Source: Pseudomonadota bacterium (GTDB taxonomy: Bacteria; Pseudomonadota; Gammaproteobacteria; Ga0077536). From it: DNA of 64,000 bases. The notes beneath the pieces were generated by a model, which saw nothing but the letters and a program-made list of their open reading frames with translations, made no database searches and was not told the origin of the DNA. The stretch covers positions 1 to 64,000 of the forward strand of contig JABISZ010000044.1 of assembly GCA_018668255.1 (NCBI GenBank), read 5' to 3'. Numbering within the stretch: position 1 is the first letter of the stretch; every line of letters starts with the position of its first letter. This document shows positions 1 through 64,000 of this stretch, piece after piece. Both the position numbers and the translations under genes were made by a program.

Positions 1-1417
1 AACCCATATACTGAGCCAGTCGTCGAAAAATTTCACGATTTGAAAGTGCATCACCAGGAGCGTCTACGCATTTAGTGTTGTACGTTAAATAGTTATGCCC
101 CCATGAGAGAATAACGTCCTCCATTTCAGCACCCATTGCTGCTGGGAGAATAATATCCGCATAAGAAGCTGTATCAGTAATAAAGTGGTCTGCAACTACC
201 AAAAAGAGGTCCTCACGCATTAGGCCTTCAATCACTTTCCGTGAGTCTGGTGCTTGAGTCGCTGGATTGGAGTTCCAACACATCAAGGAATGCAGCAGTT
301 TCTTATCGGATTGACCGGTCAAGACGCTGCCTATCTGCAAGTTGTTGATGACCTGAGTCCCTTTAGGGATCCAATCAGGTCGACACATTTTGTCAAACAG
401 ATAAGGGTGTTCCCAAAACGGAAATGCGAAGATGCCTCCGCCCACTTCCCGCCACGCTCCAGTCAAAGAAGGCAGACAACAAACAGCTCGGATTGTCTGC
501 CCCCCTCCTTGGTGCCGCTCCAAAGCAACCCCAACGCGGATAGCAGCTGATTTGGTCCCCGCATATTGCCTTGCGAGCTCACGAATATCTTCTGCATCGA
601 TTCCAGTGACATCAGATGCTTTTTCAGCAGTCCAAGCCTGAGCACGCCCTTTTAATTCATTATATCCCTCGGTATAAAGCTTTACGTAATCTTCATCTAT
701 CAGGTTTTCCTCTATGATCGTGTGTATTAGAGACATCGCTAGCGCCCCGTCAGTACCAACTCGAGGCGCAATGTGCCAATCGGCTTCTTTGGCTGTCCGA
801 GAACGATAAGGATCGATTACAACGACTTTTGCTCCATTCTTTTGCGCTTTTTTTATCACGTGCCAGTGGTGCACATTAGTACTCACGCTATTGCACGCCC
901 AAATAAGAATCAACTTTGAATACGCGAAACTTTCAGGATCCATACCCCCACTTGGGCCGTTTGTCATAAGCCAGGCAGTTGCAACACCAGAGCCACACAT
1001 CGTTCGTTCCATCACGGAGGCACCAAGTCGGTTAAAAAAAGCATCCCCACCATTTATTCCATGCACCAGACCTTGATGCCCTGCGTAACTATAAGGCGCT
1101 ATCGACTGGGCCCCATGTTTTTCTATTATGCTCTTCCATCGTGTGGAGATTTCAGTCAGCGCTTCACTCCAGGTGATTTTTTCAAACGAGTTTGTCCCTT
1201 TTTCTCCACACCTTCTCATCGGGTGTAACAATCGATCAGGATGATAATGGCGTTTCTCGTAATCCTTCAATTTCACGCATAGTCCACCTTGAGTGAGAGG
1301 GTGATCAGGATTTCCTTTTGTAGACACTAACTTATTATCTCGGACTTCATAAATCATCGCGCAAGTGTCAGGGCAGTCGTGCGGACATCCCCCCACATAT
1401 TTAACAGTATTTGACAT
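1..1417 (-). CDS. Molybdopterin-dependent oxidoreductase, C-terminus cut by window edge
   Basis: The first 472 codons of a large bis-MGD molybdoenzyme of the formate dehydrogenase/DMSO reductase superfamily; the gene runs off the left edge. An N-terminal 4Fe-4S motif is visible: C11, C15, C19 and C47 (C-x3-C-x3-C-x27-C). A cysteine at 141 (context TMCGSG) sits where the Mo-ligating Cys or Sec lies in formate dehydrogenases, and here it is a TGT codon. No Tat signal is seen before the cluster, so a cytoplasmic enzyme is likely. The start is the ATG at 1417, preceded by a G-rich stretch. Substrate unknown; members of this group include dehydrogenases and reductases of unknown specificity. Family assignment is firm, function is not. 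Confidence 0.88.
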   Translation of the reverse strand, partial: MSNTVKYVGGCPHDCPDTCAMIYEVRDNKLVSTKGNPDHPLTQGGLCVKLKDYEKRHYHPDRLLHPMRRCGEKGTNSFEKITWSEALTEISTRWKSIIEKHGAQSIAPYSYAGHQGLVHGINGGDAFFNRLGASVMERTMCGSGVATAWLMTNGPSGGMDPESFAYSKLILIWACNSVSTNVHHWHVIKKAQKNGAKVVVIDPYRSRTAKEADWHIAPRVGTDGALAMSLIHTIIEENLIDEDYVKLYTEGYNELKGRAQAWTAEKASDVTGIDAEDIRELARQYAGTKSAAIRVGVALERHQGGGQTIRAVCCLPSLTGAWREVGGGIFAFPFWEHPYLFDKMCRPDWIPKGTQVINNLQIGSVLTGQSDKKLLHSLMCWNSNPATQAPDSRKVIEGLMREDLFLVVADHFITDTASYADIILPAAMGAEMEDVILSWGHNYLTYNTKCVDAPGDALSNREIFRRLAQYMG

Positions 1418-1740
1418 AAATGACGTTCCCCCAAAGTCATTACAAAGCTTCATGCCCTTATTGCCTAAAAACACGTAAAGTTCAAAGAGCTTAAAGTTTT
1501 GTGAGCTGTTCTTCTTTAAGAGAAGATAATACAACAACGACTACATTTCCAACTCTGCTACCGAATGCCGTCTCTTTTTTATCACACAAGTGCTATTGCC
1601 TGCCTATTTCTAGATCGACAGACTCTTCCCCTAAGACAGAGTCTGAAACACAAATATTCCTCTAGGCAAAGGCCACCACGGATATGATTGTCGGTATCGC
1701 TCTGCGGCTCGAAATTCGAACAGATTAAGCTCGGAATGAT
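1418..1740. other. Intergenic region with one inverted repeat
   Basis: No convincing gene in these 323 bases. A 7-bp inverted repeat (CAGACTC at 1619-1625, GAGTCTG at 1639-1645) with a 13-nt loop is present, without a T-tract on either side. It lies downstream of the hydrolase gene and upstream of the molybdoenzyme, so it may hold the molybdoenzyme promoter; no clear -35/-10 pair was recognised. Confidence 0.4.
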
Positions 1741-2634
1741 TCAGTTTATTGATAAAAATTCACTCATCAATTTATTTACTTCTTCGGGACAATCTTGTTG
1801 GATCCAATGGGAACCGTTTGGAATAAACTTTGTACGCAGATCCACAACAAGCTCAGACGTTTTAACAGCCAAACCCTTAGAAAGTGCTAAGTCTTGCTCT
1901 CCCCAAATAAGCAAGGTGGGCACGGTGATTTTTTCTCTACCAGAGTCGGTGTTTGCCATGTTAGGGGGGTATCTAAACAATGCTCTGTAGTAATTAATCA
2001 TTGCGGTGAGCGCGCCATTCTGAGCTGCATGTTTTCTATATACTTCTGTAACTTCCAGCGGAAACATATCGCTATTAACGCTTGTTTTCTCCAGCATACG
2101 TCGAATAGGCATGGCACCATTTCTCCCCAAATACCACTCTGGAAGAAACGGCAGCTGAAAAAAGTACATATACCAACTCATCAGAAGTTGTCGCAAGTTC
2201 AAGCCCCGTTTGAAAGCGACAGGGTGTGGACAGTTTAAAATCACGAGCTTCTTTAAAGGTCTCAATTCCCGCGCTGCAAAAATCCAAGCAAGTATGCCGC
2301 CCCAATCATGCGCTATGAGTGTCACCTCGTCATAGCCGCTTGCATCTATCAAACCGACAATATCAAGTAATAGTTGATCAACCGAATAATCACTTATTTC
2401 TGTGGGGCGAGAAGATTTTCCATAACCCCTCAGGTTTGGGGCCCAGGCGGTATAGCCCAGTTCAGCCAACAGGGGAAGCTGCTTCCGCCATGAAAAACTA
2501 TTCTCAGGAAATCCGTGGAGACAAAGAGCGAGACGCTTACTGTCGCCACAACAATCTACTTCAAAGGTCAGATCTCCGGTGTCAATCATAGTTTTTCTTA
2601 TAGCTGGAGCGCTCAAATTGACAACATCACTCAT
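1741..2634 (-). CDS. Alpha/beta hydrolase, epoxide hydrolase / haloalkane dehalogenase-like
   Basis: A 297-residue alpha/beta-hydrolase. The oxyanion region reads HGFPE near residue 40. The nucleophile elbow reads AHDWGG, so the nucleophile is an aspartate (about residue 110), as in epoxide hydrolases and haloalkane dehalogenases rather than serine esterases. A late acid (WGEQD) and histidine (NGSHW) complete the triad. ATG 2634 is preferred over an upstream TTG because a GGAGG ribosome site lies six bases before it. It is codirectional with the desaturase upstream. Epoxide hydrolysis is the more likely role given the P450s nearby, but dehalogenation cannot be excluded. Confidence 0.85.
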   Translation of the reverse strand: MSDVVNLSAPAIRKTMIDTGDLTFEVDCCGDSKRLALCLHGFPENSFSWRKQLPLLAELGYTAWAPNLRGYGKSSRPTEISDYSVDQLLLDIVGLIDASGYDEVTLIAHDWGGILAWIFAARELRPLKKLVILNCPHPVAFKRGLNLRQLLMSWYMYFFQLPFLPEWYLGRNGAMPIRRMLEKTSVNSDMFPLEVTEVYRKHAAQNGALTAMINYYRALFRYPPNMANTDSGREKITVPTLLIWGEQDLALSKGLAVKTSELVVDLRTKFIPNGSHWIQQDCPEEVNKLMSEFLSIN

Positions 2635-2702
2635 AAGCAACCTCCGCTGAAAGACGGTGACTTAACAGGAATTGCCACATTTTATATAGCGGTGGCAAAG
2701 CT

Positions 2703-3581
2703 TCAATTGGTGGCGTAACGCCTCAACATGCCGCCCCATTTTATTTTTGAAATCGGTATTTTTTGTTTCGCCACCTCCCAAACTTGACGATAGCGATACC
2801 ATGGTAACCCGGGGTATAAATGATGAATAAGGTGACGAGTTTGTCCCAACATTAGAGCATGATTAAGTGGGTGCGTATTAATCATAGCCGTAGCTCCGAT
2901 AGGGTCAAACCTTTGCTCTACGCCTTTTGGATGGTGAATATATGCAAACAAGTAAACTAAAATAATACGACCTAAAAACATGGGGATGACAAAGGCTACT
3001 AAGAATTCAACTGCATAAGGTGACATAAATCCTACGAAGAAAATGCCTAAGTAAAGAAATAGTCCGACTATAAAACGTACCCGCTCGCCTTTAGGTCTTG
3101 CCGACCAGACACTGAGATAGTAACGCGTCCACAGTACGTCTAAAAAAGCCCAATTCAAAACTCTGGTGAATAAAGGGGACGAGATGAATTTATAGTCAGG
3201 ATCGATCTCACTTTCACCCGTATGTTGATGGTGCGTCATATGTAAAAATCTATACAAACTAGTATTAAAACCAGGAAGTATTAATTGAGCAGAGATCGTC
3301 CCGAGAACATCATTCAACCACCTGATTCGCGAAAAAGATCCGTGAGTGGCTTCATGCAATGGTGTAAAACTGAAGAAGATGAGAAAAGAGTTTATAAACA
3401 CTAGTGCTGGCGCACTAAGTGCTCCAAACATATAAAAACTCGTACTTAATACAAACCCGGTAAGGCTGAGGATTAAAACGACAAGAGAGGGTACGGACAA
3501 TAACGGCACTCGAAATACATCCTGTAGCTCAGGCACCCGGCGAATAGCGTGAATAATTTTTCTTTGTTCCGTAGCGTTCAT
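2703..3581 (-). CDS. Membrane fatty acid desaturase / hydroxylase family protein
   Basis: An integral membrane di-iron protein of about 292 residues with the three histidine boxes of the desaturase/carotenoid hydroxylase family: HEATH (about 76-80), HMTHH (about 114-118) and, near the C-terminus, HLIHH. Long hydrophobic segments separate the boxes. The ATG at 3581 is chosen over the TTG at 3599 because GGGGAG lies five bases upstream of it. It would introduce a double bond or hydroxyl group into an acyl chain or isoprenoid in the inner membrane. The sequence does not tell fatty acid from carotenoid substrates. Confidence 0.85.
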   Translation of the reverse strand: MNATEQRKIIHAIRRVPELQDVFRVPLLSVPSLVVLILSLTGFVLSTSFYMFGALSAPALVFINSFLIFFSFTPLHEATHGSFSRIRWLNDVLGTISAQLILPGFNTSLYRFLHMTHHQHTGESEIDPDYKFISSPLFTRVLNWAFLDVLWTRYYLSVWSARPKGERVRFIVGLFLYLGIFFVGFMSPYAVEFLVAFVIPMFLGRIILVYLFAYIHHPKGVEQRFDPIGATAMINTHPLNHALMLGQTRHLIHHLYPGLPWYRYRQVWEVAKQKIPISKIKWGGMLRRYATN

Positions 3582-3859
3582 CCCCACTCCCCGTGACAAC
3601 TAGAGTGAAGATAATAACTAGCTGGATAAAAATTAGCCATCAATTCTTGTGGCCACGCCCAATTCAACAAGCCGAACGATTAACGGTCGTGTAACTTTAT
3701 CGACATAGTCCTTAAAGCCCAATCGATTGCGCTAATACTTATATTGTTTTACAGCTATGCAGTGTTCAACGTCTTCATATAGTAATATACATCACAATAC
3801 GCCTCAGAAAAGGTGATCGAAGACAAATGTTATACTCACACAATTAGGGTGATAAAAAG

Positions 3860-4390
3860 TTGAATCTTTTAGCTTTCTTTTTCGAATTATTCCCGCTTGC
3901 TGGCTTTTTTGCTGCTTACCACCTGTACGGCATATTTAGTGCTGCTATTGTTGGTGTTAGTCTCTCAATAATAATTATCGGAATCTCTTGGTATAGAGAC
4001 AACTCTATAGCTCCTTTCCCTTTATTCTCACTAATAACCTCAATATTACTGACAGGCATGGCTGTATTACTGGGTGATGCTGTATTTATAAAAATGCAAC
4101 CTACGTTTTTCAATGGTCTATTCGGAATACTATTACTTGGTGGTCTTTTAATTGACAAACCCATGATGCGCTCGTTTTTCTCGAAGCAATTCCAGCTCTC
4201 AGACCGAACATGGTATCAGCTCAGCTTTCGCTGGGGTTGTTTCCTTTTTATTCTGGCAATTGGTAATGAAATCGTTTGGAGAAACAATTCAGAAGCATTT
4301 TGGGTTGGCTATAGAACTTTCGTCGCCGCGCCAGCAGTTCTTGTTTTCATGCTGTCACAGTTGCCCCTAACTCTGAAGGGCCGGATGTAA
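3860..4390 (+). CDS. yciB: Inner membrane septation-related protein YciB (IspZ family)
   Basis: A 176-residue protein of several hydrophobic helices matching the YciB family in length and signatures: an early FELFP segment, QPTFFNGLFG, and the conserved C-terminal NEIVWRN followed by a W-x-x-x-R-x-F helix. YciB is linked to cell-envelope integrity and septation in gammaproteobacteria. The start is a TTG at 3860 with AGGGTG about eight bases upstream. It stands alone on the plus strand and converges on the P450 gene. Confidence 0.9.
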   Translation: MNLLAFFFELFPLAGFFAAYHLYGIFSAAIVGVSLSIIIIGISWYRDNSIAPFPLFSLITSILLTGMAVLLGDAVFIKMQPTFFNGLFGILLLGGLLIDKPMMRSFFSKQFQLSDRTWYQLSFRWGCFLFILAIGNEIVWRNNSEAFWVGYRTFVAAPAVLVFMLSQLPLTLKGRM

Positions 4391-4400
4391 TCTAACATCT

Positions 4401-4463
4401 TGTGCATAATATATGATGCACACCAAGCTATCTAATACTGGGGGGCGTGCCGGCTATTAGATA
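4401..4463. repeat. Two adjacent inverted repeats between convergent genes
   Basis: A 7-bp hairpin (TGTGCAT 4401-4407, ATGCACA 4416-4422) is followed by a 9-bp perfect inverted repeat (TATCTAATA 4429-4437, TATTAGATA 4455-4463). The second arm contains the P450 stop codon. Neither has a T-tract, so this could be a Rho-assisted or bidirectional stop, or a protein site. Confidence 0.4.
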
Positions 4464-5689
4464 AACTCGACGGGAAGCTTATTCAAAACCCTGAAAAATG
4501 AATTCGACCATTCCATCTTTTTTTCAATCAATTTAATCTTTGGGACTCGGGACAAAAACCCTCCAATCGCAGCTCGACCTTCCATTCTCGCAAACTGGTT
4601 TCCTAGACAGTAATGAGACCCTCCACCAAAGGACAGATGCGCAATATTCTTTCTACTAATGTCGAAATTATCTGGGTCATTAAACCTATCAGGATCTCTA
4701 TTTCCCGCACCTAACATAAGCCATAAGACGGAGTCCGCAGGTAAGGTCTTTCCTCGAATTTCTACCGCTTCCTGCAGTACCCGCCAGTTGAAAAGAATTG
4801 GGGTGTCATACCTCAAACACTCATCCACCGCACTGTCCAGTAAGCTTGAATCCGAATGGAGCAAAGCTCTTTGCTCTGGGTTTTTTATGAACGCTAAAAG
4901 ACCATTCCCGATAAGACCGGTAGTAGTTTCGTATGCTGCGACCAGCAGTCCGATGGCCTGTATCACTAGCTCACCTTCACGCAACTTATCTCCTTCGTCT
5001 TCTGCCCTAATCAGCTCTGAAACCAAGTCATCTTGCAGATTTTTACGTCTTTCTTGAACCAAACGGTCAAAGTAATCGGCCAGCGCCACTCCTGCCTCTC
5101 GTATTTTAAGTTGCTCTGTCTCCGGAAGAAAACGAGCCCAAAATGCCTTCGTTCGCTCTCCGGCCCACCGTTGAAAAATCAATCTGTCGCTTTCGGGGAT
5201 ACCCATAATCCGACATATCATGCGACTGGGGAGATCTACTGCAAGATCAGCACAAATATCCATCCCTCCCGCTGCCAAGCCTTTTTCTATTGCGTTATCC
5301 ACTGATTCGTCAATAGCATGTTGCATTAATTTGACAGCTTTCCCGGTGAAAGCTTTGATCACTAACCGTCTTAAACGAAGATGCTCTGGGCCATCCATAT
5401 TAAGCATGAATCTATGAAAATCTCCTCTGGTATCGAGTGGGTCAAAACTAGGTGCAGTTCCGTCGGACAGTGTCATAGCCACTGGAGAGTTTTTCATTAT
5501 TGTTGCGATATCATCGTATTTAGTCAGTCGCCAAACACCTAGGGGCGTCAAGTTTACCGGATCATCTTTCTGAAGAGCTCTAAGACCAGGGTAAGGGTTG
5601 TCTCGAAATGCCGCCGATAGAGGATTAGAGCCGTGCCATGCTTCGTCAGGCAACGCACTTAGTTGCTCTAGCAAACTAGGTTCCGCCAT
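4457..5689 (-). CDS. Cytochrome P450 (first of two)
   Basis: A 410-residue soluble bacterial P450. Visible are the I-helix oxygen-binding motif AAYETT (251-256), the K-helix E290-x-x-R293, and the heme loop FGGGSHYCLG with the heme-ligating Cys361. The length is typical of three-component class I P450s that take electrons from ferredoxin or flavodoxin. No ferredoxin or ferredoxin reductase gene is visible in the window; a flavodoxin-like gene lies at 6988. The SnoaL-like gene is upstream on the same strand. It probably hydroxylates a small hydrophobic substrate. Confidence 0.95.
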   Translation of the reverse strand: MAEPSLLEQLSALPDEAWHGSNPLSAAFRDNPYPGLRALQKDDPVNLTPLGVWRLTKYDDIATIMKNSPVAMTLSDGTAPSFDPLDTRGDFHRFMLNMDGPEHLRLRRLVIKAFTGKAVKLMQHAIDESVDNAIEKGLAAGGMDICADLAVDLPSRMICRIMGIPESDRLIFQRWAGERTKAFWARFLPETEQLKIREAGVALADYFDRLVQERRKNLQDDLVSELIRAEDEGDKLREGELVIQAIGLLVAAYETTTGLIGNGLLAFIKNPEQRALLHSDSSLLDSAVDECLRYDTPILFNWRVLQEAVEIRGKTLPADSVLWLMLGAGNRDPDRFNDPDNFDISRKNIAHLSFGGGSHYCLGNQFARMEGRAAIGGFLSRVPKIKLIEKKMEWSNSFFRVLNKLPVEFI

Positions 5690-5783
5690 ATTATTCCCCT
5701 CCTTTTATTTTTCACCCACGCGCAATCAACAAAATAACTTTAGAGATAATACAACTGTCTGTAAAGGCGTGACTCTTGACTTG

Positions 5784-6260
5784 CTAGACAAACTTGCTTT
5801 TCCTTGCCCAACCAGCGGCTAAAGTTGTCATCGCTAAAATATCAATTTTAACAGCCGCAATTTTCCAAAATTTTTCCAAGCGTCTAAAGCGCCAATGATA
5901 GGTGCCCCAACCTAAATATGAGTCATTACCGCTATCTTGCGTAACATGCCAATACATGAAAACCTGAGCGTCGTCTTTTCCCATCGTAAAAGATTCATTA
6001 GCGAAATACCTTCGTGGGTTATTAAAACGACTCCAATAGGTATCATAGAATTCAAGGACAGCGACCTTTCCGTTTACATCGACCTCCCATACAGGTATCT
6101 GTATTGCACTATCTTCGGTGAAAAGCTCTCCCAAAGAAGACCTGTTTTTCTCATCAACCGCCACGGCATACTTACTCAGCAACGTTCTAATCGAATCTTT
6201 GTCTTTGAGTGCCCTAATTTCATTTTCTAGTTCTAATAGTCGTTCTTCAACCGCCTTCAT
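5784..6260 (-). CDS. SnoaL-like (NTF2 fold) protein
   Basis: A 158-residue protein with a helical start (LENEIRALKDKDSIRTLLSKYA) leading into an NTF2-like barrel, the usual layout of SnoaL_4 proteins. These act as small isomerases, cyclases or dehydratases, or as ligand-binding partners, on oxygenated substrates. It is 94 bases upstream of the P450 and codirectional. A second SnoaL-like gene (30160) likewise lies near a P450, which suggests a recurring partnership. Family call is good; reaction unknown. Confidence 0.75.
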   Translation of the reverse strand: MKAVEERLLELENEIRALKDKDSIRTLLSKYAVAVDEKNRSSLGELFTEDSAIQIPVWEVDVNGKVAVLEFYDTYWSRFNNPRRYFANESFTMGKDDAQVFMYWHVTQDSGNDSYLGWGTYHWRFRRLEKFWKIAAVKIDILAMTTLAAGWARKSKFV

Positions 6261-6629
6261 TGCATTCCCTTTATTTTACGCTGTTAAAACTTAAAAACAT
6301 CGACGCCCATCTAATAACCTATCGCAATATACTAAAGAATAACCGTGATCCGTCTACCCGCGGTTCTGGTTCTTGCATGAACGAAATACTATTTAACACA
6401 AGGTCTATTTCGCAAGTGCTCAATGCTCGGTTGAGATATAGCGATCATTAACAAACCAAATCTCGACTAGGCAATCCCCTTAAGAGCTTCAGTAAGGTTA
6501 TCCTGCCATGAATCGAATTTAAAAACATATAGCAGTAATGTAGGCGACTTAACTATCCCGAATACAATTAACTTAAACGCAGTTATACTAAGTTCAATCT
6601 AAATCACCATAACAATCGGAAGAATTTTT
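6261..6629. other. Divergent intergenic region
   Basis: 369 bases between the divergent SnoaL-like and DUF1330 genes. No credible coding frame. It should hold promoters for both directions, but no consensus promoter or palindromic operator was recognised with confidence. Confidence 0.4.
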
Positions 6630-6923
6630 GTGGCAGCTTATTTTCTTGCAGAAATCACCGTTCATCATCCAGAGAAAATGGGAGCTTATCGCTCTAAGGT
6701 CGAAGCCACTATTGCAGAACATGAAGGTGTATTTCTCCATCGTGGCTTAGGAGAAGTTGAAGTTGTTGAAGGTTCAATTGGCGAACACCCTTTGAAAGTA
6801 TTGTTGCAATTTCCTAGTATGGAGAAATTAAAGGGCTGGTATTACTCGGCAGAGTATCAAGAAATCTTAGGAAATCGATTAGACAATGCAGAGGGTAATG
6901 CAATATTTATGGATGGTATTTAA
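6630..6923 (+). CDS. DUF1330 family protein
   Basis: A 97-residue ferredoxin-like alpha-beta protein with DUF1330 features: an early AEITVHHPEKMGAYRSKV segment and a late WYYSAEYQEILGNR helix. DUF1330 belongs to the dimeric alpha-beta barrel group; most members have no known reaction. The start is GTG 6630 with CGGAAG upstream. It lies 64 bases before the flavodoxin-like gene, and another DUF1330 gene at 59851 also sits beside flavin-dependent oxygenases. Confidence 0.8.
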   Translation: MAAYFLAEITVHHPEKMGAYRSKVEATIAEHEGVFLHRGLGEVEVVEGSIGEHPLKVLLQFPSMEKLKGWYYSAEYQEILGNRLDNAEGNAIFMDGI

Positions 6924-6987
6924 AGCGAACGGAATTCTTGATAAATAATCTAAAAAAACACTTCAATATTTATAGATAGGAAATAAC

Positions 6988-7644
6988 ATGCATATTAGTG
7001 TGGTTTACGATAGTAACTTCAAAGGGCAAACAGAAGTTTTAGCCAAATGTATCGGACTAGGTGTTAATTCTGTCGACGGAATTAGCAGTCATCTAATTCA
7101 TGTCGATAATGTTGCCAACAACTGGAACACTTTACATACTTCTGATGGAATTATTTTTGGATGTCCTACTTATGTTGGCAGTATTTCAGGGAAATTCAAA
7201 ATCTTTATAGAAGAGCTAGCAGGCGAAGTATGGTTGAAGCGTATGTGGAAAAACAAAACAGCTGGTGGATTTACTGTATCAGCTGGAAGGTCTGGAGATA
7301 AACTGAATTGCTTGAATCAAATGGTTATATTTGCAAGCCAAATGGCTATGATATGGGTCCCACAACCAATACTGGGGGGGCACTATTCTTCTCAAGGAAG
7401 CGAGGATGACCTCAATCGTATTGGTGGTTACCTCGGCACAATGGCTCAAGCTAATATAGACGAGTCAGCGGATGTATCACCTCCTGAGAGCGATCGCGAA
7501 ACTGCAAGACTTCATGGCCGTCATATAGCTCAAATTACCCGTCAGCTTGTCGCTGGAAGAATAGCGGTTCCTATCACAGAAGAGTCTCCGTATGACCCAG
7601 AGAAACAGGAACGACCACTCAGCCTGAAAGAGCTATTTACCTGA
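6988..7644 (+). CDS. Flavodoxin-like FMN protein (NAD(P)H:quinone oxidoreductase type)
   Basis: A 218-residue flavodoxin-fold protein. The first strand reads HISVVYDSNFKGQTE, with the phosphate-binding loop in an atypical form. GCPTYVGSISGKFK matches the flavin isoalloxazine-contact loop seen in WrbA-like proteins, and GGFTVSAGRSGDK matches the later flavin loop. About 50 extra C-terminal residues follow. It may be a quinone reductase or an electron donor for the neighbouring P450. GGAAATAAC precedes the ATG. Confidence 0.75.
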   Translation: MHISVVYDSNFKGQTEVLAKCIGLGVNSVDGISSHLIHVDNVANNWNTLHTSDGIIFGCPTYVGSISGKFKIFIEELAGEVWLKRMWKNKTAGGFTVSAGRSGDKLNCLNQMVIFASQMAMIWVPQPILGGHYSSQGSEDDLNRIGGYLGTMAQANIDESADVSPPESDRETARLHGRHIAQITRQLVAGRIAVPITEESPYDPEKQERPLSLKELFT

Positions 7645-7645
7645 G

Positions 7646-9448
7646 TTAACTAGCCCTCATCTCTGAACGGCGTAATGCAGTGGCTTGACTGTCAACCGTC
7701 ATGGCATCCTTGTCAATAACTACCCCATAGGTATTCCAAGCAGTGTCGAATGTGATGTACTCATCGAGAACATCATCTAAAACAGCATTCTCATCTCTGT
7801 CCAGAGCCGCTCCCCAGCCACCACCCCCAGTGGACTCAAACATGAATGTCTCCCCATTCGAAAACGGGACATTGGCAAGCAGCGGACTCTTCCATCCCCC
7901 CTTTCCATCTAAGCCTCCAATAACCTCACTTTTACCATCGCTATAAATTTTGGTCTGACGTTGAACGTCAGAAAACCCTCCACCATTTACTCCCGGACTA
8001 CCCTGCAGCGTCCTCGCGGACTCCATACTAAGCAAGCCATCTGACAAGTACCTCACTTTGAAAACTGCTCCTAAACCTCCTCGATGTTGTCCTGCCCCTC
8101 CACTATCAGGTCGCAACTCAAAAGCCTCGTAGGCAATGGGAAACAAGAGTTCCGCTGATTCAGCGGGCATGTTCATGCAGTTACCCAATGGATCTTCAGT
8201 GACATTCATTCCATCTGAATAGGGAGTGCCTCCCCACCCTCCTGCAGGCAGGTCGGAGAAAACATTGGCAGTGCCATCCGGTGCAACTACAGAAGATACG
8301 AACCAATTACAATCAGCATTAGTCGACCCAGTGATTTTATCCGGACAAGCTTGGCCAAGTGCTTGCCAAATAGCGCTTGTGACTTTTGCGGACGTCAACG
8401 TAGTGCAACCAATCGTGGGCGCCGGCCACTTGGCATTCAACCAGCAGTTATCCGGCAAGGTTATTGTGATCGGATTAAACATACCTTGATTCTGGGGCGC
8501 GTGAGGCGCTAAAAAGAACTGCAAAGAATAAAGCGCTGCTGATGCCGTATTCGCATAAGGAGAGTTAATCGCACCCTTCACAACCGGCCCAGTCTCAGAA
8601 AAATCCACATTGATGTTCGACCCATCAATCACTAACCTAACTTTAATAGGAATAGGCTCGCTCGAATGGCCATCGGTATCGGCATATTCCTCAGCAAAGT
8701 ACTCACCATCGGGTATTTCAAGGATCCCTTTCCTTACTATACTTTCTGTGTATTCCTGGAGCTGTTTCATGGCTATAGTTAATACATTTACTCCATAGCG
8801 CTCAGCAGCAGCTTTCATCTCTGTATCAGCAGCTTTCAAGCAACCTACATGTGCCTGCAAGTCGCCTTTCACAAAGTGCGGAGTTCTAGTGTTGTTTAAT
8901 ATTATGTCCAGTATGTCTTGATTGACCTCGCCCTCACTAAAAATCTTCAACGGCGGTAGTCTGAGCCCCTCCCCTGCAATATGCGTCCCATCCATTGCTT
9001 GGCCGCCTGCTGCACCACCACCCAGATCCATCCAGTGGCCACGACTGACCGCAAACCCAATGATTGCACCATCGAAAAAAATTGGCATCATAAAGGTAAT
9101 ATCATTGATGTGAGTGCCGCCTTTATACGGATCGTTCACGACGTATACATCCTCTGGTTTCATGGTCGCGACAGCATATTTTTCTATAATAGCTTCTGCG
9201 CTAAATTTCATAGCTGCCAGATGGATAGGGCAATTAGCAGCTTGGCTTAGCAATTGTGCATCAGCATCATAAATTGCGTTCGAAAAATCGATCATATCAG
9301 CTAAAATTGGAGAAAAAGAAGCCCGTTGTAGTACGGAAGACATCCTGTCGGCCGCATACTCAAAGATACTTCTCAAGACTTCAAAAGTTACCGGATCTAC
9401 TTTTGTGCCATTCTCTATCAAGCCATTCAAATTAACCTTCGTATCCAT
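7646..9448 (-). CDS. Hydantoinase B / oxoprolinase B-type subunit
   Basis: A 600-residue HyuB-family protein. The N-terminus carries DPVTFEVLRSIFEYAADRMSS, followed by LADMIDFSNA, YVVNDPYKGGTH and GHWMDLGG; the C-terminal half has a glycine-rich GGAGQHRGGLG segment. These are typical of the B subunit of ATP-dependent hydantoinases, oxoprolinases and the related acetone/acetophenone carboxylases. Its start overlaps the stop of the A subunit as TAATG, so the two are translationally coupled. Substrate is unknown; either cyclic amide hydrolysis or ketone carboxylation fits. Confidence 0.92.
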   Translation of the reverse strand: MDTKVNLNGLIENGTKVDPVTFEVLRSIFEYAADRMSSVLQRASFSPILADMIDFSNAIYDADAQLLSQAANCPIHLAAMKFSAEAIIEKYAVATMKPEDVYVVNDPYKGGTHINDITFMMPIFFDGAIIGFAVSRGHWMDLGGGAAGGQAMDGTHIAGEGLRLPPLKIFSEGEVNQDILDIILNNTRTPHFVKGDLQAHVGCLKAADTEMKAAAERYGVNVLTIAMKQLQEYTESIVRKGILEIPDGEYFAEEYADTDGHSSEPIPIKVRLVIDGSNINVDFSETGPVVKGAINSPYANTASAALYSLQFFLAPHAPQNQGMFNPITITLPDNCWLNAKWPAPTIGCTTLTSAKVTSAIWQALGQACPDKITGSTNADCNWFVSSVVAPDGTANVFSDLPAGGWGGTPYSDGMNVTEDPLGNCMNMPAESAELLFPIAYEAFELRPDSGGAGQHRGGLGAVFKVRYLSDGLLSMESARTLQGSPGVNGGGFSDVQRQTKIYSDGKSEVIGGLDGKGGWKSPLLANVPFSNGETFMFESTGGGGWGAALDRDENAVLDDVLDEYITFDTAWNTYGVVIDKDAMTVDSQATALRRSEMRAS

Positions 9449-11496
9449 TAGATAGCTTCTCCTTTCTTAGCAACTTTGTTCAGCTCTATAATCATATTAC
9501 CGTAATCGTCTACTGTACCTACTCCATATGGAGGAATTACGGCACACGCATGCTCAAATTCCACAATACAGGGTCCAACAACCTCTGACTGAGGACCGAG
9601 GGCATGGCCGTCATAAATGGTGCTTTCATGCCACTGACGGTCAAAATAAACATCTCGAACACCTTTCTTTGCGTCGTTCCCGCTGGCTGCGACCATGACT
9701 GCAGGCGGTCGTTTAGTTTTGCCCACTGCGGCCAGTCCTAGAACAACGATGGATGGCTCGAAATCATCCGAACTCACTCCGAATTCCTGATTATGGCATT
9801 GATGAAATCGTTGTGAGAGCTCTTTCAAATCATGTTCATCTAACACCCCTTCAGGCACTGGTGTCTCAACTTCATAACTCTGTCCTACATAACGCATCTG
9901 TGCCGTTCTTGTTACAGAGACGTCTGCTTCGACAACACCATCGGCCTCCAACAAGGCTAATGCATCAGACTCTAACTTCTCATAAAGTTCGTTCATCAGG
10001 GCGGCATCAGCATCGACAACAGCCGAGAAATAAAACACTTCTAAGTCATGTCTGAGATCCATTGCGGTAGCCCCAAATGCCGATGCGACTCCTGCAGCTG
10101 CGGGGACAATGATCGTAGGGACATTAATAGATTCTGCAATTAAGAAGGCATGCATTGCACCCGCCCCTCCAAAGCTAGCCAAAATAAAGTCTCGAGGATC
10201 GCGTCCCCTTCCTGTAATGACTTTCTTAACCGCTTGCGCCATGTTTTCACAACCAATCCGAACCATTCCATCCGCAGCTTCAATAGTGGATAAGCCAACC
10301 CGTTCTCCAACCTTGCTTACCGCTGCTTCGGCAGCGGAAACATCTAACATCATTTTTCCACCAAGCGATGGTTCTATCCTACCTAAAAGTAAATTGGCAT
10401 CAGTGATAGTGGGCTCCGTCCCCCCTAATCCGTATGAGGCTGGACCAGGACTAGAGCCGGCAGATTGGGGACCCACTCTCAGGCTATTACCATCATCAAC
10501 CCATCCAATAGAACCACCGCCCGCACCTACGCTATGGATGTCTAACATAGGCACTATTACGGGAACTTCCCACTCTATCTCATGATCACGGGTAACCAGT
10601 CCTTTGCCATTTTCAACGATAGATACATCAAAGCTAGTGCCCCCCACATCGGTATGTATTATGTTCGGGCAATCACCCTTTACCTCGTTTAAGTAAGCAG
10701 CATAGGCAACGCCTCCTGCGGGCCCAGATTCAATCAACTCTTCAGGATGGTGTTTGGCGTACCCCACCCCTGTAATACCTCCGCTAGATTTAAGGATCAT
10801 TAACCTTCCTTGAAATCCTGCGCTCTCAAGGCTAGCTTCCAAATGTCCGAAATACTGCTCCATGACAGGCATCGTAGCTGCTCTTATCGCGGCAGTAACG
10901 AAACGCCCGTGTTCCCTAAATAAAGCACGAGTGTCCGAAGATGTGATGCAATAAATGTCAGGATTCTCTTTAAGAATAATGTCCCGCATCTCATCTTCGT
11001 GCCGAGAACTAACATAAGAATTAATAAAAGCCACGGCGACTGATTGAATATCATGAATACGAATTTTAGTAGCTATATTTCTAGCTGCCTGTAAATCAAG
11101 AGGTCGAACCACTTCGCCATTGACATCAATTCTTTCGTCCAAGGTATATCGATACCTTCTTTTGATAATCGGACGTGGTTTGGTTTGGTAGGGGTTGTAA
11201 AGCTCTGCACGATGTTGACGACCAATTTCGATGGTATCTCGAAATCCGTTGGTAGTGACCATTGCTACCTCAGGATAGTCTCGCGTAATAAGCGCATTAG
11301 TTGCCGTCGTAGTGCCGTGCATCAAATGCGATACGTCTCTCGCTTCTATCCCTGCTTTCTTAAGAGCATTCATTACACCTAAGGACCTATCAGGCTTAGT
11401 TGTAAGAACTTTAGAGGAGATTTGTCGGTTGTCCTGCTCATCCCAGGCAAATAGATCCGTAAAAGTTCCGCCGACATCAATCCCAACTCGCCACAT
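9448..11496 (-). CDS. Hydantoinase A / oxoprolinase A-type subunit
   Basis: A 682-residue HyuA-family ATPase. It has two actin-like phosphate loops (DVGGTFTD at 7-14, DVGGTSFD at 283-290), the HGTTTATNALI segment (60-70) and a glycine-rich GGSIGW turn. HyuA proteins phosphorylate the substrate for the B subunit. The gene leads the hyuAB-type operon and has GAGAGGAAA before its ATG. Length is usual. A separate terminator lies upstream, between it and the selenoprotein gene, so it probably has its own promoter. Confidence 0.92.
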   Translation of the reverse strand: MWRVGIDVGGTFTDLFAWDEQDNRQISSKVLTTKPDRSLGVMNALKKAGIEARDVSHLMHGTTTATNALITRDYPEVAMVTTNGFRDTIEIGRQHRAELYNPYQTKPRPIIKRRYRYTLDERIDVNGEVVRPLDLQAARNIATKIRIHDIQSVAVAFINSYVSSRHEDEMRDIILKENPDIYCITSSDTRALFREHGRFVTAAIRAATMPVMEQYFGHLEASLESAGFQGRLMILKSSGGITGVGYAKHHPEELIESGPAGGVAYAAYLNEVKGDCPNIIHTDVGGTSFDVSIVENGKGLVTRDHEIEWEVPVIVPMLDIHSVGAGGGSIGWVDDGNSLRVGPQSAGSSPGPASYGLGGTEPTITDANLLLGRIEPSLGGKMMLDVSAAEAAVSKVGERVGLSTIEAADGMVRIGCENMAQAVKKVITGRGRDPRDFILASFGGAGAMHAFLIAESINVPTIIVPAAAGVASAFGATAMDLRHDLEVFYFSAVVDADAALMNELYEKLESDALALLEADGVVEADVSVTRTAQMRYVGQSYEVETPVPEGVLDEHDLKELSQRFHQCHNQEFGVSSDDFEPSIVVLGLAAVGKTKRPPAVMVAASGNDAKKGVRDVYFDRQWHESTIYDGHALGPQSEVVGPCIVEFEHACAVIPPYGVGTVDDYGNMIIELNKVAKKGEAI

Positions 11497-11550
11497 GAAA
11501 ATTTCCTCTCTAAATATAGTTTCTTTAATTGCCTATCTTATCTCACAATT

Positions 11551-11581
11551 AAAAAAAAGAAAGTCGCCACCATAAAGCGAC
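11551..11581 (-). terminator. Possible Rho-independent terminator of the selenoprotein transcript
   Basis: On the minus strand, GTCGC (11581-11577) pairs with GCGAC (11567-11563) across a 9-nt loop and is followed by a T-rich run (11562-11551). The stem is only 5 bp. It lies about 200 bases past the selenoprotein stop. Confidence 0.45.
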
Positions 11582-11787
11582 ACAACCTCATATAAGTTCA
11601 GAGCTTAATAATGGATTTATGTCATACAACATTTTCGCTTGAGGTAGGCCTGTAAACCAGAAAGATGACACCCTCGAAAGGTTACCATCTCATTTACTAG
11701 TGGCTTGAAAGCGCACAAAATCTGCAGAAAATTAAGGCTCTATTACTGCCAACAGTAAAATTCAATACGGCTTCACCTAAATAATTC

Positions 11788-12519
11788 TTAACTAAAGCAG
11801 TTGCTCAGAGCTGACTTGACCACTGTCGGGTCAGATCGTCGAGCATAGTCTTCCGCCTGGTCTTTCCAAACAACAACGCCTCTCTCGTCGACAAGTAAGC
11901 TTGTTGGAACAGGTAATCCAGGCCTCCCTGGCAGTCGGAAGTTATTTAGATTTTTGTTGCGCAGACCAAAAAGATTGATCACTTTAAGCTTCGGATCCGC
12001 TAGCATAGTTGCTTTAAGGCCATGCATTCTTCGTCCCACACTGATTTCTGCCGCCGTGTCAGTAGAGATTGTAACCACCATCACACCTGCCTCATCAAGC
12101 TCAGGTCTTAACTCTTCCCATCGCCGTAACTCAGCGACACAATAGGGTCACCAGTGTGCCCTGAAAAACTTAATCAGCACTCTAGACCCCGACAGATCAG
12201 AGCTACCAAATAGCTTCTTATCATCTGTTTCGGTGGTAAAAGCAGGGATAATATCGCCAAGGCTTATCCCTTCTTTGTCTGCTTTTTGCTTACCCGTAAA
12301 AGTTAACACCAGTAGTAATATAGAAACACCTATAGCCCATGCACCAGCTAAATCCGTGCCTGTATTCATAGAGGCTATACCTAACAAAACACTCAAAAGC
12401 CAGAAGCCCTGAAACACTCGCGGCGTTTTAGGAAGATTTACTTTCCATGCTTTATGAAACCAAATAGAAGTAGTTAGGAGTGCGGCGATAAGCCCAATTA
12501 TGCCGGCGTACTGTGTCAT
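11788..12519 (-). CDS. Selenocysteine-containing membrane peroxiredoxin-like protein (UGA recoded)
   Basis: Read through one in-frame TGA at 12150-12148, this is a 243-residue protein. Three hydrophobic helices (about 3-21, 36-52, 57-75) precede a thioredoxin-fold redoxin domain (about 86-243). The TGA is codon 124 in RAHW-U-PYC, where related AhpC/TSA-type proteins have W-C-P-Y-C, giving a UxxC redox centre with C127. The family pattern continues past the TGA in the same frame: AELRRWEELRPELDEAG, TISTDT, LADPKL, PVPTSLLVDERGVV, ending at TAA 11788. By the positive-inside rule the redox domain may face the cytoplasm. Peroxide or disulfide reduction is the likely role. It is divergent from EthD. 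Stop-and-restart as two proteins is unlikely, because the downstream part would lack the active site. Confidence 0.9.
12117..12150 (-). promoter_or_regulatory. Candidate bacterial SECIS element directly after the UGA
   Basis: After UGA (12150-12148) the message can fold with U11-C12-G13-C14-U15-G16 pairing to C22-G23-G24-C25-G26-A27 (numbered from the first base after UGA; one U-G wobble), closed by a 5-nt loop AGUUA at 12131-12127. Two further wobble pairs can extend the stem, or CCC next to the UGA can pair with GGG at 12119-12117. The loop starts 16 nt after UGA and has G at its second position, as SelB-binding bacterial SECIS loops do. No folding program was run. Confidence 0.7.
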
Positions 12520-12685
12520 ATACTATCCTAACTTTGAATGGCGAATAATGCTCAGTATTGCCTAAAAAATAAGACAGGTCTAGTGACAAAAAGAGCGGCC
12601 AAATATCAAATATTTCAAGCATCACTGAAAGCGCTGTTCAGAGACAGAAGAAATATTTATATTGGAGCTTTAGGGGAGTTTAATC

Positions 12686-13090
12686 ATGATTAAGTTAGTT
12701 TATTGTCTACGGAAAAAAGAAGGTATCTCACAAGAAGAATTTCATCGATATTGGCGAGAAGAACATGCGCCGTTAGTAACAAGCGTTGCACATAAATCTA
12801 AATGCATAAAATACATCCAAAGCCATACCATCGATACCCCTCTCAACGATTTGTTCGTTGAATCAAGAGGGTTGGCCGAAGCTTATGACGGGATTACTGA
12901 ATGTTGGTGGGAATCGGAAGAAGCGCTAGTCAATGCCACCAAAACTGAAGGAGGCGTAAAAGTATTTCAGGCCATGCTCGAGGACGAAAAGAGTTTTATA
13001 GATTTCAGCCAATCGCGTGTTTTTATGACCAAAGAAAATTTGATTTTTGACGAGGCGCTTAATATTCCTTATGACGGATCTCCGAAATAG
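12686..13090 (+). CDS. EthD domain protein
   Basis: A 134-residue dimeric alpha-beta barrel protein. The signature is at the start: LVYCLRKKEGISQEEFHRYWREEHAPLV, with the Y-W-R-x-x-H-A-P core typical of EthD. EthD proteins were named from an ether-degradation cluster and often accompany P450s and other oxygenases; most have no proven reaction. GGGGAGTTTAATC precedes the ATG. It is divergent from the selenoprotein gene and converges on an LLM oxidoreductase. Confidence 0.85.
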   Translation: MIKLVYCLRKKEGISQEEFHRYWREEHAPLVTSVAHKSKCIKYIQSHTIDTPLNDLFVESRGLAEAYDGITECWWESEEALVNATKTEGGVKVFQAMLEDEKSFIDFSQSRVFMTKENLIFDEALNIPYDGSPK

Positions 13091-13157
13091 CCCACCGTTC
13101 GTAGCCTAATAAGCGGCTACAGGAGCGACCTCAAAACAGGAAGGTAGCATAACAAAC

Positions 13158-14018
13158 CTATATTGCACCTATGCGTCGCCCAATCTCTGCGTAGCGATCC
13201 AGCCATCTCAGCACCGTATCTTTGTCTTCTGTGGGGCATCGAGGGATCGCTCTTTCTATGCACCCCATGTCGGCGTACCTCTTAAGGTCGTCTTCGGACG
13301 TCTCGTAAATATCGAACATCGAAATAGGCGCGTCTTCCGGTTTACGTCCATTCTCACGTAAACGTGCGTGTAGATCAGCAATACTGTCGTCCAAACTTGT
13401 CATTAAACCATCTATTGGTATCCAGCCTTCTGCATAATCGGCAACCCTTTGGCAACCCCATTTTGATCCAAATGTACCAATAATGACCGGTGGGTGAGGC
13501 TTTTGCACAGGCTTAGGATAAGACCAAACTTTCTCGAAGTTCACCCAATCACCTTTGAAACTAGCCTCTTCCTGAGTCCAAAGTGCTTTCATAGCTTTTA
13601 CTCGCTCTTCAAGTACTTTCCAGCGCTTAGAATAAGGAGTTCCATGATTCTCCATCTCTTCCGCGTTCCACCCCGCACCTACTCCCAAAATAAATCTTCC
13701 ATTAGATAAGCGATCAATCGTGGCCACAGTTTTGGCAAGAGCCAAAGGGTCGTGTTCAATGACAAGACACACACCTGTTCCAATTTTTATTGTTTTAGTA
13801 ACCACAGCGGCAGCAGCGGCACTTGTAAACGGATCACTCATATGGATATATTCTTTTGGAAGTGGTCCTCCACCGGGATATGCAGTCTCTCTGCTGGCAG
13901 GAATGTGAGTATGTTCCGGGAACCAGATCGATTCGAAACCACGCTCCTCAGCTGCAATAGCTAGCTCATCGGCACGTATCGTGTACTCCGTATTGAAACT
14001 AAAGACCCCAAGCTTCAT
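13158..14018 (-). CDS. LLM-class (F420-type) oxidoreductase (first of three)
   Basis: About 286 residues of a luciferase-like TIM barrel. Signatures are KLGVFSFNTEY at the start, GFESIWFPEHTHIP, IKIGTGVCLV, LSNGRFILGVGAGW, and HPPVIIGTFGSK. This pattern is close to the F420-dependent LLM subgroup, although FMN cannot be ruled out from sequence. ATG 14018 is preferred over a TTG at 14045 because AGGA lies seven bases upstream. It is 54 bases from the nitroreductase upstream and probably cotranscribed with it. Confidence 0.88.
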   Translation of the reverse strand: MKLGVFSFNTEYTIRADELAIAAEERGFESIWFPEHTHIPASRETAYPGGGPLPKEYIHMSDPFTSAAAAAVVTKTIKIGTGVCLVIEHDPLALAKTVATIDRLSNGRFILGVGAGWNAEEMENHGTPYSKRWKVLEERVKAMKALWTQEEASFKGDWVNFEKVWSYPKPVQKPHPPVIIGTFGSKWGCQRVADYAEGWIPIDGLMTSLDDSIADLHARLRENGRKPEDAPISMFDIYETSEDDLKRYADMGCIERAIPRCPTEDKDTVLRWLDRYAEIGRRIGAI

Positions 14019-14072
14019 AGCAATTCCTATCTCTAAAAAATCCAAGAATGAAAAAGATTAGTGACCGAGAAG

Positions 14073-14765
14073 CTAGCTACCCCAACGGTTATAATGGCAA
14101 ACATCTTCAAGTGGTAAACGTTTCGCTTTCCCCAGATCACCTCCCTGGAGCCAAGCAATAGGTAATAATGCTGTCTGGGTAATGTCTGCAGGGATACCCA
14201 AAAGCTGAGCGGCTTCCTGCTCGTAAATTAGATGTAAACTTGTCCATGCGGAGGCAATCCTGCGCGCACGAAGCGCTAACATCAGTGACCAAGTCGCAGG
14301 CAAAATCGAACCGTACATAGAGGCTTGAGTAAAGACATCCTCTTTTTCAAATCGGCTCTCAATACACGGAACAATTAAAGCAGGCGCTCTTTGCATGTTT
14401 TCCATGAGATAGCCGGCCGACTTCAGAACCCCGTCTTTTTGTTTGCTTCGAAGATCGTCTGGTTCGAACTCTCGAGTAGCACTAACACCGGTGCGCGTGA
14501 GAGCTGTTGCATCAGCCACATATTTTTCTGCACCTTTACGATAACAATCAGCTAATCCTAATTTCAGATCAGGATCAGTAACCACCATGAATCGCCAAGT
14601 CTGTGTATTTGCACCAGTGGGTGCCTGAAGGGCAATGGTCAGCGCCTCGTCAATTATTTTTCGAGGTACTTCCTTCTCGAAATCTAATCGTAAGCGAACA
14701 CTGCGTGTCGTATTGAGCACATGATCGACGCTCTCCAAGTCAATCGGTCTAACATTATCCTTCAT
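14073..14765 (-). CDS. Nitroreductase family flavoprotein
   Basis: A 230-residue nitroreductase-fold protein. The N-terminal TTRSVRLRLDF segment is the usual R-S-x-R FMN-phosphate contact, followed by APTGANTQTWRFMVV and a C-terminal PIAWLQGGDLGKAKRLPLED. Such FMN enzymes reduce nitro groups, quinones or enones with NAD(P)H. GGGGGGAGA precedes the ATG. It lies just downstream of the PQQ dehydrogenase gene and upstream of the LLM gene on the same strand. Confidence 0.85.
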   Translation of the reverse strand: MKDNVRPIDLESVDHVLNTTRSVRLRLDFEKEVPRKIIDEALTIALQAPTGANTQTWRFMVVTDPDLKLGLADCYRKGAEKYVADATALTRTGVSATREFEPDDLRSKQKDGVLKSAGYLMENMQRAPALIVPCIESRFEKEDVFTQASMYGSILPATWSLMLALRARRIASAWTSLHLIYEQEAAQLLGIPADITQTALLPIAWLQGGDLGKAKRLPLEDVCHYNRWGS

Positions 14766-14794
14766 TTATCTCCCCCCGAGATTTATAGTCTTGA

Positions 14795-16666
14795 TTATTC
14801 GGCTGTGAAAGCAAGTAAAACATTTCCCCCATGAGCGCCAAATTTAGCGTATCCAGAAGTTACAAAGACGGTCCCGTCAACAATCACCGTACCCGGTCCA
14901 TCTAAGGCGCCCCCTCGCGCTTTCGCCCCACTGACTGATGTATAGTCTCTAAGCGTGTCATATTCCCAAATTATCTCACCCGTTTCGGTGTCATAGGCCT
15001 TTAACACACCGCTCAATGCACCCGAGAAAACAGCGCCAGGAATAACAGTAACACCAGCATTCTGAGCTGGGCTACATTTGTTAGGACTTTCGACTCGACC
15101 CTCACAGCTCCCTGGAGGTGCTTCCCAAATTATATTGCCTGTCGCCGGATCGACGGCAAACATGCCGCCACCAGTTTCTGGGTTCAACTCCGTATCCGCG
15201 GATAGAAACTTCTGATCTCGCCAAGTTGCATCTGCTGCTGCAACGTAAATCTGCCGCCCATCATTTGCAGGCCCCCACTCAATGCCACCCAAAATTCCAC
15301 CTTCAGCTAATTTTTTCTGCCATAGAAATTTTCCATTATCATCTGGATCCATTGCGTGAAGAACACCCGTTTTTTGCCCTGCTGCTAAGACTCTTTTGCC
15401 AGAAGGTAATTCCATCAACATAGGAGAAGAGCCCATATCCTCATCGGGTCCAGCATCATCAGGGCAATTCTCACCTGTCCCATTTTGGCAAGAGGCATTC
15501 CATGCATCGCCCGCCAATCCTTGATAAACCCACTCGATTTTCCCAGTTTCCATGGACAGAGCGACGATGGAGTCAGACGAGTCAGTAGCAGGTGCAGAAT
15601 AATTGTCGCTGGTCGCGGCATAAATCCGATTTAGCTTTTTATCAATCGTTACCGCTGACCATACTGTCGCGCCAGATGGTCCGACCATAGCATGACCTCG
15701 AGAGGTCTCACCTTGAGCGATGGGCTGTTCGTCTATTGTATAGGTCTGCCAGATAGTCCGACCTGTCCCAGCATCAATCTTTAAGATAGTCCCTCTGAAA
15801 GAACAACATTTATAGGCCGGATCAATAGCAAGTCCTTCTTCTAGCGAAGTAATCCCAACATATAACGCACCCTCGTGATGTTGGAACCCGCCTACAATGC
15901 GCGCCGCGGGATGCGTGTCACCACGGATCTTCCAAATCAGCTCACTAGTCACTGCATCTATTGCATAGATCCAACCTCCAATATCTCCAAAAAAAGCAAC
16001 TAACCGTTTTTCAGGGCCGACTTCTTTTAGTAATGCAGCATTTTTTATACTGTTGTCCGCTTGAAACGTCCAATAGGTGCAACCTGTATCAGCATCTAAT
16101 ACATACATTTTCCCGGTCTTACTTCCGATATAGATCCGCCCATCAACCACAGTAGGCTGACTTTCCACATTAGACTCACCGGGAAAAGCAAAAGCCCATT
16201 TAAGCTTTAGCTTTCCAACATCATCTTTAGTCAGGCCCGCACTCGAAGCATCTTGATAGCGCATATTCTCATCACTATTACCCCAACCATTCCAATGCGC
16301 CTTACCGAAAGTATCGACTGATGTCTTAATAGGGCTTTCACAGATGTTGGTTTTCCCCCCCTGCCAATTCGCGGTATATTTTTCCCCGGACAAATACTCC
16401 GCTACAGCCACACGTTGTGGCCCATCCATATTCCATTGTCCAATCACTCGCATCACACCAGTTTCCATCGCAGTAACAATAGCTCCTGCAGAAAGGTCAT
16501 TTAGCATTTTTTTAGTCGGAGTCCTGCCCACCGCATTGTCGTGACAGCTAGCGCACTGTTTGTCATAAATCTCAGAACCCGTCTCTGCAGACACACTCCC
16601 CCCAGCTAAACTAAAACTCAAACATAAGACCAAAAAAGCTGAAATCCTAATAGATCGACGAATCAT
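14795..16666 (-). CDS. Secreted quinohemoprotein alcohol dehydrogenase (PVA dehydrogenase-like)
   Basis: About 623 residues. A Sec signal peptide (ending near SVSA) is followed by one cytochrome c motif, CASCH (C38, C41, H42), then a beta-propeller of PQQ-type blades with repeated A-x-D-x-x-T-G-x-x-x-W units. The heme-first order and W-N-G-W-G-N segment resemble cytochrome-type polyvinyl alcohol dehydrogenases rather than methanol dehydrogenases. It would oxidise an alcohol in the periplasm. The ATG at 16666 has GGGGAG five bases upstream and is preferred to the GTG at 16672. Heme attachment would need the ccm operon at 46 kb. Confidence 0.9.
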   Translation of the reverse strand: MIRRSIRISAFLVLCLSFSLAGGSVSAETGSEIYDKQCASCHDNAVGRTPTKKMLNDLSAGAIVTAMETGVMRVIGQWNMDGPQRVAVAEYLSGEKYTANWQGGKTNICESPIKTSVDTFGKAHWNGWGNSDENMRYQDASSAGLTKDDVGKLKLKWAFAFPGESNVESQPTVVDGRIYIGSKTGKMYVLDADTGCTYWTFQADNSIKNAALLKEVGPEKRLVAFFGDIGGWIYAIDAVTSELIWKIRGDTHPAARIVGGFQHHEGALYVGITSLEEGLAIDPAYKCCSFRGTILKIDAGTGRTIWQTYTIDEQPIAQGETSRGHAMVGPSGATVWSAVTIDKKLNRIYAATSDNYSAPATDSSDSIVALSMETGKIEWVYQGLAGDAWNASCQNGTGENCPDDAGPDEDMGSSPMLMELPSGKRVLAAGQKTGVLHAMDPDDNGKFLWQKKLAEGGILGGIEWGPANDGRQIYVAAADATWRDQKFLSADTELNPETGGGMFAVDPATGNIIWEAPPGSCEGRVESPNKCSPAQNAGVTVIPGAVFSGALSGVLKAYDTETGEIIWEYDTLRDYTSVSGAKARGGALDGPGTVIVDGTVFVTSGYAKFGAHGGNVLLAFTAE

Positions 16667-16742
16667 GAACACTCCCCTAAATTAAACATCTAACCAATAT
16701 AAATGAGCCGATGTTATTTGTCATGGTTGCATTTAAATCAAG

Positions 16743-17198
16743 CTATCCTGCAACTTGACGTTTGCGCATAATTTGCGGTATCTCAAGTGTGATAATAAGC
16801 TCTCCCTTTTGATTTTCTCCTGTATAGCGCATGCGTACAATTCCCCTATCATTTCTAGATTTAGATGGGATTATCTCCAACACTTCTCCTGTCCCATATA
16901 AAGTATCTCCTGGACGCAATGGCATGTGCCATATAACTTTATCTATTCCTGGGGCACCCATACCGCACTCTGACATCACACCCGTGTCCCAGAATGATCG
17001 AAATGTCAGTGCGATGGTCTGAAGCCCACTTGCAATTAACCCTCCAAAGACACCTGATTCAGAGGCATGCGCATCGATATGAATGGGTTGCGGATCGTAC
17101 TGAAGCGCAAAATCAATAATATTTGCCTCGGTAAAGGTTATACCTTTACCTTTAAACCGTTCACCAATTTTAAAATCTTCGAAAAAATAGGCGCTCAT
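16743..17198 (-). CDS. MaoC-like hydratase/dehydratase
   Basis: A 151-residue single hot-dog protein. The signature F-K-I-G-E-R-F near the start, ANIIDFALQYDPQPIHID with the catalytic D-x-x-x-x-H, and GGLIASGLQTIAL are the (R)-specific enoyl-CoA hydratase pattern. It would hydrate enoyl-CoA intermediates. The start is ATG 17198 with AGGGGA upstream, not the TTG three bases earlier. It lies between the RidA-like and PQQ dehydrogenase genes on the same strand. Confidence 0.9.
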   Translation of the reverse strand: MSAYFFEDFKIGERFKGKGITFTEANIIDFALQYDPQPIHIDAHASESGVFGGLIASGLQTIALTFRSFWDTGVMSECGMGAPGIDKVIWHMPLRPGDTLYGTGEVLEIIPSKSRNDRGIVRMRYTGENQKGELIITLEIPQIMRKRQVAG

Positions 17199-17224
17199 CA
17201 AAAGTCCCCTCTATTTGTTTTGTA

Positions 17225-17701
17225 CTATTTGCCAAGATATGCGGTTGCCTTGATCTCAAACTCAAGGCCAGGTGTCGACAGGGAAGTCACTCCTACGCCG
17301 GTCCACGCAGGATAACGACCTGTGAAATAGCGATCTTTAACTTTCACCACCAAAGCTAAGTCTCTCATGTCGGTATGGTAGGTTACTATTTCCACCACAT
17401 CGTCAAAGTCAGCAGAAGCCGCTTCCAATACGGTTTTCAAATTCTCAAAAGCCTGCACTAGTTGAGCTTCTTTCCCTATTACTACATTCATATCAGCGTC
17501 TCTTCCTACCTGACCTGCCACATACAGAGTGTCGCCCGCCCTGACTGCAGGCGAATAATGATAGCGTTCATTGATGATTTTCATCGACGGAGGAACAATG
17601 TCAATTCTACTCGCTTGCATCGCCGATAAATCGCTTTGCGGGAACAAAAGTATCAAGATGGAAAAAAAACCAGCAAAATATCGAGGCTTAAAAACATTCA
17701 T
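17225..17701 (-). CDS. Exported RidA-like (YjgF/UK114) protein lacking the usual arginine
   Basis: A 158-residue protein with a signal peptide (hydrophobic core 8-21, likely cleavage near LSA/MQA) and a RidA domain: YSPAVRAGDTLYVAGQVG, FENLKTVLEAAS, and YPAWTGVGVTSL. In imine-deaminating RidA the last motif is normally R-P-A-R-x-x-V; here the key arginine position is W133. It is therefore probably not a classical enamine/imine deaminase. It is 24 bases upstream of the MaoC gene, likely in one operon with the PQQ dehydrogenase, which is also exported. Confidence 0.85.
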   Translation of the reverse strand: MNVFKPRYFAGFFSILILLFPQSDLSAMQASRIDIVPPSMKIINERYHYSPAVRAGDTLYVAGQVGRDADMNVVIGKEAQLVQAFENLKTVLEAASADFDDVVEIVTYHTDMRDLALVVKVKDRYFTGRYPAWTGVGVTSLSTPGLEFEIKATAYLGK

Positions 17702-17843
17702 TTTGTTGTATCTCCTAAATTAGCGTGAATCAACTTTAACTCGGCATCTGTATTCCATAGTCGATGATAATATATAGACTAAAGAATGGCCGTCAAACCT
17801 TCAGCGTCTTTACCTCAGCGTCGAGAAAACTTATATTGTCCCA

Positions 17844-18065
17844 ATGAATTATAGACGCAATAGCTTTACCATATTAAAGCTTGGCAGCGCATGCTGGGTA
17901 GGCACAATATCCATAATGCTGATTGTGCAACTATTCGTCGGAAGTTCGATCACCGATTTAACCTACTTGATGGCCATCATACTGCTCCCTCCGGTAGGCC
18001 TATTCATCATATGGGCGTCGATATTCACAGTTATCGATCTATTTTCCAAAAATTGGCGTTCTTGA
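17844..18065 (+). CDS. Small two-helix membrane protein, unknown
   Basis: A 73-residue frame with two predicted membrane helices (about 14-33 and 37-60) and basic ends. No family recognised. The ATG lacks a clear ribosome site. It is followed two bases after its stop by another small membrane frame, which suggests a coupled pair. It could also be the first half of a frameshifted single gene. Confidence 0.5.
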   Translation: MNYRRNSFTILKLGSACWVGTISIMLIVQLFVGSSITDLTYLMAIILLPPVGLFIIWASIFTVIDLFSKNWRS

Positions 18066-18067
18066 GC

Positions 18068-18223
18068 ATGCTCATCAGGCTCATTGCCATATCACTGCTC
18101 TTGCTACTTTTATCTAAGCTTTTAAAACCTGTAATGCCAAGATTCAGTCAGGCGATCCTTATTAGTCTTGGTATCACTCTTGTAGGAAGTTTTTTGTTGT
18201 TTATCTACGCTTTTGTGACGTAG
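18068..18223 (+). CDS. Very small membrane protein, unknown, coupled to the preceding frame
   Basis: A 51-residue frame, starting at ATG 18068, with two hydrophobic helices (LIAISLLLLLLSKLL and a C-terminal ILISLGITLVGSFLLFIYAF). It begins two bases after the stop of the 73-residue membrane protein in another frame. No family recognised. A short hairpin (18259-18272) followed by TTTTTT downstream could end the transcript. Confidence 0.45.
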   Translation: MLIRLIAISLLLLLLSKLLKPVMPRFSQAILISLGITLVGSFLLFIYAFVT

Positions 18224-18258
18224 CCTGCGACACCATGGCATTGCTTTATCCGAACGAA

Positions 18259-18279
18259 GAAGTCTATACTTCATTTTTT
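18259..18279 (+). terminator. Weak hairpin plus T-tract after the small membrane genes
   Basis: GAAGT (18259-18263) and ACTTC (18268-18272) form a 5-bp stem with a 4-nt loop, followed by ATTTTTT. The stem is AT-rich and short. Confidence 0.35.
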
Positions 18280-18383
18280 ATAGTATTAATGCTAGGACGC
18301 AAAAAACTTGGATTATTTCAAGCCTCGACTTTTAACCCACTGAGAAATACATCGCACCGAGCTCATAAAATTAGGAAATCACT

Positions 18384-19226
18384 ATGACGGATTCGAACGA
18401 ATATACACCACCTGAAGTTTGGACATGGGACACGGAAAGCGGAGGGAAATTCGCAAGTATCAACCGTCCTATTTCGGGAGCAACCAACGAGAAAGATCTA
18501 CCTGTTGGAGAACACCCCTTGCAATTATATTCAATGGGTACACCTAACGGGGTCAAAGTGACTATCATGCTTGAAGAGCTCTTAGCGTTAGGTATAAAAG
18601 AAGCTGAATATGATGCTTTCTATATTGATATCAGCGAAGGGGATCAATTCAGCAGCGGTTTTGTCGACATCAATCCAAACTCAAAAATCCCTGCTCTTTT
18701 CGATCGGAGCACCTCCCCCGGCACAAGAGTTTTTGAATCTGCGGCAATTTTATTCTACCTGGCAGAAAAATTCGGACAATTCATACCAACCGATCCTGCT
18801 GAACGCGCAGAGTGTATGAGTTGGCTGTTTTGGCAAATGGGCAGCGCTCCATATCTTGGTGGTGGATTCGGGCATTTTTATGCCTATGCGCCGTCTAAAA
18901 TGGAATACCCAATAAATCGTTTTGCAATGGAGGTGAAACGTCAGCTAGATGTACTCGACAAGAACCTCATGTCAAAGCCATTCCTATCTGGATCTGAATA
19001 CAATATTGCTGACATGGCGACATTCTCTTGGTACGGATGGCTTGTCATGGATAATCTTTACGAGGCCAGAGAATTTCTTGATGTAGCCTCGTATAAAAAT
19101 GTAAATAGATGGGCTAATGAAATAAATGACCGGCCTGCTGTGCAACGCGGCCGAAAAGTTAATAGAACTTGGGGACCGGAAGAAGGGCAATTAAAAGAAA
19201 GACATCATTCGAGCGATTTAGACTAG
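18384..19226 (+). CDS. yghU: Glutathione S-transferase family disulfide-bond oxidoreductase YghU
   Basis: A 280-residue protein matching YghU throughout: the N-terminal extension VWTWDTESGGKFASINRPISG, HPLQLYSMGTPNGVKVTIMLEELL, FSSGFVDINPNSKIPALFD, FESAAILFYLAEKFG, and the C-terminal GGGFGHFYAYAP segment. YghU-type nu-class GSTs bind two glutathiones and reduce disulfides and peroxides in the cytoplasm. TTAGGAAATCACT precedes the ATG. It is an isolated plus-strand gene converging on an acyl-CoA ligase. Confidence 0.93.
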   Translation: MTDSNEYTPPEVWTWDTESGGKFASINRPISGATNEKDLPVGEHPLQLYSMGTPNGVKVTIMLEELLALGIKEAEYDAFYIDISEGDQFSSGFVDINPNSKIPALFDRSTSPGTRVFESAAILFYLAEKFGQFIPTDPAERAECMSWLFWQMGSAPYLGGGFGHFYAYAPSKMEYPINRFAMEVKRQLDVLDKNLMSKPFLSGSEYNIADMATFSWYGWLVMDNLYEAREFLDVASYKNVNRWANEINDRPAVQRGRKVNRTWGPEEGQLKERHHSSDLD

Positions 19227-19262
19227 CTGTAAAAGCCAAGCGATCCGTATCGCAACAGCGTG

Positions 19263-19279
19263 CTGAGCAAAATGCTCAG
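19263..19279. repeat. Short perfect hairpin between convergent genes
   Basis: CTGAGCA (19263-19269) and TGCTCAG (19273-19279) flank a 3-nt AAA loop. The only T-run lies before the hairpin on the minus strand, so it is not a standard terminator in either direction. Confidence 0.45.
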
Positions 19280-19284
19280 AAAAA

Positions 19285-20904
19285 TCAATCCAGCTTCATA
19301 CTGAGCTCATCTTTTAGTTTAAGTTTGTTGATTTTACCCGTTGACGTTAGCGGCAAATTAATTTCCTGGTAAGAAACAATGTATTCGGGCACTTTGTATG
19401 AAGCGAGTTCTTCTCTACAAAATTCCCGTAAATCTTTCTCTGACTCTTGCTCGCCTTCTTCATACACGACTACAGCAACAACTTTCTCTTCTTTGACATG
19501 ATCAAAGACTCCGACAACATATGCTTGCTTTATCATCGGATGCGCCACCAGAATCCCTTCGACCTCAAGTGGTGCGACATTAATACCACCTGTTTTGATC
19601 ATCTCCTTGAAGCGTCCTTTAAAATAGAGGCGCCCATCTTGATCGAGGCAACCTAGATCTCCCGACAAAAAGAAATCATTATGGAAAGTCGATACAGTCA
19701 TTTCTGGCTCTAGATAGTACCCAACCGTCACGTGGCCTTTGATGGCAATCTCGCCTATAACGCCAGAGGGAAGAATTTCTCTCGTGTCACGATCTAATAT
19801 TTGTACATCCATACCCGGAAGAGGCTTGCCTTGAGAATTCAGTCGCTGTTCTAAAGAATCAAAGGCATCACAGACTGTAGCATTGCCGTAAGTCTCTGTT
19901 GACCCATAAACGTTACATAGCTCATGAGCTTTCAATGTCTCTATTATAAATGCAACATCTTCAGGAAGCCCTATCGTCAAACCTGTGCGCATAGTTTCAA
20001 CCGCATCGTTGGACCAGTAGCTACTCGCCTTGAGAGCTCTTACCATATTCGCCATTCCGTAGAAAACCGTACAACGCTGAGATCTAATAATAGTAAGCGC
20101 CCTATCAGCATCAAAGCTTTCCTGCAAAACAATCGTGCCGCCATGCGTCATGATTGCGGGCAAAGCGTTAGCAGAACCAAAAGACCAAAATAATGGCACC
20201 GCAAGCCAAAGGCGATCTTTTTCGGTCAAATGCTGACGCTCGCCTATATCAAATCCATTTTCTATGACCCCTTTGTGTGCAAGCATCACTCCCTTAGGAC
20301 TAGCAGTTGAACCGGATGTATACAATATATAACAAATATCTTCAGGATTTACAGATGCTTGAGCATCTAAGAGAGCCTCCTCGCTATATAGAGAATTTCG
20401 ATTCATAAAGTCAGACCAGCTTGCGATCGCACCCTCAGTCTCTCCATCGATAGTAATGACGGTCTTTAACTCCGGTAAAGCCGGAGAATCCAAAGCAAAT
20501 GGTTGTTGTTCTGATAGCTCTGGAGAGTCTGCTCGAATTCCAGCCAGAAAATCCTGGCCTCGGATCTTCGATAACATAATCAAAGCTACGGCACCTGATT
20601 GATTCAAACACCAGTTCAATTCTCTACTTGTCGAAAATGTGCTGACGGCAGTCATTACTGCCCCTATCTTTGCTATCGCAAAAGCAGCGATTAGCCATTC
20701 AGGTCGGTTACCCGCCAATACCGCAACTCTATCACCATGTTTTATGCCTACAGACAGTAGCGACCTAGCAAACTTATCTACCTCTTTTCTCCACTCAGAG
20801 AAGCTGATGTTTACATCTCCAAAGACAAGCGCTGTCTGCGAGCCTCTAGTGACAGACATCTCGTCAAGAAGATCGCCTAGCGTTTTACTTTTAGGACGAA
20901 TCAT
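19285..20904 (-). CDS. AMP-forming acyl-CoA synthetase (first of two)
   Basis: A 539-residue ANL-superfamily ligase. The ATP loop reads YTSGSTASPKG (195-205), then YGSTET, SGDLGCLDQDGRLYFKGR and TGGINVAPLEVE in the hinge and C-terminal domain, with the catalytic lysine near 524 (LTSTGKINK). It would activate a carboxylic acid to its CoA thioester. It ends a minus-strand run with an enoyl-CoA hydratase 17 bases upstream and an LLM oxidoreductase before that. The acid cannot be deduced. Confidence 0.92.
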   Translation of the reverse strand: MIRPKSKTLGDLLDEMSVTRGSQTALVFGDVNISFSEWRKEVDKFARSLLSVGIKHGDRVAVLAGNRPEWLIAAFAIAKIGAVMTAVSTFSTSRELNWCLNQSGAVALIMLSKIRGQDFLAGIRADSPELSEQQPFALDSPALPELKTVITIDGETEGAIASWSDFMNRNSLYSEEALLDAQASVNPEDICYILYTSGSTASPKGVMLAHKGVIENGFDIGERQHLTEKDRLWLAVPLFWSFGSANALPAIMTHGGTIVLQESFDADRALTIIRSQRCTVFYGMANMVRALKASSYWSNDAVETMRTGLTIGLPEDVAFIIETLKAHELCNVYGSTETYGNATVCDAFDSLEQRLNSQGKPLPGMDVQILDRDTREILPSGVIGEIAIKGHVTVGYYLEPEMTVSTFHNDFFLSGDLGCLDQDGRLYFKGRFKEMIKTGGINVAPLEVEGILVAHPMIKQAYVVGVFDHVKEEKVVAVVVYEEGEQESEKDLREFCREELASYKVPEYIVSYQEINLPLTSTGKINKLKLKDELSMKLD

Positions 20905-20921
20905 AATTACTAACGTGCCAA

Positions 20922-21677
20922 TTAATAATTTGGTTTACGTTTTTCAAGGAATGCCGCTACTCCTTCCTTAAAATCATCACTTGCGCGAACTTCTTCTCCT
21001 AAGCGTTGCTCAAGTAATTCTCTACTTTGCACATGAGCAGAGATAGTATCGCTCACCTGCTTTTTAACGGCCTGAACAGCCTTAGGTCCGTTACGTGCGA
21101 TGGTTCTCGCTTTCTTTAGCGCCCAAACCATAAGCTCGTCACGGCTTTCAAAAATTTCATTGATGATATCTAACTCCACGCTTCTCTTAGCGTCAATGAG
21201 CTCTCCTGTCAGGAGGAGATCCATTGCATGTATATAGCCGATTTGCTCTACAAGCTTTAATGTTGCGCCTCCAAAAGGATAAACAGACCATTTAACTTCG
21301 GGCAAGCCAAAGCGTGCGCTCGCCACACAACCTCGTATATCTGTGGAGAGCAAAAGCTCAAGACCGCCCCCAATACAATCTCCATTAACTGCAGAAATAA
21401 TTGGTTTCGAATATGAATCACATTTCAGCAAAGAATGATTAACAATTGTTGCCATTTCTTCCGAGGCGGTCAGGTCGCCACTGAGATCTGCTCCCACACA
21501 AAAACCTCGCTCTCCCGCACCTGTCAAAATAATACAACGCGTGGTATCTGCTTCTAATTCATCCCATACAGCACCTAGCTCACGCATCATATCCCGTGTC
21601 ATGGCATTCAAACGAAGCTGGTTATCTATGGTTACCATCGCAACATATTTATCAGGTCGTTCTAAGGTTATCTTCAC
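20922..21677 (-). CDS. Enoyl-CoA hydratase/isomerase (first of two)
   Basis: A 251-residue crotonase-fold protein. The oxyanion segments are GFCVGADLSG and NGDCIGGGLELLLSTD; ARFGLPEVKW provides the conserved Pro-Glu. The start is GTG 21677 with AGGAGA six bases upstream. It is 17 bases from the CoA ligase downstream and 20 from the LLM gene upstream, so a three-gene operon is likely. It fits beta-oxidation-type hydration or isomerisation of the CoA ester. Confidence 0.92.
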   Translation of the reverse strand: MKITLERPDKYVAMVTIDNQLRLNAMTRDMMRELGAVWDELEADTTRCIILTGAGERGFCVGADLSGDLTASEEMATIVNHSLLKCDSYSKPIISAVNGDCIGGGLELLLSTDIRGCVASARFGLPEVKWSVYPFGGATLKLVEQIGYIHAMDLLLTGELIDAKRSVELDIINEIFESRDELMVWALKKARTIARNGPKAVQAVKKQVSDTISAHVQSRELLEQRLGEEVRASDDFKEGVAAFLEKRKPNY

Positions 21678-21697
21678 GTAGTCTCCTAAAAAAAAAT

Positions 21698-22780
21698 TTA
21701 GCGAAAAGCAGGCATTACATGCTCAGCGAAATCTTTCAGTACTTTCCTCTCGCAATCCATCGGTGGCCACAGCGCAATTTCTTTCATTCCTGCGGATTCA
21801 AGTTTTTGAACATGTTCGATAATTTGGTCTGGCTCCCCAACCAATGTGCCAGCCTCTATTGCCCCAGGAGTGATATATCCGCGTTCAGCCGGCTGTAAAT
21901 AAACCAAGTGACCCTCATGTATTTGACGAAAACGCGCTCTTTCAGGAAGACTCATATTAGCGACTCTCTTGAGATAGTCTTCCCAAATTGGTTGGAAATA
22001 TTCAGGGATGATCGAATCGTTTTCGCCACTGTCTTTCCATAATTCATAGTAAAAATGCAACTCACATGCCACCCAACTTCCTGTTTCATCAATCACACGA
22101 TCGTCTGTGAGCTTGTCACCAGGGTGTAAGACACAGCTACTCGTAATGAAAGCGGTATGGAAATCCTCTGGCAGTTGTCGTCCAACTTTAGCAGCCCCAG
22201 CATAAATAGCATCCAGCTTAGGTGTAAATACCTCAGGCTCCCCTCCAACGGTCATGAACCCATCACCAAAGCGGCCTGCAGCTGCTAATGCCATGGGGCC
22301 ATTCGCTGCCACATAAATTGGGATGAGATCTTCAAGATTCAAAAAACCTCTATCCTGATGCATGAATTGTATCTCTCGAGTTTCGCCATCATAGGTATAG
22401 TCAACAGCGTCCCCCTTCAATAAGTGTCTGACAGTTTCCAAATAGGAGCTAAAGGCCTTTGCTCGCATCGGATTTTGTCCCATTGTGCGCATCGCGGTAT
22501 GACCTGTGCCTAATCCCAAGAATGTACGACCCGGAGCAATCGCATTGATAGTGGCGATCGAATGCGCCGTCACTGGAGCGATACGAGTTCCAGTTATAGC
22601 AACGCCAGTCCCCAACTTTATGCGGCTCGTGTTGTGGGCGGCTAAAGCCAAAGTTGCGTAACAGTCCGACCATATCATTTGTGAATCGCCTACCCACGCT
22701 CGATCAAAACCAAGTTCTTCTGCATACTGAATAAACTTCCAGTTATTTATATGCGTGCTTACCCCAATGCCAAATTCCAT
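21698..22780 (-). CDS. LLM-class flavin/F420-dependent oxidoreductase (second of three)
   Basis: A 360-residue luciferase-like TIM barrel resembling the Mer-type subgroup: YAEELGFDRAWVGDSQM, IKLGTGVAITGTRIAPVTAHSIATI, RTFLGLGTGHTAMRTMG and PIYVAANGPMALAAAGRFGDG. The cofactor may be F420 or FMN. It heads the minus-strand set with the enoyl-CoA hydratase and CoA ligase. Confidence 0.9.
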   Translation of the reverse strand: MEFGIGVSTHINNWKFIQYAEELGFDRAWVGDSQMIWSDCYATLALAAHNTSRIKLGTGVAITGTRIAPVTAHSIATINAIAPGRTFLGLGTGHTAMRTMGQNPMRAKAFSSYLETVRHLLKGDAVDYTYDGETREIQFMHQDRGFLNLEDLIPIYVAANGPMALAAAGRFGDGFMTVGGEPEVFTPKLDAIYAGAAKVGRQLPEDFHTAFITSSCVLHPGDKLTDDRVIDETGSWVACELHFYYELWKDSGENDSIIPEYFQPIWEDYLKRVANMSLPERARFRQIHEGHLVYLQPAERGYITPGAIEAGTLVGEPDQIIEHVQKLESAGMKEIALWPPMDCERKVLKDFAEHVMPAFR

Positions 22781-22841
22781 TTTTTTTCCTTATAAAAAAT
22801 TAAAACATTCCTAGTTGAACTATTGTCATTAAAACACTTCT

Positions 22842-23495
22842 CTACGGGGGAGACTGCTCATAGAACTCGTTGGCAAGATCTGAAGAAGTCATGACCCGAC
22901 CAAAATAAGGCAACAGCTTCTGCATGGTCTGTTCGCTATAATCACCCAGCATTCTATCGGTACAATCCGATAGAATGACTACGCCATAGTCTCTTTCGTT
23001 GGCGCTACGTGCTGTCATCTCAATACCAAAGTTCGTCGCTAATCCTGCCAAAATTAGAATCGTTCGGCCAGAATTTTTAAGTAGCACCTCAAATTCACTA
23101 CAAGTAAACGGATCTACTTTCGCATTATCGACTTCATATTCAAAAGACCCGACCTCAGGTTTAAGTTCATCTAGCGTTTGCGCGCCCCAGGAACCTCGAA
23201 CGGCCATATTACTCTCTGGCACCTGCAAAACTCTTCCTGATCCTCTAACGTAACCATTCCGCCGAATGCTCAACTCCGGGTGGCCGGGCCGAAAGGTTTC
23301 GTTATGGAAAATAATAGGCACTTTATTTGAACGACATTGATGTACTAAAGAAATGATACGTTCCTTTGTGTCAGGGAACGGCAGTGTGTCTTTAGTAAAA
23401 TGATAACCACTGCCTTCAGGATGCCAGAAGTCATTCTGCAAATGAGTTAGAACCAGAAGTGCTTCATGCATAGGAACAGGTGGAAACTCGACCAT
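22842..23495 (-). CDS. Isochorismatase-fold protein with altered catalytic residues
   Basis: A 217-residue cysteine-hydrolase-fold protein. In the first motif, active members have D-x-Q-N-D-F; here it is THLQNDF, with His18 in place of the catalytic Asp. In the last motif the usual A-T-N-V-C-V-E is ATNFGIE, with Gly157 in place of the nucleophilic Cys. The third catalytic position, Lys126, appears kept. EntB/PhzD-type isochorismatases also carry Gly for Cys but keep the Asp. It may be a non-catalytic binder or a hydrolase with another mechanism. AAGGGGAT precedes the ATG. Confidence 0.8.
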   Translation of the reverse strand: MVEFPPVPMHEALLVLTHLQNDFWHPEGSGYHFTKDTLPFPDTKERIISLVHQCRSNKVPIIFHNETFRPGHPELSIRRNGYVRGSGRVLQVPESNMAVRGSWGAQTLDELKPEVGSFEYEVDNAKVDPFTCSEFEVLLKNSGRTILILAGLATNFGIEMTARSANERDYGVVILSDCTDRMLGDYSEQTMQKLLPYFGRVMTSSDLANEFYEQSPP

Positions 23496-23913
23496 GGTAT
23501 TATCCCCTTAATACAACCGACTAGACCACAATCATCATACTCACAGGCAACTGCTTTCTTCAACCGCTAGATCTAGCGATGTAGCAATAGGAAAAGCGGT
23601 GTTGAGAAGTAATTAATAAGTAGCCATTTCCGCAGAATATCCTGTCGGTACAACAATAGTTGTGTCCATCGCAACTGACAGTTCTGGACCACCAACCATT
23701 TCGTTTTCTAGCATTCAGTCGGGTATGGAGTGACCTCCGACTGAAACCACTATTTCAACTGCAGCGGAAGAATTGCCCCGCCTACAGTTTGGCAAGACTT
23801 TGTTCATTAGAGCAAAGAACTAGTTCAATTTTTCTCGAATACCTTAGTGCTGCTCGGGTATTTCAACGGCAAAGTTAGGTAAGTATTTTAAGATTATATT
23901 GCACATTTATTGT
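23496..23913. other. Intergenic region with a 14-bp palindrome
   Basis: No credible gene in these 418 bases; a 72-residue frame at 23660-23878 has no family features or ribosome site. A perfect palindrome CGCTAGATCTAGCG lies at 23565-23578, about 70 bases upstream of the isochorismatase-like ATG. Confidence 0.45.
23565..23578. promoter_or_regulatory. Candidate operator: 14-bp perfect palindrome
   Basis: CGCTAGATCTAGCG is its own reverse complement over all 14 bases and lies about 70 bases before the start of the isochorismatase-like gene. The placement suits a repressor site (TetR- or MarR-size). No regulator gene is adjacent. Confidence 0.35.
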
Positions 23914-25029
23914 CTAGCTATTCAAAATAACATCGGCATCTACGAAACCATCTGCGCCTTTAACAAAGCCTTTCCATACCTTCATATATTCAACAAACGT
24001 ATCACTCAATCCTTCGTTTCGGAGATAATCTGCAGAGACAGGTAATGTTGCCGGCACAAAGTTGGGATTTTTCTTCAATTGATTAGGATAATCGTGGTGA
24101 AGTATCCCGGCTTTACCCAGCATGACCCAATCAATCCCCATACCCATAACTTTCTCAACATCGTCTGGTGTCATTATTTTACCCGCCACTCCTAGCCTAA
24201 CATCGCCCCGTTCTAATTGAGAAAAGCACGACAATAAACTTTGTCCTTTATATTCTTCAGCTTCTGCTTCCTTGAACACATCCCATAGAGACATATCTAA
24301 AAATTCTATTAATCCGTCTTTCATTAGCTTCTGAGCAATCTCAATGACTTCACCTAAGTCCATACCGAACCGTTCAGGAGAAAGTCTCATCCCTACCATG
24401 AAATCATCTCCACATACAGATCGGATTCCTTCGATAATTTCAAACATAGGGGCGGAGCGATTAGCCAAGGATCCACCAAAACGATCAGTTCTCTTATTAA
24501 CTTCGGGAGATAGAAATTGGGCCAGTAGATACCCATGTGCACCATGAAGCTCAACACCATCAAAACCAGCTTTCTCAGCTCGAGCAGCGGCGGTAACGAA
24601 AGCACTAATCATGGTCTCAACTTCCTGAGTGGTCATTGCTCGAGCCCCCCACTTTTCATTATCGGATGAAGACAAAGGCTGCATACCAATGACATCAGAA
24701 GGACATCGCATACCTCCATGGTACAGCTGCGCTATCGCTATACTTTCATGCTCCTTAATCTTTGATGCCAGCCGAGTCAGTCCAGGCAACTGATCATCCG
24801 AAAAGATACCTAGTTGGCCAGGAAACCCCTTCCCTTCTATCTGCACATGAGCGGCACAAGTCATTGTCAGACCAAATCCACCTTCGGCACGTTTGGTCAA
24901 CCAATGAAATTCATCATCAGACAAGCTACCATCCTCATGGCTTTGTGAATTGGTCAAAGGCGCCAACATAAAACGATTTTTCATCGCTGGACCACGCTTA
25001 AAGCTAAGACTTGAGTACAAATCATTCAT
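23914..25029 (-). CDS. Old yellow enzyme family NADH:flavin oxidoreductase
   Basis: A 371-residue FMN TIM barrel. Early MKNRFMLAPLTNSQSHEDG, the middle HGAHGYLLAQFLSPEVNKRTDRFGGS segment (shown here as the family's hallmark HGAHGYL and N-x-R-x-D-x-[FY]-G-G-S) and later GKIMTPDDVEKVMGMG identify the family. It would reduce activated alkenes such as enones or 2-enoyl compounds. It lies about 90 bases downstream of the uridine-kinase-like gene on the same strand. Confidence 0.92.
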   Translation of the reverse strand: MNDLYSSLSFKRGPAMKNRFMLAPLTNSQSHEDGSLSDDEFHWLTKRAEGGFGLTMTCAAHVQIEGKGFPGQLGIFSDDQLPGLTRLASKIKEHESIAIAQLYHGGMRCPSDVIGMQPLSSSDNEKWGARAMTTQEVETMISAFVTAAARAEKAGFDGVELHGAHGYLLAQFLSPEVNKRTDRFGGSLANRSAPMFEIIEGIRSVCGDDFMVGMRLSPERFGMDLGEVIEIAQKLMKDGLIEFLDMSLWDVFKEAEAEEYKGQSLLSCFSQLERGDVRLGVAGKIMTPDDVEKVMGMGIDWVMLGKAGILHHDYPNQLKKNPNFVPATLPVSADYLRNEGLSDTFVEYMKVWKGFVKGADGFVDADVILNS

Positions 25030-25117
25030 CGTAAAACTCTATATATACTTAAAGAAGCAATGGAGGATAATGTGTCTTGCAACAAAAGCCAAGCAGATAA
25101 ACGTTAGGCCTTAGATA

Positions 25118-26008
25118 TCAGATTAGATGTTCTATTTCGTACAACGTTATAAGCTGTATAAGCCCTACGATATCGTTGTTCCAAAGAGGGCTATACCTAG
25201 TCAGCTTAAGTGCTTCGGGGCATAAATTAGCCGCTGCCTCCGAAAGCGAAGCCTCCGTAACGGAACCACGTACCCTAAGGATAGGCGTCCCATCGACCAC
25301 ATCTTGACTTATGTCTAGTTTACAAACATTTTCCAGTGTAGCTGTTAAGTCTTCAGAGTATCGTTTGTTCTTTTTCTTTACTTCAAGGTATAGAGATAAG
25401 TCTTCCTCGTATGAATCTCGCCCCAAAGCTTCGAAATTATCGCTCCTAATAGAAAACACAACATCTGCGTACTGTGCCTGCGGTCGAACAAAGTCAATCG
25501 AATCTGCCTCACGTCGCTCAAAGGTCGCAATAACTTCATCTAACCGATGCCCTCTCTCTCGAACATCTCGTTTGATTTTAAATTTCCGCCTAATATCCTC
25601 ATCTACATCCAAGTAAATTTGCAAGTCGTACTGGGACCTCATTTCCACCGAATATAAAGCGTGCAAGCCTTGAGCCACTATGATCTGTTGGGCCTCGATT
25701 ACTGAAAGCTCGCTACTACGGCCTAAAGAATGATCATATTCATGTACTTCAACGCTATCCCCTGCTGCAAGCGCAGCGAGATCACGAGCATACCGGGACA
25801 AGTCGTTAGCCATAGGATTAAGATGGGTAACCACTTCCCACGCCGGTTTCTCCCGATCCCAGAAATGATAATTGTCACCTGAAAGGACAGTCACTGCCTC
25901 AGAACCTAACAGCTGGACGACAGCATCCGCAAATGTATCTTTGCCAGAAGCTGAATCTCCGGCTACGCCAATACATATTGATTTTTTTTCGAAATTCTTT
26001 GTTGCCAT
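25118..26008 (-). CDS. Uridine kinase / phosphoribulokinase-like P-loop protein
   Basis: A 296-residue P-loop kinase. The Walker A motif is GDSASGKD (17-24), with Asp after the Lys where uridine kinases usually have Thr or Ser. LSGDNYHFWDREKPAWEVVTH corresponds to the D-x-Y substrate region, and VAQGLHALYS and IYLDVDEDIRRKFKIKRDVRERG match the uridine kinase pattern. About 100 residues at the C-terminus are not typical of Udk. Its presence among catabolic genes is unexplained; it might phosphorylate a sugar, nucleoside or other alcohol. Confidence 0.75.
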   Translation of the reverse strand: MATKNFEKKSICIGVAGDSASGKDTFADAVVQLLGSEAVTVLSGDNYHFWDREKPAWEVVTHLNPMANDLSRYARDLAALAAGDSVEVHEYDHSLGRSSELSVIEAQQIIVAQGLHALYSVEMRSQYDLQIYLDVDEDIRRKFKIKRDVRERGHRLDEVIATFERREADSIDFVRPQAQYADVVFSIRSDNFEALGRDSYEEDLSLYLEVKKKNKRYSEDLTATLENVCKLDISQDVVDGTPILRVRGSVTEASLSEAAANLCPEALKLTRYSPLWNNDIVGLIQLITLYEIEHLI

Positions 26009-26170
26009 AAAATATTCTAATAAAAAGCCCTGTTGGACAATTATACACTCTGTTAGTGCTGAGACCGCACAATATCCTTCCTACAGGGGAAGGATAGGGG
26101 CTTAGACCACCCATGATTGGTTTATAAAATATCTTAAAGTCGAATCAAACCATTCGCACCGCTAAATAGT

Positions 26171-26944
26171 TTACTGATCTTTCCAGACAGGCTTACGCTT
26201 TCCGAGGAACGCTGCAAGCCCCTCTCTCCCATCATGGGTTTGGAAAACATTACAAAGAGTTTCAATTTGATTCTCAATATTTCTACGATAATCAAGATCA
26301 TTAGCGCGTACGAAGGATTGCCGACCTAGCGCGATTATAGTTGGCGACTTTTCTGCAAAAGATGCCGCCATTTTCAAAGATTCTGGCATCAGTTCCTCTC
26401 CGGGAACCACTCTGTTCACTATGCCTAAACTTTGCGCCTCGAATGCCGAAATAGGCTTCCCTAAGAAAAGAAGTTCAAACGCTTTATGCCGACTTATTTG
26501 CTGAGGCAAGTGTACATAATGTATGGCTGGCAACAAGCCAATATCAACTTCTGGATAGCCCAAGTCAATATCATCTGATGCCAAAATGAGATCGCAAGAA
26601 ATAGACAAAGTCATACCAGCTCCTCGAGCGGGCCCATTAATGGCCGCTATGGTAGGCTTTCGCATGGAATATTGGATCTCTAAAGTTTTCATATAGAACT
26701 TATATACAAACTCTCTTAACTCTTTCACTCCGCCTTCAGCGATCATTCTAAGGTCCATTCCGCCACAAAACATTTGGCGAAGACTGCTTGTGATAATTAC
26801 CGCATGCACGTTTTTATCCGCATCAGCCGAAAGGAGAGCGTCATGTATTTCATCAATCATTTCATGATCGATAGCATTTACTGGAGTCCTATTCATAGAT
26901 ATGATGGCAGCACCACTATCAACCGAATATTCGACTCTTTTCAT
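26171..26944 (-). CDS. Enoyl-CoA hydratase/isomerase (second of two)
   Basis: A 257-residue crotonase-fold protein with MFCGGMDLRMIAEGG and AAINGPARGAGMTLSISCDLILAS as oxyanion segments and GYPEVDIGLLPA after them. The oxyanion turn AGM instead of GGG and the extra spacing suggest a divergent member. It lies 79 bases downstream of the P450 gene, so it may follow the P450 and amidohydrolase in one transcript. Confidence 0.9.
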   Translation of the reverse strand: MKRVEYSVDSGAAIISMNRTPVNAIDHEMIDEIHDALLSADADKNVHAVIITSSLRQMFCGGMDLRMIAEGGVKELREFVYKFYMKTLEIQYSMRKPTIAAINGPARGAGMTLSISCDLILASDDIDLGYPEVDIGLLPAIHYVHLPQQISRHKAFELLFLGKPISAFEAQSLGIVNRVVPGEELMPESLKMAASFAEKSPTIIALGRQSFVRANDLDYRRNIENQIETLCNVFQTHDGREGLAAFLGKRKPVWKDQ

Positions 26945-27023
26945 ATAAAAACACCTTTAGACGCGATAATACTGGGGCTTATATTCGCGAAGTAATACGA
27001 GCAAGGCTTACCCTAAATAATTA

Positions 27024-28295
27024 TCATGCACGCTTTGTAAATTTAATTGGTAGAGCCTTGAGTGGTCTAAAGTTAAGACTATAGACATAAGCCGGCTCTG
27101 GAAAATCTGCATCAATAGAAAAATTCTCAAGACGCTCCAATAGCACCCTTATCCCTATGAGAATTTCCTGTCTGGCTAACTGTTGACCTAAGCAGGCATG
27201 AATGCCTCCCCCAAAGGACAGATGCGCATGGGCATTTTTTCTCTCGATATCAAACTTCCTCGGACATTCAAATTTTTCTGGATCCTGATTTGCCGCTCCA
27301 AATCTTAGAATCAACGTGTCACCTGCTTTCAATGCTACGCCTCGAAGCACCGTGTCTTTCGTTACCGACCTCATAATCCCTTGCACCGGACTTTCTAACC
27401 GTAAAGTTTCATCTACAAACCGCTTCAATAATTCAGGCTTCTCGCGAAGCTTTGCATACTGCTCTGGATGTTGTATCAGCAGCCACAACCCGTGGGCAAT
27501 GGCACTTGTCGTGGTTTCATAACCTCCCGTAATCAGCTGGTTCAAAAGATTTTGTAACTCATGTTCTGTAAACGGGTCCTCACCGTCTTCGGCAACATGA
27601 ACCAAATCAGAAATCAAATCCCCTGTAGGTGTGTTGCGTCTGTCCTCAAAAACTTTCGCCAAATAATGTTGGGCATCTAGCTCTATATCAGCGATTTCAC
27701 GCAATCTATCATCTGACATAATCTCATTACTGGTAGCAAGCATTGCCAGAGCCCATTTTTGAAATCGGGCGAACTGCGTCTTGTCCAGTCCTAATTGCTC
27801 ACCCAGAATCATTCCCGGAAGCGGTAAAGCGAAATCTTTTATGAGATCACAAGAGCCTTTTTCAACAAATTTATCGACCAACTCATGCGCTAAAGATTCA
27901 ACTTCCGGGACAAGATCTCGAACACGTGCGGCAGTGAAAACACGATCGACTAACTTGCGATGCCCAGCATGCTTTGGTGGATCAGTTCGGTGCAGTACGT
28001 GCACATGTTCCCAACCCTTCTCTTTTAACATTTCCTGATAACGCCGACCGTTATCCCCCTGTAATGCTTCCATCGCTAAAATTACATTTGAAAACGTCTC
28101 TGTATCCCTCATTACGCTGGCGACATCTTCATGCTTAGTGACAACATAAATACCCGTCTCCGGCATTTTATACACGGGACATTCAGCATGCAGTTGGGCA
28201 TAAAATTCCCAAGGATCTGCCAGTATTTTCTCATCAAGCAAACTTGTGCTTTCTATAGACACGGGGCAAGTTCTAGACGAAGTGGAATCATCCAT
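27024..28295 (-). CDS. Cytochrome P450 (second of two)
   Basis: A 423-residue P450. I-helix GGYETT (about 257-262), K-helix E296-x-x-R299 and heme loop FGGGIHACLG with Cys368 are all present. Three ATGs are possible (28331, 28301, 28295). The last is chosen because an AGG lies eight bases before it and the overlap with the upstream amidohydrolase stop (28288) is then only 8 bases; the overlap implies translational coupling. The coupling to an amidohydrolase suggests both act on one substrate. Confidence 0.93.
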   Translation of the reverse strand: MDDSTSSRTCPVSIESTSLLDEKILADPWEFYAQLHAECPVYKMPETGIYVVTKHEDVASVMRDTETFSNVILAMEALQGDNGRRYQEMLKEKGWEHVHVLHRTDPPKHAGHRKLVDRVFTAARVRDLVPEVESLAHELVDKFVEKGSCDLIKDFALPLPGMILGEQLGLDKTQFARFQKWALAMLATSNEIMSDDRLREIADIELDAQHYLAKVFEDRRNTPTGDLISDLVHVAEDGEDPFTEHELQNLLNQLITGGYETTTSAIAHGLWLLIQHPEQYAKLREKPELLKRFVDETLRLESPVQGIMRSVTKDTVLRGVALKAGDTLILRFGAANQDPEKFECPRKFDIERKNAHAHLSFGGGIHACLGQQLARQEILIGIRVLLERLENFSIDADFPEPAYVYSLNFRPLKALPIKFTKRA

Positions 28296-30018
28296 GATCA
28301 TTGCCTGAAGAAGGAACTGAAGACGGCTCATAGGCTGAGGTTCTTAAAATTCTACCTGGCAGAGCTCCAGTGCAATCGCCATCAACAAAGGTAACCTCTC
28401 CGTTGACTATCATGTATCTATAGCCGTTTGCTTTTTCTACCAGTCTCTTGCCGCCACCTATTATTGTTTCGTAATAGGGCCGGTCAGGTGTAACTTCTAG
28501 TTTATCGAGATCATAGATCATGATGTCAGCAGGCATGCCTTTTTCCAAGGTTCCAAGCCCCTCTATTCCGATAGCTGAGGCGGACATATAAGACATCCTC
28601 CAGTGAGCCTCCTCCAACGGCATAACTTTGTCATCGCGGACTAGCTTAGACAGCACTACCGTCGCATATTTTCCCATAGACAAGAACTGGGTGTGGGCAC
28701 CACCATCGGACAATCCAGGGATGATATACTGATTTTTCATGATTTCTGCATTAGCATCAGGATCATCTCCCAACTGATCTTCGATATAAAAATATGTTTC
28801 TAATTTTTCAGCCACAGCAATCTCACAAAACATATCTAAGGGCGATTTGTTCTCCTCTTCCGCGATTTCACTAATAAATCGATCATTATATTTTTCAATA
28901 GTTGTTTCATAGACCTTCATCCGGTCCCAACGACCTGACCATACCCTATCTAAAACAGTATCAATGTCATTCTGAAGTTTTACCCTAATAGATGGGTCTG
29001 ATAGGTTTTTAATACGTTCCTCAACAGGACAAGCCAAAGCCGCATTCCAAGCAGGCATATCATCAAACAAGTTGTACTCAAGCAAGTTAAATAAAGAACC
29101 TATTTGGTGCACCGCAGCCAAACCGTAAATACGGTGTCCTGTTTGGTTAGATGCTTCAATACGTTCTAGGGTATCTTTCCATTTATCCGGGATATGGTTT
29201 GAATGGATCACGACACTGTGGATCACCGGTCGTCCGCTGGCATCTGAGTATCTTTCAAGGAGACGCTGCTCCGGCTCTCCTAAGTGTAAGTTGTGAGGCG
29301 TCACTTCTGCAGATCCTACATTGAATTCGCGTGCTACAGAAAGTAATGCAATCAACTCCTCCTCTTTTGCTATTCCGCTAGGAAGAAGGCTTCCATCATG
29401 ATCTCGGTCAATCAAGTTGTGATCGGTCGACAACCCTAAAGCTCCTGCACGATAACCGTCCCTCATCAACTCCTTCATTTGCTCTAACTCGTCGTCAGTC
29501 AGTTCTGCGCGTTTAGAATCTTCCTCTCCAAGAACATAACCTCTTAATACAGAATGAGGGATGTAACTCGCAACGTTTACTCCCAACCCATGTGTTTCCA
29601 AGGAATCAAGGAACTCTCTTTGCGTCTCCCAGTCCCAGCGAAGGCCCTCTTTCATCGACTCATAAGGGATCGCTTCAACTCGAGTCATGCGTTTCATGGC
29701 CCTTTCTCTATCCTCAGGCCTAACAGGCGCAAATCCAAATCCACAAAGACAAACGACTACACTAGTTACGCCATGCCAACACGACTGTGAAGCATAGGGG
29801 TCCCAATTGAGTTGAGCGTCGTAATGGGTGTGAACGTCAATCACACCGGGAGCGACCACAAGACCTGTGGCATCAATTTCTTTTTTCCCTGTGCCAACTA
29901 CGGACCCACTGTCAACAACTTTTCCGTCTCTAATTGCGACGTCACCCACAAATGATGGCAGTCTAGTGCCATCAATTACACGTCCTCCTCGAATAACCAA
30001 ATCAAACTCTTCGCTCAT
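28288..30018 (-). CDS. D-aminoacylase-like amidohydrolase (first of two)
   Basis: A 576-residue amidohydrolase of the N-acyl-D-amino-acid deacylase group. The metal motif is HTHYD (H63, H65), with the family's conserved Cys at 92 in CLCGFG, and SDGGAHTQF near the C-terminus giving the catalytic Asp. The N-terminal beta-sandwich begins LVIRGGRVIDGT. AGGGGGCGAA precedes the ATG. These enzymes hydrolyse N-acyl or cyclic amide bonds; many homologues in catabolic clusters have unknown substrates. It overlaps the P450 start. Confidence 0.92.
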   Translation of the reverse strand: MSEEFDLVIRGGRVIDGTRLPSFVGDVAIRDGKVVDSGSVVGTGKKEIDATGLVVAPGVIDVHTHYDAQLNWDPYASQSCWHGVTSVVVCLCGFGFAPVRPEDRERAMKRMTRVEAIPYESMKEGLRWDWETQREFLDSLETHGLGVNVASYIPHSVLRGYVLGEEDSKRAELTDDELEQMKELMRDGYRAGALGLSTDHNLIDRDHDGSLLPSGIAKEEELIALLSVAREFNVGSAEVTPHNLHLGEPEQRLLERYSDASGRPVIHSVVIHSNHIPDKWKDTLERIEASNQTGHRIYGLAAVHQIGSLFNLLEYNLFDDMPAWNAALACPVEERIKNLSDPSIRVKLQNDIDTVLDRVWSGRWDRMKVYETTIEKYNDRFISEIAEEENKSPLDMFCEIAVAEKLETYFYIEDQLGDDPDANAEIMKNQYIIPGLSDGGAHTQFLSMGKYATVVLSKLVRDDKVMPLEEAHWRMSYMSASAIGIEGLGTLEKGMPADIMIYDLDKLEVTPDRPYYETIIGGGKRLVEKANGYRYMIVNGEVTFVDGDCTGALPGRILRTSAYEPSSVPSSGNDHG

Positions 30019-30062
30019 TTCGCCCCCTAAAATGCATCACGCTAGCTTAAAGATATAAATAT

Positions 30063-30120
30063 GTACGTACTAATCAGCCAAAATAAACTCTAGAGCATGG
30101 GAAAACAAGAACGTACGTTC
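30063..30120. promoter_or_regulatory. Two related palindromes, candidate operator
   Basis: GTACGTAC (30063-30070) and the 12-bp perfect palindrome GAACGTACGTTC (30109-30120) share the TACGTA core and lie 45-100 bases upstream of the amidohydrolase ATG. They fit a repressor site controlling the amidohydrolase-P450 transcript. No regulator is visible nearby. Confidence 0.4.
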
Positions 30121-30159
30121 GAAAACAGTTAACATTCAATTAATTAGAGCACGAATAGC

Positions 30160-30594
30160 CTAGCGATCAGCAGTCATCCTGAGCTCTACTTTAAGATGCT
30201 TGTATTTCCATTCCCCATCGATTTTGATGTACTCATCGTCATAACGTAGAGCCATCCATGTCTCATTATTTCCTTCAGTCTGAGTCCAGGGCCCCATGAT
30301 GTACCATATACCGGTCGCACTATCCCCTTTTACCTCAATAATCGGATTCATCATATTGTGCTGAGAGAAACTAAACATTTTCTCAAACCCACGGAATAGC
30401 TCTTCAATCTCAGCATGCCCTTTCGCTACGCCAAAAGCCTCGCTCTCCCATATTCCATCCGAAGCAAAGACTGAAGCAATGTTCTTTGGATTATGCATGT
30501 CATCACAAATATGGCTGTATCGAAACTTTAACTGTTTGATAGCCTCGATATCTTCTAAGCGTGTGATCCGTTCTTCAAGTGTCATTGTAACCAT
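30160..30594 (-). CDS. SnoaL-like (NTF2 fold) protein
   Basis: A 144-residue NTF2-like protein with the usual helical opening (RITRLEDIEAIKQLKFRYSH) and a barrel ending in WKYKHLKVELRMTADR. The pattern matches SnoaL_4 proteins and the SnoaL-like gene at 5784. GGGGAC lies upstream of the ATG. It sits between two D-aminoacylase-like genes on the same strand. Function unknown; isomerase, dehydratase or binding roles are possible. Confidence 0.78.
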   Translation of the reverse strand: MVTMTLEERITRLEDIEAIKQLKFRYSHICDDMHNPKNIASVFASDGIWESEAFGVAKGHAEIEELFRGFEKMFSFSQHNMMNPIIEVKGDSATGIWYIMGPWTQTEGNNETWMALRYDDEYIKIDGEWKYKHLKVELRMTADR

Positions 30595-30875
30595 GATGTC
30601 GTCCCCTTTATTCTCTTCATTAAGATGATCGTTAGATGATTCTAAGGTTTTTATATTAGCCTCAAATTTTTCTATGCCGTTTAAAATACTTTAGACCTCT
30701 AAACGGTAGAATTTCAAGTACCATAGCTGATTATTATCAAACGACCGTTATTTCAAAACAGGCAGCAAAGATGTGGTTTTGCATTAGTCAAAATCTCTGC
30801 CGGCACTCACAAGTTTAGGCAGGTATCTAGACAACCTGAAGGTCTGTCTCATCGAAGACTGGTGTCAGGAAGTCA

Positions 30876-32600
30876 CTATACCCTTGCCTGCGGACCTCGA
30901 ATTAGACGGCCAGGAAGATTACCGGTAGCAATACCATCTAGGTAGGTAATCTGGCCTGACTGAATAGTCGCCTTATATCCATCCACCTTTTGGATCAGTC
31001 GTCTACCTGACGCAGGGAGGTCTTTAACAGCTTGTGGAGCATACAAAGTCAGCTTTTCCAGATCAATCAAGTTGACGTCAGCTTTCATTCCCTTCTTTAA
31101 AACTCCCCTGTCCAAAAGTCCGTAAGCCTCGGCAGTGTTTTTGGTCTGCATTTTTATCACCGCTTCTAACGGTAGTCGATCTCCTCTCGTGCGGTCGCGT
31201 ACCCAGTGGGTCAGCATATAACTTGGCGAGCTCGCATCACAAATCACGCCGCAATGAGCTCCTCCATCAGAGAGGCTAAGAAGAGCCTGAGGATGAATGA
31301 GCATTTCGCGAATAGCATCAAAATTCGAATCTGCGTAGTTGATGATAGGGTAGTAAATAAATCCTTTACCTTCGTACGAAAGCATGGCGTCGAGCAATAC
31401 TTCCTGTGGGTTTTTGCCCTCACGTTTAGCTATAGCTGAAATACTCTGCTCAGGCGTCGGCTCATAATTAGGAGGATCACCGAGAGGATACATGTTGTCA
31501 AAGTGCGTGACGAAGAAACTATCAAACTTCCCTTTTAACGTGCTGGATTCATCCACCAACTGGTTTCGCGTCATCGGAACAGATAGGGCTTTTACTTTAT
31601 CTTCCAGACTCAAGGCAGCAACTTTCAAATAAGTAGGGTGGCCCTTAAATGGATGCATCGGATTGTCAAAATTCATCAACATGCCGGCCGGACGCGCTGC
31701 AACCTGCGCCCTTAAGTTGGCACCGGCGGATACCGCTTGCTCGGTCCAATGGAGTATTTCTCGCCACTCATCAGGGTGATGGCTTGCCTGCGCTAGAATA
31801 AAGCTGATAGGTAGACCTGTCTCCTTCGACAACGCGCTCATCCAATCGACATCTTCACGAAACCGACCGTGCATACCACCCATTCCGAAGTCACTGGATA
31901 TTTCAAAAACGCCATGTCCAGCTCGACCACATGCGCGTCCTAAGCTCATCAATTCGTCATGACCGGCAAAAGTACCGGGCACAGGCTCACCGTCTTTGGC
32001 TCTATGTAGCATAGTTCTGGAAGACGTAAATCCCAGCGCACCAGCTGCCAAAGCCTCCTCAACTATTACCGACATCTTTTCAATATCGTCTGGAGTCGCT
32101 ACCTGATCGCTGCGCTCCCCCATCACATAGGCACGCACAGCTCCATGAGGAATTTGAGTCCCAATGTCAATTGACCGGTCAAATTTCTCCAACGCATCTA
32201 AATATTGTGGGAACGTTTCCCAGTCCCAGTTAATCCCTTCAGCTAAAGCACTGCCTGGAATATCCTCGACCCCTTCCATAAGCTGAATTAACCAATCGTG
32301 TTGATCAGGTCTTGCTGGCGCAAACCCAACCCCGCAATTGCCCATAACAACAGTCGTCACCCCATGCCAGCCAGTTGGAGTCAAATGCTGATCCCACGTT
32401 GCCTGACCATCATAATGGGTATGAATGTCAACGAAACCAGGAGTTACTAACAATCCACCGGCATCTAGCTCCTTTTCACCAGGACCAATGTTACCTCCTA
32501 CCTGAACTATTTTCTCTTTCTCGATCGCCAAATCACCTACGAAAGATGCGCCGCCCGTGCCGTCGACAATTGTTCCACCACGAATAACTAGATCGTACAT
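30876..32600 (-). CDS. D-aminoacylase-like amidohydrolase (second of two)
   Basis: A 574-residue paralogue of the amidohydrolase at 28288, with the same layout: LVIRGGTIVDGTGG start, HTHYD (H60, H62), NCGVGFAP with Cys89, and SDGGAHCG near the C-terminus. Both share the segment W-H-G-V-T before the cysteine. GGGGA precedes the ATG. The two copies are separated by a SnoaL-like gene; they have diverged enough to suggest different substrates or an old duplication. Confidence 0.92.
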   Translation of the reverse strand: MYDLVIRGGTIVDGTGGASFVGDLAIEKEKIVQVGGNIGPGEKELDAGGLLVTPGFVDIHTHYDGQATWDQHLTPTGWHGVTTVVMGNCGVGFAPARPDQHDWLIQLMEGVEDIPGSALAEGINWDWETFPQYLDALEKFDRSIDIGTQIPHGAVRAYVMGERSDQVATPDDIEKMSVIVEEALAAGALGFTSSRTMLHRAKDGEPVPGTFAGHDELMSLGRACGRAGHGVFEISSDFGMGGMHGRFREDVDWMSALSKETGLPISFILAQASHHPDEWREILHWTEQAVSAGANLRAQVAARPAGMLMNFDNPMHPFKGHPTYLKVAALSLEDKVKALSVPMTRNQLVDESSTLKGKFDSFFVTHFDNMYPLGDPPNYEPTPEQSISAIAKREGKNPQEVLLDAMLSYEGKGFIYYPIINYADSNFDAIREMLIHPQALLSLSDGGAHCGVICDASSPSYMLTHWVRDRTRGDRLPLEAVIKMQTKNTAEAYGLLDRGVLKKGMKADVNLIDLEKLTLYAPQAVKDLPASGRRLIQKVDGYKATIQSGQITYLDGIATGNLPGRLIRGPQARV

Positions 32601-32792
32601 GTATGTCCCCAGAAGTAATTACACTTGATGCTATTAAAACTCAGAACTAATTAAAAGCCAACATGAAGCAAATTATCTTGTGCCCGAGCAATAAATTGCG
32701 GGCTATTTTTGATGCAACTGCACAAATATACTTTCCAATTGAACATTGCTATCGTAGTGTCTTACGTTAATGTAAAGTAAGGACACATCGCT

Positions 32793-34250
32793 ATGATTTT
32801 CAAAGAATATGGTAATTATGATGGGATGGGACTCGCGGAACTTGTAAAGCGAAAACAGATTTCTCCTACTGCCTTAATTGATGCTGCCATCGATGGGATC
32901 GAACAGGTCAACCCACAATTAAACTGTGTGGTACAGACTTTGCGCAAACAAGCGATGTCTGATCTGAAAGTCGCACCAAAATCGTCACCTTTTTATGGGG
33001 TTCCTTTTCTCGTAAAAGAATTTGGCATGCATTTTAAAGGTATGACTTCCTCCGCTGGCTCTAGATTGGCAGAGGGAATAAAATTTCAGTCTGATTCAGA
33101 ACTAATGACGCGTTGCCGCAATGCCGGCCTCCTAACTGTCGGAACTACTACGACGCCCGAAATGGCGTTTAACGCAAATTCTGAGTCTGTTCTTTATGGT
33201 TCGACCTGTAATCCTTGGAATCTTAGCCACTCTGCGGGAGGCTCATCTGGAGGCTCAGGAGCTGCTGTTGCATCAGGTATTGTTCCTATTGCTCATGCTA
33301 ATGATGGAGGCGGATCTATACGAATACCTGCAGCCTGCAACGGGCTCGTTGGCATGAAACCTACAAGAGGACGCACTCCTACTGGGCCTGATGGCGGAAT
33401 TTTTCTCTGGGGATTAGCAGTGGAGTTTGCGCTGACTCGAAGCGTACGAGACTCAGCAGCTCTACTAGATGCGGTCGCAGGGCCAGATGATGGCTACTTT
33501 TACACAGCAGAGCCTCCCAAAAGTAGCTTTTTGTCGGCGGCAATGTCACATCCAGGGAGCCTACGTGTAGGTATCGTTGAACAACTGCCAGGATGCGCGA
33601 AACCTAAAAGAGAATCTAGAGATAAACTTAATAAAACTCGGACTCTACTCGAAGATCTCGGGCACAAATGTGAGACAATAAAGTTAAACTACAGCGCGGA
33701 GGAACTCAATGAATCTACAATACGATTATGGGCGACGACTCTGGGCTTTTATATGGAACAGTTCTCTAGAATGACTGGAAAAAAGATCAATTCTAAAACG
33801 GTTGAAGCGGTAACGTTAGAAACTTATCGTTACGCGAAAAAATTAAATGCCATGGAATTAGAATGGGCAATGAGCGCACAAAATACTATTTCTAGATCTA
33901 TAGGGAAAACTATGCGTGATTATGATGTGTTGCTATCACCGGTGCTCGCGCGCGACGTTGCAAAACTTGGGGAGCTAAATCAAAATGCTAAAGGTGTCGG
34001 CCTACTGTCATGGTGGAACCAACTGATGCATGACTACTGTATATATACACCACTATTTAATACCACTGGCCAACCAGCCATCGTCCTTCCCTTGTGGCAA
34101 TCAAAAAGCGGATTACCACTCGGGATGCAGTTTGTAGGGCGACTTGGGGGCGAAGAGACTCTTTATAGCTTGGCCAATCAGCTAGAGACGGCACTTCCCT
34201 GGGCAAACCGTAAGCCACCAATTTATGTTGGAGACAAGTCTGAAACCTAA
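32793..34250 (+). CDS. Amidase signature family hydrolase
   Basis: A 485-residue amidase. The Ser-cisSer-Lys triad is visible: Lys75 (VKEFG), the GGSSGGSG segment (149-156) and the nucleophile Ser175 in GGSIRIPA. The C-terminus has PAIVLPLWQSKSGLPLGMQFVG, the usual closing motif. AAGGACAC precedes the ATG. It lacks GatA context (no gatB or gatC), so a catabolic amidase is likely. It is divergent from the second amidohydrolase, so the pair could share regulation. Confidence 0.93.
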   Translation: MIFKEYGNYDGMGLAELVKRKQISPTALIDAAIDGIEQVNPQLNCVVQTLRKQAMSDLKVAPKSSPFYGVPFLVKEFGMHFKGMTSSAGSRLAEGIKFQSDSELMTRCRNAGLLTVGTTTTPEMAFNANSESVLYGSTCNPWNLSHSAGGSSGGSGAAVASGIVPIAHANDGGGSIRIPAACNGLVGMKPTRGRTPTGPDGGIFLWGLAVEFALTRSVRDSAALLDAVAGPDDGYFYTAEPPKSSFLSAAMSHPGSLRVGIVEQLPGCAKPKRESRDKLNKTRTLLEDLGHKCETIKLNYSAEELNESTIRLWATTLGFYMEQFSRMTGKKINSKTVEAVTLETYRYAKKLNAMELEWAMSAQNTISRSIGKTMRDYDVLLSPVLARDVAKLGELNQNAKGVGLLSWWNQLMHDYCIYTPLFNTTGQPAIVLPLWQSKSGLPLGMQFVGRLGGEETLYSLANQLETALPWANRKPPIYVGDKSET

Positions 34251-34289
34251 CCGACTATTTATAATCGAAGAGACACTCAGCTACTTAAC

Positions 34290-35264
34290 CTAGTCTACAA
34301 AGCTCAGTAGTCTTCTGTGGATGATGTCATTTGCTTCCAACATAATTCCATCAATTAATTCACGACACGTCGGGATATCATGAATTAATCCTGCCACCAT
34401 ACCGCAACTCCATGCGCCTGCATCCATAGCACCATCTTGCATTATTTTAGGATAAATACCCGCGACTTCATCAATGATATCGTCAATTTTCAAGTCGCTC
34501 CCCATCTGTTTTTCCTTCTCTATGACCCTATCAACAGCAGCGTTCTTCAACACACGCTCTGTATTGCGGAGAGGTCTCATAATAAGTCGTGTATCTAATT
34601 CAGAGGCCTCGACCAAAGCATCTTTCACGTTCTGATGTATGGGCGCTTCTTGGGTCGCCATAAACCTGGTTCCCATATTAATTCCGTCAGCACCTAACGC
34701 TAGTGCTGCGACCAGCTGCTTTGCATTTCCAATACCTCCGGAGGCCACAAAAGGGATACTAAGCTCCTCGGCTGCTCGGGGTAAGAGAATCATATTAGGA
34801 ATGTCATCCTCTCCCGGATGTCCCCCGCACTCAAATCCATCAACACTTACTGCATCACAGCCTATTCGCTCAGCCTTGAGTGAATGGCGAACTGACGTGC
34901 ACTTGTGAATTACTTTGATACCAGCCGCTTTCATCGCTGGCATATAAGCTTCAGGACTGCGACCTGCGGTTTCCACTATCTTCACCCCCCCATCGACAAT
35001 AGCTGCGATATATTCATTATACGGTGGGTTCTCAAAGCCTGGTAGAAAGGTAAGATTAACTCCGAAAGGCTTATCTGTCATATCGTGACAACGGGCAATT
35101 TCAGCCGCCAGATCGGCAGGTGTTTTTTGTGTCAGACCTGTAATAATTCCTAGGCCTCCAGCGTTTGAAACAGCCGCCGCCATTTCCGCGAAGCCTACGT
35201 AATGCATACCCCCCTGAATAATAGGGTGCTTAACTTGGAACAGTTCTGTTATCCTCGTCTTCAT
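34290..35264 (-). CDS. Nitronate monooxygenase-like FMN protein
   Basis: A 324-residue TIM-barrel FMN protein of the nitronate monooxygenase/2-nitropropane dioxygenase family. Visible are HPIIQGGMHYVGFAEMAAAVSNAGG, a middle DGFECGGHPGEDD phosphate/substrate loop, FVASGGIGNAKQLVAALALGADG and MGTRFMATQE. Many members are enoyl reductases or of unknown specificity. It converges on the amidase, whose stop lies 39 bases away. Confidence 0.9.
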   Translation of the reverse strand: MKTRITELFQVKHPIIQGGMHYVGFAEMAAAVSNAGGLGIITGLTQKTPADLAAEIARCHDMTDKPFGVNLTFLPGFENPPYNEYIAAIVDGGVKIVETAGRSPEAYMPAMKAAGIKVIHKCTSVRHSLKAERIGCDAVSVDGFECGGHPGEDDIPNMILLPRAAEELSIPFVASGGIGNAKQLVAALALGADGINMGTRFMATQEAPIHQNVKDALVEASELDTRLIMRPLRNTERVLKNAAVDRVIEKEKQMGSDLKIDDIIDEVAGIYPKIMQDGAMDAGAWSCGMVAGLIHDIPTCRELIDGIMLEANDIIHRRLLSFVD

Positions 35265-35439
35265 AATTTCAATCCAAATAAATTAATAACCCCCTGTGAA
35301 AAATAGTAACACAATTAGCACCGACTAATTATGGCAAGGCCAGTCTATATATTTTCTCTGGCCGAGCAGAAAACGCAGTGAAAAAACATTTATACTCTTC
35401 GTATTTCACCTAATTGATAATATAAATTTGGACAATAGA

Positions 35440-36186
35440 ATGCCGAAAACCAGAATAATAAAAATGGAAGGTGCCATGAATTTTCGAGATCTAGGAGGTA
35501 TCCAGCTAAAAGGGAATAGTCTCACACGAAACGGAGTTCTTTTCCGCTCGGATGGACTATCACGGTTGACCATCCGAGACCTAAAAAAGTTTGAAAGTTT
35601 AAACATAAACAGTATTCTCGATTTGCGTCATCCTGAAGAAATAGCAAAAGCTCCCGACAAATTACCGGAAGATATGACAGTCCAATCGATTAAATGTGGG
35701 TTCTATGCCAAAGGGACAATGAAACTTTTCCAAGCCGTAAATTCTGGTGAAGCAGATGTGAGTGAGTCAAGAACTTTAATGCGGCAGGTCTATGCAAAAA
35801 TGCCTATCGAGCACATAGAAGAGATTCAGAACATCATCAGATATATCCTTCAAAGCGAAAAGACACCCTGTCTCATCCACTGCATGAGCGGGAAAGACAG
35901 AACAGGGCTCATCATAGCAGTAATTCTGAAGGCTATCGGGGCACCTATGCCTGCTATAATAAGTGACTACGAGATGAGTAATGGCGAATATCAAACAGTG
36001 GACGTCTTCGACGAACGAGCCCAAAAAGAGAGTATTAAGTCAGTCATGGCGGCAGATCCCAGCTACCTATTAGCAAGCTTTTCCGCCATAGAAAAAGTAT
36101 ATGGTTCTTTCGACAACTATATAACTAAAGCACTCATGCTGACCGACAGCGAGCTTAATCAGCTCAGTCATCTTTTGAGTGAGTAA
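35440..36186 (+). CDS. Protein-tyrosine/serine phosphatase-like (DSP family)
   Basis: About 248 residues. The P-loop is HCMSGKDRTG, with the catalytic cysteine near residue 148, and FRDLGG and a LDLRHPEE segment precede it. This is the bacterial Y_phosphatase3 pattern, which includes protein and phosphoinositide phosphatases. The start used is ATG 35440; a TTG at 35428 is in frame, and the ribosome site is weak for both. It is a single plus-strand gene between the nitronate monooxygenase-like gene and a CoA ligase. Confidence 0.85.
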   Translation: MPKTRIIKMEGAMNFRDLGGIQLKGNSLTRNGVLFRSDGLSRLTIRDLKKFESLNINSILDLRHPEEIAKAPDKLPEDMTVQSIKCGFYAKGTMKLFQAVNSGEADVSESRTLMRQVYAKMPIEHIEEIQNIIRYILQSEKTPCLIHCMSGKDRTGLIIAVILKAIGAPMPAIISDYEMSNGEYQTVDVFDERAQKESIKSVMAADPSYLLASFSAIEKVYGSFDNYITKALMLTDSELNQLSHLLSE

Positions 36187-36211
36187 ATTACTTTTATTCG
36201 AAGCCCAGTCC

Positions 36212-37672
36212 CTAACTTTCCATCAATCGCTGCTTCACTAGCCGTCTCAAGATTTTATTTGCTGCACTTTTGGGTAGGTCTTCCCAAACCTCAATGCTTT
36301 TAGGCTTTTTATAATTGGCCAGATTGGCTTTAGCATAGCTGAGCAAGGCTTCTAAATCGAAGGCTTCAGGATCACGCACTGCTACAGCTGCATGAATCCT
36401 ATCACCCCATTTTTCGTCGGGCAAGCCAACTACTGCGGCTTCAAGCACTCCATCATAAGCCATTAAAACATCTTCAACTTCTCGCGGGTATACGTTATAG
36501 CCACCGGAAATCAACATGTCATTCTTACGATCAACTAAATAGTAAAATCCATCTTCATCTCGATACCCTAGATCTCCAGTATGCAGCCAGCCATTACGGA
36601 AAACTTTTTTTGTGGCCTCTGCTCTGTTCCAATAATAAGCCATAGTCTGTGGCCCTCGGCAGACAATTTCGCCAATCTCTCCATCGCCTAAAGGCAAGTC
36701 ATTTTCATCAAAAACGGCACAGTCCACAAAAGAAAATGGTCGACCACAGGCGCCCACACGATCGTGGTCTTCGGGTGCCAAAAATGTGATCACCATAGGG
36801 CTCTCAGCTTGACCGTAACACTGAGCAAAGATCCTACCGAACTGTTTTTCCGAACGTTCTAATAAACTTGGTGCTATCGGAGATGCGCCATAACTAATTT
36901 TCTTGAATGCCAACTTAGCATCCTCCAGCGATGGTTCCTCCAAAATCATTGCTAACATTGTCGGGACAAGAAACGTATGTGTGGCCTGACTTTCCTCAGC
37001 CAGGAGAATAAACGCGCCAGGGTCAAACTTCTTCATCACAATCGATCGGACACCACGAACCAACGCGGGTAAAAAGAATGCGCCGGATGCATGAGCTATG
37101 GGGGCTGCATGTAAGAATGATGATTGCGGCTCGAGATCAGGTACCAGATCCATCAAGAATGCAGACATTTCTGCCAGCTCACCGCGAGTGGTCAGTGTCA
37201 CAGCTTTAGCCTGTCCGGTTGTGCCCCCAGTATATCCCAATCGCAAAGGGGCATCCAAAGAGCGATCGATAGAACAACAGCTATCATCAGCGTGGGTCAA
37301 CATCGAGGCGAAATCGGCTTCATTTATATTAATTTCAACTGGAAAACTGCTAGATTCGCAGTGTATTGCTGCTCTAGCGCCGCTATCTTCCAGTTTATAG
37401 TGATGGTTAGCAACAGTCTCTCGGGTATTCATTCCTACTCGAACCAAACCAGCTTTTGCCAGAGCATAGTATGCAACTAAACAATCAATACTATTGGGTA
37501 AAAGAACGCCTACTCGATCACCTGGTTCAAGTCCGGATGCAATTAAGGCGTTGCCTACCGCGTTTGTCAGCCTGTCGAACTCATTGAAAGATACGTCTCT
37601 ACTTCCTTCAGTAAGACAGATTTGATCTTTGAAGTACCGTGCCGAACGGCTAATTAAAGTGCTGATTTGCAT
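36212..37672 (-). CDS. AMP-forming acyl-CoA synthetase (second of two)
   Basis: A 486-residue ANL ligase, shorter than most. The ATP loop is YTGGTTGQAKA (147-157), with SYGASPI, CYGQAESPMV, TGDLGYRDEDGFYYLVDR and GGYNVYPREVED following. The catalytic lysine is K473 (ANKILRR). A basic and hydrophobic N-terminus begins directly at the fold. It converges on the phosphatase gene. It would activate a carboxylate for beta-oxidation; substrate unknown. Confidence 0.92.
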   Translation of the reverse strand: MQISTLISRSARYFKDQICLTEGSRDVSFNEFDRLTNAVGNALIASGLEPGDRVGVLLPNSIDCLVAYYALAKAGLVRVGMNTRETVANHHYKLEDSGARAAIHCESSSFPVEININEADFASMLTHADDSCCSIDRSLDAPLRLGYTGGTTGQAKAVTLTTRGELAEMSAFLMDLVPDLEPQSSFLHAAPIAHASGAFFLPALVRGVRSIVMKKFDPGAFILLAEESQATHTFLVPTMLAMILEEPSLEDAKLAFKKISYGASPIAPSLLERSEKQFGRIFAQCYGQAESPMVITFLAPEDHDRVGACGRPFSFVDCAVFDENDLPLGDGEIGEIVCRGPQTMAYYWNRAEATKKVFRNGWLHTGDLGYRDEDGFYYLVDRKNDMLISGGYNVYPREVEDVLMAYDGVLEAAVVGLPDEKWGDRIHAAVAVRDPEAFDLEALLSYAKANLANYKKPKSIEVWEDLPKSAANKILRRLVKQRLMES

Positions 37673-37860
37673 CGTTATGCTACCTTTTATCTACTTACCA
37701 AAAAACCTATTGTTAATAGCTTGCTTTTGTAAAAAATTTTGTCCCTATATGTTATTAGATTATTGAGTAATCGTGAAAGGAAAATTCATTCTAGTTATCA
37801 AGATGTCCTGCACTTTCTATAGTGCTATGCTCTTAACTAGCCTGACTAGGGACCTGTCTA

Positions 37861-38835
37861 ATGTCTGCATACATCAAGAACTTACTTTCTGAACTTATAG
37901 AACGTCCCAATACGGCAATCAGTATTGGCGGCTTGGGCGCCATAGCTGAATTCGATGGCGACCCAAAGAAAGTCTCTTTCAATAGTGCAAATGAACTACA
38001 GATTTGTAATTCCAAAGGGGCGTTTAGAGTAAAAATAGATGGCGGGGAGAGCCTACTAGCATACGAGACTCTATCCCAAACACCAAAATCGTGGCAATGG
38101 GGAATGGCCGTGCTCGCAGACAGAGATCCGTACTTCGTAAACCTAAAAAATGGAATACGTGAAATAGGGCCTGATACCGAGGCTATTTCTGAAAACGATA
38201 AGGACTCTATTTTGTTTACCCTCGGCACTGGACTCTCAAATAGCAACTTCACTATCCGAACAAAAGACTCTTTTTTACTGCGTATCCTAAGATCTAATGA
38301 AGGTATGTGTATTACTGAGAATAATAACCCTGTCCTGGAAGCAATCATCGACTTCAGCCCCCATAGAGTGGTCTATTCAACAATTGCGCGAATCGAGGTC
38401 TATCAGAAAATTAGCCGCCATAAAACCCCAATGGGTCCGCATACACATCTGCTCCCGCCTCTGCTGAAAGCAAGACGAACTCATATAGCCGGGATACCTA
38501 TCCCAGCTAGCCAAAGCCCACAACTAACACTCCACCCTGAAAACCCGATGTTTGATCAATACGGGCATTCCCGACCATTTGCAAAATCTGTATACGAGAG
38601 TTTTTCTCCACTAGTAGAGGCTCACTGTGCAGAAGAATTTCGCATTGAAAAAAAGAGACTAAGAGTCGCTTTCAAAAAGCTAGAAAAGGCTATAAATTAC
38701 GTTTTGCCTAGTACTCGACTTGGCCGGCTAGCATACAAAGTAACTCTTAGACAGCTTTCACACACGATCGAAGATAAGGATTATCTAGATACATGGTTGA
38801 AGACACAAAGGCAGCATGATTCAAAAGAATTATAA
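37861..38835 (+). CDS. Conserved-looking protein of unknown function
   Basis: A 324-residue, apparently soluble protein with no signal peptide or membrane helix. No family was recognised with confidence. Features include an N-terminal ISIGGLGAIAEFDG segment, a central GPHTHLLPPLL with two histidines, and a helical, basic C-terminus. Its last 20 bases overlap the start of the queuosine-precursor transporter, so the two are probably coupled. A homologue search or structure comparison would settle the family. Confidence 0.75.
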   Translation: MSAYIKNLLSELIERPNTAISIGGLGAIAEFDGDPKKVSFNSANELQICNSKGAFRVKIDGGESLLAYETLSQTPKSWQWGMAVLADRDPYFVNLKNGIREIGPDTEAISENDKDSILFTLGTGLSNSNFTIRTKDSFLLRILRSNEGMCITENNNPVLEAIIDFSPHRVVYSTIARIEVYQKISRHKTPMGPHTHLLPPLLKARRTHIAGIPIPASQSPQLTLHPENPMFDQYGHSRPFAKSVYESFSPLVEAHCAEEFRIEKKRLRVAFKKLEKAINYVLPSTRLGRLAYKVTLRQLSHTIEDKDYLDTWLKTQRQHDSKEL

Positions 38836-39541
38836 ATACCTTCACTTTATTATGGCGGGATTCGTCACGGTCCTCTTGTGCTCAAACCTCATCGGGCCGG
38901 CCAAAATATGTGCAATAGAACTCCCCGTGGCACTCCCTCTTATTGGTAGCTTATTAGTGTTTGGCGCGGGAAATCTTTTTTTTCCGATTAGCTACATATT
39001 CGGTGACATCCTGACCGAAGTATATGGGTATGCCCAAGCAAGGAAAGTTATTTGGGCTGGATTTGCAGCGATGATTTTTGCGACTTGCATGTCACAGATA
39101 GTAATCCACATGCCCGGTCATAGCGCTGAACCTTTCAATGCCACTTTGCAGCCTGCTTTGGAAGTTGTATTCGGTTCAACTTGGCGAATTGTCATAGCCT
39201 CAATGGTCGCTTTTTGGGCCGGAGATTTTGTTAACGCTTACGTGTTGGCTCGAGTCAAAGTATGGACTCAAGGAAGACATCTTTGGTTCCGCACAATCAG
39301 TTCGACGATACTAGGGCAAGGTGTTGATAGCTTAATATTTTACCCCATTGCTTTTTATGGAACATGGTCAAATGAAGGCTTAATCTCGGTGATTTTGTTT
39401 AACTTTGTTTTCAAAGTCTTGGTAGAAGTTGTAATGACCCCAGGGACATATTTTATAGTAGGCCGACTGAAACAGCTTGAGAATGAAGACCATTTCGACA
39501 CTGAAACAGACTTCTCCCCGTTCTCTATTAGCGATAAATAA
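38816..39541 (+). CDS. yhhQ: Queuosine precursor transporter, YhhQ/VUT family
   Basis: A 241-residue membrane protein with about six helices. SYIFGDILTEVYGYAQARKVIW is the hallmark of the YhhQ/VUT family, which imports queuosine precursors such as preQ0 or preQ1. Later AFWAGDFVNAYVLARVKVWTQGRHLWFRTISSTILGQGVDSLIF matches the same family's C-terminal half. The ATG at 38816 overlaps the upstream unknown gene by 20 bases. It is tail to tail with galU, nine bases apart. Confidence 0.9.
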   Translation: MIQKNYKYLHFIMAGFVTVLLCSNLIGPAKICAIELPVALPLIGSLLVFGAGNLFFPISYIFGDILTEVYGYAQARKVIWAGFAAMIFATCMSQIVIHMPGHSAEPFNATLQPALEVVFGSTWRIVIASMVAFWAGDFVNAYVLARVKVWTQGRHLWFRTISSTILGQGVDSLIFYPIAFYGTWSNEGLISVILFNFVFKVLVEVVMTPGTYFIVGRLKQLENEDHFDTETDFSPFSISDK

Positions 39542-39550
39542 TTTAAATAG

Positions 39551-40399
39551 CTACTGCTTCGTAGTGAGCCACGCGGCAAATTCTTTCGCCAGCTCTGGGT
39601 GCTTAAGCGCATAATCAACGTTCGCTTTCAGATACCCTATTTTAGAACCGCAATCATATCTTTGCCCTTTAAACTGAAATCCATCAATGCGGTAATCGCC
39701 CAACAAAGCGGATATACCGTCAGTGAGCTGAATTTCATTTCCGGAGCCCTTTTGCGTTTTCTCCAACTGGCCCATGACTGCTGAAGGCAAAATGTAACGA
39801 CCTACGACACCCAGCAAACTAGGGGCAAACTGCGGATCAGGCTTTTCTACAATAGTAGCTATTCTGTTTGAACTACCGACCTCATCTTCATATTTGATTA
39901 TCCCGTACTGCTTAGTTTCTTCGAGGGCAATTTTTTGAATCCCTATAGCTCCGCAGCCATTTTTTTCATAATGCCGCACCATTTGAAGCAAGCATCCACC
40001 GGCCGCTGCTCCATCAATCAGGTCATCTGCTAATACAACTGCAAACGACTCAGCCTCGACTGCATCTCGTGCGCACCAAATCGCATGCCCCAGACCCAGC
40101 GGCTCCGCCTGTTCAATGTAGAGAGAACTGACATTAGCGGGAATGATCGCCCCTATTTTTGTTACTGCATCCAACTCAGATGTGCTTTCAAAGTGCTTTT
40201 TTATAGCTTTTTTATCAGGGGGAATAACGAAAATCAGCTGCTCGAAACCAGCTTCTATTGCCTCTTCTACGGCATACTGAATCAAAGGCTTATCAACTAT
40301 CGGAAGCATCTCTTTTGGACTGGCTTTAGTAACAGGGAGGAAACGAGTCCCCAAACCCGCAGCTGGAAAGATAACCGTCTTTAATTTCTTGTAGCTCAT
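39551..40399 (-). CDS. galU: UTP-glucose-1-phosphate uridylyltransferase
   Basis: A 282-residue nucleotidyltransferase. FPAAGLGTRFLPVTKASPKEMLPI at the start is the GalU nucleotide and Mg site, with EEAIEAG, EKPDP and DGFQFKGQRYDCGSKIGYLKAN in the C-terminal half. It makes UDP-glucose for envelope polysaccharides. Its ATG overlaps the WbpM-like stop by four bases (ATGA), so it is the last gene of the polysaccharide transcript. Confidence 0.96.
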   Translation of the reverse strand: MSYKKLKTVIFPAAGLGTRFLPVTKASPKEMLPIVDKPLIQYAVEEAIEAGFEQLIFVIPPDKKAIKKHFESTSELDAVTKIGAIIPANVSSLYIEQAEPLGLGHAIWCARDAVEAESFAVVLADDLIDGAAAGGCLLQMVRHYEKNGCGAIGIQKIALEETKQYGIIKYEDEVGSSNRIATIVEKPDPQFAPSLLGVVGRYILPSAVMGQLEKTQKGSGNEIQLTDGISALLGDYRIDGFQFKGQRYDCGSKIGYLKANVDYALKHPELAKEFAAWLTTKQ

Positions 40400-42327
40400 A
40401 ACTTCTTATTGTCTCGGGAACTATTAGTCGCAAAGCTTGAAGGCTCAGAGTTCGTCTTTCGAAGAGTCGGGCAAAAAGAAGACAACAACATAAAGCATTC
40501 TTCCTCATCATAGCAATCAACCGCATCTTTGAGGTCACCTAAAAAGCCAGCCATTAATTTCTCATCTAATTTTTTATGTGAAGCTAATAGTAATTTTTCA
40601 TGAATCGTCTCATCTGGGCTTTCGTACTCGTAGAAAAGCTCTTCATCGATTTTTTCACCCCCACGCAAACCTGTATAAACGATATTAATATCCTTGTTCG
40701 GAACATGTCCGGAAAGTCGTATAACTTGCTCAGCCAAGAATGTTATATTAATTGGCCTTCCCATATCTAGAACAAAAACCTCCCCCCCTGACCCAACCAC
40801 ACTTGCCTCCAAAATCAACTGACAGGCTTCCGAGACAGCCATAAAATATCTCGTTGCCTCAGGGTGGGTTACCGTTACGGGGCCACCTTCAGATATCTGA
40901 CTTTGAAACAAAGGCACCACACTACCGGTGGAGCCAAGAACGTTACCAAAGCGGACCGTGATGTAATTAGTGTTAGATTGCTCGTTTTTATGTACGCAAA
41001 GCATTTCTGCGAATCGCTTGGTTGCTCCCATTACACTAGAAGGGTTGACGGCTTTATCCGAAGAGATCAAAACAAAGCTGTCACAACTGTGAGCACTAGC
41101 TAGATCAGCAACATTATCTGTACCCAAGATGTTATTGCTGATCGCCTCGCGCGTATGTTCCTCAAGTATCGGTACATGCTTATATGCCGCTGCATGAAAA
41201 ACATGTTCAGGGTTGAATTTTTTAAAAGCAAAGTCTAAAGCTGAAGTATCGCGGACATCTCCAAGCACAAAGAAAGACTCTATGCCTGGGTAATTAGTTC
41301 TGATCTCTCTTTCTGCTTGGTATAAATTTAATTCGCTGTTATCAAACACGACTAGTCGAGAGATGCCTAACCCACATAACTGACGAGATAATTCAATACC
41401 CACGGATCCACCGCCACCCGTAACCAAAACAACTGAAGAGCACAAAGCATTCTGCATTTTATCCCAGTCTAACTGGATTTTTTCTCGACCCAATAAGTCG
41501 TCTATAGCTACATCGCGCACTTTTTCCAGACCAACTTTTTGATCTACCAAATCTAATAGCTTAGGCAAAGTTCGATAGTCTGCACCGCTTAAAGCACAGG
41601 CTTGGACTATCAGCTGCATCTCTTGAGCGTTAGCCGACGGCACTGCAATAATGATTAAATGAATATCGAACCTGGTAACTATATTGGCAATATTCTCGAC
41701 TCCTCCTAAGACAGGGAGGCCATGTATCCGTGAGCTTAGAAACGATGGATCATCGTCAACGAACCCCACTGCCAAATATTGCTCGCTTCTCCTCAGTTCT
41801 CTTAGCAATCCTTCTCCAGCATGCCCCGCACCGACGATCAAAACCCTTTCTCCAAAACGCATGGAGAGAAGGCCTAATTCTCGATCTTTCCACAAGCGAA
41901 AAATTAATCGAGATCCTCCTAAAAGAAAGATCAAAAAGATAGGGAAAAGTAAAAACATACTGCGGGGAATTGACTGTATTTGAAAAAGTAATGCAGCTAG
42001 TCCCAAGGACATACTTCCTAAGGCAGCGCAGCCGACAACCCGCATAAGATCTTGAACACTAGCAAACCGCCATTGCCCTCGATACAAGTAAAAAGCATTG
42101 AAAATCAGACCCTGTAAGACAACGACCACAGGCAATGCCTCAAGGTTAGCATCAATAAATTCAGCTGGAGGGACTTCAAAATTGAACCTCGCCCAAAGAG
42201 CACCCACCCAAGCCACAGAAACAGCTAATAAGTCATGTGTAGCTATTTTAATTTTAGGGCTCATGAGTAATTTAGAAAATGATTCAAATGAATGTCTACT
42301 GATTATTTTTACTACTTTTGGGGGCAT
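40396..42327 (-). CDS. WbpM/CapD-like nucleotide-sugar dehydratase, membrane-anchored
   Basis: A 643-residue protein. Four N-terminal hydrophobic helices (roughly 30-145) anchor a first Rossmann-like domain (VGAGHAGEGLLREL) and a C-terminal SDR domain (VTGGGGSVGIELSRQL) with SSDKAVNPSSVMGATKR. That region holds the S-M-K triad of UDP-sugar 4,6-dehydratases, in which Met replaces the usual Tyr. It likely makes a 4-keto-6-deoxy-UDP-sugar for O-antigen. The ATG at 42327 overlaps the preceding gene by 32 bases; the in-frame ATG at 42264 is an alternative, and neither has a clear ribosome site. Confidence 0.92.
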   Translation of the reverse strand: MPPKVVKIISRHSFESFSKLLMSPKIKIATHDLLAVSVAWVGALWARFNFEVPPAEFIDANLEALPVVVVLQGLIFNAFYLYRGQWRFASVQDLMRVVGCAALGSMSLGLAALLFQIQSIPRSMFLLFPIFLIFLLGGSRLIFRLWKDRELGLLSMRFGERVLIVGAGHAGEGLLRELRRSEQYLAVGFVDDDPSFLSSRIHGLPVLGGVENIANIVTRFDIHLIIIAVPSANAQEMQLIVQACALSGADYRTLPKLLDLVDQKVGLEKVRDVAIDDLLGREKIQLDWDKMQNALCSSVVLVTGGGGSVGIELSRQLCGLGISRLVVFDNSELNLYQAEREIRTNYPGIESFFVLGDVRDTSALDFAFKKFNPEHVFHAAAYKHVPILEEHTREAISNNILGTDNVADLASAHSCDSFVLISSDKAVNPSSVMGATKRFAEMLCVHKNEQSNTNYITVRFGNVLGSTGSVVPLFQSQISEGGPVTVTHPEATRYFMAVSEACQLILEASVVGSGGEVFVLDMGRPINITFLAEQVIRLSGHVPNKDINIVYTGLRGGEKIDEELFYEYESPDETIHEKLLLASHKKLDEKLMAGFLGDLKDAVDCYDEEECFMLLSSFCPTLRKTNSEPSSFATNSSRDNKKL

Positions 42328-43318
42328 AGTACCAGATGATTATAAGAAAAGCGTATACACATCCAATCCCCCAAGTCGAGTCAACGACACCTTCCGTCAC
42401 TAACCATGCTGCTGGCCAGCATATACATAAATTCACAACCACCAAACACAGATTGAGAGCTCGCACACCCATACCACTGAGCACAAACCTCTGGTAGGCG
42501 TGCTCGCGATGAGCAGACCACCACGTCTCTCTCTTAATTATTCTTTTAAACAGGGTCAGCAATGCATCACAAATAAAGGGAGAGAGTAAGATAAAAGGTA
42601 CACCTATGGGTACACCTTCAGTTGCTCCGAAAATAGAAATTGCGATCAACTGGAATCCAATGAAGTAGCTGCCGAGATCCCCTAGAAAAATACGAGCAGG
42701 ATGAATATTAAATAAGAGAAACCCAAAAATTGCACCTGCTAAGACCCAGCACAATACTAGAAGCTCTAGGGAGAAAAAAGTCGACCCACACAACATATAG
42801 CCAAGGATAGATAAGATTGCTTGACTACTGGCATAACCGTCTGCCCCGTCCAAAAAATTAAATACGTTGACTATAAAAACAATGAGGAAAACGACGCCAG
42901 CCAAGAGGAGACTATCGCTGGGGAAATGAGAGGACAAACAAAACGATACGAAGAAAATGGACAGCAACACTTGTCCTGCGAGTCGCCATACGGCACTGCG
43001 CGGCTTCCAGTCATCCAGTCCACCCATCATGGCAAACAATATTCCACAGATCAGCCATACTAAAGCTGAATTTTGCTCTTGTGTAGAAAAGCTGAACCCG
43101 CCTTCAGAAGAAAAATCAAGGAATACTATTTGATAACCAAGAAAGACTACTGCTATAGCAATTCCTCCGCCTCTAGGCACGACACGTCGATGCAAACTTC
43201 GCTCGTTAGGCACATCGACAATTTGCATTTTGTTTAAAACGAAACATGACAAGGCAGTTACTAAAATAGACAGGAAAAATGGAGCGATAAAAAATTCAAA
43301 TAAAAAAATATTACTCAT
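42296..43318 (-). CDS. Undecaprenyl-phosphate sugar-1-phosphate transferase, WecA/WbpL-like
   Basis: A 340-residue, many-helix protein of glycosyltransferase family 4. Family motifs are NFLDGADGYA on the membrane-embedded active site and HPARIFLGDLGSYFIGF, with RSLHRRVVPRGGG early and HREHAYQRF late. It starts lipid-linked polysaccharide synthesis in the inner membrane. The start overlaps the epimerase stop by eight bases. Confidence 0.93.
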   Translation of the reverse strand: MSNIFLFEFFIAPFFLSILVTALSCFVLNKMQIVDVPNERSLHRRVVPRGGGIAIAVVFLGYQIVFLDFSSEGGFSFSTQEQNSALVWLICGILFAMMGGLDDWKPRSAVWRLAGQVLLSIFFVSFCLSSHFPSDSLLLAGVVFLIVFIVNVFNFLDGADGYASSQAILSILGYMLCGSTFFSLELLVLCWVLAGAIFGFLLFNIHPARIFLGDLGSYFIGFQLIAISIFGATEGVPIGVPFILLSPFICDALLTLFKRIIKRETWWSAHREHAYQRFVLSGMGVRALNLCLVVVNLCICWPAAWLVTEGVVDSTWGIGCVYAFLIIIWYYAPKSSKNNQ

Positions 43319-44276
43319 CTAAATAGAAAGCTCCTGTCAGCTGAACTGCTTCTATGAACGAAATTTTGGGAGTCCAATCCAACATTGAATGTGCATCTGA
43401 CGAATCCACCAGCAACGATTCAGTTAGACGAGCATATTCTGAAGATTTATTGGCGACTGCGGCTAGCACTTTAAGAAGTCCAAGAGGAAAAGGGAAAAGA
43501 TAAGCACGTCGGCCAAGAGCTTTGGCTAATGCGGAGATCAGCTCGGGTGTAGAAACGCAAACATCTGCTAAAGTGAACACTTCAAATCCTGAGTTCGTTC
43601 GTTCCACTGCTGCTGAAACTGCAGTCACGAGATTCTCTACATAAATAAAGCTCCGTTGGTTGTCTATCCTTGCTAAAGGCATAGGGACTCTTTTCAATAT
43701 TGCGTTACAGAGGCTATCTAAATTGCCTTTTTGCCCAGGTCCATAGACAAGCGATGGTCTCAATATGCTTCCGGTAAGCCCAGGTATAGAAAGAAGGCTT
43801 TTCTCAGCCTCCCATTTTGTCAACCCATAGTAATCTTTAGGATCTGGCGTCCTTCCAGGGCTCATGGGGTCATTAACTGATTCTGTTACGTCACCATTAA
43901 CCTTGATAGAGCTCATGAAAATAAAACTTTTGACACCAGACTCATGAGCTTGTTTGGCAAGCCCAAATGTGCCCCCTACATTTACGTCACGATAATGCTC
44001 AAGCAGGTTCGTGTCTTGGCCATAGGAGGAGTGAGTCACTCCTGCCAGGTGGATCACAACATCGATCTCACATAAGTCATTATTCCAGTCTTTGTTAGCA
44101 TTAATCAGGCCAGAAACTAATGTTTTCGTAGCTCCTGGGCAGACTGCGCCATTGCGGCTGACAGCAGTAACTGCATGTCCTCGCTCAATTAAATCTCTGC
44201 ACACGTACCGGCCTATAAAGCCATCCGCTCCTGTAACAAAAATACGTAAAGACAAGTTTAGTTTCCTCTCCAACAT
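43311..44276 (-). CDS. NAD-dependent nucleotide-sugar epimerase/reductase
   Basis: A 321-residue extended SDR. The NAD loop is TGADGFIGRYV, the catalytic pair is YYGLTKW (Y-x-x-x-K), and MSSIKVNG precedes it. Layout resembles WbpV/FnlB-like 4-epimerases or reductases found beside WbpL/WbpM. GGAGAGG lies inside the first codons, nine bases before a TTG at 44255, so translation may start there rather than at ATG 44276. It is 52 bases downstream of the aminotransferase. Confidence 0.9.
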   Translation of the reverse strand: MLERKLNLSLRIFVTGADGFIGRYVCRDLIERGHAVTAVSRNGAVCPGATKTLVSGLINANKDWNNDLCEIDVVIHLAGVTHSSYGQDTNLLEHYRDVNVGGTFGLAKQAHESGVKSFIFMSSIKVNGDVTESVNDPMSPGRTPDPKDYYGLTKWEAEKSLLSIPGLTGSILRPSLVYGPGQKGNLDSLCNAILKRVPMPLARIDNQRSFIYVENLVTAVSAAVERTNSGFEVFTLADVCVSTPELISALAKALGRRAYLFPFPLGLLKVLAAVANKSSEYARLTESLLVDSSDAHSMLDWTPKISFIEAVQLTGAFYLDE

Positions 44277-44328
44277 CCAGCATTTCTATCAGTATCCATT
44301 GCGTACCCCCGAGAGTATTTACAATAGC

Positions 44329-45435
44329 TTAATCAGCAAGGAATTTAGTTACAGCAGAGACTACAGATACTTGATCCGATTCAGATAACCACGGGTGCAT
44401 AGGCAAACTAAGTACTCTAGCGGCGACATGGTCAGCTACTTCAAATTTTTTCTGCGCCCAATCTTGCCCAGCAAATACAGGCTGTCGATTGACAGCGACA
44501 GGATAATGCACTGCTGACGGGATATTCACACTACTTAAATAGGCCTGCAGTTTATCGCGATGATCGACCTGAACAGTGTACTGGGCGAAGACACTGTCAT
44601 TGTGATCGTGGACATAAGGCGTCACGAGTTTCTCAGCACAGCTGCTATTGAATTTTTGAGAGTATGACTCTCCTACTCTAGCTCGACTAGCGACCTCATC
44701 AGGGAAAGTAGTCATCTTGGATAGTAATACTGCTGCCTGAATAGTATCTAGCCTGCCCGTTAGTCCTAGGCGTGTGTGATTGTATCGGCTCTCTTGCCCG
44801 TGGGCACTTATTTCTCTTAACTGCTTGGCAATATCAGCATCGTTAGTAAAGCAGGCGCCACCATCACCGTAGCATCCGAGGGGTTTGGAGGGGAAAAAGC
44901 TTGTGCAACCGATAGTCGACAAAGAGCAGGATTTGGACCCTTTATACATAGCGCCAAAACTCTGCGCACCATCCTCAATCACTACCAGCCCATGCCGAGA
45001 GGCGACTTCGTTTATTTTGTCCATGTCAGCGCACTGGCCATACAAAGACACGGGCATTACAACTTTCGTTCGCTTTGTAATAGCCATCTCAATAAGAGAA
45101 GGATCTATGTTGTACGTCTGTTGGTCTATATCGGCAAAAACGGGAACGGCACCAAGCCTACGGATTACTTCTGCGGTAGCAAAAAAAGTGAACGGACTAG
45201 TGATGACTTCATCATTGACCCCGACTCCTGCCGACATTAATGCTATCAAAAGGGCATCAGTGCCACTAGATACTCCAATACAGTGACTAGCACCTGTATA
45301 GTCCTCAAGAACTTTCTCTAACTCAGCCACTTCGGGACCGCAAATATATTGGCCATGGCTTAGGACTTTTTGGATCCGCCGATCGACATCCTCTTTAAGC
45401 TGTTCATACTGACCTTGCAAATCAACAAAATTCAT
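44329..45435 (-). CDS. DegT/DnrJ/EryC1 aminotransferase
   Basis: A 368-residue PLP sugar aminotransferase. SSGTDALLIALMSAGVG is the phosphate-binding start and FFPSKPLGCYGDGG carries the Schiff-base lysine. DIDQQTYNIDPSLIE and VIEDGAQSFGA are further family markers. It would transfer an amino group to a keto sugar for an amino-sugar in the polysaccharide. It begins the minus-strand polysaccharide run; AGGAGC lies upstream of the ATG. Confidence 0.93.
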   Translation of the reverse strand: MNFVDLQGQYEQLKEDVDRRIQKVLSHGQYICGPEVAELEKVLEDYTGASHCIGVSSGTDALLIALMSAGVGVNDEVITSPFTFFATAEVIRRLGAVPVFADIDQQTYNIDPSLIEMAITKRTKVVMPVSLYGQCADMDKINEVASRHGLVVIEDGAQSFGAMYKGSKSCSLSTIGCTSFFPSKPLGCYGDGGACFTNDADIAKQLREISAHGQESRYNHTRLGLTGRLDTIQAAVLLSKMTTFPDEVASRARVGESYSQKFNSSCAEKLVTPYVHDHNDSVFAQYTVQVDHRDKLQAYLSSVNIPSAVHYPVAVNRQPVFAGQDWAQKKFEVADHVAARVLSLPMHPWLSESDQVSVVSAVTKFLAD

Positions 45436-45773
45436 TGTGCTTCAACTGCTCCTGTATTTTCGCCTTATCGCCCTTAATGACAATGTTAAAACCTTAAAAA
45501 CCCGCGAGTATTTCGTCTATAATTGTTTATTATTTACCTCATAAGACTCTCGGCAAAATTAACTTTTTTTACTCTGTTACTGATACCACGACATCTGCCA
45601 CTGCAAAAACATCATACATGCCAGAACAATCGAACGATAATTAGCAACCTTATAAAAAAAAATAGAACGTTATTACGGTAGTATATTACGCAAACACGAA
45701 TAACTAACAATAGGTTTCAAAACTGAAGGCCGTGTTAACATAAGTCCCAATCTTTGTAACCGGAGAATCAAGA
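45436..45773. other. Divergent intergenic region before the ccm operon
   Basis: 338 AT-rich bases between the aminotransferase and the small protein ahead of ccmA. No gene seen. A TATAAT box lies at 45518-45523 on the plus strand, but without a good -35 and 250 bases from the next start, so it is not called as a promoter. Confidence 0.4.
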
Positions 45774-46154
45774 ATGGTTGATGATAGCCCTAATGGATTA
45801 GACACACTAACAATTGACACTGCCAATTTATTTAGAGAAGAATCGATTACTGACACTCAGTCAGCTAATATAAAGCAACTCATCCCGATAACCTTAGATG
45901 GGACGGAAGATAGTAGCCGCGATCGGCAGTTTATTGGTGATACAACACTTATGACTCAAATGGGTCCTATTCCTGTGCAATTTCCAATTCCGGCAAAAAA
46001 CTTACAAGAAGCATTTACGATGTTCCCTGAGGGCGTCCAAGGTGCGGTAGAGAAACTCCAAGAAAGAGCCCAAGAAATGGCTAGAGAAGAGGCATCACGA
46101 ATTGTAGTCCCAGGACAAGAACCAAACCGAGGAGGGTTCGGAGGCCGAGGTTAG
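45774..46154 (+). CDS. Small acidic protein of unknown function ahead of ccmA
   Basis: A 126-residue, acidic, cytoplasmic-looking protein. No signal peptide or membrane segment. The middle is PIPVQFPIPAKNLQEAFTMFP, followed by a charged helix (about 84-105) and a Gly-rich tail, GGFGGRG. No family recognised. CGGAGAA precedes the ATG. It is 21 bases upstream of ccmA, so it is probably in the ccm transcript. Confidence 0.75.
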   Translation: MVDDSPNGLDTLTIDTANLFREESITDTQSANIKQLIPITLDGTEDSSRDRQFIGDTTLMTQMGPIPVQFPIPAKNLQEAFTMFPEGVQGAVEKLQERAQEMAREEASRIVVPGQEPNRGGFGGRG

Positions 46155-46175
46155 CCAAGATAGAAACATAAAACT

Positions 46176-46802
46176 ATGTCGAAGCCTATACTAGAAGTCA
46201 CAAATATCTCGCTTTCCAGGGCTCAAAAGCTTGTTGTTCGCGATTTAAGTTTCTCGGTTTCAGGTGGAGAAATACTCCGGCTCTCAGGCTCTAACGGCAG
46301 CGGAAAAACAACTATCCTGCGAGCGTTGGCGGGGCTTATATTGCCCGATAATGGCAAAGTCGCAAGGCTAGAAGAAAAATTGGGCAACATCACTACTTCT
46401 AGCAACTCAGTTATCTACATTGCGCACCGTCATGGTCTGGAAGAAAATTTAAGCCCACTAGAAAATCTTAATTTCTTATCACAGGTATGTACCCCACCTC
46501 CTATTCGAGATGGAGTCAGCGTACTTGAAACATTGGGGCTGAAAACCTCAATGCACGTCCCTACTGCTCGACTTTCAGCGGGGCAGAAACAGCGGATATC
46601 TCTTGCTAGGCTGCTGATGTTTGACGCTCCATTATGGCTTCTAGATGAGCCCTTCACAGCGCTTGATACGAGTTCAAAAAAGCAACTAGAAAGTATGATT
46701 GATGCGCACCTAGATAGGAAAGGAGCCGTTGTGCTTGCCACTCATCAGAGATTTAATTGCAAAAGCCACGTATTAAAACATTCGCTCCCAATGATCCCAT
46801 GA
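46176..46802 (+). CDS. ccmA: Heme exporter ATP-binding protein CcmA
   Basis: A 208-residue ABC ATPase. Walker A GSNGSGKTT (38-46), signature LSAGQKQRISLARL, and Walker B LWLLDEP are visible, and the length is short as in CcmA. With CcmB and CcmC it handles heme release to CcmE during cytochrome c maturation. It is the first recognised ccm gene and overlaps ccmB as ATGA. Confidence 0.95.
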   Translation: MSKPILEVTNISLSRAQKLVVRDLSFSVSGGEILRLSGSNGSGKTTILRALAGLILPDNGKVARLEEKLGNITTSSNSVIYIAHRHGLEENLSPLENLNFLSQVCTPPPIRDGVSVLETLGLKTSMHVPTARLSAGQKQRISLARLLMFDAPLWLLDEPFTALDTSSKKQLESMIDAHLDRKGAVVLATHQRFNCKSHVLKHSLPMIP

Positions 46803-47476
46803 CCCTGTTTCCCCGAGCAGTAAACGAAACAACCTCACGTGAGCTGCGGAAAACTTTTCGTAGTCCCAGCGAAATCTTCTATCCGTTAATATTTTTTGTC
46901 CTTGTGCTAACCATGTTCCCATTTTCCATACCGCCGGTGCCTGGGCTATTTAATTCGATAGCAAGTGGTATATTATGGACCGCAGCTCTTCTAGCAATCA
47001 GCCTGTCTCTCGAGACGCTTTTCAAAGCTGATTATAGCTCTGGAGCCCTCGAAGTAATTCACCTTTCTGGAGCTAACCTCGTCCTCGTAGCCATTGGGAA
47101 ATCTCTAGGGCATTGGATTATTTCGGGACTGCCAATTGCCTTACTTGCATTTCCAATAGGTTGGGCGTTAGATTTAAACTTTCTAACCCTTTGGGTGCTC
47201 GTGATAACCCTGATGCTTGGAAGTGCGACAATGAGCCTGACAGGCTCGTCAATAAGCGCCCTAACTGTTGGATTAAGAGGTGGAGGATTCCTACTGGTTA
47301 TGCTCTCTCTGCCCTTTTTTGTACCGCTACTTATATTTGGCAGCTCAGCTGCCACAAATGCCTCTTTAGGTATAGTTCCTGAGGCAGAATTGTACTTTCT
47401 CGGGGGTATGTTTGTGCTCTCACTGACCGTAGCTCCTTGGGCTACAGCGCATGCCATAAAGATAAGGCTAGGCTGA
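46799..47476 (+). CDS. ccmB: Heme exporter membrane protein CcmB
   Basis: A 225-residue protein with about six hydrophobic helices. The opening RAVNETTSRELRKTFRSPSEIFYPLIFF is typical of CcmB before its first helix. ATG 46799 overlaps the ccmA stop by four bases and is preferred to an earlier in-frame start at 46757 inside ccmA. It acts as the permease partner of CcmA. Confidence 0.93.
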   Translation: MTLFPRAVNETTSRELRKTFRSPSEIFYPLIFFVLVLTMFPFSIPPVPGLFNSIASGILWTAALLAISLSLETLFKADYSSGALEVIHLSGANLVLVAIGKSLGHWIISGLPIALLAFPIGWALDLNFLTLWVLVITLMLGSATMSLTGSSISALTVGLRGGGFLLVMLSLPFFVPLLIFGSSAATNASLGIVPEAELYFLGGMFVLSLTVAPWATAHAIKIRLG

Positions 47477-48243
47477 TGATGATGATGATGAATTTATTAC
47501 ACAAATATGCCTCACTAAAAAACTTTTACTTTTTAAGCGTAAAATTGTCTCGGTGGTTGGTTTTACCTTTCGTTTTTACCTTGGTATATGGCTTAATCGG
47601 CGCTCTCTGGATTGCGCCCCAAGACTATCAGCAAGGCGAGAGCTTCAGGATAATGTATGTACATGTGCCAAGTGCTTGGCTTTCTATGTTTGTATATATG
47701 AATATGTTTGGTGCTGCGATACTCACTCTGATCTGGCGGGTGAAACTATCTGAAATAGTTCTCCGCGCCTGCGCGCCCCTTGGTGCAATTTTCACTTTTC
47801 TTGCGCTTATTACAGGCTCCATTTGGGGCAAACCGATGTGGGGAACTTGGTGGGTGTGGGACGCGCGCCTTACTTCCGAGTTGCTTTTACTTTTCATCTA
47901 CTTTGGAATAATTGCGCTCTTCCAAGCGATTGAAGATAGACGTATGGCCGCAAAAGCCTGCGCTTTGATGACAGTAGTCGGTGCAGTTAACATCCCTATT
48001 ATTCACTATTCGGTGCAATGGTGGAGTACACTTCATCAAGGGCCAACGGTGTCTAAAATCGGCACGCCGTCAATTCATCTGGACATGCTTATTCCTTTAA
48101 TCGTGATGAGCGTTGCATTCACACTTTATTTTATAATCATGTGCTTGGCGCGCATCAGAATAGGTATACGAGAATACGATAAGAATTCAACCTGGGTCAA
48201 AAATTTAGTGACCTCCACTCTGCAAAAGGAGCATAACCAGTGA
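47476..48243 (+). CDS. ccmC: Heme exporter protein CcmC
   Basis: About 255 residues with six membrane helices. The periplasmic heme-handling motif reads WGTWWVWDARLTSE, the WWD domain of CcmC. The start is a run of five ATG codons (47476-47490) that begins on the last base of the ccmB stop (TGATG); any could serve. CcmC moves heme to CcmE at the outer face of the inner membrane. Confidence 0.93.
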   Translation: MMMMMNLLHKYASLKNFYFLSVKLSRWLVLPFVFTLVYGLIGALWIAPQDYQQGESFRIMYVHVPSAWLSMFVYMNMFGAAILTLIWRVKLSEIVLRACAPLGAIFTFLALITGSIWGKPMWGTWWVWDARLTSELLLLFIYFGIIALFQAIEDRRMAAKACALMTVVGAVNIPIIHYSVQWWSTLHQGPTVSKIGTPSIHLDMLIPLIVMSVAFTLYFIIMCLARIRIGIREYDKNSTWVKNLVTSTLQKEHNQ

Positions 48244-48386
48244 ACAATTTTTTCCTAATGGGAGGTTACGCCTTTTACGTCTGGTCAGCGTATATTACAA
48301 CAGCTATAGTGCTGGCCGCGTCATATGTACTTGTAAGAAAACACGAACGACTTCAATTACAACGGCTTATAAAAGCTCAGAACTAA
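48240..48386 (+). CDS. ccmD: Heme exporter protein CcmD
   Basis: A 48-residue protein starting at GTG 48240, overlapping the ccmC stop (GTGA). It has the short CcmD pattern GGYAFYVWSAY followed by one membrane helix and a basic, Arg/Lys/Gln-rich tail. CcmD stabilises the CcmC-CcmE heme complex. Identification rests on motif, length and exact operon position. Confidence 0.92.
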   Translation: MNNFFLMGGYAFYVWSAYITTAIVLAASYVLVRKHERLQLQRLIKAQN

Positions 48387-48399
48387 CTAGTAGGAAACA

Positions 48400-48840
48400 A
48401 TGTCCCCACGAAAGAAAAAAATGCTGACTTTAGCCCTCGCTATTGCCGGACTAGGTTTAGCAACAGCGCTAATTTTGACCGCCTTTGAAAAGAACTTGAT
48501 GTATTTTTACAGTCCTAGCGAGATCGCCGAGGGGAAAGCACCCGACAATCGACCTTTCCGAATCGGAGGTATGGTCGTAAAAGGCAGTGTTATTAGAGAA
48601 AAAGATACTCTAGGGGTGTGGTTCAACCTTACCGACTATGCACACGAACGAATGGTTTATTACAAAGGGATACTTCCTGACTTATTCAGAGAAGGTCAAG
48701 GTATTGTCGCCAAAGGTGGCCTCAATGAAACAGGCCTCTTTGTGGCTACCGAAGTACTAGCAAAGCATGACGAAAACTACATGCCGCCGGAAGTAGCGGA
48801 TGCACTGAAGAAATCTCAGGAATATCAAAACTCAAAATGA
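48400..48840 (+). CDS. ccmE: Heme chaperone CcmE
   Basis: A 146-residue periplasmic protein anchored by one N-terminal helix (about 8-27) after a basic stretch. The heme-binding histidine is H123 in LAKHDENYMP, with the expected Tyr after it. It carries heme from CcmC to CcmF. It begins 13 bases after ccmD and overlaps ccmF as ATGA. Confidence 0.95.
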   Translation: MSPRKKKMLTLALAIAGLGLATALILTAFEKNLMYFYSPSEIAEGKAPDNRPFRIGGMVVKGSVIREKDTLGVWFNLTDYAHERMVYYKGILPDLFREGQGIVAKGGLNETGLFVATEVLAKHDENYMPPEVADALKKSQEYQNSK

Positions 48841-50783
48841 TTGTTGAACTTGGCCATTTCTCTACTGTGCTAGCTCTCATCTGCTCAGCAATGCTATCCA
48901 TCATCCCGCTAATCGGTGCGCAAACAAATAATGTCCACCTTATGGCTATAGCAAAATCCGCGGCTCGAGCTCAGTTCTTATTAGTGTTGTTGGGATTTCT
49001 GGCACTTACCTGGGCATTCATAACGAATGACTTTTCACTGACTTATGTCGCTTCTAACTCAAATTCTTCTCTTCCTCTGGGCTTCAGAATATCGGCTGTC
49101 TGGGGAGCCCATGAAGGATCTCTCCTACTTTGGGTATTAATTCTTTCGATTTGGATGGCGGCATTCACTTGTTCGAATAATGATATGCCACCGCAATTTA
49201 AAGCTCGAGTCCTTGCTATTCTTGGCATCATAAGTTTTGGATTTTTGATCTTCATGCTCTTCACCTCCAACCCATTCTTGAGAAGCCTTCCGTCTCCAGC
49301 TAATGGCCTAGACTTAAATCCATTATTGCAAGATTTAGGGCTGATCATTCACCCGCCGTTGCTATATGCCGGCTATGTAGGCTTTTCCGTGCCTTTTGCC
49401 TTAGCCGTAGCAGCTCTTCTAGGAGACGGGGTGAATCCTGAATGGGCTCGCTGGACTCGCCCATGGGTCCTTGTTGCTTGGTCTTTTCTCACTATCGGGA
49501 TTAGTCTTGGTAGCTGGTGGGCCTATTATGAGCTAGGTTGGGGAGGATGGTGGTTTTGGGACCCCGTAGAAAATGCTTCTTTTATGCCTTGGCTTTTAGG
49601 AACAGCCCTTGTTCACTCACTTGCAGCATCCGAAAAACGGAATATCTTTAAAAGTTGGACGATTCTCCTCGCCATTGCAACATTCGGCCTTAGCCTGATA
49701 GGTACATTTCTAGTGAGGTCCGGAATCCTGACGTCGGTCCATGCCTTTGCTACAGATCCGACTAGAGGCGTCTTTATTTTAGCCTTCTTAACTATTGTTA
49801 TTGGAGGTGCACTTGCAGTTTTCGCAGCAAAAAAACCTCAATCTGACCCTCTTGCGAGTGACTCATTAGCTGCACGGGAGACTTTTCTTTTGACGAACAG
49901 TATCGTTCTGTCGGTTGCCACGGCGACTGTTTTACTCGGAACACTCTATCCGTTGCTAATTGATGCATTGGGGCTTGGAAAAATGTCAGTGGGTGCTCCT
50001 TACTTTAATAGCGTCTTTATCCCCCTAATGGTTCCGTTGCTAATGCTAATCGGCTTCGGACAGACTGCGCACTGGAGAAGAGATAGTTTTAGGCGTCTGT
50101 TCTCCATAGCCAAGTACCCGGCAGCTTGCGCGACAACTCTTGCGATAGGCGCCTGGGCAATGCTCGAGGGAACCGGGGCCATACAAGCTGCTTTAGGATT
50201 GTTAATGGCTTTCTGGGTGATTGTAGCCACCTTAAAGAATCTTTATCTCCAGCTCTCTAACGCTACAAAAATCTCACCCGTTCGGCGAGCGTTACTTGGT
50301 CAAAGCGTGGCACACATCGGGTTCGCAGTAACGGTCATAGGAGTAACGCTGGTGAGCATATACAGTGTTGAGAAGCATGTAAGGATGTCGCCGGGCGAAA
50401 GTGTAGAATTTTCTACTTATCAAGCGACCTTTGATTCGATAAAAAAAATCACAGGACCAAACTACTCAGGTGTTGAAGCAACTTTTAACGTGACTCAGGA
50501 TGAAAAAGTTATCGCAGTTTTGTTTCCTCAGAAGCGAAATTACAATGCTGGCAGTCAAACAATGACCGAAGCAGGCATCAGTGCCGGAATTACTAAAGAT
50601 ATATATATTGCCTTGGGGGAAAAAATTGATACTGAGGATTGGGGAGTCAGATTAAATATAAAGCCTTTTGTTCGATGGATCTGGTTCGGGGCTTTTTTAA
50701 TGGCTGCAGGCGGTACGATCGCAGCTTCTGACTTAAGATTCAAACGACTTAACAAAAACCGCCGCCCCTCCGCACAGACTTAA
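48837..50783 (+). CDS. ccmF: Cytochrome c heme lyase subunit CcmF
   Basis: A 648-residue membrane protein with many helices. The WWD motif is WGGWWFWDPVENASFMPW starting at 235, and conserved histidines occur in the flanking helices (for example GAHEGSLLLW and IHPPLLYAGY). It ligates heme to apocytochromes with CcmH and CcmI. Length is usual for the family. Confidence 0.96.
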   Translation: MIVELGHFSTVLALICSAMLSIIPLIGAQTNNVHLMAIAKSAARAQFLLVLLGFLALTWAFITNDFSLTYVASNSNSSLPLGFRISAVWGAHEGSLLLWVLILSIWMAAFTCSNNDMPPQFKARVLAILGIISFGFLIFMLFTSNPFLRSLPSPANGLDLNPLLQDLGLIIHPPLLYAGYVGFSVPFALAVAALLGDGVNPEWARWTRPWVLVAWSFLTIGISLGSWWAYYELGWGGWWFWDPVENASFMPWLLGTALVHSLAASEKRNIFKSWTILLAIATFGLSLIGTFLVRSGILTSVHAFATDPTRGVFILAFLTIVIGGALAVFAAKKPQSDPLASDSLAARETFLLTNSIVLSVATATVLLGTLYPLLIDALGLGKMSVGAPYFNSVFIPLMVPLLMLIGFGQTAHWRRDSFRRLFSIAKYPAACATTLAIGAWAMLEGTGAIQAALGLLMAFWVIVATLKNLYLQLSNATKISPVRRALLGQSVAHIGFAVTVIGVTLVSIYSVEKHVRMSPGESVEFSTYQATFDSIKKITGPNYSGVEATFNVTQDEKVIAVLFPQKRNYNAGSQTMTEAGISAGITKDIYIALGEKIDTEDWGVRLNIKPFVRWIWFGAFLMAAGGTIAASDLRFKRLNKNRRPSAQT

Positions 50784-50796
50784 ACAAAAGTTGAAG

Positions 50797-51321
50797 ATGA
50801 AAGCACAACCTATAATCCCTATAGCCATTTTTATCTTACTCGTCGCCTTGTTTGGCATAGGGCTGACCAAAGACCCACGTCTCATACCCTCTCCACTCAT
50901 CGGCAAGCCTCTTCCTGAGTTCGAGCTTTCTCTACTCCATCATCCGGAGGACATTGTCGAAAAACATGATCTTATAGGAGAATACATGCTGCTCAACGTG
51001 TGGGCTTCTTGGTGTGTAGCTTGTGCCGAAGAACACTCTTTGATAGTTGACTTAGCTAAACAAAAAATAATAAAAATAGTTGGGATAAATTACAAAGACA
51101 AGTCAGCTGATGCTCTCAGGTGGCTGGAAGAGAAAGGTGATCCTTACGATTCCACACTGGTTGACTTCGACGGCGAACTTGGGATGGATCTCGGCGTTTA
51201 CGGAGTACCTGAAACGTTTCTCATTGACCCTAAAGGACAGGTACTTTACAAACATGTCGGCCCTCTTACTTTAGAAGTCATTGAAAATAACTTACTAACA
51301 TTTACTAGGCCAGAACAATGA
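50797..51321 (+). CDS. ccmG: Thiol:disulfide interchange protein CcmG/DsbE
   Basis: A 174-residue membrane-anchored thioredoxin. One N-terminal helix is followed by NVWASWCVACAEEHS, with redox cysteines 73 and 76 (both ordinary Cys codons), and GVYGVPETFLID, the cis-Pro loop. It keeps apocytochrome cysteines reduced. ATG 50797 is preferred to TTG 50791. It overlaps ccmH as ATGA. Confidence 0.94.
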   Translation: MKAQPIIPIAIFILLVALFGIGLTKDPRLIPSPLIGKPLPEFELSLLHHPEDIVEKHDLIGEYMLLNVWASWCVACAEEHSLIVDLAKQKIIKIVGINYKDKSADALRWLEEKGDPYDSTLVDFDGELGMDLGVYGVPETFLIDPKGQVLYKHVGPLTLEVIENNLLTFTRPEQ

Positions 51322-51797
51322 TGGAGATGATAAGAATAGTAGTGCTAGCGTTAGCGTCGCTGTCGGCGCTAAGTATTCTGGCTTCTGACTACTCTTATAC
51401 ATTTACCACACCTCAGCGTGAAATGAGATACCAATCACTTATGGAAGAGCTCCGGTGCTTGGTTTGTCAAAACCAATCACTGGCAGATTCAAACGCGGAG
51501 CTTGCACAAGACCTTCGGAAAAAAGTCTACGACATGATCACGACCGGCAATGACGATGATCAAATTATGGACTTTTTAACTGACCGATATGGAAAATTTA
51601 TTCTTTATGACCCAAAGTTAAACTACGAAAACGCGCCTCTCTGGCTGTTGCCAATACTAATGATTTGTATTGGCGTGTATGTCATCTCCCGCCTGGCTAA
51701 GCAAGGAGAGCGCTCGGAAGCGGTGATCCCACAATCGGCTCAAGACGATGCAGATGCATTGGTAAAGCATCTCGAAGAAAGAAGTAAACAGCTATGA
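51318..51797 (+). CDS. ccmH: Cytochrome c maturation protein CcmH
   Basis: A 159-residue protein: a signal or anchor helix (about 5-22), then the LRCLVCQNQSLADSNA motif (C47, C50) and a three-helix domain, then a C-terminal membrane helix. It is the short, single-domain CcmH; the TPR part is a separate gene next to it. It passes electrons between CcmG and apocytochrome. Overlaps ccmI as ATGA. Confidence 0.94.
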   Translation: MMEMIRIVVLALASLSALSILASDYSYTFTTPQREMRYQSLMEELRCLVCQNQSLADSNAELAQDLRKKVYDMITTGNDDDQIMDFLTDRYGKFILYDPKLNYENAPLWLLPILMICIGVYVISRLAKQGERSEAVIPQSAQDDADALVKHLEERSKQL

Positions 51798-52975
51798 TAT
51801 TTTGGTTTTTAATTTCAGCAAGCGCGTTAGCCACACTTGCCTTTATCCTAACTCCACTCTTTTTTACAAGGACACAGAACCAGTATGATCTATCTGATGA
51901 AGCCATACTGCGACTTAAAGAGCTAGACGAGGACCTACAATTCGGTGATGTAACACTAATAGCGCATGAAAAACTTAAGAAAACAGTCGCTTTAGAGATA
52001 TTACAGAGACAAACGTCTTTTGATGAGATGCCTGCATACACAGGGAAATATAAAATCTCAGCTGCTGTACTTTTGGCAGTTCTAGTAGCAATCCCTATCT
52101 ATCTAAAAACGGGATCGCCTGACATTGGCCAGTTCATGTCTAACAATCCTGGAACCACTATCTCCTCCGCTCCAGCAACAGCTGCCATATTACTTAATAG
52201 GCTGAAAGCCAAAGCATCTAGCGAACCGCTGAATAAGCACGCATGGGAAAGCCTAGCAAGAAGCTATTTAATGCTAGGCCTGACTGATGATGCGATCACC
52301 GCTTCAAAAAAATTAGTAGAACTAGATGGCGGCTCTAGTCAAGCCAGACTCCTTTTTATAGAGGCGTCGATTGCTCAAGATAATGGAGTGTTCAAGCTAA
52401 CGACTATTGCTATGCTGGATGAGATTATCTCAGCAGAGCCTATGAACCCACTAGCCCTAACTATGCGAGGTCTCGCCTACCACCAAGAGGGGCAGGCTGA
52501 CAAAGCTTTAGCGTATCTGCTACGCGCGAGCCAAAACTTACCTATCGAGTCTCCTTTATCGCAGAATCTGTTGCCTATGATTGAATCATTAGAAAACAAT
52601 ACGCCAACCTCTCCACAGAAAATACCGCTCGCGTACCCGCTAGTTCAAATAAGCCTCTCTCCGGAACTGTTAGAAGAAAACCATAATGATGCTACGGTGT
52701 ATATAACGGTGCATTCGGCTGCAGATTCTAAAGTCCCTATTGCGGCGATGAAGCGGCCAGCTCTGACATTACCTTTAGAGTTCTCCTTAGCGGACATAAA
52801 CGAAATGCGAAGCGGCGCTCCGATAACAGCAAAAGATGCCGTGATGATAAAGGCGAGAGTAACTAATTCCGGAAGCATCAAAACCAAACCGGGGGACTGG
52901 ATTGGATATAGCGCGCCATTTTTGATCGCAAAAAAGCGTCAAATCAGGATCATAATAGCTGAAATCAGCGAATAG
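51794..52975 (+). CDS. ccmI: Cytochrome c maturation TPR protein CcmI
   Basis: A 393-residue protein with two N-terminal membrane helices separated by an acidic cytoplasmic loop, then TPR-like helices (for example AWESLARSYLMLGLTDDAITASKKLVEL) and a C-terminal periplasmic beta domain. CcmI chaperones apocytochrome c to the CcmF/H ligase. It ends the ccm operon. Confidence 0.9.
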   Translation: MIFWFLISASALATLAFILTPLFFTRTQNQYDLSDEAILRLKELDEDLQFGDVTLIAHEKLKKTVALEILQRQTSFDEMPAYTGKYKISAAVLLAVLVAIPIYLKTGSPDIGQFMSNNPGTTISSAPATAAILLNRLKAKASSEPLNKHAWESLARSYLMLGLTDDAITASKKLVELDGGSSQARLLFIEASIAQDNGVFKLTTIAMLDEIISAEPMNPLALTMRGLAYHQEGQADKALAYLLRASQNLPIESPLSQNLLPMIESLENNTPTSPQKIPLAYPLVQISLSPELLEENHNDATVYITVHSAADSKVPIAAMKRPALTLPLEFSLADINEMRSGAPITAKDAVMIKARVTNSGSIKTKPGDWIGYSAPFLIAKKRQIRIIIAEISE

Positions 52976-53284
52976 AGCCTATAAACCTCCAGTCTAATCT
53001 AAAATATATCTGAACTTACTTACGGTCGGATTAGCTGCGTTGTTGGCATAAGTTACTGTAATATATAACATATATCTTGCCGACAGCTTCAATATTCGGA
53101 CTTCTGCCTATCACTTGTTAATAATTCAATAAAAAGAGGTTGGACAGACGACGCAAGTAGGTTACCTTAGTTGTTAGAAATTGCTCTGAGCCAGTGCGTT
53201 CAGGGTGTAACTAACGGGGAGCATGGAACAATCTTCCAAGCTCGTGATTTATTTTCGATACCCAATCGAAAGGCAGGGGAAACA
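52976..53284. other. Intergenic region ahead of the DUF1329 gene
   Basis: 309 bases with no gene. A possible sigma-70 pair is TTGGAC (53140-53145) and TACCTT (53163-53168), spaced 17 bases, which would give a leader of about 110 bases. Each box matches the consensus in only three of six places, so this is tentative. Confidence 0.35.
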
Positions 53285-54718
53285 ATGCACATAAAGAAAT
53301 ATGATTTTGATTACAGCCGTCGCCACTTCATGGAGAAGACTGCAAAAGGAGCTGGCTCAGCTGGTGTCCTAGGCGCACTCTTCCCACTTATGGCGAAGGA
53401 AGGCGATCACTACAACGCATATCCAGAAGAACTGACTGATATCGAAGCCTATACAAAGGGCAAAGTTAAAGTTGGTGACATCATTAGTAAAGATAACGTA
53501 GAGCTCGTTCAAGATTTGATCGATCCCGCTCTATATATAGAGGTTTCTCAGGATGACAGAACTTTTTCTATCCTGCCTACTCAAACAAAAATTGAGCAAC
53601 AGTTTCCTCCTTACTATCTAGATGCGACCTTAAAAAACTGGGGCCGTGCGAAATTTGGCCCTGATGGGAACGTCTACACTGATGATGGAAGTCCTTGGAT
53701 TGGTGGACACCCTTTTCCTGATCCACAAACTCCAGAAGAAGTGCAAGCAAACGTTGTACTGTCATGGGGTCGTCACGATCAGGACACATTTGCGATTCCG
53801 TGCCAAGCACTGGATCCGCAAGGTAACGTTCAATACGACTACGACTTCGTATGGGCACAACAGCAAACTACTGGCCTAGTGCATCCGATGTCGGCCGACG
53901 GCGCAACGATGGTTCCTGGGAAAGAAGAAATGCTTCGGTACCAGTCCGTATGGTTTATGTCTCCAAATGATGTGAAAGGTACAGCTTTCATGAACGAGTG
54001 GTATAACGACCAAGCTCGTTTCCCAGAGTTGTACGGTTATCTACCTGCGTTCAAACGAGTACGTCGATTCCCAACAAACCAACGCTTCGAGCCGTTAGTT
54101 GCCGGTATCAACTTATTCTTATCAGATGCGTGGGCAGCTGGTGATCCTATGTTGACATGGGGTAACTGGAAAATTATCCATAGAGGCCCAATGTTAGGTT
54201 CTATGCACCATAACTGGAGAGCAGATCAGGATAACTGGTCTCACCCTACAGTTGGTGGACCAGCAGGAAATACTTACTACGATGTAGGTAAATCCTTGAT
54301 TCCAGAAGTGATCGTCCTTGAAGGTGAGCCTACAGGTTTTCCTCGTGCACCACTGAGTAAACGACGTGTTTACTTTGATGCGCGTAACATCGAGTATCCA
54401 CAGGCAATTTCTTACGATCGTCGTGGAGAGCTTTGGAAGACTTTTGAACCTGGTTTCAGTCAGTATAACTATGAAGACCCAGAGTCTGCATCAGTTCGTC
54501 CTGGAGCGGCCGGTCAGAGAGTTAATGCCAGCGATGGTAGACCTGAGTGGAGTTGGAACTGGGTTATCAGTAATGACTTGCAGTCGAAACGTGTCACGCG
54601 TTTCTACCAAGGTGAGAAAGTACAAGGTGGTTGGAAATCCAATTACGATCAAGAAACTGCATCAGACTTCATATCAAACTATATGACTAAGTCTGCTATG
54701 AGACGACTCGGAACTTAA
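53285..54718 (+). CDS. Tat-exported DUF1329 family protein
   Basis: A 477-residue protein. A twin-arginine signal (SRRHFMEK at 11-18) is followed by a small-residue hydrophobic stretch (GAGSAGVLGALFPL). The mature part has DUF1329 marks: PAFKRVRRFPTNQRF in the middle and RRVYFDARNIEYPQAISYDRRGELWK later. DUF1329 proteins are periplasmic or outer-membrane associated, often near lipid- or steroid-degradation genes, with unproven function. Most carry a Sec signal, so the Tat motif is notable. ATG 53285 has AGGGGA upstream; an earlier in-frame start at 53171 lacks this. A strong terminator follows. Confidence 0.82.
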   Translation: MHIKKYDFDYSRRHFMEKTAKGAGSAGVLGALFPLMAKEGDHYNAYPEELTDIEAYTKGKVKVGDIISKDNVELVQDLIDPALYIEVSQDDRTFSILPTQTKIEQQFPPYYLDATLKNWGRAKFGPDGNVYTDDGSPWIGGHPFPDPQTPEEVQANVVLSWGRHDQDTFAIPCQALDPQGNVQYDYDFVWAQQQTTGLVHPMSADGATMVPGKEEMLRYQSVWFMSPNDVKGTAFMNEWYNDQARFPELYGYLPAFKRVRRFPTNQRFEPLVAGINLFLSDAWAAGDPMLTWGNWKIIHRGPMLGSMHHNWRADQDNWSHPTVGGPAGNTYYDVGKSLIPEVIVLEGEPTGFPRAPLSKRRVYFDARNIEYPQAISYDRRGELWKTFEPGFSQYNYEDPESASVRPGAAGQRVNASDGRPEWSWNWVISNDLQSKRVTRFYQGEKVQGGWKSNYDQETASDFISNYMTKSAMRRLGT

Positions 54719-54743
54719 CACTCCGAAACCGTCAAAATAAAGG

Positions 54744-54778
54744 CCGCGAAACGGGAAACTGTTTCGCGGTTTTTTTTT
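54744..54778 (+). terminator. Strong Rho-independent terminator after the DUF1329 gene
   Basis: A 9-bp perfect stem, CCGCGAAAC (54744-54752) with GTTTCGCGG (54761-54769), an 8-nt loop and a run of nine Ts (54770-54778). It lies 26 bases after the stop. Confidence 0.95.
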
Positions 54779-54804
54779 ATCTGAAATTCATCTAAAGTGT
54801 AGTC

Positions 54805-56319
54805 ATGCTAGATAGTCAAATCACATACCCAAAAAAAATAATCATACTAGGAGGAGGAACCGCCGGCTGGATGACCGCTGCCCTACTTTCTAAAAAGTGG
54901 TCTAGTAAAGGTACCTGCATCTCTTTAATAGAATCAGAAACTATTGGAACAGTTGGTGTGGGTGAGGGGTCAACTCCTAAAATGAGAAAGTTCTTTGATA
55001 GTTTGAACATTTCAGAAAAAAAATGGATGCCAGAGTGTAATGCCACCTATAAGTGCGGTATACGCTTCCCCAACTGGTCAACTCGTAGCGGCTATGAAAG
55101 CTACTATCATCCATTTTTCTCTCAACATGACGACTCCACCGTACGAGCATTTTTTCAAAACACCACATTACGCAGCAGAAATTTTAATGTTTACGCTCAC
55201 CCTGACGCATTTTTTATTTCTAACTTTCTAGCTAAAAAGAAATTTGCTCCTCTGCCCCATTCAAGTACAAGTTACTCGACTGACTATGCTTACCATTTTG
55301 ACGCAAGCCTTATCGGTGCGTATCTGAATCAATTTTCTCAAGCAGAAGGGGTTAAGCGAATCATAGACACAGTTACTCGAGTAAACCAAAATTGTACCGG
55401 AGATATTGTCTCCGTTCAGACAATAGACCATGGCATATTAGAAGGTGATTTTTTTATCGACTGCACGGGCTTTGCCGGTGTGCTCATAAATAAGACATTA
55501 AACGTCCCTTTTATTCCATATACAGATAGCTTGTTCAATGACAGTGCAGTCGCTATACCTACTCCGTTAGAAGCGGAAGAAGGCCTTCCTTCAGAAACTA
55601 TTTCAAAAGCGATGAAGCACGGATGGGCTTGGAAAATCCCATTGACTAACCGATTTGGAAACGGCTACGTCTACTCATCACAATTTACTGACAAGGATGA
55701 TGCGGAACTGGAGCTACGCAGTCATTTAGGTATTGACAATGACAACGTCGAGGCCCGACATTTAAAGATGAGAGTTGGGCGGACAGAACTCTGTTGGGCA
55801 AGAAATTGCCTAGCAGTAGGGCTGTCCCAAGGATTTATCGAACCTTTGGAAGCAACCGCTCTTATGGTCGTCCAAGAAACCGTAGAACTATTCATGGATA
55901 CTTACACGTCTGTAGGAAATACTGAAAAAGCGCGACAAAGCGTTAATGAAAAAATTAACCTTATCTTCGATGGCATTCGAAATTACGTACAAATGCATTA
56001 TAAACTGAATACAAGAAGTGATACCCCATACTGGATAGAAAACCGTCAAAATAAAAATCTATCCGAGGACATGCAATCTATCCTAAATGTATGGGACAAA
56101 GGCGGAGACCTCTTGGGGGAGCTCAGAGAGCAGTCAAGCCGTTTAGTGTACAGTCCTACCTCTTGGTATTGCATTCTAGCTGGAATGGGACGATTTCCTT
56201 CTCGGCCAAAAAAACCTAAACCTAAGATGCAACATTATTCGGCCGAGGAAGCGAGTAGCTATTGTAAAAGTATGATGTCACACTTTGGAGACCATAAAGA
56301 AACGCTTAATAAAAAATGA
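54805..56319 (+). CDS. Tryptophan halogenase family flavoprotein
   Basis: A 504-residue FAD-dependent halogenase-like protein. The FAD loop is GGGTAGW (16-22), the halogenase signature W-x-W-x-I-P is WAWKIP (274-279), and the conserved catalytic lysine is K83 in TYKCGIRF, matching PrnA Lys79. Family members chlorinate or brominate tryptophan or other aromatic or enolic substrates. No flavin reductase partner is adjacent. It starts 27 bases after a strong terminator, so it needs a promoter within or just after that sequence, or read-through. It is 30 bases ahead of the amidohydrolase. Confidence 0.9.
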   Translation: MLDSQITYPKKIIILGGGTAGWMTAALLSKKWSSKGTCISLIESETIGTVGVGEGSTPKMRKFFDSLNISEKKWMPECNATYKCGIRFPNWSTRSGYESYYHPFFSQHDDSTVRAFFQNTTLRSRNFNVYAHPDAFFISNFLAKKKFAPLPHSSTSYSTDYAYHFDASLIGAYLNQFSQAEGVKRIIDTVTRVNQNCTGDIVSVQTIDHGILEGDFFIDCTGFAGVLINKTLNVPFIPYTDSLFNDSAVAIPTPLEAEEGLPSETISKAMKHGWAWKIPLTNRFGNGYVYSSQFTDKDDAELELRSHLGIDNDNVEARHLKMRVGRTELCWARNCLAVGLSQGFIEPLEATALMVVQETVELFMDTYTSVGNTEKARQSVNEKINLIFDGIRNYVQMHYKLNTRSDTPYWIENRQNKNLSEDMQSILNVWDKGGDLLGELREQSSRLVYSPTSWYCILAGMGRFPSRPKKPKPKMQHYSAEEASSYCKSMMSHFGDHKETLNKK

Positions 56320-56349
56320 TCACAACAGGTATTCTGGGGAGGACCTTTT

Positions 56350-57606
56350 ATGACCACTGACACTAAGCTATTCACAAACTTTAATATCATTGATGGGTCT
56401 GGAGCCGATAACTTTCTTGGAGAGGTGTTAGTGAAAGGGAACCGTATTCAGCATGTTGGACTAATTGGGAGTTCAAAGCCTCTTAAAAATACGGTTCTAA
56501 TTAATGGAGAAGGACAAACTTTAATGCCTGGGTTGTGTGACGCCCACCTGCATTTAACCTGGAATGATCAGGCAACTCTCGAGGGTGTCACTATGATGCC
56601 TCAAGAGGAGCATCTTGTGCACTCCATTGGTGTTGCGAAGGAGGTGTTAGACTCAGGATTCACATCAGGTGTGGGAGCTGCAAGCGCTCGACCCAGATTT
56701 GACTGCGTTTTACGTAATGCTATAAACAATGGACATATCCCTGGTCCAAGATATCTGGCTAACTCACAAGAAATAACGACAATCGGCGGTCTCGGCGACA
56801 CTTCTCCTGTTCATATAGATATCGATGACCTATCCTTTGGTGCCCGCGTGTCAGGCCCGGAAGAGATGCGCAAGATGGTACGCAAATACTTCAAATTTGG
56901 TGTCGATTTGATCAAGCTAAATTTGTCAGGTGAAGAGATCACCTCTGTCTCGGCTCAGCGCACAACGATGTCCGATGAAGAAGTAGGTATGGCGATGTCG
57001 GAAGTGAGGCGTCAAGGTATTCGGGCCTGCGCGCATGCCCGGTCAAAAGGCTCGGTTCTTCAATGTATCGAGCATGGAATAGAGATCATTTATCATGCTT
57101 CTTATGCTGATGAAGAGTGCCTTGACAAACTAGAGGAACAGAAGCAGCGATTTTTTGTTGCTCCAGCATTAGGCTGGCTGGTACAAACCGCTTATGGAGC
57201 GGGTCAATTTGGAATTTCTCCTGACAGCGAACTGGCTCATTCATACGCATCGGAACTTGAGGTAGCCATCGACACGATGAAAAAAATGCATGCTCGTGGA
57301 ATACGGGTTCTCCCAGGAGGGGACTATGGATTTGCATGGATTCCTCATGGTACAAATGCAAAAGATCTAGAGTATTTGACAACTATGGTCGGAATGAGCC
57401 CGATGGAAGCTCTTGTAGCTGCCACTAAATTAGGAGGTGAAATCATGGGGCAGTCTGAAACACTCGGATTACTTAAAAAAGGATATGTTGCCGACATACT
57501 GATAATCAATGGAGACCCACTAGAAGACATTTGCCTTTTACAGGACAAAGAAAAGATTCTCGCAATCATAAAAGATGGGAAGTTCCATAAAAATCTAATG
57601 TCTTAG
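56350..57606 (+). CDS. Amidohydrolase, imidazolonepropionase/prolidase-like
   Basis: A 418-residue metal-dependent amidohydrolase. The first metal motif is DAHLHL (H66, H68); later IKLNLSGEE carries the likely lysine ligand, CAHARSKG and IYHASYAD the later histidines, and GGDYGFAW the catalytic Asp. GGGGAGGA precedes the ATG. It follows the halogenase gene by 30 bases and is probably cotranscribed. It differs in size and motifs from the D-aminoacylase-like pair. Substrate unknown. Confidence 0.9.
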   Translation: MTTDTKLFTNFNIIDGSGADNFLGEVLVKGNRIQHVGLIGSSKPLKNTVLINGEGQTLMPGLCDAHLHLTWNDQATLEGVTMMPQEEHLVHSIGVAKEVLDSGFTSGVGAASARPRFDCVLRNAINNGHIPGPRYLANSQEITTIGGLGDTSPVHIDIDDLSFGARVSGPEEMRKMVRKYFKFGVDLIKLNLSGEEITSVSAQRTTMSDEEVGMAMSEVRRQGIRACAHARSKGSVLQCIEHGIEIIYHASYADEECLDKLEEQKQRFFVAPALGWLVQTAYGAGQFGISPDSELAHSYASELEVAIDTMKKMHARGIRVLPGGDYGFAWIPHGTNAKDLEYLTTMVGMSPMEALVAATKLGGEIMGQSETLGLLKKGYVADILIINGDPLEDICLLQDKEKILAIIKDGKFHKNLMS

Positions 57607-57646
57607 ACCATGCAACAGACGCCATACAGACTAAACCATAAAGCGA

Positions 57647-58141
57647 TTATTTCTTATCCAGAAAATCCGGCATCACCTCTCCAGGAAACCAAATGTCTAC
57701 ATCTCCTTGATCGAATAACGTCTCTTGAGAATCAACGAGCCATTTTTCTTTACGTTTCACGATTGCATATAACTCGAACTCCGTAAGGCCTTGATTATTA
57801 TAGTTATCTTTTGACTTTAATACATTTGGGACAATTGCAGTCTCATCGCAAGTCAATTCTCCACGACTAAGGTGAGCGACACGCTCGTCGATACTGTAGA
57901 TGACTACCCCACCTCCCTGGTAGAACAGGCGTTGCAGACTGGCCCAATCTTCTCTCGATTTTCTATCTGTCATTGACTCCGTAACAAAATCAAATGCATC
58001 CTCAAAGCGGTGTTCCTGCATTGCAGTTAAATAATTTCTTACTACTGCCGGCCGTTCACCGCCATCCTCTGGGCAAGAGGAGGCATTCAGTACACTAGAG
58101 CCAATTACAAAAAAACACCATAGCAATACAATTTTACTCAT
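57647..58141 (-). CDS. Secreted or lipid-associated protein of unknown function
   Basis: A 164-residue protein with a signal peptide (SKIVLLWCFFVIGSSVLNA). After it comes VRNYLTAMQEHRFEDAFDFVTESM, a pattern like NTF2/DUF4878-type stress proteins, but no family is certain. ATG 58141 has AGAAAGG upstream and gives the signal peptide; a longer frame reaches 58330 but would overlap the divergent monooxygenase gene. Confidence 0.7.
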   Translation of the reverse strand: MSKIVLLWCFFVIGSSVLNASSCPEDGGERPAVVRNYLTAMQEHRFEDAFDFVTESMTDRKSREDWASLQRLFYQGGGVVIYSIDERVAHLSRGELTCDETAIVPNVLKSKDNYNNQGLTEFELYAIVKRKEKWLVDSQETLFDQGDVDIWFPGEVMPDFLDKK

Positions 58142-58299
58142 TGCCTTTCTCCCCAAAAGGTAGATCTCTACACACTCAAGCGTTAACCTTAACAGTCTAT
58201 ACAACTCCCCCTGTCGCTGCGTCGCAGAAAAGCTAGGCCAACCGGAGCCTAGCAAAGTCGACGGCACAACCAGAACGTAGTACATAGGAACCTTAACAC

Positions 58300-59808
58300 A
58301 TGTCGAATGAAAGCCTCCAGATAAAATCAAAAACTCAAGATACCATGCGTATTGCGATCGTTGGCGCCGGTTTTGCCGGTATTGGTATGGGAATTCAACT
58401 AAAAGCCGCTGGCTATAGGAACTTCACCATATATGAAAAATCGAAATCATTAGGAGGAACGTGGAGAGATAACACTTACCCCGGGTGTGCCTGCGATGTT
58501 GCCTCTCACTTATACTCGTTCTCATTCGAAAAGAACTCTGATTGGCCAAACGTATTTTCCAAGTCTAAGGATATTCTGCAATACCTAATTTACTGCGCAG
58601 AAAAATATAAAATCATTCCACACGTAAAGTTTGAAGAAGAAATCACCGAACTTCGATATAACCAAGAAACACTCGAGTGGACTTTGAACACTGCCTCAGA
58701 TGAAAAAGAAATTTTTGATGCAATAATTAATGGAACCGGCCCGCTGAACAAGCCCTTTATCCCAAATATTGAAGGGCTAAACCAATTCAAGGGGGAGATG
58801 TTTCATTCGTCTGCATGGGAACATGACTCTGACTTAGTAGGAAAAACTGTTGCCTGCATAGGAACAGGCGCAAGTGCGATACAGTTCATCCCGGAAATTG
58901 TGGGTAAAGTAAAAAAACTTAACGTTTTTCAAAGGACACCAACCTGGCTCGTTCCAAGAATGGATAGATCTTACTCAACCATCACAAAAAAGCTCTTCAA
59001 GTATATTCCAGGTATTAATTGGATTTACCGCACCTTCTTGTACTGGAGAAACGAATATTACGGAATGGCTATAATGGGATATCCTTTTTTTAATGCCATA
59101 CTTCAAAAAGCCTCTCTTTTTTACCTACGTGTAAAAGTAAAAGATCCGTCTCTGAGACAGAAACTGACCCCAGAATATCAGATTGGTTGTAAAAGGATTA
59201 ATATTTCTGATGATTACTACTCTGCCTTACAGAGAACCCATAGTGAGCTAATCACCGAACCAATAGAATTGGTAACAAAAAATGGAGTTGTAACTTCCGA
59301 TGGTAAAGAACACCCCTGCGATACCATTATTTTTGGGACCGGATTTAAAACGCAAGAGTTCTTGCAACCCATGAAAATATATGGATGCGACGATGTTGAA
59401 CTTACTGAATCTTGGGGAGAAAAAGCAAAATCTTTTATGGGGATCTCTATCTCCGGTTTTCCTAACTACTTTTTGTTACTTGGTCCTAATACCGGATTAG
59501 GACATAATTCTGTCGTCTTCATGATTGAGTCTCAAATAAAATATGTGATAGAAACGCTCAACTTCATGTCATCAAAAAATATTAAGGCCGTAGATGTTAA
59601 AGAAGAACACCAAGAAAAATTCTACTTAGCATCCCAAAAGAAACTAAAACGTTTATCTTGGGGTACGGGTTGCAATAGTTGGTATTTATCTAAAAATGGC
59701 GAGAATTTTACAATCTGGCCAGGGTTTTCCACTTCTTACTGGTGGAAGACTCTAAAGTTCCCAGTTAGCAAGTATTTATTACACAAAGCGAGAAAAATCA
59801 GTCAATAA
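58300..59808 (+). CDS. Flavin-containing Baeyer-Villiger-type monooxygenase
   Basis: A 502-residue two-Rossmann flavoprotein. FAD loop VGAGFAGIG (21-29), the Baeyer-Villiger fingerprint FKGEMFHSSAW (163-173; F-x-G-x-x-x-H-x-x-x-W) and NADPH loop GTGASA (188-193) are present. It would insert oxygen into a ketone or oxidise a heteroatom using NADPH. ATG 58345 is a possible shorter start. A DUF1330 gene and an LLM gene follow on the same strand. Confidence 0.94.
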   Translation: MSNESLQIKSKTQDTMRIAIVGAGFAGIGMGIQLKAAGYRNFTIYEKSKSLGGTWRDNTYPGCACDVASHLYSFSFEKNSDWPNVFSKSKDILQYLIYCAEKYKIIPHVKFEEEITELRYNQETLEWTLNTASDEKEIFDAIINGTGPLNKPFIPNIEGLNQFKGEMFHSSAWEHDSDLVGKTVACIGTGASAIQFIPEIVGKVKKLNVFQRTPTWLVPRMDRSYSTITKKLFKYIPGINWIYRTFLYWRNEYYGMAIMGYPFFNAILQKASLFYLRVKVKDPSLRQKLTPEYQIGCKRINISDDYYSALQRTHSELITEPIELVTKNGVVTSDGKEHPCDTIIFGTGFKTQEFLQPMKIYGCDDVELTESWGEKAKSFMGISISGFPNYFLLLGPNTGLGHNSVVFMIESQIKYVIETLNFMSSKNIKAVDVKEEHQEKFYLASQKKLKRLSWGTGCNSWYLSKNGENFTIWPGFSTSYWWKTLKFPVSKYLLHKARKISQ

Positions 59809-59850
59809 TTCTGCTACCTTTAAGGCTTATAAAAAAGGAATAAATAAATT

Positions 59851-60189
59851 ATGGCCATCATTGCAGTCGCTAACATAAAAATAGCAGATCTCGAACAGTA
59901 TAAGAAAAGTGGCTATCTTGAGCAGGCGGGAAAAACCGCGACAATGTATGGAGGCACCTATATCGTGCGCGCTGGGGGAAGCTCGGTTATTGAAGGCTCG
60001 CCAAAGATAGAAAGAATCATAATGATTGAATTTGCTACTGAAGAGCGATTTCTGGATTGGTACAACTCAGAAGAATACGCTCCCTGGAAAAAAGTTCGCC
60101 ACGCATTGGCTGAAAGTGATATGTTTATCATAGAGAAGCTTACTGACGAGCAGCAGAGTGACATTGCGCAAGGCACATCTCTTGAATAA
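59851..60189 (+). CDS. DUF1330 family protein (second copy)
   Basis: A 112-residue dimeric alpha-beta barrel protein. AVANIKIADLEQYKKSGYLEQAG at the start and FLDWYNSEEYAPWKKVRHALAES near the end fit DUF1330. AAGGA precedes the ATG. It lies between a Baeyer-Villiger-type monooxygenase and an LLM oxidoreductase on the same strand, likely in one operon. Function of the family is unknown. Confidence 0.82.
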   Translation: MAIIAVANIKIADLEQYKKSGYLEQAGKTATMYGGTYIVRAGGSSVIEGSPKIERIIMIEFATEERFLDWYNSEEYAPWKKVRHALAESDMFIIEKLTDEQQSDIAQGTSLE

Positions 60190-60240
60190 TTTTAACGAGT
60201 AGTGTTAACAAAACGAATTTAGATATGGGGAGAGAGGCTT

Positions 60241-61419
60241 ATGGCTCGCATGCGCTTTGGTGTATTTATACCGCCACATCACGTTCCGACTAATTACAAT
60301 CCTACTTATGCTTTACAACGCGATGTTGAAATAGTAAAGCTAATCGACGATATAGGTTATGACGAAGCTTGGTTTGGAGAGCATCACTCCGGAGGTGTTG
60401 AATTAATTAACGACCCCATGATGTTTATCGCACATGTGGCTGGACTGACTAAGAATTTAAAACTAGGCACTGGAGTGGTCTCACTTCCCTATCATAATCC
60501 TTTATGGGTAGCTGATAAATTAGCGTTACTCGATCATCTAACACGGGGTCGGGTAATGCTAGGTGTTGGGCCAGGAGCTCTCGCCACCGATGCCGCAATG
60601 ATCGGGATCCGACCTGAAGAACAACGTGATGCCCTTGACTTCGATATGGATGTACTCATGCATTTGCTGACCAGCGATGAGCCTATTTCAGTAGAAACCT
60701 CACGCTATAAACTTGTCGATGCTCGACTACAACTTGATTTTTACCAAGATCCTCATCCACCAATAGTAGCAGCCGCCGTGGTATCGCCCTCAGGACCAAG
60801 GATAGCCGGAAAGCACGGGACTGGATTAATTTCTGTTGGAGCCACCATGAAAGCTGGGGTAGACGTGCTTGCCATGCATTGGGATGTAGTGGAAGAGCGT
60901 GCCAAAGAGTTTGGCCAAACCGTCAGTCGTGATAACTGGCGTGTAGTGGGCTTAATGCACTTAGCCGAGACACGCGAAAAAGCATTTGAGGATATCCGAC
61001 ATGGTTTTAAAGAATGGTGTGATTATCTACAAAACACAGCGGCCGCGCCTCAAATACAAGTCTCAGGAGACGACTTTGATGGTTATATAGACTGGATAAC
61101 CAATACCGGATCGGCAGTTATAGGCACGTATAAAGATGCTATAGAACATATTGAAAGCCTTGTTGAGCTGTCCAACGGCGGCTTCGGAAATTACTTATTG
61201 TTTGACCACAACTGGAGTAACTTCGCAAATAAGAAGCATCATTACGAGTTATTTTCTGAGTATGTCATTCCTCACTTCAAACGCACCAACGTTAGGATGA
61301 AAGCTAGCGAGGCAAGCATGCGTCAGGTCAGAGCTCCACTGGCTCAGGCTCAACAAGAAGCGATAAACGATTTTCGGCAGCGCCATGATGATGAGATGAA
61401 AAAAAAGAGAGGTAACTAA
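60241..61419 (+). CDS. LLM-class flavin-dependent monooxygenase, limonene monooxygenase-like (third LLM)
   Basis: A 392-residue luciferase-like protein. MRFGVFIPPHHVPTNYNPT, WFGEHHSGGVELINDPMMFIA, LKLGTGVVSLPYHNPL and LTRGRVMLGVGPGALATDA are the FMN-dependent bacterial luciferase/LimB pattern. The C-terminus is charged and helical. GAGAGG lies before the ATG. Partners upstream are DUF1330 and the Baeyer-Villiger-type enzyme, as in terpenoid-degrading sets, but the substrate is not shown. Confidence 0.92.
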   Translation: MARMRFGVFIPPHHVPTNYNPTYALQRDVEIVKLIDDIGYDEAWFGEHHSGGVELINDPMMFIAHVAGLTKNLKLGTGVVSLPYHNPLWVADKLALLDHLTRGRVMLGVGPGALATDAAMIGIRPEEQRDALDFDMDVLMHLLTSDEPISVETSRYKLVDARLQLDFYQDPHPPIVAAAVVSPSGPRIAGKHGTGLISVGATMKAGVDVLAMHWDVVEERAKEFGQTVSRDNWRVVGLMHLAETREKAFEDIRHGFKEWCDYLQNTAAAPQIQVSGDDFDGYIDWITNTGSAVIGTYKDAIEHIESLVELSNGGFGNYLLFDHNWSNFANKKHHYELFSEYVIPHFKRTNVRMKASEASMRQVRAPLAQAQQEAINDFRQRHDDEMKKKRGN

Positions 61420-61423
61420 AAGA

Positions 61424-61447
61424 GTTTATTATTCATTCTTAATAAAC
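61424..61447. repeat. AT-rich hairpin between convergent genes
   Basis: GTTTATTA (61424-61431) and TAATAAAC (61440-61447) form an 8-bp perfect stem with an 8-nt loop right after the LLM stop. No T-tract on the plus strand; it may act as a bidirectional stop. Confidence 0.4.
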
Positions 61448-61515
61448 CCCTTTCAATGGCCAAGGCTGCTGAAAAGCTCACTACAATATCTCTCTTTTTT
61501 TCTCATCTACAAGTT

Positions 61516-62424
61516 TTAGGAAAGACCCAATTTTGGACGCACCCAATCTGCAAGACGAGATATAGCCTCATCGGCCTCTGGGGCATTGCCTGCCATAAAC
61601 TGAAACACATGCTGCATCTCAGGAAAGACATCGCAACGATACTCCACTCCCGACTCCTCTAGTTTTTTCGCCACCCGAAGCGAATCGTCTAAAATGGCTT
61701 CGTATCCACCTACTTGTATATAGGTAGGAGGAAAATCTGTAAAGTCGGCATGGATCGGATTGACTAATGGATCTCTAGGAGAGCAATCTCCAATATACAT
61801 CTGACTCATAGACAAAGAGACTTCTCGGCTTATCAGACGCTCAACCTCAGCGTTACTCTCAAATGATTTTCCAGTCGCTTCCATGTCATACCAAGGACTG
61901 AGCGGAATAACTGCGGCAGGCAACTCAACCCCGCTATCGCGCGCATGCAGGACGACAGCCGTACACAAATTTCCACCGGCGGAATCTCCTACTGTTGCGA
62001 TCGAACTTGCATCTATACCTTGCTGTAAAAGCCACTTATAAGCTTTCAAGCCTTCGTCAATCTGAGAAGGATGCGTGTGCTCTGGCGCACGCGCATAATC
62101 TATTACAAGAGCACGACACCCAACGGCCTTAGCAATATGAGCAAACATTTTACGATGTGAAAACCGAGTACCTGTCACACACCCTCCACCATGGAAACAC
62201 AGAAGAACATGACTCTCACTGCAGCCATGAGGCACTAACCAAAGGCTTGGCATCCCGTCTACATCGACGTCCAAGTAATCAACCCCACCAGGATCTCTCG
62301 CAAGATCACCACATTCTTCAATCAAATCTCGCAACTCATCAAGTTCCATATCAGGTTTTTCTGACATTCTTGCTACAAAACTGTCAAAAAGCACTTCTAT
62401 CGCTTCAGCTTTTTTACTTCTCAT
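61516..62424 (-). CDS. HSL-family alpha/beta hydrolase (acetyl-esterase-like)
   Basis: A 302-residue esterase. Oxyanion motif HGGG (78-81), YARAPEHTHPSQIDEG, nucleophile Ser148 in GDSAGG, then DSLRVAKKLEESGVEYR before the late His in MQHVFQ. This is the hormone-sensitive-lipase family, acting on short acyl esters or lactones, which would suit the products of a Baeyer-Villiger enzyme. GGGGAG precedes the ATG. Confidence 0.93.
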   Translation of the reverse strand: MRSKKAEAIEVLFDSFVARMSEKPDMELDELRDLIEECGDLARDPGGVDYLDVDVDGMPSLWLVPHGCSESHVLLCFHGGGCVTGTRFSHRKMFAHIAKAVGCRALVIDYARAPEHTHPSQIDEGLKAYKWLLQQGIDASSIATVGDSAGGNLCTAVVLHARDSGVELPAAVIPLSPWYDMEATGKSFESNAEVERLISREVSLSMSQMYIGDCSPRDPLVNPIHADFTDFPPTYIQVGGYEAILDDSLRVAKKLEESGVEYRCDVFPEMQHVFQFMAGNAPEADEAISRLADWVRPKLGLS

Positions 62425-62624
62425 GAAAAACTCCCCAAAATATTTTTTATATTTTCAATATCTTTTGTAACTTAGCCACTGTTAGAACACAACATATTTC
62501 TATCTAGAAACCATCTATCGCCTTATTTAAGTCGACCTTTACATTCGACGGTGCACTCGACATTATCAATATATTAAGTAAAATAAACGTTCATTTAAAT
62601 TAAAAACTTTTTAAGGATTCATTC

Positions 62625-62906
62625 ATGGCACAAGCTACTGCAAGACATATCCTCGTGGACAGTGTTGAAAAATGCGCTGCTCTTAAAGAAGAAATAACTA
62701 ACGGCAGTGACTTTGCTGATGTTGCTAAAGCTAACTCTAGTTGTCCGTCGTCTGCCAAAGGCGGAGATCTCGGATCTTTCGGACCAGGAATGATGGTCCC
62801 AGAGTTTGACGCAGTAGTTTTTAGCGGTGCGATAGGAGAGGTTCATGGCCCGGTTCAAACACAGTTTGGTTTCCACCTCCTAGAGATCACTAGTCGTACC
62901 GAGTGA
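62625..62906 (+). CDS. ppiC: Parvulin-type peptidyl-prolyl isomerase
   Basis: A 93-residue single parvulin domain: ARHILVDS at the start, FADVAKANSSCPSSAKGGDLGSFGPGMMVPEF in the middle (family core S-x-x-x-K-G-G-D-L-G) and TQFGFHLLEI at the end. It is the short cytoplasmic PpiC type without signal peptide. AAGGA precedes the ATG; about 200 bases upstream are non-coding. Confidence 0.95.
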   Translation: MAQATARHILVDSVEKCAALKEEITNGSDFADVAKANSSCPSSAKGGDLGSFGPGMMVPEFDAVVFSGAIGEVHGPVQTQFGFHLLEITSRTE

Positions 62907-63005
62907 TTATTCTCAATAACTGAGACAATCGCTACGAGTGAAGCGGTAACAAACTACTAAGCAAGCTCAGGAATCGCCCTGATAATTATGAGTGTGCCTG
63001 ATTAG

Positions 63006-64000
<995 letters not shown>

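Follow-up and report, generated by a model that had tools for sequence, protein, structure and literature searches.

A gene predicted to encode a membrane-anchored selenocysteine redoxin with a UPYC active site in a gammaproteobacterium

A membrane-anchored redoxin gene interrupted by an in-frame TGA at its active site is very probably a selenoprotein gene (probability about 0.9, judged from sequence), the UGA being read as selenocysteine (Sec) via a SECIS element, SelB and tRNA-Sec to give a product with a UPYC redox motif. The gene lies on contig JABISZ010000044.1 of a Pseudomonadota genome (Gammaproteobacteria; Ga0077536), of which 64,000 nucleotides were analysed (the window). As originally predicted in coordinates, strand, single TGA and RAHW-TGA-PYC context, it forms one frame with that codon as its sole interruption; an in-frame stop directly precedes the start ATG at 12519, and TAA closes the frame (Table 1). 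The Pfam AhpC-TSA match continues unbroken across the TGA, in agreement with the claim of family-consistent sequence on both sides. TGA had also been described as an ordinary stop elsewhere in the window, and both a Pfam-supported gene (6988–7644) and the orthologue of our gene in the closest relative (L023; 81% identical) end in TGA, which argues against a general change of code. The neighbours between 6988 and 17701 are a hydantoinase A/B pair, a luciferase-like monooxygenase, a nitroreductase, a PQQ beta-propeller protein and an EthD protein, with no redox operon among them.

Table 1 Features of the predicted selenoredoxin gene in the window.
Feature	Position	Strand	Description and evidence
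Membrane-anchored selenoredoxin gene (predicted), whole	11788..12519	-	243 residues, Sec124, TAA stop
Possible ribosome-binding site AGGA, 5' of the ATG	12525..12533	-	Approximate; from reading of the sequence
Membrane anchor, three helices	12298..12516	-	AlphaFold helices at residues 2-25, 34-53 and 57-74; hydropathy over 81 sequences
AhpC-TSA/redoxin domain, residues 88-218	11866..12258	-	Pfam PF00578, E 1.9e-22; PDB fold matches
Predicted Sec codon TGA, residue 124	12148..12150	-	Position 1 of the UPYC redox motif; TGA in best 80/80 relatives, Cys in distant membrane relatives
Cys127 codon TGT	12139..12141	-	Last position of UPYC
Candidate bacterial SECIS hairpin	12120..12138	-	7-bp stem, 16 nt past the UGA; loop AGUUA at 12131-12127; codon constraint and compensatory pairs

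We scanned 84,980 species genomes and kept the best 80 loci; these relatives, of 40–79% identity, come from Halieaceae, other gammaproteobacteria, Myxococcota, Binatia, Acidobacteria and others. Residue 124 is TGA in every one of these 80 and Cys in none, and residue 127 is TGY in all; the search design did not disfavour Cys, the first of its patterns stopping before residue 124 and the second demanding Cys. Eight further genomes in the window's family also encode the protein with its membrane anchor, again with TGA at this position. The suggestion that Cys forms are lacking was abandoned when a class-wide profile search returned membrane-anchored proteins with the motif RGNWCPLC, the two Cys of which align with Sec124 and Cys127; Cys at residue 124, foreseen for Cys-containing homologues, thus occurs in distant membrane-anchored relatives. 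A search of plasmids yielded only soluble peroxiredoxin-like proteins (28–34% identical). A few copies of the gene are irregular: one (L026/L040, genome G021) carries an additional in-frame TGA where Leu is conserved, reflecting a broken gene, an error or a second recoding site, and another (L024/L038, genome G034) has an apparent frame-shift near both ends, through decay or assembly error. L040 (CAMCBY010000201.1) is labelled Klebsiella pneumoniae, yet its locus is that of G021, a genome of the window's family, and it is probably a mislabelled metagenome bin.

The bacterial SECIS search proposed in the original prediction revealed a covarying hairpin directly downstream of the UGA. Across 81 aligned genes, codon choice is close to background over most of the gene, with a strong departure and a collapse of entropy only at codons 128–133: Val128 is GTC in 100% (background 35%), Arg133 is CGA in 94% (background 15%) and Leu131 is nearly always TTA or TTG. 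The bases frozen in this way pair into a 7-bp stem with the loop AGUUA/G. The pair between nt 17 and nt 27 is C-G in 60 genes, G-U or G-C in 21 and mismatched in 0 (79 distinct sequences among the 81), a covariation reached by 0 of 500 shuffles, and sliding the partners abolishes pairing. On the tree this double change has at least 2–3 independent origins, with 24 changes at an unpaired synonymous loop site. Published rules for bacterial SECIS elements specify a loop of 3–9 nt with G within its first two positions followed by G/U, a stem of 4–16 bp, a spacing of 16–37 nt and a minimum free energy (MFE) of at most −7.5 (PMC13188914, Fig. 2), and the hairpin agrees with all of them (loop 5, beginning A-G-U; stem 7; spacing 16; MFE −8.8 kcal/mol for nt 12–32). 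We relied on covariation and codon constraint because most members gave unremarkable single-sequence folds, their z-scores being weak or close to zero; an Rfam scan of the region gave no match.

The source genome (2.3 Mb, 98% complete) contains selA, selB, selD and tRNA-Sec, the four components that the original prediction had proposed to look for. The tRNA-Sec scores 70.2 bits, above the Rfam cut-off, and has the anticodon TCA according to ARAGORN, while selA scores 578 bits. The selB gene is split between two contigs: one piece closes C74, which also carries selA, the other opens C54, which also carries the tRNA-Sec, and the two contig ends share a 203-nt overlap at 96%. The selD match (314 bits) lies within a 751-residue frame that is consistent with the Ndh-SelD fusion described in marine bacteria (PMC2398784). 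Across the window's family selA occurs in 31/36 genomes, and it is present in 14/16 genomes with relatives of the gene. The cultured strain NOR5-3 (L039/G401) has the UGA gene, an intact hairpin and selD; selA, selB and a real tRNA-Sec were not found in its draft genome (best Rfam match, tRNA-Ser), nor were they found in genome G030 (87% complete). The NOR5-3 exception could be accounted for by a draft gap spanning the selA-selB-selC cluster or by recent gene loss, and, because these genes seem to be clustered, one gap could conceal all three in either genome. Two other candidate selenoprotein genes were observed in the source genome. One (L010:477-1127, plus strand, contig G000:C14) encodes a soluble UxxC protein of 216 aa with the motif RGHWUPYC, is convergent with the selD-fusion gene and keeps its TGA in five relatives; the other (L011:1357-1881, minus strand, contig G000:C53) is PrxQ-like, with an in-frame TGA in TGGUTAEC (the TxxU peroxiredoxin type), and is probably a third selenoprotein.

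Decoding of the UGA as selenocysteine, in which the hairpin would recruit SelB and tRNA-Sec, is strongly supported by these sequence comparisons. That the TGA is a true stop, leaving a pseudogene or two genes (a 123-aa membrane peptide and a downstream fragment), is very improbable: gene finders would indeed call two open reading frames (12148–12519 and 11788–12084) and the frame-shifted and double-TGA copies look broken, but a TGA kept in all of the best 80 relatives, protein conservation on both sides of it, the frozen codons, the covarying hairpin and the full Sec machinery argue against it. Reading of the UGA as another amino acid, through a code change or a suppressor tRNA, would also account for in-frame reading and is less probable still, given that both the L023 orthologue and other genes here terminate in TGA, and that the site falls where redox proteins have Sec or Cys, a SECIS element accompanies it and the genome encodes a tRNA-Sec. 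A sequencing or assembly error turning TGT or TGC into TGA, conceivable in a 106-contig draft, can be dismissed, as the same TGA appears in independent assemblies, including those of the isolates NOR5-3 and HTCC2080, which rule out a shared assembly error. The gene had been proposed to encode a functional selenoprotein; the reading of the codon stands, and protein and RNA are under purifying selection, while a functional product is predicted.

Strong support also exists for the nature of the product: a redoxin of thioredoxin fold, anchored in the membrane, with the active site U-P-Y-C. The AlphaFold model (45-row alignment; pLDDT 94.4) comprises three helices followed by a thioredoxin-fold domain, and the AhpC-TSA score of 79.9 bits, against a gathering threshold of 26, places the protein in that superfamily. 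Invariant positions include K117-F-F-R120, W123-U-P-Y-C127, E130-L-R-R133, D154, P205 and R228. Against NCBIfam curated cut-offs the window protein falls far below all matched families, and matches across 45 members are weak. A chance fusion of the membrane part was rejected on the basis of its conservation in nearly all relatives. The original prediction held the three-helix fusion to be unusual and perhaps a distinct architecture; the anchor is a trait of the family and not peculiar to this genome, nearly all of the best 80 Sec relatives sharing it, and that of the Cys relatives is similar and longer.

Several known systems resemble this protein in part. Prx-like UxxC selenoproteins (Prx-like 1, pfam00578) from the Sargasso Sea and GOS surveys share the AhpC-TSA domain, the UxxC motif, a bacterial SECIS element and a marine origin; the passages on them in the survey reports, compared here by motif and Pfam family, mention no membrane anchor (PMC1088965, PMC2398784). 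The Cys redoxins with the motif FYRGNWCPLC (L118, L119, L121, L122, L126, L127, L130) likewise combine N-terminal membrane helices with an AhpC-TSA domain, but have Cys for Sec, about one extra helix and only distant similarity. The thiol-disulfide oxidoreductases ResA, TlpA and DsbE have in common with the window protein a thioredoxin fold, a membrane tether and a two-residue redox centre, and differ in having a single N-terminal anchor and a periplasmic or extracellular domain; the score in the corresponding NCBIfam test was 44 bits against 170. Bcp/PrxQ (3hjp, 2cx3) share the fold and the Pfam family but are soluble, with a TxxC centre, and the window protein scores 40 bits against their cut-off of 140.

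An appreciable, though less probable, alternative is that the protein is a true peroxidase (peroxiredoxin), with a peroxidatic Sec guarding membrane lipids, and not a disulfide reductase. AhpC-TSA membership is compatible with this, as are the nearest solved folds, which include Bcp4/PrxQ peroxiredoxins and, among the top matches, AhpE; ResA is an equally good match. The protein has neither the TxxC nor the TxxU motif of canonical peroxiredoxins: Sec occupies the position that Thr holds in TxxC, as that motif is described in one of the surveys (PMC1088965), giving a thioredoxin-type UxxC centre and slightly favouring a disulfide reductase role.

A tree from the catalytic domain alone (81 rows) splits into clade 1 (36 rows, including the window protein) and clade 2 (45 rows) with support of 99/96. 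In all 36 clade-1 proteins Lys/Arg residues occur in loop 1 and in the stretch following helix 3, which predicts a cytoplasmic domain, whereas 42 of the 45 in clade 2 have the reversed charge bias, which predicts a periplasmic one; the contrast persists, with some overlap, on exclusion of the N-terminal residues, whose extent varies with the start codon assigned. By the positive-inside rule the catalytic domain of the window protein, at net +6 in the C-in sense, likely faces the cytoplasm. A periplasmic domain, the arrangement of ResA/TlpA and the one predicted in the sister clade, is unlikely here: the charge bias and dsbD neighbours of that clade would favour it, as would the ccm genes that the original prediction placed elsewhere in the window, but the Lys/Arg distribution of the window protein, with which its entire clade agrees, speaks against it, and the Cys relatives with one extra helix also fit a C-in arrangement.

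In the sister clade the same domain seems to be periplasmic and is probably supplied with electrons by DsbD. Eight clade-2 members (L047, L050, L051, L054, L074, L076, L081, L095) lie directly beside a same-strand dsbD-like gene (domains DsbD_N, DsbD_TM and Thioredoxin_7), an adjacency found for none of the 36 clade-1 members (Fisher p 0.008, with the related members representing one or two events). No operon is conserved across the family; the neighbours that recur, both of them next to clade-2 members, are dsbD (Myxococcota) and a gene for a Sec redoxin-DsbD_N protein (Halieaceae), and the surroundings of clade-1 members revealed no conserved neighbour indicating a substrate. The Halieaceae gene, a minus-strand redoxin with a DsbD_N domain, mostly lies just downstream of the selenoredoxin (L110, L112, L094, L048, L078, L086, L099, L111, L113); read through in L110, L112 and L094 it has the motif SAVW-TGA-PPC and is likely an undescribed Sec redoxin-DsbD_N fusion. 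Envelope peroxiredoxins are reportedly fed by a DsbD-like transporter, which was not counted as evidence here. Both clades occur together on one Myxococcota contig (L095, L102) and in genome JAJDAQ (L074, L104).

For the cytoplasm-facing window protein, we propose that the Sec124 selenol would attack a disulfide or peroxide near the inner membrane, that Cys127 would resolve the selenenyl-sulfide and that cytoplasmic thioredoxin would re-reduce the enzyme, a scheme that as a whole we hold at slightly better than even odds; DsbD would reduce the clade-2 proteins. More tentatively, and at a little under even odds, the two clades may form a widespread selenoredoxin family with sisters on opposite faces of the inner membrane, one thioredoxin-fed and cytoplasmic, the other DsbD-fed and periplasmic, some genomes having both, in which orientation was inverted and Sec was never lost.

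Descriptions of Prx-like selenoproteins with a UxxC centre go back to 2005 and 2008. In the paper texts searched here, no description turned up of a membrane-anchored subfamily that is Sec-only in its best 80 relatives, with a SECIS element supported by covariation and two predicted orientations. Annotation pipelines usually split such UGA genes in two and NCBIfam has no model for the family, so gene catalogues probably lack this conserved redox enzyme from marine gammaproteobacteria and Myxococcota. That the 80 closest relatives use Sec alone suggests that its replacement by Cys is not easy there. With charge biases that are opposite in its two clades, the family would offer a naturally occurring example of topology inversion in an enzyme.
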